IMG/VR virus record: IMGVR_UViG_3300046809_000477
Location: 1-40,032 of that record
DNA: 40,032 bases
Strand: one strand, 5' to 3'
Source: a virus
Made by a program: the position numbers and the translations under genes. Each line of letters begins with the position of its first letter. The stretch's first letter is position 1. The notes under the pieces are model-generated. The model saw only the letters and a list, made by a program, of their open reading frames with translations, searched no databases and was not told the DNA's origin. Shown here piece by piece: positions 1 to 40,032 of the stretch.

Positions 1-144
1 GTGGAAGACTCATCCGTGCTTTTCGACCCGGACGTCACCCTCTCCGCCCTGGAGCGGTACCGCGACCAGATGGCCCAGGGCGACGAACCCGAGGGCTACG
101 ACTACGACGACTACGACGCATACCCGGAGGACGAACTTGTCTGA
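1..144 (+). CDS. Small acidic protein, possibly 5'-truncated
   Basis: The frame is open from the first base (a GTG) to a TGA at 142-144, giving 47 residues. The C-terminus is very acidic and rich in Asp-Tyr pairs. Because the window begins exactly here, it is unclear whether GTG at position 1 is the true start or an internal Val. It overlaps the next gene by 8 nt, as is usual in this operon, and the GGAGG at 126-130 inside it serves as that gene's ribosome binding site. I do not recognise the family. Confidence 0.6.
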   Translation: MEDSSVLFDPDVTLSALERYRDQMAQGDEPEGYDYDDYDAYPEDELV

Positions 145-667
145 CATCAACGAGACGGTGCGGCAGCAGCGCGAGGAACTGCGCGCCCTCATCAAGGAGA
201 AATACGGCATCGACGTGCCACTCATCGCCGAGGTGCAGGCGGTAGAGACGACCCGCGAGGCGTTGTTCTCCGTCGGGGCCCAGGACATGCCGGTCGCCGG
301 ATATGAGGTCCGCGAGGCGATGGACGCCTTCGAGAAGGCCGTACGCGCAGACCAGACACGGTTGGACGCGGAGAAGATCCTCGATGACATGACCGTGATG
401 GGGCAGCCCGGAGATTCGTACGCGGTCGCCTACGCGGAGGTACTCAGGCCGGACGCAGCCGACCTGCTCGACCAGGACCTGCCTGTCGAGGCCCTCGATC
501 CGGCCCTCGTGATCGCCTCAGCGATCAACCGGCTGGACTACCCCGAGGGACGCAGCCAGCAGTTGTACCTCGCCGAGGAAGTGAACAACATCCTGGTCAC
601 CCTGGAGATCGAGTTCGACGGGGGGAAGTTCCTCGCGCTGGCACTGGGCGACCAGGAAACCGCATGA
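137..667 (+). CDS. Hypothetical phage protein, 176 aa
   Basis: The TTG start at 137 is chosen because GGAGG (126-130) lies 6 nt upstream and the start overlaps the preceding stop. The protein is acidic and mostly helical in appearance, with no signal peptide or membrane segment and no motif I recognise. Its stop overlaps the next ATG (ATGA at 664-667), so the two are probably translationally coupled in the early-type operon that fills the first 3.6 kb. Confidence 0.8.
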   Translation: MSDINETVRQQREELRALIKEKYGIDVPLIAEVQAVETTREALFSVGAQDMPVAGYEVREAMDAFEKAVRADQTRLDAEKILDDMTVMGQPGDSYAVAYAEVLRPDAADLLDQDLPVEALDPALVIASAINRLDYPEGRSQQLYLAEEVNNILVTLEIEFDGGKFLALALGDQETA

Positions 668-1011
668 GCGATCCACAGATGATGCGGGTGGTCGTGTCCT
701 ACGAGTACCCCGTCGACATGGACGATGCCGAGCACGACTACGGCACCACGGACCTCTTCGAGATGGCTGCGATCGACGAGCAGAACCTCGAAGTTGAACA
801 CCTGATGATCAACGAGGACATCGGCAAGTACCCCTACAAGGTGTCGGTCGAGCCGGTCCGGGCCGAGACCCGTGAGCCGTACCTCATCAACTACCGGCGC
901 GAGGTCGAGCGGATGAACACCCGCCTGCTGCGCACCTTCCTGGCCCACAACCCGAACGCCACGGCGGCCGAGCTGATCGACCGCATCGACCCCGACAAGA
1001 AGGAGAGCTGA
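664..1011 (+). CDS. Hypothetical phage protein, 115 aa
   Basis: It starts at an ATGA overlap with the gene before it and ends directly against the next ATG. The N-terminal half is acidic and the C-terminal 40 residues look helical and charged. No recognisable domain. AAGGAG near its 3' end is the ribosome binding site of the following gene. Confidence 0.8.
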   Translation: MSDPQMMRVVVSYEYPVDMDDAEHDYGTTDLFEMAAIDEQNLEVEHLMINEDIGKYPYKVSVEPVRAETREPYLINYRREVERMNTRLLRTFLAHNPNATAAELIDRIDPDKKES

Positions 1012-1248
1012 ATGCTGATTCGAACGCTGGAGTTCGACGAAGACGAGCAGCCCGAGTCCCTCACGGTGCAGATGTCGATCCGGGAGGCTGCCTACTTGGC
1101 CAAGGTCACCGGTAAGCACTCCTCGGACACCGCGAACGCGGTAATGCGTGGGGGTTCTGAGGCCAACACCCTGGTCTACAACGCGCTGACCGGCGCGGTG
1201 TTCAACCGCTACTGGGACGGCGGAGTCCACGAATACGCGGGGGAGTAA
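1012..1248 (+). CDS. Hypothetical phage protein, 78 aa
   Basis: ATG at 1012 immediately follows the preceding TGA and has a good AAGGAG upstream. It is a small soluble protein with no cysteine cluster, signal peptide or membrane segment. Unrecognised family. A GGGGGAG just before its stop provides the binding site for the next gene at 1252. Confidence 0.75.
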   Translation: MLIRTLEFDEDEQPESLTVQMSIREAAYLAKVTGKHSSDTANAVMRGGSEANTLVYNALTGAVFNRYWDGGVHEYAGE

Positions 1249-1251
1249 CGC

Positions 1252-1632
1252 ATGACGCTTCATACTTCGGCCGCTGCTCAGTCTGCGGCCGACAGGTTCG
1301 ACCGGCTGCCCAGGTGGGCCCAAGCGGAACTCAGGGCTCGCGGGGAACGAATTCTCGCGCTGAACCGAGAGTTGGCGGTCGCGCGTGGGCTCATCAACAC
1401 CGGGCCCGACGACTCCGAGATCATCATCGACCCCTACAGCGCGAACCGGCGGCAGGTACCGAACCGCCCGATGGTCGAGTTCCGGTACAAGCCGAAGCAG
1501 GACGTCGACCGATGGCGCTACTTCCTGGTGCGCCTGATGGACGACGACACCCTGGAGATCCACGCCAGCAGCAGCATCACGCTCCACCCGAGATCTGGGA
1601 ACAGCGTGCACGTGGAAGTGATCGGCCGCTGA
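1252..1632 (+). CDS. Hypothetical phage protein, 126 aa, starts Met-Thr-Leu-His-Thr
   Basis: The GGGGGAG upstream supports ATG at 1252. The second to fifth residues contain the first copy of the recurrent in-frame CTTCATAC motif (1258-1265). The rest has a basic helical N-terminal half and a probable beta-rich C-terminal half. No known domain recognised. Its TGA overlaps the likely start of the next gene. Confidence 0.8.
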   Translation: MTLHTSAAAQSAADRFDRLPRWAQAELRARGERILALNRELAVARGLINTGPDDSEIIIDPYSANRRQVPNRPMVEFRYKPKQDVDRWRYFLVRLMDDDTLEIHASSSITLHPRSGNSVHVEVIGR

Positions 1633-1910
1633 ACCTCACCCAATTCGAACGATGGGTCCTCCTGCGCTACTACGGCCAGGAGGCCCACTACCGGAAGGAG
1701 GTCGAGATCGAAGCGCAGAGAGAGTTGGAGCAGATCCAGATGCGCGACATCTACCGGGAACAGATGGAGATGTTCATGCAGGCACAGCCGCCACCGTTGG
1801 CCTTCCTCAACCTGATCACCCCGAAGCCCTTCATCCGGGCGGAAACGCTGGCACGGTGCGCAGCGCAGGTGACCAAGTCGTCGGTGGCCAAGTTCTTCCG
1901 GGAGGGCTGA
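1629..1910 (+). CDS. Hypothetical phage protein, about 93 aa, start uncertain
   Basis: The frame to TGA at 1908-1910 encodes a convincing Gln/Glu-rich helical protein in the gap between two genes, so a gene is very likely. No ATG, GTG or TTG lies at the expected place. CTG at 1629 overlaps the upstream TGA (CTGA), and GGAAG at 1614-1618 sits 10 nt before it, so a rare CTG start is the best guess. A TTG near 1725 would give a shorter protein. The alternative ATG at 1314 would overlap the whole previous gene and is unlikely. Confidence 0.55.
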   Translation: MNLTQFERWVLLRYYGQEAHYRKEVEIEAQRELEQIQMRDIYREQMEMFMQAQPPPLAFLNLITPKPFIRAETLARCAAQVTKSSVAKFFREG

Positions 1911-2152
1911 TGGCGAGCATCGAGATCCCCGAACCGCTCCTCAAGGTCACCACAGAGGAGAGCTGGAACGCCGCTGGATGGACGGGTTACCGGACCTACA
2001 CGACCATCGTCTCGATCGGTGACGTGGTGCTCCTGGAGCGCAAGTTCGACGACGAGCACGACGACTACGGCCGGATGTGTTCCGCCGAGGCCGAGGAGCG
2101 CACCGTCAAGGAGTTCGCGGAGCGACTGAAGGAGGTGCTGGGCTTTGAGTAA
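1910..2152 (+). CDS. Hypothetical phage protein, 80 aa
   Basis: ATG at 1910 forms a TGATG junction with the preceding stop, and GGGAGGG lies 5-10 nt upstream. It is a small acidic protein with a helical C-terminus. Unrecognised. The last codons overlap the TTG start of the membrane protein that follows. Confidence 0.8.
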   Translation: MASIEIPEPLLKVTTEESWNAAGWTGYRTYTTIVSIGDVVLLERKFDDEHDDYGRMCSAEAEERTVKEFAERLKEVLGFE

Positions 2153-2291
2153 GACCGACCCGCACGTGACCGCAGCAGATGGTCTGGAACGCTTCGTCGT
2201 GGGCCTGATCTGGACAGTCTTCGCCGTCGTCGGGTTCGCCACTGTCGCAGCGGCCTACATCCTCGTGTCCGCCATCCTCTCCGCCCTCTGA
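2145..2291 (+). CDS. Small single-pass membrane protein, 48 aa
   Basis: The TTG start at 2145 lies inside the end of the previous gene, and GGAGG at 2131-2135 upstream fits ribosome binding. A polar N-terminus of about 17 residues is followed by one hydrophobic segment from about residue 18 to 46. Short membrane proteins of this type are common in actinophages; no specific function can be assigned. Confidence 0.7.
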   Translation: MSKTDPHVTAADGLERFVVGLIWTVFAVVGFATVAAAYILVSAILSAL

Positions 2292-2303
2292 CAAGGAGCC
2301 GCC

Positions 2304-2477
2304 GTGACCAAGAAGAAGCCCACCCCTGAGAGCCCTGTCAAGGGATTCGAGCCCGTCCACCTCTCCACCGGTTTCCTGCTGCGCACGCTGCTGCAGGCGG
2401 CGGGGGAGGTCCTGCGCCGGATCCTGCTCTTCGCTCTCGCCCTGGGAATCGTCGACTTCCTCCTCCACCACCTCTGA
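2304..2477 (+). CDS. Small membrane-associated protein, 57 aa
   Basis: GTG start at 2304, preceded by AAGGAG at 2293. The N-terminal 25 residues are Lys/Pro-rich and polar. The second half is an amphipathic to hydrophobic helix ending in His-His-Leu. It follows another tiny membrane protein and may act with it at the membrane, but that is inference. Confidence 0.65.
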   Translation: MTKKKPTPESPVKGFEPVHLSTGFLLRTLLQAAGEVLRRILLFALALGIVDFLLHHL

Positions 2478-2490
2478 CAGGAGCACCGCC

Positions 2491-2958
2491 ATGACCAACA
2501 CGCTTCATACCCGGCCCGCTTGGGAGTGGGCACCGCTGGAACTGTCCTTCGATGAGGCCAAGTCGCTGCTCCATCGCGCGGTCGACGAGAACGGTGCGCA
2601 GACGGTTTACCACCGTCCGGCCGATGGCTGCGTCTACTTCAACGAGGACACGCGCTGCCCGTCGTGCCTGATCGGTCACGTCCTGCACTACAAGGGTGTT
2701 CCCTACGAGGTCCTCGACCTGGCCGTGGCCAACAGAGAGACGGACGTGTCCGGTCTGATCACGGACGGCATCCTCCGACTCGACCTGGCCACTGAGTCGC
2801 TGCTGGCCATCGCGCAGGAGCACCAGGACAACGGGATTCCATGGGGCCGTGCCGTCGCGCTTGCGCTGGAGGAGTACCCGGAGCGCGTCGAGGCGATGGA
2901 GTCGGCCATCGAAGGGCAGAGGCCGCTGCTGGACGACCTCTTCGGCGGTCCCGTATGA
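2491..2958 (+). CDS. Hypothetical phage protein, 155 aa, with LHT motif near the N-terminus
   Basis: CAGGAG lies about 9 nt before the ATG at 2491. Residues 5-7 are Leu-His-Thr encoded by CTTCATAC (2513-2520). A Cys-Pro-Ser-Cys pair near residue 56 and a following His could bind metal or simply be structural. It ends in an ATGA overlap with the nucleotidyltransferase gene. Family not recognised. Confidence 0.8.
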   Translation: MTNTLHTRPAWEWAPLELSFDEAKSLLHRAVDENGAQTVYHRPADGCVYFNEDTRCPSCLIGHVLHYKGVPYEVLDLAVANRETDVSGLITDGILRLDLATESLLAIAQEHQDNGIPWGRAVALALEEYPERVEAMESAIEGQRPLLDDLFGGPV

Positions 2959-3629
2959 GCCTGGACACTGCGGGGGTCCTGCTGCGCGGGGTTGTGGGCT
3001 CAACAGCCTTCGGCCTCGCCCGGCCCGGCTCCGACATCGACCGGCTCGGTCTCTTCGCGACCCCAGTCCGGCACCTGCATGTCGTCGACCGCGACAAGGT
3101 GACCCAGTTGCTTCGCGAGTCCGTGGTCACGAGGGATCCGGACCTGACGATGCACGAGATCGGGAAGTACATCCGGCTCGCGCTGCGCTGCAATCCGACC
3201 CTGGTGGACCTGCTGTACCTGCCGGAGTACGAGGTGCTGACAGAGGCTGGCCAGCGGCTGGTCGACCTTCGGTCCGACTTCCTGTCGGAGACGTACGTGC
3301 GCTCGGCCTACGGCGGCTACGCCATGAGTCAGATCGCGCGTATCCAGCAGGAAGTCCGCAACGAGCAGCGGCAGGGCCGGATCGCGAAGCACGCGCGTCA
3401 CTGCTTCCGGCTGCTGGAGCAGGGCAAGGACCTGCTCTACAAGGGCTCGCTGACGGTGCGTGTGAGCAACCCGGACTTCTACTGGGCCTTCGACGAGATG
3501 TCGGCGGAGCGTATCGAGGAGGAGTTCCAGCGGGCCTTCGACACGTTCAACAGCGTCGATAGCGTGCTGCCCAAGTACCCGCGTACGGACCGGCTGCAGC
3601 AACTGCTGTGGGACATACGCGGCATCTAG
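2955..3629 (+). CDS. RlaP-like nucleotidyltransferase, 224 aa
   Basis: ATG at 2955 overlaps the previous stop. The N-terminus has the polymerase-beta-fold signature: Gly-Ser at residues 15-16, then an Asp-Ile-Asp pair in a Pro-Gly-Ser-Asp-Ile-Asp context near 26-29. It is followed by a helical C-terminal half, typical of RlaP-type (PF10127) nucleotidyltransferases. Such enzymes are predicted to transfer a nucleotide to RNA, protein or a small molecule; the substrate is unknown. It is the last gene of the first operon and is followed by a strong terminator. Confidence 0.75.
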   Translation: MSLDTAGVLLRGVVGSTAFGLARPGSDIDRLGLFATPVRHLHVVDRDKVTQLLRESVVTRDPDLTMHEIGKYIRLALRCNPTLVDLLYLPEYEVLTEAGQRLVDLRSDFLSETYVRSAYGGYAMSQIARIQQEVRNEQRQGRIAKHARHCFRLLEQGKDLLYKGSLTVRVSNPDFYWAFDEMSAERIEEEFQRAFDTFNSVDSVLPKYPRTDRLQQLLWDIRGI

Positions 3630-3642
3630 CCGACTGAGTTGT

Positions 3643-3678
3643 GAAGGCCCTCACCGGGACACCCTGGTGGGGGCCTTC
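3643..3678 (+). terminator. Rho-independent terminator of the first operon
   Basis: GAAGGCCC-TCACC pairs with GGTGG-GGGCCTTC around a short loop, 14 nt after the nucleotidyltransferase stop. Confidence 0.8.
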
Positions 3679-3719
3679 ACGTTGTGTGGGACTGGTGTGA
3701 ATCAATAGCCGGTAATGGC

Positions 3720-3746
3720 TTGTAGTTATCGGTTCGACAGTATAGA
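3720..3746 (+). promoter_or_regulatory. Candidate promoter of the 3.8-5.3 kb operon
   Basis: A strong -10-like TATAGA (3741-3746) has a TTGTAG at 3720 with a short 15-nt spacer. It is the only promoter-like sequence between the terminator at 3678 and the ATG at 3810. Confidence 0.5.
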
Positions 3747-3809
3747 TTCAGTGATGTCGGAACGGGGGCCGACACCGCCAGGGAACACCGCACCGAGGAG
3801 TCAACGCAC

Positions 3810-4241
3810 ATGAGTGACCCGATCTTCTACCGTCGCCAGTTCCTCAACGAAGAGGGGCACCACAGCGTTGCTGCGGTCCTGGCGGAGATCAAGGAGGGCG
3901 ACGACGACAAGGGCTACCTCGACTTCGGGGCCACGCTCCAGATCGCGGACTGCAACCGCTCCATAACGCTCGACTTCGGCGTCTTCGGAACCACCCGCAC
4001 CGCCAAGGAGCGCAAGGAACTGCGCTCGAACCTGGACAACGCCCGACTGAAGGCCGCTCGCCTGCGGACCGCCGTCAACGATTTCATCAGCGGACTCGAA
4101 ACCGAGCTGGACCGCGTCGAGTACGACCTGGCCGACCTCGAACAGACGGCGCTCAGGAAGGCTAGCAAGAAGTCCGCGAAGAAGGCCCGCAAGGCCTACC
4201 AGAAGGCCGCTCAGGCGGCGACCCAGACCCAGGAGGGCTGA
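3810..4241 (+). CDS. Coiled-coil protein, 143 aa
   Basis: Preceded by GAGGAG. Residues 1-65 appear beta-rich. Residues 66-143 form a long charged helix with heptad-like Leu spacing, ending in a very Lys/Ala-rich tail (repeated Lys-Lys-Ala patterns), which suggests a coiled coil and perhaps nucleic-acid contact. No enzymatic motif. First gene of its operon. Confidence 0.8.
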   Translation: MSDPIFYRRQFLNEEGHHSVAAVLAEIKEGDDDKGYLDFGATLQIADCNRSITLDFGVFGTTRTAKERKELRSNLDNARLKAARLRTAVNDFISGLETELDRVEYDLADLEQTALRKASKKSAKKARKAYQKAAQAATQTQEG

Positions 4242-4246
4242 ACAAC

Positions 4247-4477
4247 ATGACCAACACCGCCACCGACACGCGCCCCGTGATGCACCTCGACAGTCTCGCC
4301 GTCCCGAACGTGTCCGCCTCGCAGTCGTGGCTGGAGGCCGAGGCAGCCAAGCGGGCCACGGCCGTCGAGGTCCTCGCCGCAACCACGAAGGCCTGGTTCG
4401 GGATCCCGTACCTTCCGGACACCTTCTGGACCGCGTTCGCCGAGCACGCCGTCAAGGCGCTGGATCAGCGCGCCTGA
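4247..4477 (+). CDS. Hypothetical protein, 76 aa
   Basis: The AGGAGG at the end of the preceding gene serves as its ribosome binding site. It is a soluble, mostly helical small protein with no recognised domain. Its TGA shares its A with the ATG of the following mini-gene. Confidence 0.7.
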   Translation: MTNTATDTRPVMHLDSLAVPNVSASQSWLEAEAAKRATAVEVLAATTKAWFGIPYLPDTFWTAFAEHAVKALDQRA

Positions 4478-4554
4478 TGACCAGCCCCGTTGATACCGAC
4501 ATGCTGGACGACCTTCATACCGAGGAGCCGTTGCACAACGAGGGGACGGCATGA
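4477..4554 (+). CDS. Mini-gene of 25 codons carrying the LHT motif
   Basis: ATG at 4477 overlaps the upstream TGA, and the stop at 4552-4554 overlaps the next ATG (ATGA), so a 25-residue peptide is exactly coupled on both sides. It is acidic and contains CTTCATAC (4513-4520) in frame as Leu-His-Thr. Its small size and double overlap suggest it is either a genuine micropeptide or a translational relay. No function known. Confidence 0.55.
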   Translation: MTSPVDTDMLDDLHTEEPLHNEGTA

Positions 4555-5303
4555 CGCTGGAGTACACGGTTCTGGAGGGCGGACAGCAGATCTACTCCCA
4601 CCCCGCTGGCGTGTGTATCGGTCCGTACTGCGCGGTGCACAACCCCTCCAACCACGGGATGCGTGACTTCCCGCAGCACTTCAACTCGGCGCTGATGCTG
4701 ATGGAGCGCGTCTGCCCGCACGGCTACGCCCACCCCGACCCGGACGACCTCGCCTTCAAGGAGCAGATCCACGGCTGGGATCCGGACGTGAGCGTTCTCG
4801 CCGTGCACATCTGCGACACCTGCTGCCACACCCCGACCGAGGAGAAGAACGTGACCGAACCCACCGCAGTCGAGGAACTCCCTGAAGCGATCCTGGTGGA
4901 CATCGACGGCACGCTGGCCCGGCGGGTGGACCGGGGGCCGTTCGACTGGCGGAAGGTCGGAGGGGACGAGCCCATCACGGACGTCGTCGAACTGGTCAAG
5001 ACCCTGTACTGGGGATCCCACGCCGAGATCATCTTCATGTCCGGCCGAGACGTCGTCTGCTTCGACGACACGCAGGAGTGGCTTCGCGAGCACCTGGGGG
5101 AATGGGTCCTTGACCTGCAACTCCTGATGCGGCCACGGAAGGACGGCCGAAAGGACTTCATCGTCAAGGAGGAGATCTACCGCCGGGACATCCAGGGCAA
5201 GTACAACGTCCGGCTCGTTCTCGACGACCGTGACCAGGTGGTCGAGATGTGGCGAAACACCCTCGGACTGACCTGCCTGCAGGTCGCCCCCGGCGACTTC
5301 TAG
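4551..5303 (+). CDS. Polynucleotide 3'-phosphatase-like HAD protein with extra Cys/His N-terminal domain
   Basis: The C-terminal half (about residues 110-250) has the HAD phosphatase motifs of T4 PseT-type 3'-phosphatases: Asp-Ile-Asp-Gly-Thr at 117-121, Ser-Gly-Arg-Asp near 164-167, and Asp-Asp-Arg-Asp at 225-228. Such enzymes remove 3' phosphates from nicked nucleic acid before ligation. The kinase domain is absent. Residues 1-100 form a separate Cys/His-rich unit with several Cys-X-X-Cys/His-like groups. A GTG at 4851 with GAGGAG upstream could give an independent phosphatase-only protein, so this is either a fusion or two nested products. Confidence 0.75.
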   Translation: MTLEYTVLEGGQQIYSHPAGVCIGPYCAVHNPSNHGMRDFPQHFNSALMLMERVCPHGYAHPDPDDLAFKEQIHGWDPDVSVLAVHICDTCCHTPTEEKNVTEPTAVEELPEAILVDIDGTLARRVDRGPFDWRKVGGDEPITDVVELVKTLYWGSHAEIIFMSGRDVVCFDDTQEWLREHLGEWVLDLQLLMRPRKDGRKDFIVKEEIYRRDIQGKYNVRLVLDDRDQVVEMWRNTLGLTCLQVAPGDF

Positions 5304-5312
5304 CCCAGCATG

Positions 5313-5344
5313 GAAGCCCCCGTCACCCAGGTTACGGGGGCTTC
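5313..5344. terminator. Bidirectional terminator between convergent genes
   Basis: Perfect GAAGCCCCCGT / ACGGGGGCTTC stem with a 10-nt loop, placed between the rightward phosphatase gene and the leftward regulator. Confidence 0.85.
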
Positions 5345-5351
5345 TGCATGC

Positions 5352-6368
5352 CTAGTCATCAGCACTTGGAACTTCCCGCTCCCGGCCGGGGTGGGTGGCC
5401 CACCAGAACGCCATGCTGGCCAGCGTCGGCATCCTCACCTGAGGATGCGCCTCGCGAATCCGCACCAGCTCGGTGGCCAAGCTGCGCTCGCTCAGGCCCA
5501 TCTTGCTGGCCGCTTGTTTGATCGTGAGCCCTCCGGGCCCCACCAGGTCCAGCAGGGCACGCTGCCGGGGGGTGACTGAACTGCCGGGCCGACCGCCGTG
5601 CCAGTGCTTGGCGAGGACCCAGTGGCGTTCGAAGAGCGCGCAGAGGAAGGCACACACCTCGCTGTTGGACACCAGGTGCGCGTAGTTGCGGTCCGGCTCG
5701 CCCTCGCGCGGCACATGGTCCTGGAGGACCGCCCACTTGCCGTCGATGATGAACATCCTGCTGAAATCAACGTCGAGGGTGCGCACCTCCTCCCCCAACA
5801 TCGCGCCTTGTCGAGCGCGCTCTTCTATGAGGGGTTGGGTGAGGACACCGGGGCGGTACAGGGTCCGTATGTGGACCCCTCGATCCAGGGCAGCCATGTC
5901 CCGGCGTGCGGACTGGGCCAGGACGTTCTGAGAGCGTCGGGTGGTCGGCTGCATGAGCAAAATCTCGTGCTTGGCCCGCGCGAACAGCTCGTCGATGCGC
6001 CGTTCGATGGAGCTGCCGCCGTGCAGGTGTTCGATTACCCGTACGGAGGATGCGCCCCTTATGTCCACTTCCGCCAAACGGTCGAAAATGCGGCCAACGG
6101 TGCGGGCGTAGGCGACCTGCTCGTGAAGAGCGTCCAGGATGACGTCGCGCGCCGCCATGTGGGCAAGGGTGCGCGCTGCCGTACCGATGGTTCCGTCTTC
6201 TTCCCGAACCAATACTCCCAAACTGACCAGCTCGCTGACTCCAGGAGTTGTGGGGTGTACGTCCTCTCCTTGTGCGACACGGTTAAACACATGAATCATG
6301 TGGTCGGAGTGCTTCCGGAGGTCCACATGATCGGGCAGGGGAGCATTCATGTGTGCGTCAATCTGCAT
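5352..6368 (-). CDS. PLD-like / HTH transcriptional regulator, 338 aa
   Basis: The N-terminal third looks like a winged or helical domain. The middle (about 120-255) resembles the phospholipase-D-like fold found in TrmB-type regulators, with an Ile-Ile-Asp-Gly-Lys core and a following Phe-Glu-Arg-His-Trp. Residues about 265-320 form a LuxR/GerE-like helix-turn-helix (Thr-Pro-Arg-Gln-Arg then Ser-Glu-Arg-Ser-Leu-Ala). The ATG at 6350 could also be the start; neither start has a clear ribosome binding site. It is divergent from a secreted peptide gene, which suggests it senses a ligand, perhaps that peptide. This link is inference. Confidence 0.75.
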   Translation of the reverse strand: MQIDAHMNAPLPDHVDLRKHSDHMIHVFNRVAQGEDVHPTTPGVSELVSLGVLVREEDGTIGTAARTLAHMAARDVILDALHEQVAYARTVGRIFDRLAEVDIRGASSVRVIEHLHGGSSIERRIDELFARAKHEILLMQPTTRRSQNVLAQSARRDMAALDRGVHIRTLYRPGVLTQPLIEERARQGAMLGEEVRTLDVDFSRMFIIDGKWAVLQDHVPREGEPDRNYAHLVSNSEVCAFLCALFERHWVLAKHWHGGRPGSSVTPRQRALLDLVGPGGLTIKQAASKMGLSERSLATELVRIREAHPQVRMPTLASMAFWWATHPGREREVPSADD

Positions 6369-6414
6369 TGCCGGGATCGGTAGTTCGAAAACGCTTGCTG
6401 GGATGTTGCGGTAC

Positions 6415-6423
6415 GTAGTCTAC
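6415..6423. promoter_or_regulatory. Small palindrome in the divergent regulator-peptide intergenic region
   Basis: GTAG-T-CTAC is a perfect dyad around one base, lying about midway between the regulator start (6368) and the peptide ATG (6497). It is a candidate operator for the regulator; a -10-like TAGTCT overlaps it. Confidence 0.35.
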
Positions 6424-6496
6424 TGACCACCTCGGACAGCGGCCCCCGGCGTTGGGGGTACGCCGACGGCTCCGAGACTCTTAAGGATGTGTTCGA

Positions 6497-6712
6497 ATGC
6501 GCAGCAAGCGCTCCTGTCTCCTGGTCGCCTCCCTCGCCCTCGCGGCAGCAGGGATCGTGGGTGCGTCTACCCCCACTGCTGTGGATGTAACGGGCCACCA
6601 CGTAGTAGCGGACAGCACCTGGTTCGCTCCGGCCGATGCGGTCACCCCGGACACCGCTACAGCGTCGACCGCCCCGGAGAGCGTCCAAGCCATGGACAGT
6701 ACATGGTTCTAG
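6497..6712 (+). CDS. Secreted peptide precursor with two DSTWF copies, 71 aa
   Basis: AAGGA at 6483 supports the ATG. Residues 1-24 are a clear signal peptide (Arg-Ser-Lys-Arg then an Ala/Leu-rich core). The exported part is 45-50 residues, polar and Ala/Thr/Pro-rich, with Asp-Ser-Thr-Trp-Phe at 39-43 and again as the last five residues (67-71). The two copies differ by two synonymous bases, which suggests selection on the peptide. It has no cysteines after cleavage and no enzyme domain. Repeated short motifs in an exported precursor next to a regulator are typical of peptide pheromones. I do not recognise this family. Confidence 0.75.
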   Translation: MRSKRSCLLVASLALAAAGIVGASTPTAVDVTGHHVVADSTWFAPADAVTPDTATASTAPESVQAMDSTWF

Positions 6713-6772
6713 TGCTATAGGAAAAACCGGGCAAACAGTACGGTATGAGCTGGGGGAGTAGGGGATCACTAG

Positions 6773-7633
6773 GTGATAGAGGCAACAGGGGACAACGTCG
6801 ACCCCCACGAGGACGAGGACGCCCCCGAGGACTCCGACGCCGTCATCGAATCCGTCCTGATGGACATGGTGGAGCGCGGAGAGCTGGAATGGGGCTGGGA
6901 TGAGGCCTCCGGTGGCCCAGTCTTCTGGAGCCCCGACGAGGAAGCACCCCCACACGCCCCGGAACCAGCACACGCAGCGCCCCGGCCTCGACGGTCGCGG
7001 TTCCGCAATTCCGCAGTCGTGGTCCTAGCGGCGCTGGTCACACCGCTCGTTGTGGCCATGGCTGCTTCCGAGGTCTCGGAGGGCCACAGAACTCCGATCT
7101 CACAAGGGGATCACGATGGGAACCAGCAGCCCACCGTCCCCGCCGCAAAGCAGTCGCAGGTAGCCCTGCAGCGCACCGCGTTCGTCAGACCCTCCAGCGC
7201 TGTGCCAGCTTCTGGACGCGGACCGGTGCTGCCCTCCAGTACCCCCACCCCCGCGCCTGCCAAGGCTTCTCCGCCCCCCGCGCCTACCGCGTCGCCGAGC
7301 CTGACTCCCGCTGCAGCGCCAACGGTTTCGGTGGCTGCTGCTCCCTCGGCGGCACCGACCACAGCACCTACGCCCCCCGTTGAGGTCACCCCGAGCCCGT
7401 CGGTACCAGCGACCACAACACCGGAGCCCAAACCCACCGGACGTCACCGAAAGAGGCCAGCTACGCACCGTGTCGACGAGGCGTGTGACCCTATCTCCCC
7501 GAAGGACCTGCTGCACCACAAGTTTGGGGCGTGGGCGGGCGTGGTACCCCCGTCGGAGAAGACAGAGAGGTACAGGCTGTTCGACGGGGCCGGGCGTACT
7601 TTGAGTGCTTTCAACGTTGTGGCCGTGTCGTAG
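6773..7633 (+). CDS. Single-pass membrane protein with Pro/Ala/Thr-rich stalk, 286 aa
   Basis: GTG start at 6773 behind a G-rich binding site. The N-terminal 75 residues are acidic and cytoplasmic. Arg-rich residues precede a hydrophobic helix at about 80-97, predicting N-in/C-out topology. Residues 115-225 are a low-complexity Pro/Ala/Thr/Ser stalk, and 225-286 form a small extracellular domain. It lies 60 nt after the secreted peptide gene, so it may belong to the same module, for example as an anchor, transporter partner or sensor. That role is speculative. Confidence 0.65.
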   Translation: MIEATGDNVDPHEDEDAPEDSDAVIESVLMDMVERGELEWGWDEASGGPVFWSPDEEAPPHAPEPAHAAPRPRRSRFRNSAVVVLAALVTPLVVAMAASEVSEGHRTPISQGDHDGNQQPTVPAAKQSQVALQRTAFVRPSSAVPASGRGPVLPSSTPTPAPAKASPPPAPTASPSLTPAAAPTVSVAAAPSAAPTTAPTPPVEVTPSPSVPATTTPEPKPTGRHRKRPATHRVDEACDPISPKDLLHHKFGAWAGVVPPSEKTERYRLFDGAGRTLSAFNVVAVS

Positions 7634-7647
7634 CGGTTTGGAAACGC

Positions 7648-7677
7648 TTGACAGAACCGATAAGGGGAGAGCAATAT
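7648..7677 (+). promoter_or_regulatory. Candidate promoter for the Lsr2-like gene
   Basis: TTGACA at 7648-7653 with an 18-nt spacer to CAATAT at 7672-7677, 61 nt upstream of the ATG at 7739. Confidence 0.5.
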
Positions 7678-7738
7678 TGCGGTGGTGGCTGCGTAGCCGC
7701 TCCGGCGCGCGTTCGTGCCGTTCCTAAGGAGTTGCCCG

Positions 7739-8110
7739 ATGGCAGACATCATCAGCAAGGCTTGCGATTTCAAGGTCCTAAGGCGGAAGAAGACAGAAGC
7801 TTGCGGTCTTCCGGTGCCGAACAATGAGCCGACTCCTGTCACTGTGGGCACCACCCGCTACCTCATGGACCTGTGCGCGAAGCACCAGGAGTCACTGATC
7901 GCTGCCCTGCAGCCGTACACGAGCATCGCCAGCGACACCCAGCAGCGGAACGGTACGGCGGTCCGAAAGGCGATCCAGGGTGCGGACGGCAGGCCGTTCA
8001 CCACCAAGGACGTTCGGCTCTGGCTGCAGGCGCAGGGTCGCGAGGTTCCGGAGGCTGGTCGGCTGCCGCAGGCCCTGCTCGTGGAGTACCAGGAAGCCCA
8101 CGGCGGCTGA
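7739..8110 (+). CDS. Lsr2-like DNA-binding protein, 123 aa
   Basis: ATG at 7739 has AAGGAG at 7726; an upstream in-frame GTG at 7715 is less likely. The last 45 residues resemble the C-terminal DNA-binding (AT-hook-like helical) domain of Lsr2: a Val-Arg-x-Trp-like helix, a Gly-Arg-x-Val turn, then Gly-Arg-Leu-Pro and a final helix. The N-terminal half differs from the usual Lsr2 oligomerisation domain and has three cysteines. Lsr2 silences AT-rich foreign DNA in actinobacteria, so a phage version could silence, compete with, or poison the host protein. It has its own promoter and terminator. Confidence 0.6.
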   Translation: MADIISKACDFKVLRRKKTEACGLPVPNNEPTPVTVGTTRYLMDLCAKHQESLIAALQPYTSIASDTQQRNGTAVRKAIQGADGRPFTTKDVRLWLQAQGREVPEAGRLPQALLVEYQEAHGG

Positions 8111-8129
8111 ATCAGCTAGCCTCGCACCG

Positions 8130-8161
8130 AAGGACCAGGGAGTGGGTGCTCCCTGGTCCTT
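8130..8161 (+). terminator. Rho-independent terminator after the Lsr2-like gene
   Basis: Perfect 13-bp stem AAGGACCAGGGAG / CTCCCTGGTCCTT with a 6-nt loop followed by T-rich sequence. Confidence 0.9.
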
Positions 8162-8255
8162 CTTTGCGTTCAGGGGCCTACCCCCCGACCGTCCCGGCGG
8201 TCCCGGGCAGTGGCCTCATTACAAACCGGGACGTCATAACCGGTAGAAAGGAACC

Positions 8256-8369
8256 ATGACGAACGAGCGAAGCATGAGCCCGGGGCACCTCCCGGCCCTC
8301 GCCATGCCCTCGTTCGCTCCGGCCTCGCAGGCGTACCGCCTCGGCCGTTGCTTGTTCCCCGCCGCCTGA
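8256..8369 (+). CDS. Possible 37-aa micropeptide
   Basis: ATG at 8256 has a strong GAAAGGA 5 nt upstream and an open frame to TGA at 8367. The peptide is Pro/Ala-rich with one Cys and no signal peptide. It fills the otherwise geneless stretch between the terminator at 8161 and the tRNA-Pro promoter. It may be a real small protein or a leader; coding evidence is mainly the ribosome binding site. Confidence 0.4.
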   Translation: MTNERSMSPGHLPALAMPSFAPASQAYRLGRCLFPAA

Positions 8370-8437
8370 GGGCAGCCCAGCGCCATCTGAGAGCGCTCCG
8401 CGTAAGTCCCGGCGGGGGACACTTCTGCCCACGTGCA

Positions 8438-8464
8438 GCAAGATGAGTTGCTACTTCGCTTGAC
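8438..8464. promoter_or_regulatory. Inverted-repeat operator candidate, site 1
   Basis: GCAAG (8438-8442), 16 nt, then CTTGAC (8459-8464), overlapping the -35 of the tRNA/hydrolase promoter. It has the same half-sites and the same 16-nt spacing as the sites at 14649, 26397 and 27823; the left half-site here matches only CAAG. Confidence 0.45.
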
Positions 8465-8490
8465 AATGGGTACGGCCAATACGGTAACGT
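8460..8490 (+). promoter_or_regulatory. Candidate promoter for tRNA-Pro and the riboswitch-controlled hydrolase
   Basis: TTGACA at 8460-8465 with a long 19-nt spacer to TAACGT at 8485-8490, about 50 nt before the tRNA. Confidence 0.5.
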
Positions 8491-8541
8491 CGATAGCGTG
8501 CCGAAGGGGGCCGAGCGAAAGCTCAGCACCTGACGACGCAA

Positions 8542-8615
8542 CGGGATGTAGCTCAGCTTGGTAGAGCGTCCGCTTTGGGAGCGGAAAGTCGCAGGTTCGA
8601 TTCCTGTCATCCCGA
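8542..8615 (+). tRNA. tRNA-Pro (anticodon TGG)
   Basis: Perfect 7-bp acceptor stem (CGGGATG / CATCCCG), a D-arm, a 5-bp anticodon stem TCCGC / GCGGA enclosing loop TTTGGGA (anticodon TGG), and a T-arm with the GGTTCGATTCC core. CCA is not encoded. Confidence 0.95.
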
Positions 8616-8616
8616 C

Positions 8617-8651
8617 TTTGTCCAGACGCCGAACCCTGCTCCTGGACAAAC
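8617..8651 (+). repeat. Inverted repeat between tRNA-Pro and the riboswitch
   Basis: TTTGTCCAG (8617-8625) and CTGGACAAA (8643-8651) can form a hairpin. CCCTGCTC in its loop can alternatively pair with GAGCAGGG in the riboswitch 5' region (near 8667-8674), so the two structures may be exclusive. Confidence 0.55.
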
Positions 8652-8768
8652 TCTGTAATCAACCCCGAGCAGGGGCGGGAGACCGAAACGCAGCACTGGG
8701 GCGAATCCGAGTATTTAGCGGTAGGGAGCGCACTTTCCCGAGCCCGTCACCTAATCTCGCAGGCGCAG
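8650..8768 (+). ncRNA. ydaO-yuaA (c-di-AMP) riboswitch
   Basis: Conserved blocks of the family appear in the right order and spacing: GGGAGACCGA near 8678-8687, GGGGCGAATC near 8698-8707, GTAGGG at 8721-8726, and the diagnostic 3' block CCCGAGCCCGTCACCTAATC followed by CGCAGGCG, ending near 8765. In actinobacteria this riboswitch class controls cell-wall hydrolases and turns expression off when c-di-AMP is high. Here it ends about 14 nt before the start codon of a LysM-NlpC/P60 hydrolase, exactly the expected target. Confidence 0.9.
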
Positions 8769-8778
8769 GAGTGCTCTC

Positions 8779-9432
8779 ATGAACAAGCGGATTGCAGGAC
8801 TCACGCTGGCTGCTGCCCTGGCAGTCATTCCGATTGCCCCTGCGGCGGAGGCGCAGGCACACGCACCCAGCACGTCCCAGTACGCCACTGTCCGGAGCGG
8901 TGACACCCTCAGTGGAATCGCGCTCACCCACCACACCACCTGGGAGCACCTGGCTTCCATCAACCACCTGCTCAACCCCAACCGCATTTACCCCGGGGAG
9001 CGCCTTCTGCTTTCCGGGTCCAGCGGTACCACCCCGAAGCCCAAGCCCAAGCCGAAGCCCAAGCCGACTCCGGCACCCACCTCGGGTTCGAAGGTCGTCG
9101 CCTACGCGGAGACCTTGCGAGGGATCCGCTATGTCTGGGGCGGTGAAAGCCGGTCCGGCTTCGACTGCAGTGGACTCACCCAGTACGTGTTCGCCCACCT
9201 CGGCAAGCGGATCCCCCGTGTCGCTGACGACCAGTACAGGGCCGCCCAGCACGTCAGCAGCCCGAAGCCGGGCGACCTGGTGTTCGTCCACGACTCCAGC
9301 GGCTACGTCTACCACGTCGCCATCTACGTCAACAGCCACACCTGGCTGGAGGCCGAGCGCCCCGGGCGCGGAGTGGGCCTCTACGCACCCTGGAGCCGTA
9401 GCGTGTCGTACGGCCGCTTCACCGTGAAGTAG
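8779..9432 (+). CDS. Secreted LysM-NlpC/P60 peptidoglycan endopeptidase, 217 aa
   Basis: GCAGGAG precedes the ATG. Residues 1-26 are a signal peptide and about 37-80 a LysM domain (Tyr-Ala-Thr-Val-Arg-Ser-Gly-Asp-Thr-Leu). A Lys-Pro repeat linker spans about 88-100. Residues 105-217 are an NlpC/P60 domain with catalytic Cys130 in Phe-Asp-Cys-Ser-Gly-Leu and His179 in Tyr-His-Val-Ala. The enzyme should cut stem peptides in the cell wall after export. It is controlled by the c-di-AMP riboswitch immediately upstream. The signal peptide makes it unlike most holin-dependent endolysins, and it closely resembles host hydrolases, so host origin is likely. Confidence 0.9.
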   Translation: MNKRIAGLTLAAALAVIPIAPAAEAQAHAPSTSQYATVRSGDTLSGIALTHHTTWEHLASINHLLNPNRIYPGERLLLSGSSGTTPKPKPKPKPKPTPAPTSGSKVVAYAETLRGIRYVWGGESRSGFDCSGLTQYVFAHLGKRIPRVADDQYRAAQHVSSPKPGDLVFVHDSSGYVYHVAIYVNSHTWLEAERPGRGVGLYAPWSRSVSYGRFTVK

Positions 9433-9473
9433 CAATACCGCAAAGGGGGTCGGTACGCTGATCTCCCTGGCAT

Positions 9474-9557
9474 TCCCCGAGTGGCGAAAACGGTAAACGC
9501 AGCGTCCTCAAACGACGCCGTCGAAAGACTTGCGAGTTCGAATCTCGTCTCGGGGAC
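9474..9557 (+). tRNA. tRNA-Leu (anticodon CAA)
   Basis: Acceptor stem TCCCCGA / TCGGGGA, anticodon stem GCGTC / GACGC around loop CTCAAAC (anticodon CAA, reading TTG), a long variable arm typical of class II tRNA, and a GTTCGAATC T-loop. Confidence 0.92.
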
Positions 9558-9573
9558 CGTCTACACTCAGTGC

Positions 9574-9807
9574 ATGGACAAGGTGACAACGCTTCTGCAG
9601 TTCGTTCACAACGACTCGATAATGTCGAATCTGGCAGCAAGCGCGATTACCGCAGTCCTGGCTCTCCTCATCGGCACGACATGGGTCCGCAAACTCCGTG
9701 ATGAACTCCGGGACCACATGACGCTGATCGAGGAGAGCCACCGACTTCTTCACCACGTACACCGCGACGCAGCAGTAGAGCTGGGCCACGACGTACGTAT
9801 TCCCTGA
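9574..9807 (+). CDS. Small membrane protein, 77 aa
   Basis: ATG at 9574 begins 17 nt after tRNA-Leu, with no obvious ribosome binding site. One hydrophobic segment (about residues 21-42) is followed by a charged His/Arg/Glu-rich helix. The stop overlaps the first 7 nt of tRNA-Asn. It could be a holin-like or membrane-accessory protein, but one membrane span and position between tRNAs do not prove it. Confidence 0.55.
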   Translation: MDKVTTLLQFVHNDSIMSNLAASAITAVLALLIGTTWVRKLRDELRDHMTLIEESHRLLHHVHRDAAVELGHDVRIP

Positions 9808-9873
9808 TAGCTCAATTGGCAGAGCTGCGGATTGTTAATCCGTGCGTTCCTGGTTCGAGTCCAGGTCGGGGAG
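9801..9873 (+). tRNA. tRNA-Asn (anticodon GTT)
   Basis: Acceptor stem TCCCTGA / TCGGGGA (with one T-G pair), D-loop with TTGGCAGA, anticodon stem GCGGA / TCCGT with loop TTGTTAA (anticodon GTT), and T-loop GTTCGAGTCC. Confidence 0.93.
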
Positions 9874-9968
9874 CGGGGACTAACTGGTGGGTAGCAGTCC
9901 TCCCCTTAAACCTATCCCACCCGCATTTTCCGGTACTGCGTGACAGGCCGGTACATACTGCATCCCGG

Positions 9969-10250
9969 CTATCGGTTCGTCAGCGCGTAGGCCAGCAGGG
10001 CCGCGAAGGGGAGAAGTACCCCCAGGGCAGGCCAGCGTGCGGAGAACAGTGCCAGCAGCGCGGTCATACCCCACGCAAGGTACTTGACGTCCAGGACAGT
10101 GCCCTGACCGGCCCTCGCAGCCTCCTCCAGCTCCTCCTGGGGCACATTGCGACCGTGGTCCGTATCCAGGTGGTGCTGTCGTTCGACGGCCAGCTCGACG
10201 TCGTCGTGGGCCTCCACGAAGTCATGGCAGGCCTCGCACATCCAGATCAC
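9969..10250 (-). CDS. Membrane protein with N-terminal Cys/His motif, 93 aa
   Basis: GTG start at 10250 with AAGGAGG upstream on the minus strand. The N-terminus has Cys-Glu-Ala-Cys-His followed by further His residues, possibly a small metal-binding unit. The C-terminal 40 residues contain one or two hydrophobic helices. It is transcribed leftward, opposite to the neighbouring tRNAs. Unrecognised. Confidence 0.65.
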   Translation of the reverse strand: MIWMCEACHDFVEAHDDVELAVERQHHLDTDHGRNVPQEELEEAARAGQGTVLDVKYLAWGMTALLALFSARWPALGVLLPFAALLAYALTNR

Positions 10251-10272
10251 TGCGTACCTCCTTGCGGGTACT

Positions 10273-10310
10273 GAAAGACCCCGACCGCTTCTCAGTGGCC
10301 GGGGTCTTTC
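10273..10310 (-). terminator. Terminator of the leftward beta protein gene
   Basis: GAAAGACCCCG / CGGGGTCTTTC stem just beyond the stop of the gene at 10320, in the right orientation for leftward transcription. Confidence 0.85.
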
Positions 10311-10319
10311 TCTGTTCGA

Positions 10320-10739
10320 TCAGCGAGCCGCGAAGACCAGGCTCACGTTCGGGTTGGCCGCCGAGGTGCCCAGGGCGGTGGTCAGCGAGATGGTGTCGCC
10401 CGCGCTGTAGGACGCCAGAGGCGAGACGTTGTTCACGCCGCCCGCGCTGCCGGGGTACTGGGTGCCGGACTGGTCGGTCCACGCACCGGCCGCCGCGTTG
10501 ACGCCGACGTACGGGTTGACGATGCCCAGGCTGGCCTTGGTGGCGGAGGCCGCCACGGTGGCCAGGGCCGACGCTCCCGCGCTCGCACCGTTCTTGTTGA
10601 CCTGGACGGTCGATGCGGTGCTACCGGCGGTACCGAGGTTGACGTAGACAGCGACCAGATCCGCGTTGGCCGGTACCGGCAGCGCGGTGGCCACGTCTGC
10701 GGAGGTGAGAACGAAAACGTTCCCGCCGAGTGAACTCAT
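10320..10739 (-). CDS. Ala/Gly/Ser/Thr-rich beta protein, possible virion decoration protein, 139 aa
   Basis: AAGGAG lies 6 nt before the ATG. The sequence is low in charge and rich in Ala, Gly, Ser, Thr and Val, with alternating beta-like strands. It lacks a signal peptide and has almost no Lys or Arg. This composition is common in phage capsid decoration and fibre proteins. It is a single-gene leftward unit with its own strong terminator, far from the head genes, which suggests high, separately timed expression. The virion role is inference. Confidence 0.6.
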   Translation of the reverse strand: MSSLGGNVFVLTSADVATALPVPANADLVAVYVNLGTAGSTASTVQVNKNGASAGASALATVAASATKASLGIVNPYVGVNAAAGAWTDQSGTQYPGSAGGVNNVSPLASYSAGDTISLTTALGTSAANPNVSLVFAAR

Positions 10740-10866
10740 GAGGACTCCTTGATATTGGTTCTGAACCGCTACTAAGTGTACGGGCAGCAGGTCGGGGCCC
10801 TGTATGTCAAGGAGTTTGACGATGTTCAGTTCGGAAGTGACGACTCGTGACTATTGAAGTCAGATG

Positions 10867-10895
10867 TTGATCCGAAGCGATAACACTGATACGGT
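10867..10895 (+). promoter_or_regulatory. Candidate promoter of the metallophosphoesterase operon
   Basis: TTGATC (10867-10872), 17-nt spacer, TACGGT (10890-10895), 61 nt before the gene start. Confidence 0.5.
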
Positions 10896-10955
10896 TCTGC
10901 GAGTCGGGAGGGAATCCCTCCGGGCACCGCCGCACCTGGATCGGAAGGCACTTCT

Positions 10956-12182
10956 TTGAGCACACTGGCCGAGAACGAGGACATCGACTGGGTTCGGGAG
11001 ATCCTCATGGACCCGAACGTGGGGCACAAGCAGGCCGCCGACGACCTGACCTTCAACGACGTCGAGACCACGGAGTCGTCCGTCCGCCGCTGGCGCACGA
11101 AGAACGGCTACAAGCGCGCGGTCCTGGTGTCGATCGGAGCCAAGTCGCTTCATACCGAGCCCGCGCAGGGCGAAGACGAGGCAGTGGCCGACGAGACCAC
11201 CGAGCGCATCGCGGCCCTGGAGGCGGACAACCGGCGGCTGTTCAAGGCGTACAGCAAGGCGAAGGCGCGCGGGGACGAGTACATCGACGCCGTCTACCGC
11301 GCTGCCACCGACGCGGCCCGCTACGTGGGGGAGACCGAGTACACCACGCCGTGGAAGGTCTCCCGGAACAACAGCCCCGAGGTCGCCCTGTGGCATATGA
11401 CGGACTGGCAGGGCGGTAAGCGCACCGAGACCTACGACCGTCAGATCATGCGCCACCGGGTCGGCAAGTACGTCGACAAGGCGCACGCGATCACCGAGAT
11501 CCAGCGGGCCGACCACCCTGTCGACGAGGCCGTGCTGCTGTTCACCGGGGACATGGTCGAGGGCGTCGGGATCTTCCCGGGCCAGGTCTGGGAGTTGGAC
11601 GGCACGCTCTACGAGCAGATGTTCGACGTCGCCGACCTGATGATCTGGACCATCCGACAGGCCCTCGGCATGTACAAGACGGTCCGTGTCGTCGCCGAAT
11701 ACGGCAACCACGGCCGCCTGGGCAAGAAGGGCGACGGCATCAAGGCGTCCGACAACGTGGACCGCATGGTCTACAACATCGTCCGCCAGCGACTGGCCGA
11801 CGAGTCGCGCCTGGTCGACTTCCAGACCTCCGGCGACTGGTACCAGCACTTCACCATCGGCAACTACACCGCCATGGCGATCCACGGCGACGAGATCAAG
11901 TCGTTCGGCGGCAACATCCCCGCCTACGGCATCCTGCGCAAGGCCAACCAGTGGGCCTCTGGCGTCCTCCCGGCATTCCGTGACCTCTACATCGGCCACT
12001 ACCACCAGTCGATGCAGTTGCAGTTGGCCAACGGCGGCTCGGTCTTCATGACCGGCAGCCCGGAGTCGGACAACATCTACGCCCACGAGTTCGTTGCCGC
12101 GACCGGAGACCCCTCCCAGCGCCTGCACTTCATCAACCCGGACAAGGGACGCGTTACCTCCGAGTACCGCGTCTGGCTCTGA
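10956..12182 (+). CDS. Calcineurin-like metallophosphoesterase, 408 aa
   Basis: The N-terminal 70 residues look like a helix-turn-helix or small-terminase-like adaptor. The remainder carries the metallophosphoesterase set: Asp150 in His-Met-Thr-Asp-Trp, Gly-Asp199, Gly-Asn251-His252, Ile-His-Gly-Asp, and Gly-His348-Tyr-His350. The third motif reads Gly-Asn-His-Gly rather than the common Gly-Asn-His-Asp/Glu. Relatives include Mre11/SbcD-like nucleases, so DNA repair or processing is plausible, but the substrate is unknown. The LHT motif occurs in frame at 11148-11155. GGAAGG precedes the start. Confidence 0.75.
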   Translation: MSTLAENEDIDWVREILMDPNVGHKQAADDLTFNDVETTESSVRRWRTKNGYKRAVLVSIGAKSLHTEPAQGEDEAVADETTERIAALEADNRRLFKAYSKAKARGDEYIDAVYRAATDAARYVGETEYTTPWKVSRNNSPEVALWHMTDWQGGKRTETYDRQIMRHRVGKYVDKAHAITEIQRADHPVDEAVLLFTGDMVEGVGIFPGQVWELDGTLYEQMFDVADLMIWTIRQALGMYKTVRVVAEYGNHGRLGKKGDGIKASDNVDRMVYNIVRQRLADESRLVDFQTSGDWYQHFTIGNYTAMAIHGDEIKSFGGNIPAYGILRKANQWASGVLPAFRDLYIGHYHQSMQLQLANGGSVFMTGSPESDNIYAHEFVAATGDPSQRLHFINPDKGRVTSEYRVWL

Positions 12183-12201
12183 CCACCCCAAGGAGAACCA
12201 C

Positions 12202-12474
12202 ATGTCTTCCATTCGCACCCTCATCCACGACGTCGATGGCGACTACCTGCACGCCAGGGATCTGATCACCCATCTGCTCCGGTCCCGGGACGACGCACAC
12301 GCAGCCGGTGACAGGGCCTCCGCGTCCGCACTCGACCGGGTCATCGTCAACATCGCCACGCCGCTGATGCTGCGTGACCGCTTCCAGCCGCTGCCGGAGC
12401 ACCAGAGCGAGGAGGCCCCCTCCAACGTCGTGCCGCTTCATACCGAGCAGGAGACCCCTGTTGCGCACGCGTAG
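12202..12474 (+). CDS. Hypothetical helical protein, 90 aa
   Basis: AAGGAG lies 7 nt before the ATG. Residues 1-65 are predicted helical with alternating charged and hydrophobic residues. CTTCATAC (12436-12443) encodes Leu-His-Thr in the disordered C-terminal tail. It overlaps the next gene by 14 nt. Unrecognised. Confidence 0.75.
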   Translation: MSSIRTLIHDVDGDYLHARDLITHLLRSRDDAHAAGDRASASALDRVIVNIATPLMLRDRFQPLPEHQSEEAPSNVVPLHTEQETPVAHA

Positions 12475-12661
12475 GGACAACAGCCTCTGGAAGGTCCGGG
12501 TCCTGATAAAGGACGCGGGCCACGAGAACTGGAAGGCGAAGACCTTCTTCTACAGCCGCGAGGTCTTCGCCAAGCGCTGGCTGGAACGCGCGGAGACCGT
12601 CGACGGCCTGCGCATCGACTTCTACGGCAAGTACAACCTGGAGGAAGACAGTGTCGCGTAA
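12461..12661 (+). CDS. Hypothetical protein, 66 aa
   Basis: TTG start at 12461 inside the previous gene, with CAGGAG 8-14 nt upstream. A basic N-terminus is followed by a mixed alpha/beta pattern. It overlaps the next gene by 11 nt, keeping the tightly packed operon layout. Unrecognised. Confidence 0.65.
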   Translation: MRTRRDNSLWKVRVLIKDAGHENWKAKTFFYSREVFAKRWLERAETVDGLRIDFYGKYNLEEDSVA

Positions 12662-12896
12662 GACCGAGACGACCGAGGTCGTCTACAGCGAGAAGTTCAA
12701 GGACGAATGGCAGGAGGTCCACAAGACCGTCACCACGGTGACCACCATCATCGAGCGGGACGACGCGGGATACCCCTACACCCCCTGGCCGACCTCTCCC
12801 TCGTGGCGCGTCGGACGTCCCGGCGACTACATGTCCTGGTACTCCTCCCACGGCGCGGTCCCGGCGTACAAGAAGCCGGTGGCGAAGGATGAGTAA
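12651..12896 (+). CDS. Hypothetical protein, 81 aa
   Basis: GTG start at 12651 with GGAGGAAG upstream. Thr/Val-rich beta-like first half and an aromatic, Pro-rich second half. No membrane segment. Overlaps the next start at 12889. Unrecognised. Confidence 0.7.
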   Translation: MSRKTETTEVVYSEKFKDEWQEVHKTVTTVTTIIERDDAGYPYTPWPTSPSWRVGRPGDYMSWYSSHGAVPAYKKPVAKDE

Positions 12897-13377
12897 CCCG
12901 CCGGTCGGATCCTACGGCGTCACCGCGACCGGTGGATTCATCGGATGGGCGATCCGGCTGCTGACGTTCTCCCGCTACAACCACGCCTTCATCGTTGGCC
13001 CCCGGGGCTTCATCGTCGAGGCGCAGCCCGGCGGGGCGCGGATCGGGCACATCAGCAAGTACCCGAACGCTCGCTACAACCTTCATACCGTGCTCCCCGA
13101 GGGTGTGGGGGAGCAGATCTGGCGGACGGCGCTGGGGTTCACCACCGCCAACAACGGCAAGGGCATCGGCTACGGCTGGCTCGACGACGTCGCGCTCGGC
13201 CTGCGGTTCTTCGGGATCTGGATTCCGTGGATCAACGAGCGGATCGCCCGGCAGGACCGGCTGCAGTGCGCCCAACTCGTCGACCTGGCCTACAGCCGGA
13301 ACGGCGTGACTCTTTTCGAGAACAAGCAGCCGCTGGCCGTCGATCCCGGGGACCTCGCGGAACTGCAGGCTGCCTAG
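12889..13377 (+). CDS. YiiX/YebB-like (permuted NlpC/P60) cysteine hydrolase, 162 aa
   Basis: The order of catalytic residues is that of the permuted papain-like superfamily: His32 in Tyr-Asn-His-Ala comes first, and Cys127 in Gln-Cys-Ala-Gln-Leu comes later. Hydrophobic strands surround both. No signal peptide is visible, so it acts in the cytoplasm or in the virion. Substrates in this group include peptide or amide bonds in wall fragments or lipids; here it is unknown. LHT motif in frame at 13081-13088. Confidence 0.7.
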   Translation: MSNPPVGSYGVTATGGFIGWAIRLLTFSRYNHAFIVGPRGFIVEAQPGGARIGHISKYPNARYNLHTVLPEGVGEQIWRTALGFTTANNGKGIGYGWLDDVALGLRFFGIWIPWINERIARQDRLQCAQLVDLAYSRNGVTLFENKQPLAVDPGDLAELQAA

Positions 13378-13410
13378 ACCACCCCGCACACCACAACCCA
13401 CGGAGAGACA

Positions 13411-13956
13411 GTGACCGACTCCCGCTACGGGATGCTCTTCATCGACTACGTCGCCATGTTCCAGGAGGACGGTTTCGAGGTCGTCCGCGAGAAGAAGTTT
13501 TCCCGGACCGGCGGGGTCGAGGAGGACCACGTCATCATGTGGCACCGGGCGGAGGGCATCCTCGCCACCGCCGAGTCCTACCGGGGAACCTCCCTCAACG
13601 ACGCTCACGTTCACTACAACATTGACTTCGACCCCGACAGGGTCGAGCGGGGTGAGGTGACGCCCTGGTCCCTGATCAGCAGCGGCATGTTCGACCTCGA
13701 TGAGTACGACGCGGGCAGGCGGCTGTGGGTGGGTCACCACAACGGCCGCTCGGGCATCCGGGGCAACCTGGCCCGCCTGCGGTCGGCCGGGACCTTCCAG
13801 GCGGTGTGGAAGCAGCGCCCGTACCTCTCGCTGCTGACCTCCGGCGACTGGCGCACCATCGGCATGAACTTCAAGGAGTCCGACGCTCTGCGCGAGCAGA
13901 TCATCTCCGAACTGCCCGAGCACGTACGTACCGCCATCACCCCCGCGAGCAAGTGA
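13411..13956 (+). CDS. Hypothetical protein, 181 aa
   Basis: GTG start with GGAGAG upstream. Mixed alpha/beta, rich in aromatic residues and Asp/His, with no obvious catalytic signature. It lies in the same operon as the hydrolase and MazG-like genes. Unrecognised. Confidence 0.75.
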   Translation: MTDSRYGMLFIDYVAMFQEDGFEVVREKKFSRTGGVEEDHVIMWHRAEGILATAESYRGTSLNDAHVHYNIDFDPDRVERGEVTPWSLISSGMFDLDEYDAGRRLWVGHHNGRSGIRGNLARLRSAGTFQAVWKQRPYLSLLTSGDWRTIGMNFKESDALREQIISELPEHVRTAITPASK

Positions 13957-13967
13957 GGAACCAGACA

Positions 13968-14489
13968 GTGTCCCGAGCCACACCGAGAACCCGGCTTCAT
14001 ACCCAGCCCCACCACCCCATGAAGGCGCTGCGCGAGTGGCACCGGGCGGTGGGGGAGACCCCCTTCATCGAACGTGACGAGGCCGGGCGGGACGACCTGG
14101 TCTCCCTGCGCTCCGCACTCATTTCGGAGGAATCCCAGGAGGTCCTGGAGGCCCTGCTGGACCACCGCAAGGCGCAGATCGTAGACGCGTGGGTCGCAGA
14201 GTCCTCGACCAGCCCGTTCCTGCCGGGACGGGACGAGGCCACTCCCGAGGCCCCGCGCTACTACGAGGAGTTGGCCAAGGAGTTGGCCGACCTGCTGTAC
14301 GTGATCTACGGTACGGCCGACCTGCTGGAGATCCCGCTGGAGGCGGCCTTCGCCGAGGTCCACCGCTCGAACATGAGCAAGGTCCGCCCTGACGGTACGG
14401 TGCTGCGTCGCGGTGACGGGAAGATCCTCAAGCCCGACACCTACCGGCCCGCCGACATGCGCGGTGTCGTGACGGGGGAGTGGCTGTGA
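13968..14489 (+). CDS. MazG-like nucleotide pyrophosphohydrolase, 173 aa
   Basis: GTG at 13968 has AGGAA upstream. The central part has the all-alpha NTP-pyrophosphatase pattern: a Glu-Glu-Ser-Gln-Glu-Val-Leu-Glu metal-binding helix near residue 53 and a second helix Glu-Leu-Ala-Asp-Leu-Leu-Tyr-Val near 105. After it comes the conserved His-Arg-Ser-Asn-Met-Ser-Lys motif. Such enzymes hydrolyse NTPs or dNTPs to monophosphates and, in phages, adjust nucleotide or alarmone pools. CTTCATAC (13995-14002) encodes Leu-His-Thr near the N-terminus, outside the enzyme core. Confidence 0.8.
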   Translation: MSRATPRTRLHTQPHHPMKALREWHRAVGETPFIERDEAGRDDLVSLRSALISEESQEVLEALLDHRKAQIVDAWVAESSTSPFLPGRDEATPEAPRYYEELAKELADLLYVIYGTADLLEIPLEAAFAEVHRSNMSKVRPDGTVLRRGDGKILKPDTYRPADMRGVVTGEWL

Positions 14490-14587
14490 AGTGGTATCAG
14501 CGGTTTGAGGTCCTGCTGACCGTCGGTGCCGCTACCGCGATCACCTGTGTGATCATCGGATGGGTCTGGATAGCGCTGGCCCGCTGA
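14486..14587 (+). CDS. Tiny membrane protein, 33 aa
   Basis: GTG at 14486 overlaps the MazG-like stop (GTGA). After eight polar residues, almost the whole peptide is one hydrophobic helix ending in Arg. Last gene of the operon before a terminator. Function unknown. Confidence 0.6.
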   Translation: MKWYQRFEVLLTVGAATAITCVIIGWVWIALAR

Positions 14588-14593
14588 CCCTCT

Positions 14594-14628
14594 GAGCCCC
14601 GGCTGTCCTCACTGGACGGCCGGGGCTC
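14594..14628 (+). terminator. Rho-independent terminator
   Basis: GAGCCCCGGC / GCCGGGGCTC stem followed by TCGGTTTTC. Confidence 0.88.
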
Positions 14629-14648
14629 TCGGTTTTCAGCTATCAGTC

Positions 14649-14676
14649 GTCAAGCAATTACGCGGAATAACTTGAC
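14649..14676. promoter_or_regulatory. Inverted-repeat operator candidate, site 2
   Basis: GTCAAG (14649-14654), 16 nt, CTTGAC (14671-14676), extended by one base pair on each side to CGTCAAG / CTTGACG. The right half-site is the -35 of the following promoter, so a bound protein would compete with RNA polymerase. Confidence 0.55.
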
Positions 14677-14701
14677 GAAAAGGTGTGGGGGTGGCTACCG
14701 T
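14672..14701 (+). promoter_or_regulatory. Candidate promoter of the AcrVA2-like gene
   Basis: TTGACG (14672-14677), 18-nt spacer, TACCGT (14696-14701), 27 nt before the start codon. Confidence 0.55.
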
Positions 14702-14727
14702 TATGCTCCTCACCAGAAGGAGGGGCG

Positions 14728-15840
14728 ATGCCCGACAGAATCCGCAGCGGCCAGCGAGCCCACAAACTCGCCGAGGCCCACGTCCAAGCGCTCACCAACG
14801 CAGGGCAGGAACTCGCAGGGGATCCCCGGCTCGCCCGCATGATCGACTCACTCGGCCGGGGCATCCCCATCCGGTGGAGCTACGACGACCACGTGCGCTT
14901 CGACCGCCAGACCCTGTCGCAGGTGGGCGACCTGATGGGCGAGATCGCGGTCTGCGACATGTGGAAGCGCAACGGACGCATCGCCTACGACATAAACGAG
15001 GAACTCGCCGCCGCGCTGTACCGCAGCAAGCAGGACTCCATCCCCGGCAGCCTCTTCGACCAGCTTCCCCACATCAACCCGATGGTCGTACTACCCGACC
15101 CCTGGCCCGTATCGAGCCCACTGTCCAAGACCCAGGGATGGGTACGCGGCTGGTTCGTCTTCGGCTGGGTCGGCACCGCACTGTGCGACACCAACGACCC
15201 GCAGCGCGAAGGCCTCGGCGTCCTCGTCTTCTACGACGTCGTCAACGAGGAAACCGGCGAGCTGGAGATCGGCCCCAACAGAATGCTGCTCCCGCTGCCC
15301 ACCGGCCGGAGCAAGTTCACCGTCGCCGAGGCCATCGAGTTCATCGAGGAGTGGCAGGGCGTTCCCGACGAGGCCCAAGATCTCGCGGTGAGCAGGAAAA
15401 TCCTGGGACCGCTCCTCGCGCCGATCTTCTCGGTCATGACGTACCTGTGCTGCGACAACCGCGACGTGGAGAACTTCGAAGCCTCGCACCACAACACCTA
15501 CCGGAAGAAGACCGGCAAGAACCGCAAGCCCCGCGACCCCTTCTGGATCAGGGTCGGCTGGTTCGTCGGCACAGCCCTTCACGAGAACCGCCAGCGAGCC
15601 CTGGTGGGGAAGGACGGCCCCTCCCTCCCCAGCGGTGCCGAATACGGTCCGCAGCACCGGGCCGGGCATTTCAAGACCGTCCACTACGGTCCCGGCCGCC
15701 AGCAGTCCACCACCAAATGGGTCGAGCCCTACTGGACCAAGCGCGAAATGCTGGAGCCCGGCCAGAACCCCGTCACCCAGATCGTCCCCGTCAACCCCCA
15801 GCGCCACGACCCACTCCGCCGAAGGGACATGCGCAAGTGA
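14728..15840 (+). CDS. AcrVA2-like protein (anti-Cas12a family relative), 370 aa
   Basis: AGAAGGAGGGG precedes ATG at 14728. I compared the protein from memory with Moraxella AcrVA2. The same landmarks occur in order: a Leu-Pro-Asp-x-Trp/Pro segment, a Phe-Tyr-Asp-Val-Val strand, a short Pro-containing segment before a Val-Ala-Glu-Ala/Val helix, a Leu-Leu-Ala/Pro-x-x-x-x-x-x-x-Tyr/Leu-Leu-Cys helix followed by a charged Asn/Asp-Val/Ile-Glu, and a Gly-x-x-Val/Gly-x-x-x-x-x-x-Asn/Arg-Arg-Gln helix. Finally there is the hallmark C-terminus Gln/Pro-His-x-x-Arg/Gly-Gly-His-Phe/Trp, a Gly-x-Gly-Arg/Gln turn and Trp-x-x-Pro. AcrVA2 blocks Cas12a biogenesis. Homologs occur in phages of hosts without Cas12a, so another target is possible. 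Confidence 0.6.
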   Translation: MPDRIRSGQRAHKLAEAHVQALTNAGQELAGDPRLARMIDSLGRGIPIRWSYDDHVRFDRQTLSQVGDLMGEIAVCDMWKRNGRIAYDINEELAAALYRSKQDSIPGSLFDQLPHINPMVVLPDPWPVSSPLSKTQGWVRGWFVFGWVGTALCDTNDPQREGLGVLVFYDVVNEETGELEIGPNRMLLPLPTGRSKFTVAEAIEFIEEWQGVPDEAQDLAVSRKILGPLLAPIFSVMTYLCCDNRDVENFEASHHNTYRKKTGKNRKPRDPFWIRVGWFVGTALHENRQRALVGKDGPSLPSGAEYGPQHRAGHFKTVHYGPGRQQSTTKWVEPYWTKREMLEPGQNPVTQIVPVNPQRHDPLRRRDMRK

Positions 15841-16160
15841 ACCCCGTGTTCGTCTTCGTTACCAACCCCGCCGAGCCCGGCCGAAACCTAACCTTTTTTC
15901 TTCGGCTCAACCAGCAGCCACTGCCCCGCATCAGAGAGACCCTGGACTTCCAGGGAGTCGCCTTCCGAGTCACCGACATCACTCACAGCATCGACCCGAA
16001 CCCAGACGAGCACGGCATCTCAGTGCAAACCGAGTTCACGCCGTCCGAAGCAGTCAAGGATCTGTCCGCAGCCCACGGCGTTCTCGACAGGTTCTATGCG
16101 GATGACCGCGAGGACGGTCCCGAGGACGGCGCAGCGCTGTACGACATCGAATTCGAGTAG
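15837..16160 (+). CDS. Hypothetical protein coupled to the AcrVA2-like gene, 107 aa
   Basis: GTG at 15837 overlaps the upstream TGA (GTGA). Beta-rich first half and a very acidic C-terminus with many Asp and Glu. It shares promoter and terminator with the AcrVA2-like gene, so a linked function is likely. An acidic DNA- or RNA-mimic role is conceivable but not shown. Confidence 0.7.
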   Translation: MNPVFVFVTNPAEPGRNLTFFLRLNQQPLPRIRETLDFQGVAFRVTDITHSIDPNPDEHGISVQTEFTPSEAVKDLSAAHGVLDRFYADDREDGPEDGAALYDIEFE

Positions 16161-16166
16161 ACAATG

Positions 16167-16217
16167 AGGAAGCCCCCGACTGCCAAGTCCTCCATGGCGG
16201 ACAGTCGGGGGCTTCCT
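16167..16217. terminator. Bidirectional terminator
   Basis: 16-bp stem AGGAAGCCCCCGACTG / CAGTCGGGGGCTTCCT between convergent genes. Confidence 0.9.
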
Positions 16218-16231
16218 GCTGAGCGGTCCGC

Positions 16232-16711
16232 TCAGCGCCTCGGTGGAGCCGGACAGCGGATGCCCGGATCCGACTCACTCGGACATGTGATCATGTAGAC
16301 GCGGACGGTTGTGTTGTCACCCAGCCTCGGCCAGTCCCACGACCAGACCACGTCCTTGCCCAGCTCGGCCATGCGTCGGCTGAACTTCTGGCAACTGTCG
16401 GGATTCTTGTACGTCTCCAGCGGAGGGTCCGCCTCCCACTGCTGACGCATCCAAGCGGCTGCCTCGGTCGGATTCGTGAACGTAGCCTTGACGAGATGCG
16501 GCTTCAGCAGATGATGCGTTGTCATCTCCGGGGGCGTATTCGACCCCGCGAAGTCCGGCGTACCCGCTGTGCGCTCCGCCTGGTGCTTGAAGCTGAAGAT
16601 CCTTGCGGCCTCCCCCTTCCAGAGGAAGCCGTGCCAGTGGACGCCGGAGGCCGGAGGCCCCTGCATGTAGGCGTCCCAGTCGATGTCATCGGCGTGTTGC
16701 TGCGGCGGCAT
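16232..16711 (-). CDS. Hypothetical protein, 159 aa
   Basis: GGAAG lies upstream of the ATG on the minus strand. Trp- and His-rich soluble protein; two cysteines near the C-terminus. Last gene of the leftward accessory block, downstream of the JmjC/cupin gene. Unrecognised. Confidence 0.65.
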   Translation of the reverse strand: MPPQQHADDIDWDAYMQGPPASGVHWHGFLWKGEAARIFSFKHQAERTAGTPDFAGSNTPPEMTTHHLLKPHLVKATFTNPTEAAAWMRQQWEADPPLETYKNPDSCQKFSRRMAELGKDVVWSWDWPRLGDNTTVRVYMITCPSESDPGIRCPAPPRR

Positions 16712-16765
16712 AGCGGATAGCTTCCCAGTTCAGAGCGGGTGGTGTGAGCGAGTCGAGCCGTGTCG

Positions 16766-17656
16766 TCAGGTCGATTCGAGGGCGACCCTACGCAGACGCT
16801 TGGCAGCTTCCTCGGGGTCACGGGCACGCAGCGCACCGACGAGGTAGTCCCGTGCGTCGCGGATGACCTCTCGGGGATCTCCGAGAAGCACGGCCGGAGC
16901 GATGGCCTCGCGCATAGCAGGGTCTCGCAGGGCCTCCGCCACCACGTCCTCGGCGAGCTGCGCGGCCACCCACTGCCACGTCCTCTCCTTCAGTGCGAGG
17001 GTGATGTGCAGAGAGGGCTCATCCCCGACTGCGTAGGGGGCATGGACGTACCCGCGCGGAAGCCAGAACACATCGCCCGGCTCCAGGGTGTACGTCTCGG
17101 CCGGTGGCGTGTTCGCGAGGAAGTGTAACTGCGCCTCGGTGAACCCGATCAGGTGGTAACTGTCGTACTCGCGCACGGGGTTCTCGACGAACGGTCGGTG
17201 TGTCGGCCACGCCTTCTGCCCGGCAATTTGAAGGATCAGCGTCACGTACGGGTCGAAGTGGTACCGCAGCCCCTGCTGTCCGGCGGGTGTGTAGTACGCG
17301 TTCACGTGGGTCCGGTATCCCGTCTCCAGCGCTACCTCGCGGTGCAGGATGGCCAGTGAGGGCTTCAACCGTTCCAGCCCTCGCAGGGAGATAGTCCCAC
17401 CTTCGTCGAGGTGCTGCCGCAGCGCGCCCCGCCGGGGCATGTCGCCGTCTGCATACCGGCGCGGGTCGACGGGCTTGCCCTCCGCGAGAAGCGCGACGTT
17501 CCGCATGGCCAGGCAGTCGTTGTCAATCAGGTCGTCCACCTCCTCCCGCGTGAGCAGCGGACGGAAGGACTTCGGGTGTCGGTGGTACAGCGTCGGCTTG
17601 CTGGGCCAGGCGCGCAGAGTCTCGTCAGGGTCATCTAGCAGTACGGCCAGGGACAC
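16766..17656 (-). CDS. JmjC/cupin-type 2-oxoglutarate oxygenase-like protein, 296 aa
   Basis: The start is taken as GTG at 17656, with GGAG 7 nt upstream. An in-frame ATG at 17722 lies inside the terminator hairpin of the upstream gene and is unlikely to be used. The central part carries the iron-binding His-x-Asp in Tyr-His-Phe-Asp-Pro-Tyr and, about 75 residues later, a Leu-Pro-Arg-Gly-Tyr-Val-His strand with a following His, as in the Cupin_4/ROXA ribosomal oxygenase group. Such enzymes hydroxylate protein side chains. The helical C-terminus fits the group's dimerisation/winged region. The substrate is unknown. Confidence 0.75.
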   Translation of the reverse strand: MSLAVLLDDPDETLRAWPSKPTLYHRHPKSFRPLLTREEVDDLIDNDCLAMRNVALLAEGKPVDPRRYADGDMPRRGALRQHLDEGGTISLRGLERLKPSLAILHREVALETGYRTHVNAYYTPAGQQGLRYHFDPYVTLILQIAGQKAWPTHRPFVENPVREYDSYHLIGFTEAQLHFLANTPPAETYTLEPGDVFWLPRGYVHAPYAVGDEPSLHITLALKERTWQWVAAQLAEDVVAEALRDPAMREAIAPAVLLGDPREVIRDARDYLVGALRARDPEEAAKRLRRVALEST

Positions 17657-17693
17657 AGGAACGCTCCGGGGGTCGGCGGGTAACCTCAAGGGG

Positions 17694-17726
17694 CGGGGTG
17701 CCCTCATTAGTGGTGAGGGCACCCCG
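17694..17726 (-). terminator. Terminator between the DUF397-like and JmjC/cupin genes
   Basis: Perfect 13-bp stem CGGGGTGCCCTCA / TGAGGGCACCCCG with a 7-nt loop, 22 nt beyond the DUF397-like stop. It is a symmetrical hairpin but its context favours leftward transcription. Confidence 0.8.
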
Positions 17727-17747
17727 CGCTACTTGCGGTGGATCAGA

Positions 17748-17978
17748 TCAGGCGGGCATGTCGGCGAGCTTCTGCGCCGCCGCGATCAGCTCGGCCTTGG
17801 TGAAGCGCAGGACCGGGCTGGCGTCCCCGAGCTTGGTGTCCTTGAGGGCGTAGCCGCCGCCCTGCAGCGGGGCCACGTCCAGGCAGTCCTCCATGGACCC
17901 GTCGTTCGTCCCGCCGCCGCACAAGGCCTGGAACGGGCCCGCGATGGGCCGGTCGTACAGGTTCTCGATCTCGGACAT
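17748..17978 (-). CDS. DUF397-like small protein, 76 aa
   Basis: GGAGG lies 6 nt before the ATG. The C-terminal 50 residues fit the DUF397 pattern: a Cys-Leu-Asp-Val-Ala strand, a Gly-Gly turn, Leu-Lys-Asp-Thr-Lys in place of Val-Arg-Asp-Ser-Lys, then Pro-Val-Leu-Arg-Phe-Thr-Lys-Ala-Glu. In streptomycetes DUF397 proteins pair with XRE regulators and are thought to modulate them; such a regulator lies 1.1 kb away at 19096. The N-terminal 25 residues, with Cys-Gly-Gly-Gly, are not typical. Confidence 0.7.
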   Translation of the reverse strand: MSEIENLYDRPIAGPFQALCGGGTNDGSMEDCLDVAPLQGGGYALKDTKLGDASPVLRFTKAELIAAAQKLADMPA

Positions 17979-17984
17979 CTGTCC

Positions 17985-17996
17985 TCCAACGTTGGA
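17985..17996. promoter_or_regulatory. 12-bp palindrome over the DUF397-like ribosome binding site
   Basis: TCCAACGTTGGA is perfectly palindromic and contains part of the Shine-Dalgarno of the 17748 gene. It could be an operator or an RNA element that hides the binding site. Confidence 0.4.
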
Positions 17997-18249
17997 CTCT
18001 CCACACCGCTGCGGCGTGAAGTCTTACGCCCCATCCCGAAAAGGGTGGGAGTCTGTGGGCCGGTACCGCTGCGGGAACGGGTATACGAGAGCACCGGAGG
18101 GCTCCGTACTCACTCCGAGGAGAATCGGGTGGGGTAGTCCCGAAGGCATCGGGTGCAGTCCTTGTGCCAGCTCCAGGCGGGCCTGGCGGGCACCGAGGAA
18201 GAATGCTGCCCGTGACCGCGCGCGGGGGAGCCGATGTTCGACGATCACG
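17997..18249. other. Geneless stretch upstream of the DUF397-like gene
   Basis: No frame here has a convincing ribosome binding site or coding look. The only long leftward frame, through 18024-18302, overlaps the next gene and has an implausible composition. The stretch probably holds the leftward promoter of the DUF397-like gene. Confidence 0.4.
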
Positions 18250-18453
18250 CTAAGCCACCCTCTCGAAGTCGCCGGGCGCTCCGGTCCAGTGCATGCCCGC
18301 ACCCTCGGACGGTCGCATCATCAGATAGATGTAATTGACGTCCAGGACGATGCCGACACGACCGCTGCGCAAGTCCCTCAGCACGTCGTTGACCTTCCAC
18401 GGGCAACCGCCCTGGTACGCATCCTCAAACAGCATGTCGAGGCGGCTAGGCAT
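18250..18453 (-). CDS. Small protein, paralogous to its neighbour, 67 aa
   Basis: It overlaps the end of the preceding leftward gene by 8 nt. Its C-terminal half (Tyr-Ile-Tyr-Leu-Met-Met-Arg-Pro then Gly-x-His-Trp, Ala-Pro and Phe-Glu-Arg) has the same layout as the C-terminus of the 18446 gene, so the two look like diverged duplicates. Third gene of a leftward operon. Function unknown. Confidence 0.65.
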   Translation of the reverse strand: MPSRLDMLFEDAYQGGCPWKVNDVLRDLRSGRVGIVLDVNYIYLMMRPSEGAGMHWTGAPGDFERVA

Positions 18454-18643
18454 CGGGGATCCGTTCCACGTCCTCCGGCGGTGCCGACCACTCCACCCCG
18501 CCCCCGATCGGGCGAACGTAGATCTCGCCGAACAAGTGGGCCGTCACATGACCTTCGCTATCCGTCTGCTTGAGACGTACCCGCGCGCCCACGGGGGGTG
18601 GTGCCGGAACCGGTCTGGACTGCTTCCTGGCTCTCGCGGTCAT
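18446..18643 (-). CDS. Small protein, paralogous to its neighbour, 65 aa
   Basis: ATG at 18643 overlaps the upstream TGA, with GAAGGGGG before it. Basic Pro-rich N-terminus, then a small beta-type domain ending Val-Glu-Trp-Ser-Ala-Pro-Pro-Glu-Asp-Val-Glu-Arg, matched by the 18250 gene product. Similar short proteins accompany XRE regulators in streptomycetes, to my recollection; no role is known. Confidence 0.65.
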   Translation of the reverse strand: MTARARKQSRPVPAPPPVGARVRLKQTDSEGHVTAHLFGEIYVRPIGGGVEWSAPPEDVERIPDA

Positions 18644-18951
18644 CTCGCACCCCCTTCCGCGAACTCCATGATGGTCTTTGCGAGCAGCGCGGCCTTGGCC
18701 CGCTCGGAGGCCACCTGTTCGACGGCCTCGGAGACCTTGTCCACATCGGAGGCCTCGCATACTCCCAGTCGCACGCCAGAGGACCCACGGCGGGAAACCA
18801 GGGGCGTCACGGAGACGATGTCCACGCCGATCAGTGCGAGTGCGTCCTGGAAGCGCATCGCAGATCGGAGTGCGATGTCCTCGGCCTTTTGCTGCTGCGG
18901 TAACGCCTGATCAGGCCTAAGGTGGAGGCCAGCTTCTCCTGGCACTGTCAT
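18640..18951 (-). CDS. Hypothetical helical protein, 103 aa
   Basis: ATG at 18951 is chosen because GGGAGG lies 6 nt upstream; an earlier in-frame ATG at 18996 lacks one. Mostly helical with a long C-terminal Ala/Glu-rich helix. First gene of the three-gene leftward operon divergent from the XRE regulator. Unrecognised. Confidence 0.65.
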   Translation of the reverse strand: MTVPGEAGLHLRPDQALPQQQKAEDIALRSAMRFQDALALIGVDIVSVTPLVSRRGSSGVRLGVCEASDVDKVSEAVEQVASERAKAALLAKTIMEFAEGGAR

Positions 18952-18991
18952 CCATCGCCTCCCTATTCGATCGTGCTCTTCCTGATTACAA

Positions 18992-19021
18992 GTCAACTCC
19001 CTGAGACCAAGATCAGTTGAC
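18992..19021. promoter_or_regulatory. Inverted repeat in the divergent promoter region of the XRE regulator
   Basis: GTCAACT (18992-18998), 16 nt, AGTTGAC (19015-19021). It lies between the leftward operon and the regulator at 19096. It resembles, but is not identical to, the GTCAAG / CTTGAC sites elsewhere. It is a likely operator, perhaps of the XRE protein itself. Confidence 0.5.
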
Positions 19022-19095
19022 CCAAAAGTGACACAATGGCCCTAGGGCATTGACGAGTTAACGTCCTCGAAGCCCGGACGTGGAAGGCTGAGCAC

Positions 19096-20298
19096 ATGGA
19101 CAGCACTATTCAGGCCAGCTCCCCGGCCCCTGGCGAAAACGTCATGCTGCTGAGGAAGGCACGCAACCACTCACGCCGGGAACTGGCACGCCTCGCCGGA
19201 GTCTCCGAGCACTACCTCCGCAAGATCGAGACCGGCGAGCGCCCCGGAACCCCCGCGATCTTCGCGGCCCTCGCAAGAGCGCTGAAGGTCAGCACCCAGC
19301 GCATCTACGGACAACCCTTCATAGGGCCAGTCGAACAAGGTGAACTCCTCAACGATCTCCGCGCAGCAATCCGCCGGTACCGACTGCCCCAGGAAGACGT
19401 CCCGGACCTGCAGGAGCTGCGCACCAACCTCGCCGATCTCGCCGAGCTGCGCGCGGGGACGAAGTACATGGAAATGCTCCGCATCATCCCGAAGCTGCTG
19501 GAGCAGGCGACGGCGACGGCACTGGCATCCGATGGTGACAGCGTCGCCTGGGAGGCCCTGTCCGACGCCTACGGCTGCGCCTACTCAGTCGCCCACCGGC
19601 TGGGGCAGCCCGACCTCGCGGAGATGATCGTCTCGCGGCAGTCCTGGGCGGCGCAGCAGACGTACAGCCCGAACGCGGAAGCGGGAGTGGCCTGGACGGA
19701 GGCAGGTGTCTTCCAGAGCGCCGGAGACTATGCATCAGGCCTTGCGGTCGTCGACCGGGGGATCGTGAAGCTGGAGACCTCGGGAACCCGGGACAACCCC
19801 GACCGCCTTGTCAGCCTCGGATCCCTTCACCTGCGTGGCGTCGTCCTGGCCTCACGGCACCGGGACAGGGTGACCGCCCAGGCGCACTCAGACAAGGCCT
19901 ACGCCTTGGCGGAGGCTCTGCCGCAGGATGCGGACCAGCTCCGGCACAACCTCACGTTCGGCACCGCCAACACGATCCTTCACGACCTTGCGTCGAAGGT
20001 GGAGCTGGACAAGCCGGACAAGGCCAACGACATGGCGACCCCCCTCCTCGACAACCCCCCGGCAGGCCTTCGGCCGTCCCGGGTCGCACACCTGTACATC
20101 GACACCGCGCGGGCGCGTCTGGCGCTCCAGGACAACGTCGGGGCGGAGGAATCGCTGCAGCGGGCGTTCAATGTCGCGCCTCAGATGACCGAGGTGCATC
20201 CGATGGCGCGGGAGGTCCTGCGTGTGCTGTTCCTCCTGCACCAGCGGAGCAGGCCGGAGCTTATGGCTATGGCGAGGAGGACAGGACTCGCTGCCTAG
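19096..20298 (+). CDS. XRE-family regulator with TPR-like sensor region, 400 aa
   Basis: GGAAGG precedes the ATG. Residues about 15-70 form an XRE helix-turn-helix (Arg-Arg-Glu-Leu-Ala-Arg-Leu-Ala-Gly-Val-Ser then Leu-Arg-Lys-Ile-Glu). Residues 100-400 are helical hairpins of TPR type, rich in Ala and Leu, with the last ones near 335-385. Regulators of this build are abundant in streptomycetes and often sit by DUF397 proteins; in phages, TPR-type regulators can sense peptides. It is therefore a candidate lysogeny or accessory-block regulator. It has its own terminator. Confidence 0.8.
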   Translation: MDSTIQASSPAPGENVMLLRKARNHSRRELARLAGVSEHYLRKIETGERPGTPAIFAALARALKVSTQRIYGQPFIGPVEQGELLNDLRAAIRRYRLPQEDVPDLQELRTNLADLAELRAGTKYMEMLRIIPKLLEQATATALASDGDSVAWEALSDAYGCAYSVAHRLGQPDLAEMIVSRQSWAAQQTYSPNAEAGVAWTEAGVFQSAGDYASGLAVVDRGIVKLETSGTRDNPDRLVSLGSLHLRGVVLASRHRDRVTAQAHSDKAYALAEALPQDADQLRHNLTFGTANTILHDLASKVELDKPDKANDMATPLLDNPPAGLRPSRVAHLYIDTARARLALQDNVGAEESLQRAFNVAPQMTEVHPMAREVLRVLFLLHQRSRPELMAMARRTGLAA

Positions 20299-20340
20299 AT
20301 TTGACCCTGCGTTCGCCTTCGGCGAGCAGTAGCACCGCTA

Positions 20341-20377
20341 GAGCCCCCTACGCACGCAGCCCGTCCGTAGGGGGCTC
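20341..20377 (+). terminator. Terminator after the XRE regulator
   Basis: GAGCCCCCTA / TAGGGGGCTC stem followed by TTT. Confidence 0.85.
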
Positions 20378-20391
20378 TTTGGCGTGGGTAC

Positions 20392-20556
20392 CTACCGGCG
20401 ATGCCTGGGGCATGCACATGCAGGCCAGCGGTGGATGTTTACGTCCCTCGCGTTCTCGGCGCTACCCGGAACGGTGCGCGCTGCCGTCGCCTCGCTGACC
20501 TGGCCGTCGGCGCTGACTTGGTACGTGCGGAGCGTGATTGTGGAGCCGTACTCCAT
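20392..20556 (-). CDS. Possible small leftward protein, 54 aa
   Basis: ATG at 20556 has GGAAGGAA a few bases upstream. The peptide is polar with a Cys-Ala-Cys pair and a basic end. It runs toward the XRE terminator. Support is mainly the ribosome binding site, so moderate doubt remains. Confidence 0.45.
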   Translation of the reverse strand: MEYGSTITLRTYQVSADGQVSEATAARTVPGSAENARDVNIHRWPACACPRHRR

Positions 20557-20877
20557 AGGTTCCTTCCTGCAGTGGTTCATCCTTCAATTAACTCCAGCAC
20601 CGGTCGGTGCGGAGGAATTCCTACGCCTACCCCGGGGACTCTGAGTGACGCCGTTCCGTAGTCCCGACGTTCACCCGTGTGCGGAGTTACGCTGTTTCTG
20701 CAGGTCAAACAGGTCGGTCGAACGCTATTTCGACAAGGTGGCACAGGGGTATGTCAAGGGCTGAGAGGTCAATGTGACCTGCATCACGCAAGCTGATCCT
20801 CGGAATCGGTTGTCAACGGACACTCAAGACCAATACCTTTGATTTCAGCAGGAGTTGCTACGAGATGGGAGCTGCCA
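20557..20877. other. 321-nt region without a clear gene
   Basis: Contains an inverted repeat AGGTCA / TGACCT near 20766-20780 and the HicA promoter at 20810-20839. I see no coding frame with a start signal. TATGTCAAGG at 20751 also occurs at 10803, but the surroundings do not match. Confidence 0.5.
20810..20839 (+). promoter_or_regulatory. Candidate promoter of the HicA-like gene
   Basis: TTGTCA (20810-20815), 18-nt spacer, TACCTT (20834-20839). Transcription would begin near 20846, which argues for the GTG at 20878 rather than the TTG at 20839 as the gene start. Confidence 0.55.
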
Positions 20878-21096
20878 GTGGGCGTAAAAGGATCAAGGCT
20901 CGGCGCAGACAAGGAGTTGGAGAAGGCGGCCAAGCAGGCCAGGAAGGCGGGGTGGGAGGTGACGATCACCGGAGGGAATCACGTCAAGTGGAAGTCTCCG
21001 GACGGTGTGACCGCCATCATCAGCGGGCTCACCGGCTGCGGGCCGGGCTGGATCAAGGTCAGGAATCAGCTCAAGAAATCCGGTCTTCATATCTAA
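20878..21096 (+). CDS. Solitary HicA-like mRNA interferase fold, 72 aa
   Basis: GTG at 20878 has GGGAG 7 nt upstream. The sequence follows the HicA double-stranded-RNA-binding fold: an N-terminal helix, Gly-Trp-Glu-Val strand, the catalytic-type His35 in Gly-Asn-His-Val-Lys-Trp, a Pro-Asp-Gly hairpin and a C-terminal helix. HicA toxins cleave mRNA and are normally paired with HicB. No HicB-like gene is adjacent on either strand, so it may be an orphan, a defence gene, or a non-toxic relative. It ends Leu-His-Ile, encoded by CTTCATAT. Confidence 0.7.
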   Translation: MGVKGSRLGADKELEKAAKQARKAGWEVTITGGNHVKWKSPDGVTAIISGLTGCGPGWIKVRNQLKKSGLHI

Positions 21097-21161
21097 AAGC
21101 GGTTACCGTATCCCCGGTATCATTTAGCTGAAACCACATTTCAGCGACGGGCGGTACCCCG

Positions 21162-21509
21162 ATGCACAACCTCATCGCATCGGCCCCAGGGTCGGGCGGG
21201 CTGTCCATAGATAACCCGCTCGTCCTGGGGCCGATCGCTGCGTTCATATTCGCCGTGTTCGTCACAGAAGTCGTCGTCTCCGGCAAGGCCTACCGCCGCG
21301 AGGTCGAGGAGAACAAGCGCCTGCGGACCCTGACCGAGCGAGTGGTGCCCCTCGCCGAACAGATGGTCATCGCGGCCCGCGACCTCATCCAGACCACCCG
21401 AGACAGCATCACCTCTCAGGCCACCGTCACCGACGTCCTCGAAGACGTGCTCGACTACTTCCAGCACGGCACCACTCCTCCCACCCCGCGCCGACGGAGG
21501 AGCACCTGA
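21162..21509 (+). CDS. Membrane protein with long helical tail, 115 aa
   Basis: One hydrophobic segment at about residues 22-40 is followed by a long charged helix with coiled-coil character and a basic C-terminus. The ribosome binding site is weak. Topology could suit a holin or a membrane-anchored scaffold, but no specific family is recognised. Stop overlaps the next start (TGATG). Confidence 0.6.
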   Translation: MHNLIASAPGSGGLSIDNPLVLGPIAAFIFAVFVTEVVVSGKAYRREVEENKRLRTLTERVVPLAEQMVIAARDLIQTTRDSITSQATVTDVLEDVLDYFQHGTTPPTPRRRRST

Positions 21510-21715
21510 TGCCACTCCTGTCGAAGACCCGCGCAACCGTCCCCGACGACATCGCCGAGGCTGAGGACCTGCTCGACCGCTGGATCGCAGAGGTAGGCAA
21601 CCTCGTCGAGTCCGCCGTCGACCACATGGCCAGCCTCAGCCTCCACAACGCACGCCTCGCCAAACTGCGCACCGGCTTCGCGGCGGCCCGGGAGAAGACA
21701 CATGCCCACACCTAA
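21509..21715 (+). CDS. Small helical protein, 68 aa
   Basis: Coupled to the membrane protein by a shared A in TGATG. Wholly helical, heptad-like, so it may pair with the helical tail of the upstream protein. Overlaps the next gene by 14 nt. Confidence 0.65.
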   Translation: MPLLSKTRATVPDDIAEAEDLLDRWIAEVGNLVESAVDHMASLSLHNARLAKLRTGFAAAREKTHAHT

Positions 21716-21893
21716 GCCCGAACCCATCCCTGCCACCGGGGACGCATACGCGGGTGGATACGCCTACACCCTCAACGGGGCCCCGCCGCGACAGAGCATG
21801 CTGTCCGGAGACCAATTCGGCGACTGCGGCCCATGGGAAAGTGGGGCGGGATTGCCACTAGGCTCGAATTCCGCAACCGGAAGTTCCCTTTAG
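21702..21893 (+). CDS. Pro/Gly-rich small protein, 63 aa
   Basis: ATG at 21702 has GGGAGAAG upstream. The sequence is low in secondary structure, rich in Gly, Pro and Ser. Unrecognised, with moderate support. Confidence 0.55.
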   Translation: MPTPKPEPIPATGDAYAGGYAYTLNGAPPRQSMLSGDQFGDCGPWESGAGLPLGSNSATGSSL

Positions 21894-21900
21894 GAGCACC

Positions 21901-22032
21901 GTGTACGTCTCCCGCTGCGTCTTCATCGACGGCGAGCATGTATATCACGGCCCCGATTGCCCTCACAATGACAGTGAGGACGAGCAGGGGCTGGTGAAAG
22001 AGCCCGGCTGGACCGTCCAGCAAAACGGCTAA
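21901..22032 (+). CDS. Small Cys/His protein, 43 aa
   Basis: GTG at 21901 has AGGAG 6 nt upstream. One Cys near the N-terminus, then His-Gly-Pro-Asp-Cys-Pro-His, could form a small metal site. Highly acidic C-terminus. Confidence 0.6.
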   Translation: MYVSRCVFIDGEHVYHGPDCPHNDSEDEQGLVKEPGWTVQQNG

Positions 22033-22053
22033 CACCGAGGAAAGAGAATCACA

Positions 22054-22485
22054 GTGCCAGCAAAGAACGACTCCGTGCAGCCCGCTGCCGAGCCCACCGT
22101 CTACTCCACTCCGACCCTCCCGAAGCGCCCCTCCGACTGGGACGACCCGAACCTCGGCTGGTCCGTCCAGTCCTCCGCCGCCTTCAAGGTCCAGTCGTCC
22201 GTCCCCGGCCAGGTCTTCGTCATCGGCCAGTTGCCGAACCCGCAGGTCCAGGCCGACGCCGGTTTCCACCCGGAGTCGCACAACTCCGGCCTGATCGTCG
22301 TCTCCGCCGAGGAGGCCGCCACCCACCCCGGTGGCCCAGAGCCCGCTGACAAGGTCGCCCTCGCGGCCAACGCAACCGACGTCACTGCCGGTACGACCAA
22401 TGCGGCGGCCACCACGGCCATCCTCGGTGACCCGGCCGCCCCGGCGCTCGTCTCCACCGTCCCGCAGGTCCCCCCGGCCGCGTGA
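22054..22485 (+). CDS. Hypothetical Ala/Pro-rich protein, 143 aa
   Basis: GTG start with AGGAAAG upstream. The central 50 residues look like a compact beta domain (Val-Phe-Val-Ile-Gly-Gln then Ile-Val-Val-Ser). The ends are disordered and Ala/Thr/Pro-rich. No membrane segment. Could be virion-associated; not recognised. Confidence 0.7.
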   Translation: MPAKNDSVQPAAEPTVYSTPTLPKRPSDWDDPNLGWSVQSSAAFKVQSSVPGQVFVIGQLPNPQVQADAGFHPESHNSGLIVVSAEEAATHPGGPEPADKVALAANATDVTAGTTNAAATTAILGDPAAPALVSTVPQVPPAA

Positions 22486-22515
22486 CACACCCTCCAGGAC
22501 TGACCGCCTGGAGCC

Positions 22516-22548
22516 GACAGCCTCGTCCCTAACCGGGGCGGGGCTGTC
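22516..22548 (+). terminator. Possible terminator
   Basis: GACAGCC / GGCTGTC stem with additional internal GC pairing, after the 22485 stop and just before the ribosome binding site of the next gene. Confidence 0.5.
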
Positions 22549-22567
22549 TTCGTCTAAGGAGCCCTCT

Positions 22568-23047
22568 ATGCCCAGCAAGCGCCGCCGAGGCGGCCCCGAG
22601 ATCCCCCACATCGACATCAGCGCGGCCCGCCCTGGCAACAAGTACGAGCGCGCGATGTTCGGCCACCTCACCGACCCCAAGCCACCCCCGCCCAGCAACG
22701 AGAACCCCGCAGCCCGCGCAGGATCCCGGCGGGTCATGTCACAGGAACTGGCCGAAGCCATCCAGTTGGCCAAGGACGGCGACGACTTCGACCTCCTGCC
22801 CTACCAGCCCACCCCCTCGATCAACCCGCCGCGCCCACGAACCCTTGCCGCTGGCTACGACAAGGACTCCCAGACGCTCCGGGTGCGCTTCCGCAACGGA
22901 CAGGTCTACGGGTACTACAACGTGCCCCCGAACGTCTGGCGGAACTTCAAGCGCTGGCAATCCCCCGGCCGAGGAATCAACCGCGTCCTCAACGGCTACG
23001 CCTACGCACCCGAGCACGACCTCGACGAGCCAACCGGCGTCTCCTGA
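22568..23047 (+). CDS. KTSC-domain protein, 159 aa
   Basis: AAGGAG precedes the ATG. Residues 95-150 match the KTSC domain: a Gly-Tyr-Asp-x-x-Ser-Gln-Thr-Leu-Arg-Val-Arg-Phe strand, Tyr-Gly-Tyr-Tyr-Asn-Val-Pro, then a Trp/Phe-containing helix and Gly-Arg-Gly-Ile-Asn-Arg. The domain is known from lysyl-tRNA synthetase C-termini and phage proteins and may bind nucleic acid. The N-terminal part is basic and disordered. Confidence 0.8.
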   Translation: MPSKRRRGGPEIPHIDISAARPGNKYERAMFGHLTDPKPPPPSNENPAARAGSRRVMSQELAEAIQLAKDGDDFDLLPYQPTPSINPPRPRTLAAGYDKDSQTLRVRFRNGQVYGYYNVPPNVWRNFKRWQSPGRGINRVLNGYAYAPEHDLDEPTGVS

Positions 23048-23085
23048 CTTACCAATTCCAGGCGGCCCAAGAATAGGCTCCGTGC

Positions 23086-23214
23086 ATGCCTACGAAATAC
23101 TGCACCGAATGCGACTGGGGAGATCCCGAGGAATGCGCCAACGGCTGCGGGGATGACCGCTGCGCCGTGATCTGTCGGGTGTGTGGCGCTCTCGACTACG
23201 CATGTGAGGACTGA
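23086..23214 (+). CDS. Cysteine-rich zinc-ribbon micropeptide, 42 aa
   Basis: ATG at 23086 opens a 42-codon frame with eight or nine cysteines arranged as Cys-x-x-Cys, Cys-x-x-x-Cys, Cys-x-x-x-Cys-x-x-Cys and a terminal Cys. This spacing is very unlikely by chance and suggests one or two zinc sites. The ribosome binding site is weak. It ends 3 nt before the next gene. Confidence 0.65.
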   Translation: MPTKYCTECDWGDPEECANGCGDDRCAVICRVCGALDYACED

Positions 23215-23217
23215 CGA

Positions 23218-23544
23218 ATGCCACACGCCCGCGATATCCCACTGACGCCGCTCTTCTTTCACCCGGTAAGGCTGGTCCCCGAAACGCCTTTCCTTCATAC
23301 CGCGTCGACCGAAGAACTCGACCCGCCGTACCGAACGTCCCGATCCCTGGTCGTGCACCTGGGCCGGGGCTACGGGATAGTTCTCGGCCGCTGGCGCAGA
23401 ACCGGCCGGACGGCGGAGGAGGCTCTGCTCACGGCGACGCGAGGGCGTGAGGACGCCATGAGCCAAGAGCACATCCGCGAGACCAAGCGTTTCGACGAGG
23501 TACCTGACTGCGTCCTGGAGAATTTCTATGACGTCCACCTCTGA
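23218..23544 (+). CDS. Hypothetical protein, 108 aa
   Basis: ATG at 23218 follows the previous stop. Leu-His-Thr encoded by CTTCATAC lies at 23293-23300, about residue 26. Mixed alpha/beta with a helical acidic C-terminus. Overlaps the next start by 17 nt. Unrecognised. Confidence 0.7.
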   Translation: MPHARDIPLTPLFFHPVRLVPETPFLHTASTEELDPPYRTSRSLVVHLGRGYGIVLGRWRRTGRTAEEALLTATRGREDAMSQEHIRETKRFDEVPDCVLENFYDVHL

Positions 23545-23644
23545 GACCGAGGAGCAGGAAGCTGCGGCCCGCCGGTACGTGGCCAAGAAGACCGACGAGA
23601 TGGACGAGGAGTACGAGGTTCTGTGCGCGCTTGGACTGATGTGA
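23528..23644 (+). CDS. Small acidic helical protein, 38 aa
   Basis: ATG at 23528, nested between two overlapping genes. Glu/Ala/Lys-rich helix with one Cys. Its upstream GGAG lies within the previous gene. Confidence 0.55.
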   Translation: MTSTSETEEQEAAARRYVAKKTDEMDEEYEVLCALGLM

Positions 23645-23880
23645 GGAACCGGCTGCGCGGTGGCCGGGAGAAGGTCGACCCGCTCCGCGCGAAGGCAGCC
23701 AAGCGGCTCGACCGGCTGGCGACGACCGACGTGCTCAACTGGGGCGACGCGGTAGGCAGCGGCCTCGCCAAGGCCCTGGACGACTACCGGAGGGAACCTT
23801 CCCCCGACAGCCTGCTGGAGGCCCGCAGGGGGGCGCAGAGCCTGCTCGGCGTTCTCGACGTTCTGGACCGGCGGGCCTGA
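23623..23880 (+). CDS. Small helical basic protein, 85 aa
   Basis: GTG at 23623 (alternative GTG at 23641). Arg/Lys-rich N-terminal helix, then two amphipathic helices. Last gene before the convergent serine recombinase. Unrecognised. Confidence 0.6.
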   Translation: MRAWTDVRNRLRGGREKVDPLRAKAAKRLDRLATTDVLNWGDAVGSGLAKALDDYRREPSPDSLLEARRGAQSLLGVLDVLDRRA

Positions 23881-23987
23881 TAGCCTTTCAGGACTCTCCT
23901 CAGCACGAGGGCAGCAGAGTAAGAGTTCTCCGCACCGCCGGGTGCACCCGCCCCCGTGTTGCCGCATGGAGCGCGGTGCGAGAACGC

Positions 23988-24022
23988 AGAAGAGCCCCCA
24001 GCCAGTGGCCGGGGGCTCTTCT
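23988..24022. terminator. Terminator between convergent genes
   Basis: AGAAGAGCCCCC / GGGGGCTCTTCT stem. It serves the rightward operon and probably the leftward recombinase. Confidence 0.85.
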
Positions 24023-24041
24023 GTTTGTTCAAAGCTGCAGG

Positions 24042-26075
24042 TCAGGAAGCTGCTGTTACATACTCACGATGGAGCACTTCCGCGAAGGTTACTCGTGAGG
24101 GTCCTTCCGTAACGCACTCCATCGTGAGGTTGCTCGGATCGGGACGGCGCTCCATGAACGACGCCTCGATGTGAAGGTCAGGCAGCGGGTTGAGGGAAGG
24201 CGGCGGAGTGCCCCCGAACCCTTGCAGCCTCTGAACAGCCTCCGGCAGCGAGCCATCCCGCAGCAGCTTTGTCGCCAGCACCTTTATGCTCTCCACCGCC
24301 GTGAACTCCTCCGGCATCTCCGGCCACGACAGACCGTGGCGGACCTTGTAGAACACCGCATCCAGGATCTCCCGACGCGACCGCTGCGGCTTGGTGCCCC
24401 GTGCGGGCGGGAACAGGTCCACCACGGCGGCCCACGACTCGTCGCTCAGCACAGCGGGCACCAGCAGGCCGGAGCCCTTGAACCAAGTCTCGAACTCCGT
24501 CGGCTTCACCGCCCGCCGCTCCACCCGCGAGCGGACGTGCACTCCGATGTCGAAGAGCGTCAGGGCGTCGAGCATCTGCATCTCGGTCAGGCTGTCCAGA
24601 TCGGGACGTACCCGGTCCGCCAGGGTCAATACATCGGCGACCCGCTGCTCCTGCACCTCCGCGTCGGCGAGCCACCCCCGCACCTGGTTCAGCTCCTTCT
24701 CGATCTTGGTTTCCTGGTTCTTCAGCTCGGCCTTGACGTCGGCCAGCATCTCGGCATCGAAGTCGTCATCGTCGTCAGCCAACGCCAGCAGGGTCACGAG
24801 ACGCTTCTTGCGGCTCTTTCGCTTGCGCTCCAGCAGCTCCTCCAGCTCCGCGATGCGCTCGCGGTAGCCGGTGGCCAGAAGGGGCACAGCACCGAGCCAC
24901 TGGTCGGCCAGGTCCTGCAGGTGTCCCCGGTCCCGGAAACCCTCGGAGACGGTCTGCCAGACCACGCGTTCGACCTCATCCGCGTCGATCTCCGTGCAGC
25001 CGCAGCCCACGTAGTTCTTGTGGGAGGAGAGCGTGCCTGTGCAGCGGTAGGACCGACGGTCGTTATGCGTCTTCACGGCCCCGCTGTAGTAGTTTCCGCA
25101 CAGCCCGAAAAGCCTCTTCGAGAGCAGGTACATTCCCGCTTCACGGTGACGCTGAGGACCCCGTCGCGTGAGTGCGGCCCGCACGGCCTTGATGCGCTCC
25201 AGGGGGATGATTTCGGGGAGGCTGACGCGCCCGGTGTCACCGTGCAGGTATTCGCCGGTCTCCTCGTCGCGTGCCGCATTTGCGCGACTGCCGTTGGCTT
25301 CCTCGTCGCGGAACGCCATAAAGCCGAGCAGGGCATTGCCGAGCAGGATCTGACGGAGGTTCGACTGCTCCCACTTGCCGCCGTGTCGATTGACTTTCCC
25401 GAGATTGTTCAGCGAGTCAGCGGCCTCCTTCACCGTCATGTCGTGATCAACGATGCTCCCGATAGCCAGTTCCAGGATCTCGACCTCGGCAGGATTGGCG
25501 ACCGGCTTGGCAGTAGCACCCTTGCCTTCGAGCATGAACCCGAAGGGCGTGCCTCCGCCGACCCAACCACCCTCATGCAGCTTGGCCTCGCGGCCTCCGG
25601 TGGTGCGCTCCAGGATCAGCAGGTGCTCGGTGTCGGCCATCCACGCCAGCAGGGAGAGCATCAATTTGAAGGTGTCGTCGGCATTGTCCAGACGGCCGTC
25701 TGCGGTGATGAGGCGGATGCCGACATGGTCGATGTCGAACACCCAGCGGTGGATGTCCTCCATCGTGCGACCGATGCGGTCGACCTTGGCGACCACGACG
25801 ACGTCGATCTTGCCGTCGGCGATGTCCTGGTTCATGCGGTCGAACTGGGGGCGGCTGGCCTTCTTGCCGCTCACGCCCGCGTCGGTGTAGGTGTCCACGA
25901 TTACGAACCGCTGCCCGCGCATCTTCACGGTGAGGGTGTCGTGGCACATCTCGTTCTGGGTCTGGAGTCCGTATCCCTGGACCTGCGCGGCGGTGGACAC
26001 GCGGAGGTAAATCGCTACACGCAGAACCTTGTCTGCCCGTGCGAGGAACCTCTGGCGGGTAGTGGGCTTGCCCAT
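24042..26075 (-). CDS. Large serine recombinase (phage integrase) with DUF4096-like C-terminal extension, 677 aa
   Basis: Residues about 18-170 are the resolvase catalytic domain, with the nucleophile Ser27 in Leu-Arg-Val-Ser and the Asp-Arg-Ile-Gly-Arg motif near 110. A recombinase domain follows (about 190-310). A zinc ribbon with Cys pairs lies near 323-365, then a long coiled coil (about 390-500). Residues about 543-591 then resemble the N-terminal DNA-binding module of IS5-type transposases (Leu-Ser-Asp-Glu-Ser-Trp, Pro-Pro-Ala-Arg-Gly, Arg-Arg-Glu-Ile-Leu-Asp-Ala-Val). Serine integrases recombine attP with attB; the extension is unusual. Confidence 0.88.
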   Translation of the reverse strand: MGKPTTRQRFLARADKVLRVAIYLRVSTAAQVQGYGLQTQNEMCHDTLTVKMRGQRFVIVDTYTDAGVSGKKASRPQFDRMNQDIADGKIDVVVVAKVDRIGRTMEDIHRWVFDIDHVGIRLITADGRLDNADDTFKLMLSLLAWMADTEHLLILERTTGGREAKLHEGGWVGGGTPFGFMLEGKGATAKPVANPAEVEILELAIGSIVDHDMTVKEAADSLNNLGKVNRHGGKWEQSNLRQILLGNALLGFMAFRDEEANGSRANAARDEETGEYLHGDTGRVSLPEIIPLERIKAVRAALTRRGPQRHREAGMYLLSKRLFGLCGNYYSGAVKTHNDRRSYRCTGTLSSHKNYVGCGCTEIDADEVERVVWQTVSEGFRDRGHLQDLADQWLGAVPLLATGYRERIAELEELLERKRKSRKKRLVTLLALADDDDDFDAEMLADVKAELKNQETKIEKELNQVRGWLADAEVQEQRVADVLTLADRVRPDLDSLTEMQMLDALTLFDIGVHVRSRVERRAVKPTEFETWFKGSGLLVPAVLSDESWAAVVDLFPPARGTKPQRSRREILDAVFYKVRHGLSWPEMPEEFTAVESIKVLATKLLRDGSLPEAVQRLQGFGGTPPPSLNPLPDLHIEASFMERRPDPSNLTMECVTEGPSRVTFAEVLHREYVTAAS

Positions 26076-26100
26076 GCAGTCTCCCTAGCAGACTGTTAGA

Positions 26101-26130
26101 CCCCCCGACAGGTAGCCGCCCGTCGGGGGG
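26101..26130. terminator. Strong hairpin upstream of the serine recombinase
   Basis: CCCCCCGAC / GTCGGGGGG stem with a 12-nt loop, between the small leftward gene at 26190 and the recombinase start. It may end transcription entering from the right. Confidence 0.7.
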
Positions 26131-26189
26131 TCATCTATTGCTTGGAGACTATCGGATAGCAACGGGCTGCTGGGGCGGATTGTTCTGAG

Positions 26190-26351
26190 TCAGTGAGACC
26201 GACCGTCGGGGTGTGGGCCGAAGAGCGTCCGGGCCAACTTGTCCCGGTCGGCGTTGCTCCACTCGCGGGTCTTCCAGCTCACGGTCACGCGCGGCTGGTT
26301 GGGAGCCGCGTAGGTATGAAGTCGGTCGGTGCGCTCTTCGGTCTGGTTCAT
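26190..26351 (-). CDS. Small leftward protein with LHT motif, 53 aa
   Basis: ATG at 26351. This is the only minus-strand gene with the CTTCATAC motif (26314-26321 on the minus strand), again in the Leu-His-Thr phase near the N-terminus. Basic, Trp-containing. Weak ribosome binding site. Could be a small DNA-binding or recombination-directionality protein next to the two recombinases, but that is speculation. Confidence 0.6.
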   Translation of the reverse strand: MNQTEERTDRLHTYAAPNQPRVTVSWKTREWSNADRDKLARTLFGPHPDGRSH

Positions 26352-26396
26352 ACCGGAACCATAGTACCGATTCCTTGTTATTGCTAGCCTCACCCT

Positions 26397-26424
26397 GTCA
26401 AGAAGGTTGCAGATATCGCTTGAC
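26397..26424. promoter_or_regulatory. Inverted-repeat operator candidate, site 3
   Basis: GTCAAG (26397-26402), 16 nt, CTTGAC (26419-26424): the same half-sites and spacing as site 2 at 14649. It covers the promoter of the tyrosine recombinase. Confidence 0.55.
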
Positions 26425-26435
26425 GTCTGTAGCGT
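26407..26435 (+). promoter_or_regulatory. Candidate promoter of the tyrosine recombinase
   Basis: TTGCAG (26407-26412), 17-nt spacer, TAGCGT (26430-26435), lying within and beside operator site 3. Confidence 0.5.
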
Positions 26436-26468
26436 TGCCTCACCAGCACCCCGCACCAGGAGGTCCAC

Positions 26469-27548
26469 ATGAGCAGCGGCACAGTCAGCACCGCAGTCAC
26501 CGAGTACCTGTCCCTGCGCAAGCGGGCCGGGAAGGCGCACAACACCATGCGAGTCGACCGCACCCTGCTGCCACGATTCGCCGGACACGTGGGTGACCCC
26601 GACTTCAGCCAGCTCACCATGGACGTCGTCCGCGACTTCTTCTACGGCGAGGGGGGCGTCATGGACACCCACTCCACCCGCATCAAGGGCCAAACCATCC
26701 GCGAGGCCGTCGGCCCCGGCACCCACAACAACTACCGCGCCAGGCTGCGGGTCTTCTTCACCTGGGCCAAGGCCAACGGCTACACCGAGTCCGGCACCCT
26801 CCTTGACGGCGTCGAGCCACTCAAGCTGCCCCGCCGACGCCGCCAGCAGCCCAGCCCCAACCTGCTGCTCCAGCTCCTGGACCAGGCCGAGTGCGCCATG
26901 CACCGTGCCTACCTGGCCGTGGCCATCAACACCGCCTGCCGTGCCAGCGAGATCACGGGCATCCGCGTCGGTGACATCGACTTCGCGGCCGGGGAGGTCT
27001 TCGTGACCGTGGTCAAAACCCAGGAGGAGGACGAGATGCCCCTGACCGCCGACCTCGAACGAGAACTGCGGGTCTGGCTCGTCGAGTACGCCGCCACCCT
27101 TGGTCGCCCCCTGCGCGCCGACGACTACCTCTTCCCCGCACGGTCCGGCAACGTCATCGCCCGCAACTACCTCGACCCCAACACCGGCACGAGGATCCTG
27201 GAGCGCACCCCGTACACCTACCACCCCGAGCGCCCGGTCACCCGCACCGAGAAGATCGTCAAGCACGCCCTGGCCGCTGTAGGTCTGCCCACCCGCTACG
27301 AGGGCACCCACACCCTGCGCCGGGCAGTCGCCCGCGCCTATTTCGATAGCATGACCAACGAGATCGGCTACGACGCAGCACTGCGCACTGTCAGTGCTCT
27401 GCTGCACCATGCATCCATGTCCACCACTGAGCGGTACCTTGGCCTGTCCAGCGAGCGAGCACGCCGGGACCAGATGCTCCGGGGGAAGCCCTTCCTTACC
27501 GCCATGGTCAGCCAGGAGAATGTCGTACCGCTGCGCCGGACGCAGTGA
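26469..27548 (+). CDS. Tyrosine recombinase/integrase, 359 aa
   Basis: AGGAGG lies 7 nt before the ATG. Residues 5-115 form a SAM-like core-binding domain. The catalytic domain contains Arg158 (Cys-Arg-Ala-Ser-Glu), Lys183, His281-x-x-Arg284 (His-Thr-Leu-Arg), His314 and the nucleophile Tyr323 in Thr-Glu-Arg-Tyr-Leu-Gly, the complete set. It would perform site-specific recombination such as integration, excision or dimer resolution. A second, unrelated recombinase lies 0.4 kb away on the other strand. Confidence 0.9.
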   Translation: MSSGTVSTAVTEYLSLRKRAGKAHNTMRVDRTLLPRFAGHVGDPDFSQLTMDVVRDFFYGEGGVMDTHSTRIKGQTIREAVGPGTHNNYRARLRVFFTWAKANGYTESGTLLDGVEPLKLPRRRRQQPSPNLLLQLLDQAECAMHRAYLAVAINTACRASEITGIRVGDIDFAAGEVFVTVVKTQEEDEMPLTADLERELRVWLVEYAATLGRPLRADDYLFPARSGNVIARNYLDPNTGTRILERTPYTYHPERPVTRTEKIVKHALAAVGLPTRYEGTHTLRRAVARAYFDSMTNEIGYDAALRTVSALLHHASMSTTERYLGLSSERARRDQMLRGKPFLTAMVSQENVVPLRRTQ

Positions 27549-27565
27549 AGCAGGGAGAGGGAACG

Positions 27566-27820
27566 ATGAGCGACTTCAACAGTGCGAGCCAGAGAGCCCA
27601 GGCGCAGTACAGCACGTCCTCCGGCGACCACGAGGCGACCGAGCAACTAATGGAGCTGCAACAGCAGCAGTTCTACTTCGAGCAGCACCAGATGTACGAG
27701 CAGCGTATGCAGCAGGGCATTGGGGGACCGCATGCGCCGGGTGAGTTCTGGCGCGTGGTGAAGGTCGTCGCAGTTCTGCTGGCCATATCGACGGTGTGCC
27801 ACTGGATTGGCCTCTACTGA
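27566..27820 (+). CDS. Tail-anchored small membrane protein, 84 aa
   Basis: ATG at 27566 is preferred for its GGGAGAGGGA binding site over a GTG at 27545 that overlaps the recombinase stop. Gln/Glu/Tyr-rich helical body, then one hydrophobic segment in the last 20 residues. Unrecognised. Confidence 0.65.
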   Translation: MSDFNSASQRAQAQYSTSSGDHEATEQLMELQQQQFYFEQHQMYEQRMQQGIGGPHAPGEFWRVVKVVAVLLAISTVCHWIGLY

Positions 27821-27822
27821 GC

Positions 27823-27850
27823 GTCAAGCGAGTTGCCGTATCCGCTTGCG
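27823..27850. promoter_or_regulatory. Inverted-repeat operator candidate, site 4
   Basis: GTCAAG (27823-27828), 16 nt, CTTGCG (27845-27850). The left half is identical to sites 2 and 3; the right half keeps CTTG. It overlaps the next promoter. Confidence 0.5.
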
Positions 27851-27862
27851 CCCGCGTAGGAT
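27833..27862 (+). promoter_or_regulatory. Candidate promoter before the 27895 gene
   Basis: TTGCCG (27833-27838), 18-nt spacer, TAGGAT (27857-27862). An alternative pair is TTGCGC at 27846 with TGTATA at 27870. Confidence 0.5.
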
Positions 27863-27894
27863 CGGTGGGTGTATACGAGACGGCGGAGGTATTG

Positions 27895-28131
27895 ATGGCC
27901 GAGGCAGCACGAAAGGTCCGCGTACGCGTGCCCTATGTGTCCGACAAGGAGCTGCATGTCTCCTTGGTCGCGTCACCGAACGACGGGGACTTCGTAGACC
28001 TGCGGGAGTTCATCCCGTCACTGAAGCAGTACGGTCGCGGAATCACCTTTCCACTGGAACTCCTCGACGAGGTGAGCGGGGGGCTTGAGGCTATCCGGCA
28101 CGAGCTGGGGGGCGCTAAGGAAGATGGCTGA
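27895..28131 (+). CDS. Hypothetical protein, 78 aa
   Basis: GGAGG lies before ATG at 27895. Small beta/alpha protein with a basic start, no membrane segment. Overlaps the following zinc-HTH gene. Under operator site 4, so possibly a regulated early or late-control gene. Confidence 0.7.
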   Translation: MAEAARKVRVRVPYVSDKELHVSLVASPNDGDFVDLREFIPSLKQYGRGITFPLELLDEVSGGLEAIRHELGGAKEDG

Positions 28132-28387
28132 CCTCCTCCAGGACGTGCGCTGTCGCGGGTGCCGGAGGTTGCTCGGCATCGGCAAGGACGAGCGGGTCAT
28201 CTACTGCGATATCCGCTGCGCCACCGATTATCCGGCCAGCGCTTCCGAGGCACGGGATGCGTTGATGTACGCGGTGTACCTGACGCGGAAGTACTCCTTC
28301 GCGTCCCTGGGGGAGATGTTCGGGTTCACCCGGCAGCGCGCCGCACAGATCGCGAAAGAGCGGGACGTTCGACCCGAGAACCGATAA
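28124..28387 (+). CDS. Zinc-ribbon/HTH small DNA-binding protein, 87 aa
   Basis: ATG at 28124 overlaps the previous stop. The N-terminus has Cys-Arg-Gly-Cys then Cys-Asp-Ile-Arg-Cys, a small zinc site. The C-terminus has a helix-turn-helix pattern (Ser-Leu-Gly-Glu-Met-Phe-Gly-Phe-Thr-Arg-Gln-Arg-Ala-Ala-Gln-Ile), like a sigma-factor region 4. Directly before the large terminase, it could be a late-gene regulator or an unusual small terminase. Confidence 0.7.
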   Translation: MADLLQDVRCRGCRRLLGIGKDERVIYCDIRCATDYPASASEARDALMYAVYLTRKYSFASLGEMFGFTRQRAAQIAKERDVRPENR

Positions 28388-28464
28388 TTACAAAGCGGTA
28401 GCTGAATACGCCTAATCTCGAATCCGGATAGCAAAACCGGGTTTGGGATTGGGCGTGTTCCGTT

Positions 28465-30030
28465 ATGGAGGCAGAAGACTACGACTACGACGTCATCAGC
28501 GATGAGACCGACGAAGAGCACCAAGCGCGCCTGGACACCGAGGTCATCCTCGATGAGACAAGCCAGGCCTTTGTCGACCAACTCGTGGCCAAGATGCTCC
28601 TCGTGGTCGATGAGGTCTCTGGCCACCCGCTGTACGGCTACCAGCGCCCCTTTGCAGCCCGCCTGATCGAGTCCCTGATCATCAACGACGGGGCCACTCT
28701 CACTGCCCTGTTCTCCCGCCAGTCCGGTAAGTCCGAGACGGTGGCCAACGTTGTCGCCGCCTGCATGATCATGTTCCCTCGGCTCGCGAAGCTGTTCCCT
28801 GACCTCCTGGGCAAGTACAAGGAGGGCCTCTGGGTCGGAGCCTTCGCGCCGGTCGAGGAGCAGGCCGACAACCTCTACGGGCGAATCGTGGCCCGACTGA
28901 CCAGTGAGCACGCCCTGGCAGTCCTGGCCGACCCCGAGATCGACGACTCGATCCAGGGCAAGGGCCGCTCGCTGTCCCTCAAGCGCTCCGGCTCGCTGGT
29001 GCGCAAGCAGACGTGCCACCCCCGCGCCACCATCGAAGGACGCACCTACCACTTGATCTTGATCGACGAGTGCCAGGGCGCGGACGAGAAGATGGTGAAC
29101 AAGTCGATCGGCCCGATGGGTGCCTCGACCAACGCCACGATGTGCTTCACCGGCACGCCCACTTACGAGAAGGGCGTGTTCTACAACCAGATCCAGATCA
29201 ACAAGCGCACTGCCACCCGGCGCGGGGCCCGCCAGAACCACTTCGACGCCGACTGGCGCGAGGTCTCCAAGTGGAACGCCAACTACAAGAAGTTCGTCAA
29301 CAAGGAACTTCTGCGCATCGGCGAGGACAGCGACGAGTTCAAACTGTCCTACAGGCTCATGTGGCTCCTGGACAAGGGCATGTTCACCACCTCGGAGCGC
29401 CTGGACGAACTCGGCGACACGTCCATGCAGGCGGTGAAGAGTTACCACAAGAGCCACGTCGTCATCGGCATCGACCCCGCCCGCAAGCAGGACTCCACCA
29501 TCGTCACGGCGGTGTGGGTGAGGTGGGACCGGCCCGACGAGTACGGGTACTACGAGCACCGGGTGCTGAACTGGATGGACCTGGGCGGCATGGCCTGGGA
29601 GGAGCAGTACTTCCGAATCGTGGAGTTCGTGCGCTCCTACTCCGTCTACGCCGTCGGAGTCGACGAGGGCGGTGTGGGCGACGTCGTCCTTTCGCGCCTG
29701 CAGGTTCTGATGCCGGACATACACATCGTGCCCCTGTCCTCCCAGCGACCCGAGCAGTCCAAGCGCTGGAAGCACCTGATGGAACTGATGGACCGAGGGC
29801 TGCTCTCCTGGCCCGCCCACGCCTACACGCGACGCCTCAAAACGTACAAAAGGTTCAGGCAGCAGATGGAAGACCTGGAGAAGAAATTCGAGGGCCCCTA
29901 CGTCCTGGCCGAAGCACCTAAGGCGGCCGACGCCCACGACGACTACGCCGACTCCCTCGCGCTGGCATGCGTGCTCACCAAGGACTTCACCCTGCCCGAG
30001 GTCGAGGTCTCTCGATCTCCCTTCCGCTAA
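28465..30030 (+). CDS. Terminase large subunit, 521 aa
   Basis: ATPase domain with Walker A Gln-Ser-Gly-Lys89-Ser and Walker B Leu-Ile-Leu-Ile-Asp201-Glu202. Nuclease domain with the acidic residues Ile-Asp-Pro-Ala near 335, Asp-Glu-Gly-Gly near 398 and a His-Asp-Asp-Tyr-Ala-Asp near 492. This motor cuts and pumps DNA into the procapsid. It has no clear ribosome binding site. Downstream order to portal, scaffold and capsid is the usual one. Confidence 0.92.
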   Translation: MEAEDYDYDVISDETDEEHQARLDTEVILDETSQAFVDQLVAKMLLVVDEVSGHPLYGYQRPFAARLIESLIINDGATLTALFSRQSGKSETVANVVAACMIMFPRLAKLFPDLLGKYKEGLWVGAFAPVEEQADNLYGRIVARLTSEHALAVLADPEIDDSIQGKGRSLSLKRSGSLVRKQTCHPRATIEGRTYHLILIDECQGADEKMVNKSIGPMGASTNATMCFTGTPTYEKGVFYNQIQINKRTATRRGARQNHFDADWREVSKWNANYKKFVNKELLRIGEDSDEFKLSYRLMWLLDKGMFTTSERLDELGDTSMQAVKSYHKSHVVIGIDPARKQDSTIVTAVWVRWDRPDEYGYYEHRVLNWMDLGGMAWEEQYFRIVEFVRSYSVYAVGVDEGGVGDVVLSRLQVLMPDIHIVPLSSQRPEQSKRWKHLMELMDRGLLSWPAHAYTRRLKTYKRFRQQMEDLEKKFEGPYVLAEAPKAADAHDDYADSLALACVLTKDFTLPEVEVSRSPFR

Positions 30031-30044
30031 CGACAGGACCCCCG

Positions 30045-30473
30045 ATGGCAAACGACTGGTACGGCGACGAATGGGGCTCCCCGGGCTGGACGGCGCAGCA
30101 GGCCTCCACCGTTGCGGGACCGGAGACGCCACCCACGTCTCTCCCCACCAACTTCACTGTCGTACAGGTGACCGCGAAGTACGTGGACGACCAGGGCAAC
30201 GCGCTGAACGGCTCCATGGTCCGGTTCACCCCGTCCGTGCAGCGGGTGACCGACGGCGACACCGTTGTGTGGCTCCACGAGGTTAACTCGCGGATCGAGA
30301 AGGGACTGTTGACGATCTCGTTGCTGGCCACTGATGTCGTCGGTGTTTCCCCGGCTTTCTCCTGGCACGTCAAGGAGTGCTTCCCCGGGGGCACGGAATA
30401 CGACATCCAGGTACCCTCGGCGACCACCTCTCCGGCCAGCCTTTTCACGCTTCCGGCGGCTACCACTAGTTAA
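30045..30473 (+). CDS. Beta-sandwich virion protein candidate, 142 aa
   Basis: ATG at 30045, 15 nt after the terminase. The middle has Ig-like alternating strands; the ends are Ser/Thr/Pro-rich. Position among head genes and composition suggest a head fibre or decoration protein. Not confirmed by any motif. Confidence 0.6.
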   Translation: MANDWYGDEWGSPGWTAQQASTVAGPETPPTSLPTNFTVVQVTAKYVDDQGNALNGSMVRFTPSVQRVTDGDTVVWLHEVNSRIEKGLLTISLLATDVVGVSPAFSWHVKECFPGGTEYDIQVPSATTSPASLFTLPAATTS

Positions 30474-30536
30474 CAACCGGTTCTGCATTACTCATACGCT
30501 TATTCCGTTACCTCACTATCGAAAGAGGATTACGGA

Positions 30537-30938
30537 ATGGCTGGAAATATCGCGCCCGACCCCCAGGTCCAGGAGCGGGCAGGCGCTGTCTACGAGCGCA
30601 AGATGGCGTCGAACTCGGTCAGGCGCGGTCCCCTCAGGTTCGAAGAGGGCGTGGCCACCGACACCGACGTGCCATCGGAGTTCGCCAAGGGGGTCATGCA
30701 GGGCTACCTCACCGCGCCCGGCAGGCCCAACCACAACGCGAACGTCTACGAGAAGTCTCCGCAGGAGACCATGGCCGAGCGCGCGCACGTCGGCTCCGCA
30801 GCCTGGGTCGAGGCACCGACCTACCTGAGCGGCTTCGCGGAGGGCTCCTTCACCGACTACGCCAGCGTCTCCTACGAGCAGGTCGACCGCTCCGGCGGCC
30901 GGTACCAGCGGATCAACCCCGCCGTGGTTGACGACTGA
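30537..30938 (+). CDS. Hypothetical head-region protein, 133 aa
   Basis: GAGGATTACGGA precedes the ATG. Polar, Ala/Gly/Glu-rich, without a hydrophobic segment. Its place between terminase and portal suggests a virion or assembly role. Unrecognised. Confidence 0.65.
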   Translation: MAGNIAPDPQVQERAGAVYERKMASNSVRRGPLRFEEGVATDTDVPSEFAKGVMQGYLTAPGRPNHNANVYEKSPQETMAERAHVGSAAWVEAPTYLSGFAEGSFTDYASVSYEQVDRSGGRYQRINPAVVDD

Positions 30939-30940
30939 GC

Positions 30941-31231
30941 ATGGTCGCCTTCCACGACCGCCGCAGGACCCCCAAGGCGACCGTCGATGAGGTAGTCCCA
31001 CGACTCGGCCTGCACCAGGGCGAGACCGTAGGTAAACGCCTCATCGACGACCGATACCTCGTACGTGGCACTCCCGTCGAGGCAGAGGACGGCAGCCGCA
31101 CGCGCCAGTACGCCGTGCACGAGGTCCTGCCCAGCGGAGACGTCATTCAGCGCGGTGACCCCTTCGGGAGCCGCCGCGAGGCCAAGCGCGCGACGCGGAA
31201 CCTCACCCCCACGCGCCTGATCGAAATCTGA
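30941..31231 (+). CDS. Hypothetical basic protein, 96 aa
   Basis: Begins 3 nt after the previous stop. Arg-rich with a mixed alpha/beta pattern. Just upstream of the portal gene. Unrecognised. Confidence 0.65.
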   Translation: MVAFHDRRRTPKATVDEVVPRLGLHQGETVGKRLIDDRYLVRGTPVEAEDGSRTRQYAVHEVLPSGDVIQRGDPFGSRREAKRATRNLTPTRLIEI

Positions 31232-31247
31232 GTCGGAGTCCCACGCG

Positions 31248-32966
31248 ATGAGTCAAGCCATCTCCTTCGCCAGCCCTAGCCAGCGGGCCGGGCAGTCGGA
31301 CCTCACGGTCCAGATCTCGCCCCTCGGGCTGGTTGAGTTGGCGGACGAAGAGTTTGAGGTACACGGCCAACGCCTTAACCGCTATGCCCAGAACTTCGCA
31401 TATTACTTGGGTCACCACTGGGCGTTCCGGCGCGAGGCTGGCGAGCCGCAACTCACGTTCAACTACGTGAAGGCGTTCGCCGACTACATCCTCAACTTCA
31501 CTTTCGGCCGAGGCGTTCACTTCAAGAGCGTCAAGGAGTACGAGCACATCATCCCAGCCCTGCTCAAGCGGGCCTGGGAGGTCGACAACTCCAAGCACCA
31601 GCTCCTGTGGGAGATGGGCCAGCAGGGAGGTGTCAGTGGCGATTCCTTTGTGAAGGTCGCCTACGCCCCCGAATACGTAGACAGTCTGGGACAGAAGCAG
31701 CCGGGGCAGGTCAAGATCCTTCCGCTCAACTCAGCCTTTTGCTTCCCCGAGTGGCACCCCCATTCGCGGGACCGGCTGATCCGCTTCAAACTGAAATACC
31801 GCTTCTGGTCGACCGGCGAGGACGGGACGCGAAGTGTGCGCACCTACGTCGAGGTGCTGACCGACGACGTCATCGAGGAGTACCTGGATGACGAGCTGAT
31901 CGACTCCCGGCCCAACCCGCTCGGTGTCATCCCCGTCGTCCACATCGCGAACACCCAGGTCTCCGGATCTCCTTGGGGCCTTTCCGACATCGCCGACATC
32001 ATCAGCCTGAATCGTGAGTACAACGAGAAGGCCACCGATATCAGCGACATCATCAACTACGGTGCGGCCCCCGTAACGATCATCACGGGCGCGAAGGCGA
32101 GCAACCTGGAGCGCGGCCCACGCAAGGTGTGGGGAGGACTCCCGAAGGACGCCCAGGTGTTCAATCTGGAGTCCGGGATGGACCTGAATGGTCCTCTCGC
32201 GTACCTGGAACTCCTCAAGCGTTCCATGCACGAGATCACGGGTGTTCCAGAGACCGCACTTGGTCAGATGCAGGCCGTGAGCAACACGTCGGGTGTCGCC
32301 CTGGCAATCCAGTTCCGGCCCATGATGGCCAAATACGACCAGAAGCGTCTGCAGTATTCCGTCGGCTTGCAGAAGATCAACAACTTGATCCTCAAGACCC
32401 TGTTCACCTTCGAGCCTGAGACGCGCCTCTACGATCCCTCCACCGAGGGAATCATGAAGAGCGACCAGCCAACGATGGTGGACGTCCGGGATCCCATGGC
32501 CTACTTCACCGAGTGCGAATGGCCAGCACCTCTCCCTGTCGACGTTCTCATCGCGCTGAACGAGATCCAGGTGAAGATGTCCCTGGGTCTGGAGTCGATG
32601 CGCGGGGCGCTGCACACACTGGGCGAGGAGTTCCCCGACGAGAAGGTCAGGGAGATATTCGAGGAGCAGATCGAGGACGCCAAGCAGCAGGCCGCATTGC
32701 GCATGCTAAAGGCGCAGTTCGACTCGGCTATTCTCTCGTTGACGGGAATGCCACCGGATGGGGTGGATGCGCCTGCACCTCAGACGGATGCGGCCGGTAA
32801 CCCGATCAATGCGCCTGGGGGTCCGAATCCGGTGTCGCTCCCCGGTGGACTCGATCTCGGGTCCATTACAGCACCCGAGGTTCAGAAAATGATCAACGAG
32901 ATCGTGACACAGGCGTATGGCCCCAGAGCGGGACTCCGCCGAAATCCGGACACAGATACCGACTAG
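31248..32966 (+). CDS. Phage portal protein, 572 aa
   Basis: GGAG upstream. Length and pattern fit SPP1 gp6-type portals. An N-terminal wing is rich in aromatic residues. A central stem region has the typical Ser-Asp-Ile-Ala-Asp-Ile-Ile-Ser-Leu-Asn-Arg-Glu-Tyr-Asn, then Ile-Thr-Gly-Val-Pro-Glu-Thr-Ala-Leu-Gly around 335-345. A Glu-rich C-terminal crown ends in a Pro/Gly tail. Twelve copies would form the DNA entry ring of the head. Confidence 0.88.
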   Translation: MSQAISFASPSQRAGQSDLTVQISPLGLVELADEEFEVHGQRLNRYAQNFAYYLGHHWAFRREAGEPQLTFNYVKAFADYILNFTFGRGVHFKSVKEYEHIIPALLKRAWEVDNSKHQLLWEMGQQGGVSGDSFVKVAYAPEYVDSLGQKQPGQVKILPLNSAFCFPEWHPHSRDRLIRFKLKYRFWSTGEDGTRSVRTYVEVLTDDVIEEYLDDELIDSRPNPLGVIPVVHIANTQVSGSPWGLSDIADIISLNREYNEKATDISDIINYGAAPVTIITGAKASNLERGPRKVWGGLPKDAQVFNLESGMDLNGPLAYLELLKRSMHEITGVPETALGQMQAVSNTSGVALAIQFRPMMAKYDQKRLQYSVGLQKINNLILKTLFTFEPETRLYDPSTEGIMKSDQPTMVDVRDPMAYFTECEWPAPLPVDVLIALNEIQVKMSLGLESMRGALHTLGEEFPDEKVREIFEEQIEDAKQQAALRMLKAQFDSAILSLTGMPPDGVDAPAPQTDAAGNPINAPGGPNPVSLPGGLDLGSITAPEVQKMINEIVTQAYGPRAGLRRNPDTDTD

Positions 32967-32979
32967 GAGTCGAAAGCGA

Positions 32980-33825
32980 ATGCCGCTTCATACCTCGGGC
33001 ATTTCCCTGCCCGCCATGACCGTGCTGGGCCACCGCAAGAACGGCTCGCCGATCTACAACATCGCTGGCGGCGCACCTGAGCCCGGCGAGCCGGTCATCA
33101 CCATCCCGGTCGTCCCCCCGCCGACTCCGGCCCCCGCTGAGCCGCGCTTCACTGCTGCGGACATCGAGCGGGCGCGGCAGGAGGAGAAGGACAAGTTGTA
33201 CAAGCGCCTGGACACGGTCGAGACCCAGAACAAGAAGTTCCTGGACGAGATCGAGGCCCAGCGCAAGGCGCGGGAGGAGGCCCAGGAGGCCGAGGCAGAG
33301 CGGCAGCGCCAGGCCCAGGAGGCCGCCCGCACTCAGGCCGAGCAGGAGATGTCCGCCAAGGACCTCCTGGCGGCCAAGGAGGCGGAGTGGAACAGCCGCT
33401 TCGCCCAGTTCGAGGCGGATCGCGAGAACGAGCGCGCCCTCTTCGCGAAGGAGCAGGAGTTCAACGCCCTGCAGTCCTACATCCAGCGCCGCGTCGGCGA
33501 GGAGCAGGACAACATCGCCCCAGAACTTCTCGACCTCGTGACCGGCAATTCGCCGGAGCAGGTCGAGGAAAGCCTGAATACCCTCAAGGGAAAGACTCAG
33601 GCTATTCTTGAGTCTGTTCAGCAGGCTGCGATTCAGCAGCGCTCGCAGATGCGTGGAGTCAGCCCTACGGGATATGCCACGACTGGACCAATGGACTCTG
33701 AACCGGGACACAAGTCGTACTCCGTCAGCGACCTGAAGGACATGCCGATGTCGGAATACGCCAAGATTCGGGGCCAGTTGGGGATCGGCCAGTCGGCCGG
33801 TAACCAGCGTGGACTGTACTCGTAA
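32980..33825 (+). CDS. Capsid scaffold protein, 281 aa, starts Met-Pro-Leu-His-Thr
   Basis: AGGAG lies 10 nt before ATG at 32980. Residues 55-150 are a long Glu/Ala/Gln/Arg coiled coil typical of scaffolding proteins, with a helical C-terminus for capsid contact. It sits between portal and capsid as expected. CTTCATAC (32986-32993) encodes residues 3-5 in an otherwise unrelated N-terminus. Confidence 0.85.
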   Translation: MPLHTSGISLPAMTVLGHRKNGSPIYNIAGGAPEPGEPVITIPVVPPPTPAPAEPRFTAADIERARQEEKDKLYKRLDTVETQNKKFLDEIEAQRKAREEAQEAEAERQRQAQEAARTQAEQEMSAKDLLAAKEAEWNSRFAQFEADRENERALFAKEQEFNALQSYIQRRVGEEQDNIAPELLDLVTGNSPEQVEESLNTLKGKTQAILESVQQAAIQQRSQMRGVSPTGYATTGPMDSEPGHKSYSVSDLKDMPMSEYAKIRGQLGIGQSAGNQRGLYS

Positions 33826-33857
33826 TCCACGAGTACCCGCAACAAAAGGACTGACAC

Positions 33858-35690
33858 ATGCCCAGTGCAATCACCGGTACCCCGAACCTGTCGGCCTCGC
33901 CGACGAACTACTCGGGTGCCAACAGCACGCTCGGTGCGGCGATCCAGACCATCTGGTCCAAGGAGATCCTGTTCCAGAGCATGCCGATCCTCCGGTCTCG
34001 GGCCGCCTGATCCAGTGATGGGTCAGTGAGAACCACGCTGTATCGGTGAACCCCTCCAAATGGGCGAATGGGGAATACCGAGGGAACCCAACATCTGGGA
34101 CTCCGTAGAGACTACACGCGAGGCATCTCCAACAGTTCCAGCCTTTAGATGGGCAGTAGGTCGGTACTGGAGATGAAAATATAGTCCGAACTTGCACGAT
34201 GGAAAAGTGCAAGAGCCAGACAGAAATGCTTTGGCCCCGCAGCCAGCGGGTAACAATCGCGAATTGTCGAGCAGTTCGCCGTGAAGAAGACGGAGTTGGG
34301 TGTTCAGCCCGGTCTCCAAATCAACTTCATGAGGTACAACAATTTGGGAGCCGCTTCCCAGTTGGTCGAAGGCGTTCGGATGCAGACCAACGCCCTGTCG
34401 GCCTCTCAGTTCTCCATCACGGTGGCTGAGCACGGCTACGCGGTCGCCGTCTCCGAACTCCTGCTCAACGCGTCCTTCGACGACGTGATGGCCTCGGCCT
34501 CGCGTCTGCTCGGTCTCACTTTGGCCGCCTGAGAGGGAAACCTCTCAGTGAAAATCCCGAGAATTGCTGGAACATCCTGCTAGACCTCTTCACCACAGCG
34601 TGGGGCGAAAGCCCGAGCGCGATGGTTTGAGAAGAAGAGGGTAGGGACAATCAGCAGCCGAGCCCCTTAACTGGGGAAGGTTCACAGAACATGCACGGGA
34701 GACCCGAGAGGGTCAAGAGATGTTCGGGTCTACAGGGAAACCTGTAGAGGCTGGCAGAAATGACCAGCCCACTTCGGAGAAATCCGGAGGGGTAACAGAA
34801 CGCGAAACATGGCGCTCTACCTCGACCAGTCCGCGCGGGACACCCTCCTGCAGGCGTCGAGCAAGATCTGGGGCTACAACAAGTACGCCCAGACCAGCGC
34901 GTTCGGCGTCATGGCGCAGTACTCGCACGGCACCGCCGCCACCGGCACTGACCTGCTGGACGGCACCTTCAGTTTCACGGCGGCCCTCACCAAGGACGCC
35001 ACCGAGACACTGAGCACCAAGAACGTCCCCCGCTTGGGGGACACGTACGTGGCGTTCGTCCACCCGCACCAGTCGCGGCAGTTGCGCGATGACCCCGAGT
35101 GGATCGAGGTCACCAAGTACGCGGCCCCGGGCTCGTTCATGATCGGCGAGATCGGCCGCCTCAACGACGTGGTGTTCATCGAGACCACGCAGGTGAAGCA
35201 GTTCACCAACGCACTGGGGAAGACGGTCTACCAGAGCATCTTCCTGGGCGACAACGCCTTCGGGCACGCGATCTCCCTCCCGGTGGAACTGCGCGACGGC
35301 GGCATCCTCGACTTCGGTTTCACTTTGGCCGCCTGACAGAGCAATCTGTCAGTGAACAACCCGAGAATTGCTGGGACGTCCTGCTAGACCTCAGAGCTAC
35401 AACGTGAGACGAAAGTCTGAGCGTGAACGCTTGAAAATCTGAGGGTAGGGATAATCAGCAGCCGAGCCCTTTAGCTGGGGAAGGTTCACAGACTATGTAC
35501 GGGTCACCCCACGCGGGTGAAGATATAGTTCGGATCTGCATGGAGACATGCAGAGGCTGGCAGAAATGACCAGCCCACTCCGGGAGACCGGAGGGGTAAC
35601 AGAATGCGAGAGCACGCACTCGCCTGGTACGCGATCTGGGGCCTTGGCCTCATCACCGACCAGGCCGTCCTGATCGCCGAGACCAACTGA
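33858..35690 (+). CDS. Major capsid protein (N4-gp56 type), split by three group I introns; spliced product 328 aa
   Basis: Four exons: 33858-33996, 34267-34514, 34803-35318 and 35607-35690. Joined, they give 987 nt in one uninterrupted frame ending at TGA 35688-35690. The spliced protein reads through conserved capsid segments exactly at the joints: Leu-Arg-Phe-Glu-Gln-Phe-Ala, Leu-Leu-Gly-Arg-Asn-Met-Ala, and Asp-Phe-Gly-Arg-Glu-His-Ala. It ends with the family's typical Trp-Tyr-Ala-Ile-Trp-Gly segment. Length matches N4-gp56 family capsids. Without splicing, each exon meets a stop 11-15 nt inside the following intron, so splicing is required for virion formation. A terminator follows at 35747. 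Confidence 0.9.
33997..34266 (+). ncRNA. Group I intron 1 of the capsid gene, 270 nt, no ORF
   Basis: It follows a U in CGGU and ends in G. P1: exon CGGU pairs with intron GCCG (34002-34005 region). P10: intron CUCGG (33997-34001) pairs with the next exon's UCGAG. P7: GACUA (34110-34114) with UAGUC (34181-34185). A P9-type hairpin CTTGCAC / GTGCAAG spans 34190-34213. It is inserted after the first base of a codon (phase 1). Its core differs clearly from introns 2 and 3. Confidence 0.85.
34515..34802 (+). ncRNA. Group I intron 2 of the capsid gene, 288 nt, no ORF
   Basis: Inserted in phase 0 after CGGT; ends in G. P1 uses GCCG; P10 pairs CUUUG with exon CGAA. The catalytic core contains the typical AATCAGCAGCCGAGCCC block (from about 34649). 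P7 is GAACAU (34687-34692) with AUGUUC (34720-34725), a compensatory variant of intron 3's pairing. The 3' end has GGGGTAACAGAACG. Closely related to intron 3. Confidence 0.88.
35319..35606 (+). ncRNA. Group I intron 3 of the capsid gene, 288 nt, no ORF
   Basis: Inserted in phase 0 after CGGT; ends in G. P1 uses GCCG; P10 pairs UUUG with exon CGAG (two G-U pairs). Core block AATCAGCAGCCGAGCCC recurs. P7 is ACUAU (35492-35496) with AUAGU (35525-35529). Peripheral helices differ from intron 2 while stems stay paired, showing divergence under structural constraint. Confidence 0.88.
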
Positions 35691-35746
35691 GTTAGCGCCG
35701 CCGCAAGGCCCCGCCTGCTGAGTTGGTGACAGCATCAAGACCCGAT

Positions 35747-35778
35747 AGGGGAGCCGCACTTTAACGTGCGGCTCCCCT
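35747..35778 (+). terminator. Terminator after the capsid gene
   Basis: AGGGGAGCCGCAC / GTGCGGCTCCCCT stem with a TTTAAC-type loop and T-rich tail. It limits the highly expressed capsid transcript. Confidence 0.92.
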
Positions 35779-35833
35779 TTCTCGTTAGCCTTGTACTGAT
35801 TCACTGCTACGAGTTCCGAATCCGGAGAACTGA

Positions 35834-36214
35834 ATGCCTACTGCACGAAATGTCGCTCGCCCTGGTGACCTCACCGGCCGCAACAAGGCCATGCTGGCCA
35901 AGGAGAACGCCGAGGAACTGAAGCGGCGCGAGAACGAGATCTCCCTCATGAACGAGGCGGCTGCGGCTGAGCGTGACGACACCGTCCACGACGTCCTTCC
36001 CCGCGACATGACCCCGCCTCCGGCCCCATCCGCGATCGAGGTCTCCGACACGGTCGACGTCGAGGTGCCGCTGCGCGAGTTCCGCGTCAACTCCACCATC
36101 GAGCAAATGACCTTCGGCCACGGCCAGCACTACGACTTCGAGGAGGGCATCCGCTACCGCGCCCCGAAGCCGCTGTACGACCACCTGGACGACCTCGGAT
36201 ACATCTGGCACTGA
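35834..36214 (+). CDS. Hypothetical head/connector protein, 126 aa
   Basis: GGAG precedes the ATG. A helical N-terminal half rich in Lys/Glu/Ala is followed by a small beta domain ending in aromatic residues. It lies just after the capsid gene, where minor head or head-tail joining proteins are found. No named family recognised. Confidence 0.65.
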   Translation: MPTARNVARPGDLTGRNKAMLAKENAEELKRRENEISLMNEAAAAERDDTVHDVLPRDMTPPPAPSAIEVSDTVDVEVPLREFRVNSTIEQMTFGHGQHYDFEEGIRYRAPKPLYDHLDDLGYIWH

Positions 36215-36234
36215 GCCAGTAGGAGACCTCCTTC

Positions 36235-36531
36235 ATGACTACCCCTGTTCCGGCCCCGGTGGCCGGTGACTCCTTCGTGCTCGACAGCCCCGAGGGCCTC
36301 GGCTCTGGCATGGGCCACATCCCCAACGGCTCGGTCGTGCAGTTCGAGGCCGTCCACGAGGCGGGTACCGCTGGCGTCGGACACGCGGGTGAGGCTTCGG
36401 TCGTGCTGTCGCATGAGCACGCCACCCACGTCATCACCGACGAGGGCACGCACGCCCCCGGTACCGCCCGGCGTCTGTTCTCCCTGCACGTGTCCGACTT
36501 CCTGCGGATGTTCAAGAAGGTGGACGCCTGA
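36235..36531 (+). CDS. Hypothetical virion protein, 98 aa
   Basis: GTAGGAG upstream. Gly/His/Val-rich beta-type sequence with a short C-terminal helix. Stop shares its A with the next ATG. Possibly a head-completion or decoration protein. Confidence 0.6.
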   Translation: MTTPVPAPVAGDSFVLDSPEGLGSGMGHIPNGSVVQFEAVHEAGTAGVGHAGEASVVLSHEHATHVITDEGTHAPGTARRLFSLHVSDFLRMFKKVDA

Positions 36532-36950
36532 TGTCCGGTACCAACGCTGTGTGGGCGGCCAATGCCCTGGACCTTCTCACGGGCCGGGCAATCGCGCGGA
36601 CCACCACGCGCAACACCTACCTGGCTCTGCTCACTGCGGACCCGGGCTCACCGCTGACCGACGCCTCCACGCTGGCCGAGATCACGACCCCCGGGTACGC
36701 GCGCCAGCAGGTGGTGTGGACGGCTCCGTCCGGCACCCCGATGACCACCCAGAACAGCGCGCTGCTGTTCTACGGCCCATTCACGGCGGACATGACCGAC
36801 GCGGCCTCCTACGCCGCACTGGTCTCTGCGGCCACCGGCACGACCGGCGTGGACGTGATGTACGTCTGGCCTATCGCTTCGCCGATGCTCGCCGTCACCG
36901 CCGAGTCCCTCCAGATCGCCGCTGGCCTTCTGACGCTCAACGGATCCTGA
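36531..36950 (+). CDS. Virion protein of phage tail/fibre-associated type, 139 aa
   Basis: ATG at 36531 overlaps the previous TGA. The pattern Tyr-Leu-Ala-Leu-Leu-Thr-Ala-Asp-Pro, then Glu-Ile-Thr-Thr-Pro-Gly-Tyr-Ala-Arg-Gln and a later Val-Trp-Pro is common in small phage structural proteins placed near connectors. Beta-rich, Ala/Thr-rich. Exact role uncertain. Confidence 0.65.
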   Translation: MSGTNAVWAANALDLLTGRAIARTTTRNTYLALLTADPGSPLTDASTLAEITTPGYARQQVVWTAPSGTPMTTQNSALLFYGPFTADMTDAASYAALVSAATGTTGVDVMYVWPIASPMLAVTAESLQIAAGLLTLNGS

Positions 36951-36963
36951 GAGGGGTCGCGGA

Positions 36964-37782
36964 ATGGCTACTATGACCGACCTGGTCACGCGCGTACGCG
37001 GGGAGATAGGCGACCGCCTGCAGCCGTTCCGCGACACCCTTCGGGGCACGGGGGATGTTCTCCAGTACGAGCTGAGCGCCCAGAACATCTCCACCACCGG
37101 ACTGTCCGTGGTCTCCCTCACAGGCACCACGCAGACCACCCTCGCCACCCCGGCCGACTACACGCTGGACGACCTCAACGGCATCATCGACCTGACGGTA
37201 CCCCTGCCTGTCGATGTGCTCCTGCTGGTCGCCGGGAACTCCTATGGACTCTTCTCGGACGAGGAGTTGACCCAGAAGGTCACGGACGCCCTCGCGCAGC
37301 ACACCAAGGGGCGTACCGTCTCGACGCGCTACCAGGACGCCAACGGATTCATCCGCTACGACGAGCGCCAGGTGACGGTCGCGAACCTCCCTGCGGAGGA
37401 AGAGCTGCTCGTCGCGCTGCTCGCCTCGATCGAGGCGATGTGGACGCTGTCGACGGACGCGGCCACCGACATCAACGTGCAGACCTCGGACGGTACGACC
37501 GTCGACCGGGGTCAGCGGTTCGCGCAGTTGCAGACTCAGATCGCTGCGACGACGGACCGCTACGCCATGCTCTGCCAGAAGCTGGGCGTGGGCCTATTCA
37601 CGATCGAGGTCACGAACCTGCGCCGGGTCTCACGCACCACCAACCGTCTGGTGCCGCTGTACCGAGAGCGCGAGTTCGACGACTACTCGCTGCCCCAGCG
37701 GATCCTGCCTCCAATCGGCCCAGGCCACCAGAACGACGACGAGTCCGGGATCCCCACCCAGACCATCAACGGGTACTGGTGA
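36964..37782 (+). CDS. Head-tail connector-like protein, 272 aa
   Basis: GAGGGG upstream. N-terminal helical segment (Leu-Val-Thr-Arg-Val-Arg-Gly-Glu-Ile-Gly-Asp) of the sort found in head-tail adaptors, a central beta part and helical middle, and a Pro-rich C-terminus. Position after capsid genes supports a connector role. Confidence 0.6.
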   Translation: MATMTDLVTRVRGEIGDRLQPFRDTLRGTGDVLQYELSAQNISTTGLSVVSLTGTTQTTLATPADYTLDDLNGIIDLTVPLPVDVLLLVAGNSYGLFSDEELTQKVTDALAQHTKGRTVSTRYQDANGFIRYDERQVTVANLPAEEELLVALLASIEAMWTLSTDAATDINVQTSDGTTVDRGQRFAQLQTQIAATTDRYAMLCQKLGVGLFTIEVTNLRRVSRTTNRLVPLYREREFDDYSLPQRILPPIGPGHQNDDESGIPTQTINGYW

Positions 37783-37787
37783 TCTGA

Positions 37788-38357
37788 GTGGGCCGCATGG
37801 ATTGGAAGACGCACGGCCGGTTCAACGTCGACTTCGAGACCACCCACATCATGGGTGCGCTTCGCGGTCGTCAGACCGAGGTCGGAGAGCGCATCGACTA
37901 CTACCGCTTCGCCTACGCCGACGCGCTGGGCGATGACCTGTACGACGAAGGCACTGGGGCCGGGAAGGTCTTCCACGGACCGTTCCGCGTTCCGGCCCTG
38001 CACGTGGCCCACAGTCAGAGTCCGGCGGACGACACGACACAGGGCCTGTACACGGTGAACAACCTGCACGTCACGTGCAGTTTCGACGCTCTTCGCCGGA
38101 TGGGGTTCACCGACCTGGACATCGACAACCAGAGGTACCTGACGGACCGCATCGTCTACGACACCAAGGTCTTCCGGGTGGAGTCGGCCGCCATCCTCGG
38201 ACAGATCAAGAACCGGGACATCATCGTCGGCCTGGAGTGCGTCCAGTTGAAGGCGGACGAGCTGGTCAACGACACACAGTTCGCACACTGGTCGCAGCCG
38301 GTACCCCCCAGCGGTTACGGCAACGGCGGCTACGGCGTCACCCCCTACGGAGTTTGA
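37788..38357 (+). CDS. Hypothetical connector/tail protein, 189 aa
   Basis: GTG start 5 nt after the previous stop. Beta-rich with many aromatic residues, ending in a Gly-Tyr-rich tail. Position suggests a neck or tail-completion protein. Not recognised specifically. Confidence 0.6.
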   Translation: MGRMDWKTHGRFNVDFETTHIMGALRGRQTEVGERIDYYRFAYADALGDDLYDEGTGAGKVFHGPFRVPALHVAHSQSPADDTTQGLYTVNNLHVTCSFDALRRMGFTDLDIDNQRYLTDRIVYDTKVFRVESAAILGQIKNRDIIVGLECVQLKADELVNDTQFAHWSQPVPPSGYGNGGYGVTPYGV

Positions 38358-38359
38358 GC

Positions 38360-40032
38360 ATGAGCAATGTGTCGCTGCCCGCGAAGGGCTCCACCGGCTG
38401 GGACGTCGCGCTGAACGCCGACCTGACCACCCTGGACAACAACGAGATCGCCACGGCCGCCGACCTCGCCGGGCTTCATACGACGGTGACCGGCCTGGCC
38501 ACCAGCAAGATAGACACAACGCAGGAAGCCGCTGACGTCGCTGCTCTGCAGAGCAGTCACAACACCACGGCTGCTGACCTGGCGGGGCTTCACACCACTG
38601 TCTCAGGCTTGGCTAGCAGCAAGGTCGATGGCACCCAGGAACTGGCCGACATCGCTGCGGCCAAGGCGGACGCGGCGACCAGGTACTCCAAGATCCGGCC
38701 CTGGGAGTTCAGCGTCCTGGACTACGGGGCCAAGGGTGATGGCCGCATCTACATGGACGCGGGCATCAACTCTCTGACCAACGTACTCAACCTCCCCAGT
38801 AGCGCCCCCTTCACGCCGCAGTCGGTCAACCAGTGGGTCATCGTCCACGGTGCTGCCGGGGTGGGTGTCGTCTCCCACGTCGCGCAGATCACCCAGTACA
38901 TCAGTCCCTCATCCGTCACGCTTTCCCTCAGCGCGGCGGTGACCGTGACCGGTGCTCGGGTGCTGATCGCAACGGGCGACCGCGCGGCCTTCCAGAATTG
39001 CGCTGACGCCGCTTACGCCTGGGCCGTGGCCAACTCCAAGACTGCCACGATCCTGGTACCGCCCCCCACAGGAGGCCAGTTCTACGGCATCGACGGCCAG
39101 CCGGTGACGGGAGGCACCACCAAGGGCAACGCGCAGATCACGCTGCCGAACAACCTGGACACGCTCGACAAGAACGCTCTGCGCTGGAAGGGCTTCGGCA
39201 TTGGCTGCGCCGTCCCCCACTGGAACGCGACCGTCCCGCAGTTCAGCGGCTCCACCCTGGTGTCGTTCCTCCCCCCGTTCTCCGGCCCCGGTGCGCAGAG
39301 CACTGCGATCAACGCCAACGGATACATATCCGTGATCGGTGGTCCCACCCCGACGAACGGGTACGGGCAGGCACCTGGCGTGTTCTCCAACCTCGCGGTG
39401 GACTTCGAGGACATCACGATCCTGGTCCCGCACACCACGTATGGTCTGCACCCTTCCGGCATCGACGGCCGGGGTATCGCCAACCTGGGCCTGCGGCGTG
39501 TCGGTATCGGCACCACCGGCACGGTGGCAGGTAACGACTTCGCCAACTCCAGCCTGCTGGGCACGGGGCTGTGCGCGGGTGTGCTGATGCCCGCTTCGGG
39601 CAACAACGACCGCTGCATGGTCGACGACGTCACGATCAGTGGCTTCACCTATGGACTGTGGGCCACCGAGCACACGTACGTCACCTCCATCAGGCTGCTG
39701 TACCACTGGGCGGGGCTGGTGGCGGAGGGCACCTACTGGGGGAGTGTGGGGGCCACCCACGGCATCGTCGTCAACCACGCCAGCATTGAGGCGTGTTCTC
39801 GTCAGATCTACCTGCGCGGACAGGGATCCGAGGGTTATGGCCCCTTCCTCACCGTCGGCGTCCTGGACACGGAGTCAGCCAACCCCACGATCGACGCCGA
39901 CTCCGCCGGGACGATGGCTGCCGCACTGGGGCATGTCACTTGGTTCGGTATGTTCGATCCGAGTCTGTTCAACCTGACCTACCCGGCCTGCGGGATGCTG
40001 CAGACCAACGGGAAGCTGCCCAACAGCACCCG
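38360..40032 (+). CDS. Tail fibre/spike protein with pectate-lyase-like start, incomplete at the window end
   Basis: ATG at 38360; the frame stays open to the last base (557 codons seen). Residues 30-98 carry two tandem repeats of about 35 residues (Ala-Asp-Leu-Ala-Gly-Leu-His-Thr-Thr-Val), a likely shaft. The Asp-Tyr-Gly-Ala-Lys-Gly-Asp-Gly signature near 118 marks the start of a right-handed beta-helix as in pectate-lyase-type spikes, followed by Gly/Thr/Val-rich strands. Such proteins bind or cut cell-surface glycans. The first shaft repeat has CTTCATAC (38474), the second CTTCACAC. Confidence 0.8.
   Translation, partial: MSNVSLPAKGSTGWDVALNADLTTLDNNEIATAADLAGLHTTVTGLATSKIDTTQEAADVAALQSSHNTTAADLAGLHTTVSGLASSKVDGTQELADIAAAKADAATRYSKIRPWEFSVLDYGAKGDGRIYMDAGINSLTNVLNLPSSAPFTPQSVNQWVIVHGAAGVGVVSHVAQITQYISPSSVTLSLSAAVTVTGARVLIATGDRAAFQNCADAAYAWAVANSKTATILVPPPTGGQFYGIDGQPVTGGTTKGNAQITLPNNLDTLDKNALRWKGFGIGCAVPHWNATVPQFSGSTLVSFLPPFSGPGAQSTAINANGYISVIGGPTPTNGYGQAPGVFSNLAVDFEDITILVPHTTYGLHPSGIDGRGIANLGLRRVGIGTTGTVAGNDFANSSLLGTGLCAGVLMPASGNNDRCMVDDVTISGFTYGLWATEHTYVTSIRLLYHWAGLVAEGTYWGSVGATHGIVVNHASIEACSRQIYLRGQGSEGYGPFLTVGVLDTESANPTIDADSAGTMAAALGHVTWFGMFDPSLFNLTYPACGMLQTNGKLPNST

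Follow-up and report, generated by a model that had tools for sequence, protein, structure and literature searches.

Group I introns in a phage major capsid gene and a candidate intron-encoded degradation tag

What becomes of a capsid fragment made by a ribosome that reads past the 5' splice site of an unspliced intron? The question is raised by IMG/VR virus record IMGVR_UViG_3300046809_000477, whose 40,032 nucleotides were analysed as one stretch (the window). The major capsid gene of this Streptomyces-type phage, at 33858-35690, holds three group I introns, and in each of them the capsid frame runs on for a few codons to a stop that is preceded by Ala-Ala.

The capsid gene and its introns

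Genes, exons and introns of the locus are arranged as follows.

28465..30030, + strand: terminase large subunit gene (context; phrog_2, 5.3e-25)
31248..32966, + strand: portal protein gene (context; PF05133, 1.3e-21; phrog_64)
32917..33825, + strand: probable scaffolding protein gene (context; from gene order relative to phage LuckySocke gp77)
33858..33996, + strand: exon 1 of the major capsid gene (139 nt; intron 1 follows codon base 1; PHROG major head protein)
33997..34266, + strand: intron 1, group I (270 nt; RF00028, 38.5 bits, E 1.1e-7; joint exact in 8/8)
34267..34514, + strand: exon 2 of the major capsid gene (248 nt; frame and homologue alignment)
34515..34802, + strand: intron 2, group I (288 nt; RF00028, 53.0 bits, E 5.2e-12; joint exact in 8/8)
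34803..35318, + strand: exon 3 of the major capsid gene (516 nt, a multiple of 3; frame and homologue alignment)
35319..35606, + strand: intron 3, group I (288 nt; RF00028, 70.8 bits, E 2.3e-17; joint exact in 8/8)
35607..35690, + strand: exon 4, including the capsid stop codon (frame and homologue alignment)

A Pfam and PHROG search with the probable scaffolding gene gave no family match. For the capsid gene, removal of the three inserts leaves 328 codons and a stop, and the 328-residue spliced product matches PHROG family phrog_1357, major head protein (6.1e-62). All three joints are gap-free in the eight intronless capsid genes compared (DNA identity 68-85%), among them those of Streptomyces phages LuckySocke and BRock, which are continuous across every joint. 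The positions given to the inserts by the initial annotation are thus borne out. The joints also set the intron phases (1, 0 and 0 for introns 1, 2 and 3), independently of anything encoded within the introns.

The same annotation had called the inserts group I introns from their borders and a paired P7. These signs recur at all three: a T before the 5' end, a G as last base, and the following pairings, drawn by eye.

34002..34005, + strand: likely internal guide GCCG of intron 1 (pairs with CGGT of exon 1; P1 with U.G)
34110..34114, + strand: P7 5' strand GACTA of intron 1 (partner TAGTC, 34182-34186)
34687..34692, + strand: P7 5' strand GAACAT of intron 2 (partner ATGTTC, 34720-34725)
35491..35495, + strand: P7 5' strand GACTA of intron 3 (partner TAGTT, 35526-35530)

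By eye, both P7 strands of intron 2 are altered relative to introns 1 and 3 and the pairing is kept, and in all three introns the 5' splice U pairs with the guide G. The core reported earlier for introns 2 and 3, AATCAGCAGCCGAGCCC, is indeed common to both, and the two are close relatives. A search with the Rfam covariance model, proposed as a check, found RF00028 in all three, with introns 2 and 3 above its gathering score of 50 and intron 1 (38.5 bits) below it and hence weaker. Together with the exact joints in intronless homologues, these matches support the group I assignment. That the inserts stay unspliced, the capsid being made in pieces or the gene decaying, is barely credible given the joints exact in all eight homologues compared, the Rfam matches, the two-sided change in P7 and the occurrence of the same introns in three other contigs. 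Capsid synthesis would then depend on splicing, as the sequence predicts.

The capsid introns are short, and none has an evident gene for an intron protein; open stretches on their plus strands reach at most 52 codons, and the minus strand of intron 1 has one of 90. Folding of the intron 5' ends alone is unremarkable (z about -1). Because all three introns have the guide GCCG and the target CGGT (by eye), mis-splicing between sites is conceivable, and skipping of exon 3 would preserve the reading frame. Exon skipping has been reported for Twort and SIOphi genes, according to the cited part of PMC11878797.

The initial annotation also called three such introns in one structural gene exceptional, which is too strong. 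Twort orf142, a tail tube gene, likewise has three close-set group I introns in one virion gene, with exon skipping (Landthaler and Shub 1999, as cited in part of PMC11878797), although its exon 1 read-through ends RSFT*, with none of the Ala-Ala tail of the window. Major capsid genes cut by several introns are described in the relevant parts of two further sources: a crAss-like phage with its capsid ORF in five group I intron-split fragments (PMC7886860), and Faustovirus, unlike the window phage a eukaryotic virus, with five group I introns in the capsid gene (PMC6247863). A relative found in this analysis has four.

Other elements of the window lie outside this gene. A c-di-AMP riboswitch (RF00379, 62.5 bits; 8617-8780) comes just before the ORF 8779-9432, which by eye has the look of a LysM/NlpC cell-wall hydrolase; two tRNA genes (8542-8615 and 9801-9873) flank this region. 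The riboswitch is present in sister contig G047 as well, and was not found in phages BRock and LuckySocke. A serine recombinase gene (24042-26075, minus strand) adjoins a tyrosine integrase gene (26469-27548); in its C-terminal part the recombinase matches an IS4/5-type transposase domain, DUF4096 (PF13340, 2.6e-11).

Introns in relatives

Introns 2 and 3 are also found in three other viral contigs, and each of their records has three RF00028 introns side by side, equal in size to those of the window. RF00028 had no match in any of 15 records of intronless relatives. Among 295 genomes of a Streptomyces strain's genus, RF00028 occurs in three, in two of these within this capsid gene. A blastn search of named phages gave only partial matches for intron 2, in Pseudomonas and Xanthomonas phages, and none for a related intron, L237; a search of plasmids with the capsid gave two remote matches.

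The 98-kb sister contig G047 has four introns. The fourth (L440, G047:C1:49131-49417) lies some 7.5 kb downstream of the capsid gene, where it interrupts what is probably a gene for a tail tube; with this spacing, a counterpart in the window would fall beyond the window's end. The interrupted exon is similar to a Streptomyces tail tube gene, that of genome G272 (PF06841, phrog_4542). In G013 (L220 and L438), a capsid gene of the same family holds four group I introns, mostly at other sites.

Two further RF00028 occurrences stand apart. An AT-rich contig in a Streptomyces-genus assembly (G239:C34; L436, L437) has three matches and an organelle-like look, and is perhaps contamination. A match in an Armatimonadota MAG (L441, G006:C116:118281-118556) is without a clear exon frame and perhaps lies in a tRNA gene.

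Read-through tails

The degradation tag that bacteria encode in ssrA (tmRNA) has Leu-Ala-Ala as its C-terminus, which ClpXP recognises. Continued into introns 1, 2 and 3 of the window, the exon frame reads RSRAA*, GLTLAA* and GFTLAA*.

33996..34010, + strand: intron 1 read-through tail, S-R-A-A-stop (TCT CGG GCC GCC TGA; first base exonic)
34515..34532, + strand: intron 2 read-through tail, L-T-L-A-A-stop (exon frame translation)
35319..35336, + strand: intron 3 read-through tail, F-T-L-A-A-stop (exon frame translation)

Introns 2 and 3 thus have C-terminal LAA, and RAA of intron 1 is a weaker variant. The initial annotation did note endings in Arg-Ala-Ala and Leu-Ala-Ala, solely as virion peptides that would refute splicing; their likeness to a degradation tag was missed. 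This likeness is the more novel point.

Of four Streptomyces genomes analysed with ARAGORN, three have the tmRNA tag ANTKRDSFALAA and one has ANTKSDNSRFALAA; the Streptomyces tags so found end FALAA. The window tails have the C-terminal Ala-Ala of ANTKRDSFALAA, with LAA in two of the three introns, and their common part with the host tag is no more than LAA or AA. Tails of related introns go further. Those of L237 (found also in genome G096) and L231 read SAKRQDSFALAA and GLQRDTFALAA, so that KRQDSFALAA and LQRDTFALAA match the tmRNA tag KRDSFALAA almost fully, with different codons, including AGC against TCC for serine.

Such endings recur elsewhere. All four introns of G047 read xAA, L440 with SDWALAA*; the tail tube intron of G272 reads IDWALAA* and its capsid intron RSRAA*; three of the four capsid introns of G013 read xLAA. 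The relative L019, with a single intron at another site of the same capsid gene, has the tail ASTENWALAA*, and L088 has DECHLAA*, in different codons. Exceptions occur as well: intron 1 of G013 reads ILSA*, and capsid intron 1 of G096 reads FAV*.

In the account of Edgell, Chalamcharla and Belfort (2011; cited part of PMC3073962), most group I introns have an in-frame stop shortly after the 5' splice site, and read-through of the window introns is ended in the same way. The window introns have in addition an ssrA-like tail before the stop, residues on which that part of the account is silent. Multi-intron capsid genes and in-frame intron stops are already known (PMC7886860, PMC6247863 and PMC3073962, in the parts cited). 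No report of an intron-encoded degradation tag was found in the literature searched, which excluded bioRxiv and most subscription papers.

A survey of viral introns

Is the tail peculiar to one lineage, or even to chance? Viral contigs were collected by group I core patterns blind to the 5' end, and all counts are among the matches listed. At least 293 cores had P4 and R elements; 162 of those listed had a confident exon frame (60 or more open codons, and 1.5 times as many as in the next frame), and setting aside the 131 that had none and 27 near-duplicates left 135 introns. Some tagged introns escape the caller (L173 intron 1, and introns 1 and 2 of the window), so that intron 3 alone of the window is within the 135. 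Rfam found an intron in 40 of 41 viral records chosen for checking, mostly tagged-looking ones.

Among the matches listed, AA* ends the read-through in 38 of the 135 deduplicated introns, 20 of them with LAA*, against 2 and 0 of 243 at the nearest stops in the other two frames, although these counts are not fully independent because introns share ancestry. Of the GCNGCN-stop motifs, 38 lie in the exon frame and two out of it (2.6e-16 against an expectation of one third; matches listed). Natural C-termini at the same loci end in AA* in 20 of 964 cases and in LAA* in one, so that read-throughs differ by Fisher tests at 4e-23 and 3e-18, respectively, among the matches listed. The VA* ending is a degron variant in ssrA work. 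It closes nine of the 135 read-throughs and nine of the 964 natural C-termini, and the AA tail is absent from 97 of the 135 introns (both among the matches listed).

These numbers bear on an alternative in which the introns are ordinary and the tail functionless, LAA arising by chance where RNA pairing fixes the guide and P2 (GGCCGCCUGA). The Ala codons of introns 1-3 do share bases with the guide GCCG and the beginning of P2, and introns 2 and 3 are closely related. A motif fixed at the RNA level leaves unexplained why, among the matches listed, it lies 38 times in the exon frame and twice out of it. It also leaves unexplained why codons and stops vary: the 38 tails comprise 31 different 12-nt strings, with all four codons at each Ala and all three stops. 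(Only frame and wobble are informative here, because the definition of the class fixes the first two bases of the Ala codons.) In L019, L101, L173 and L088 the codons differ and, by eye, seem to lie downstream of the guide, and the host tmRNA tag is copied in two tails by other codons.

Intron phase provides a further argument against a functionless tail. Across the GCCG-guide lineage, the Ala codons lie 5 nt from the inferred splice site in phase 1, 7 nt from it in phase 2 and 9 nt from it in phase 0, where 6 and 12 nt also occur, and the tail remains in frame as the distance changes with phase. Phase in this listing is derived from the in-frame tail; for the 7-nt cases the exon frame is taken from open frames of 225-251 codons. 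Unusable rows are L088 and one of L231 (chance matches), L224 and L229 (no long open exon frame), and L091 at 23 nt and L153 at 15 and 24 nt (likely a wrong CGGT start). Taken together, the evidence makes a functionless tail unlikely, and the codon, frame and phase results point instead to selection on the tails as peptides.

The tails might also have been natural exon residues. A homologue that runs past the site is available for 35 of the 38 tagged introns (three have none such), and the best-scoring homologue stops matching 2-14 residues before the tail stop in 34 of these 35, on which ground this reading was rejected. In the exception, L149, the AA is exonic; L146 is ambiguous, some homologues matching to the end.

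A replicate with another core pattern gave 18 new introns, with AA* in two (p 0.06) and AA* or VA* in five (p 0.0002). It therefore supports the effect only if VA* is included, a grouping that arose from inspection of the first set, and is weaker than that set. Three of the five are in tail sheath or major head genes (PHROG), and two are without a family. On a tree of the intron cores, the tag label changes 25 times and 29 clades are all-tagged, counts that are only suggestive because the sequences are short.

Host genes of tagged introns

Tagged introns reside in genes of major head families (PHROGs 1328, 1357, 267, 9953 and 10), tail sheath family 205 and phrog_13692; the hosts of L225 and L138 gave no family match, and the phrog_13692 host protein is modelled by AlphaFold at low confidence (pLDDT 33). 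Host labels, transferred from cluster representatives, give 29 tagged introns of 53 in head and sheath genes against none of 24 in metabolism and replication genes (Fisher 6e-7; among the matches listed). With one count per host cluster, the ratio is 7/10 against 0/9 (p 0.003; matches listed). The 24 comprise 13 in ribonucleotide reductase (RNR), three in DNA polymerase, two each in DnaB, RNA polymerase and photosystem D1, and those in RecJ and a kinase. The other 58 introns stand outside this comparison: nine are tagged (seven in phrog_13692, L225 and L138), and the rest include scaffolding, homing-endonuclease and unlabelled hosts, as well as singletons never individually scanned.

The association is partial. 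Among the matches listed, 24 of the 53 head and sheath introns are untagged, including all those of two head families (phrog_3437, 0/5; phrog_1005, 0/2), and the scaffolding cluster has none tagged of four. Among named phages, AA* ends none of 11 framed read-throughs: phiA009, RHph_N3_13, Str-PAP-1, Herod, the Vibrio 1.232.O capsid, phiNIT1, RCIP0099, LucasX, PAP02, V5 and Twort tail tube exon 1. (That set left out nepoznato, KEN_01, phiTE, CF5, EF1, ICP1, PA7 and 2050HW, where the ORF end was not tied to the intron start.)

In the Bastillevirinae, group I introns were found solely in DNA-metabolism genes (RNR, polymerase and terminase) by the authors of PMC11878797, who in the cited part ask why. 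These introns are of the same ribozyme class as those of the window, and the sample adds a large class of virion-gene introns beside them. The two differ in their tails: none of the 24 introns labelled RNR, polymerase or other metabolism gene is tagged, among the matches listed.

This bias is relevant to a non-proteolytic role, in which the stop, some 12-47 nt before P4, would park the ribosome so that the core can fold, and the residues would aid termination or pausing. The stops of tagged introns do lie 12-47 nt before P4, and in-frame stops inside most group I introns have been explained as excluding ribosomes (PMC3073962, in the part cited). Untagged introns, however, have stops at that place too, and ribosome positioning accounts neither for the head and sheath bias nor for the match of KRQDSFALAA to most of the host tag. 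We regard it as quite improbable.

A model for intron-encoded tagging

The introns, their exact joints, the tails, the in-frame enrichment of xAA, the near copies of the tmRNA tag and the virion-gene bias are the observations that a model has to accommodate. The reading that we favour, and consider probable, is that introns in genes for self-assembling virion proteins encode a degron, by which fragments made from unspliced mRNA would be destroyed. Splicing, translation of the tails, recognition by ClpXP and a benefit to assembly would be its component steps, as judged from sequence.

Most likely, GTP-driven self-splicing removes the introns to yield the 328-residue major capsid protein. Because transcription and translation are coupled in bacteria, some ribosomes would pass a 5' splice site before splicing. 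Such an early ribosome would read the first intron codons, adding a short tail, and halt at a stop in or beside P1/P2. The tails SRAA, LTLAA and FTLAA (introns 1, 2 and 3) resemble the host ssrA tag, and ClpXP-type proteases would clear the truncated product before it is drawn into capsid assembly and poisons it.

The intron tail differs from the tmRNA tag in being encoded in cis, on messages that carry a stop codon, so that tmRNA would not be needed. A free 5' exon, which has no stop, would go to tmRNA and receive the same kind of tag; since that case would be handled by tmRNA, the intron tail would cover the one that is invisible to it.

The general form of this model is that a copy of the host tmRNA tag, encoded in cis, has evolved repeatedly in mobile group I introns of genes for self-assembling virion proteins (capsid, tail sheath and tail tube), leading to destruction of the products of unspliced RNA. 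We think this reasonably likely.

Implications

The fate of the truncated protein falls outside the account of intron stops in the cited part of PMC3073962. It could matter, as capsid and sheath fragments could poison assembly. An intron-encoded degron, if true, would explain the tolerance of multi-intron capsid genes, and the degradation tag may let introns persist in the most assembly-sensitive genes of phages. It would also represent a new quality control of gene expression, one that links RNA splicing to protein quality control in bacteria.
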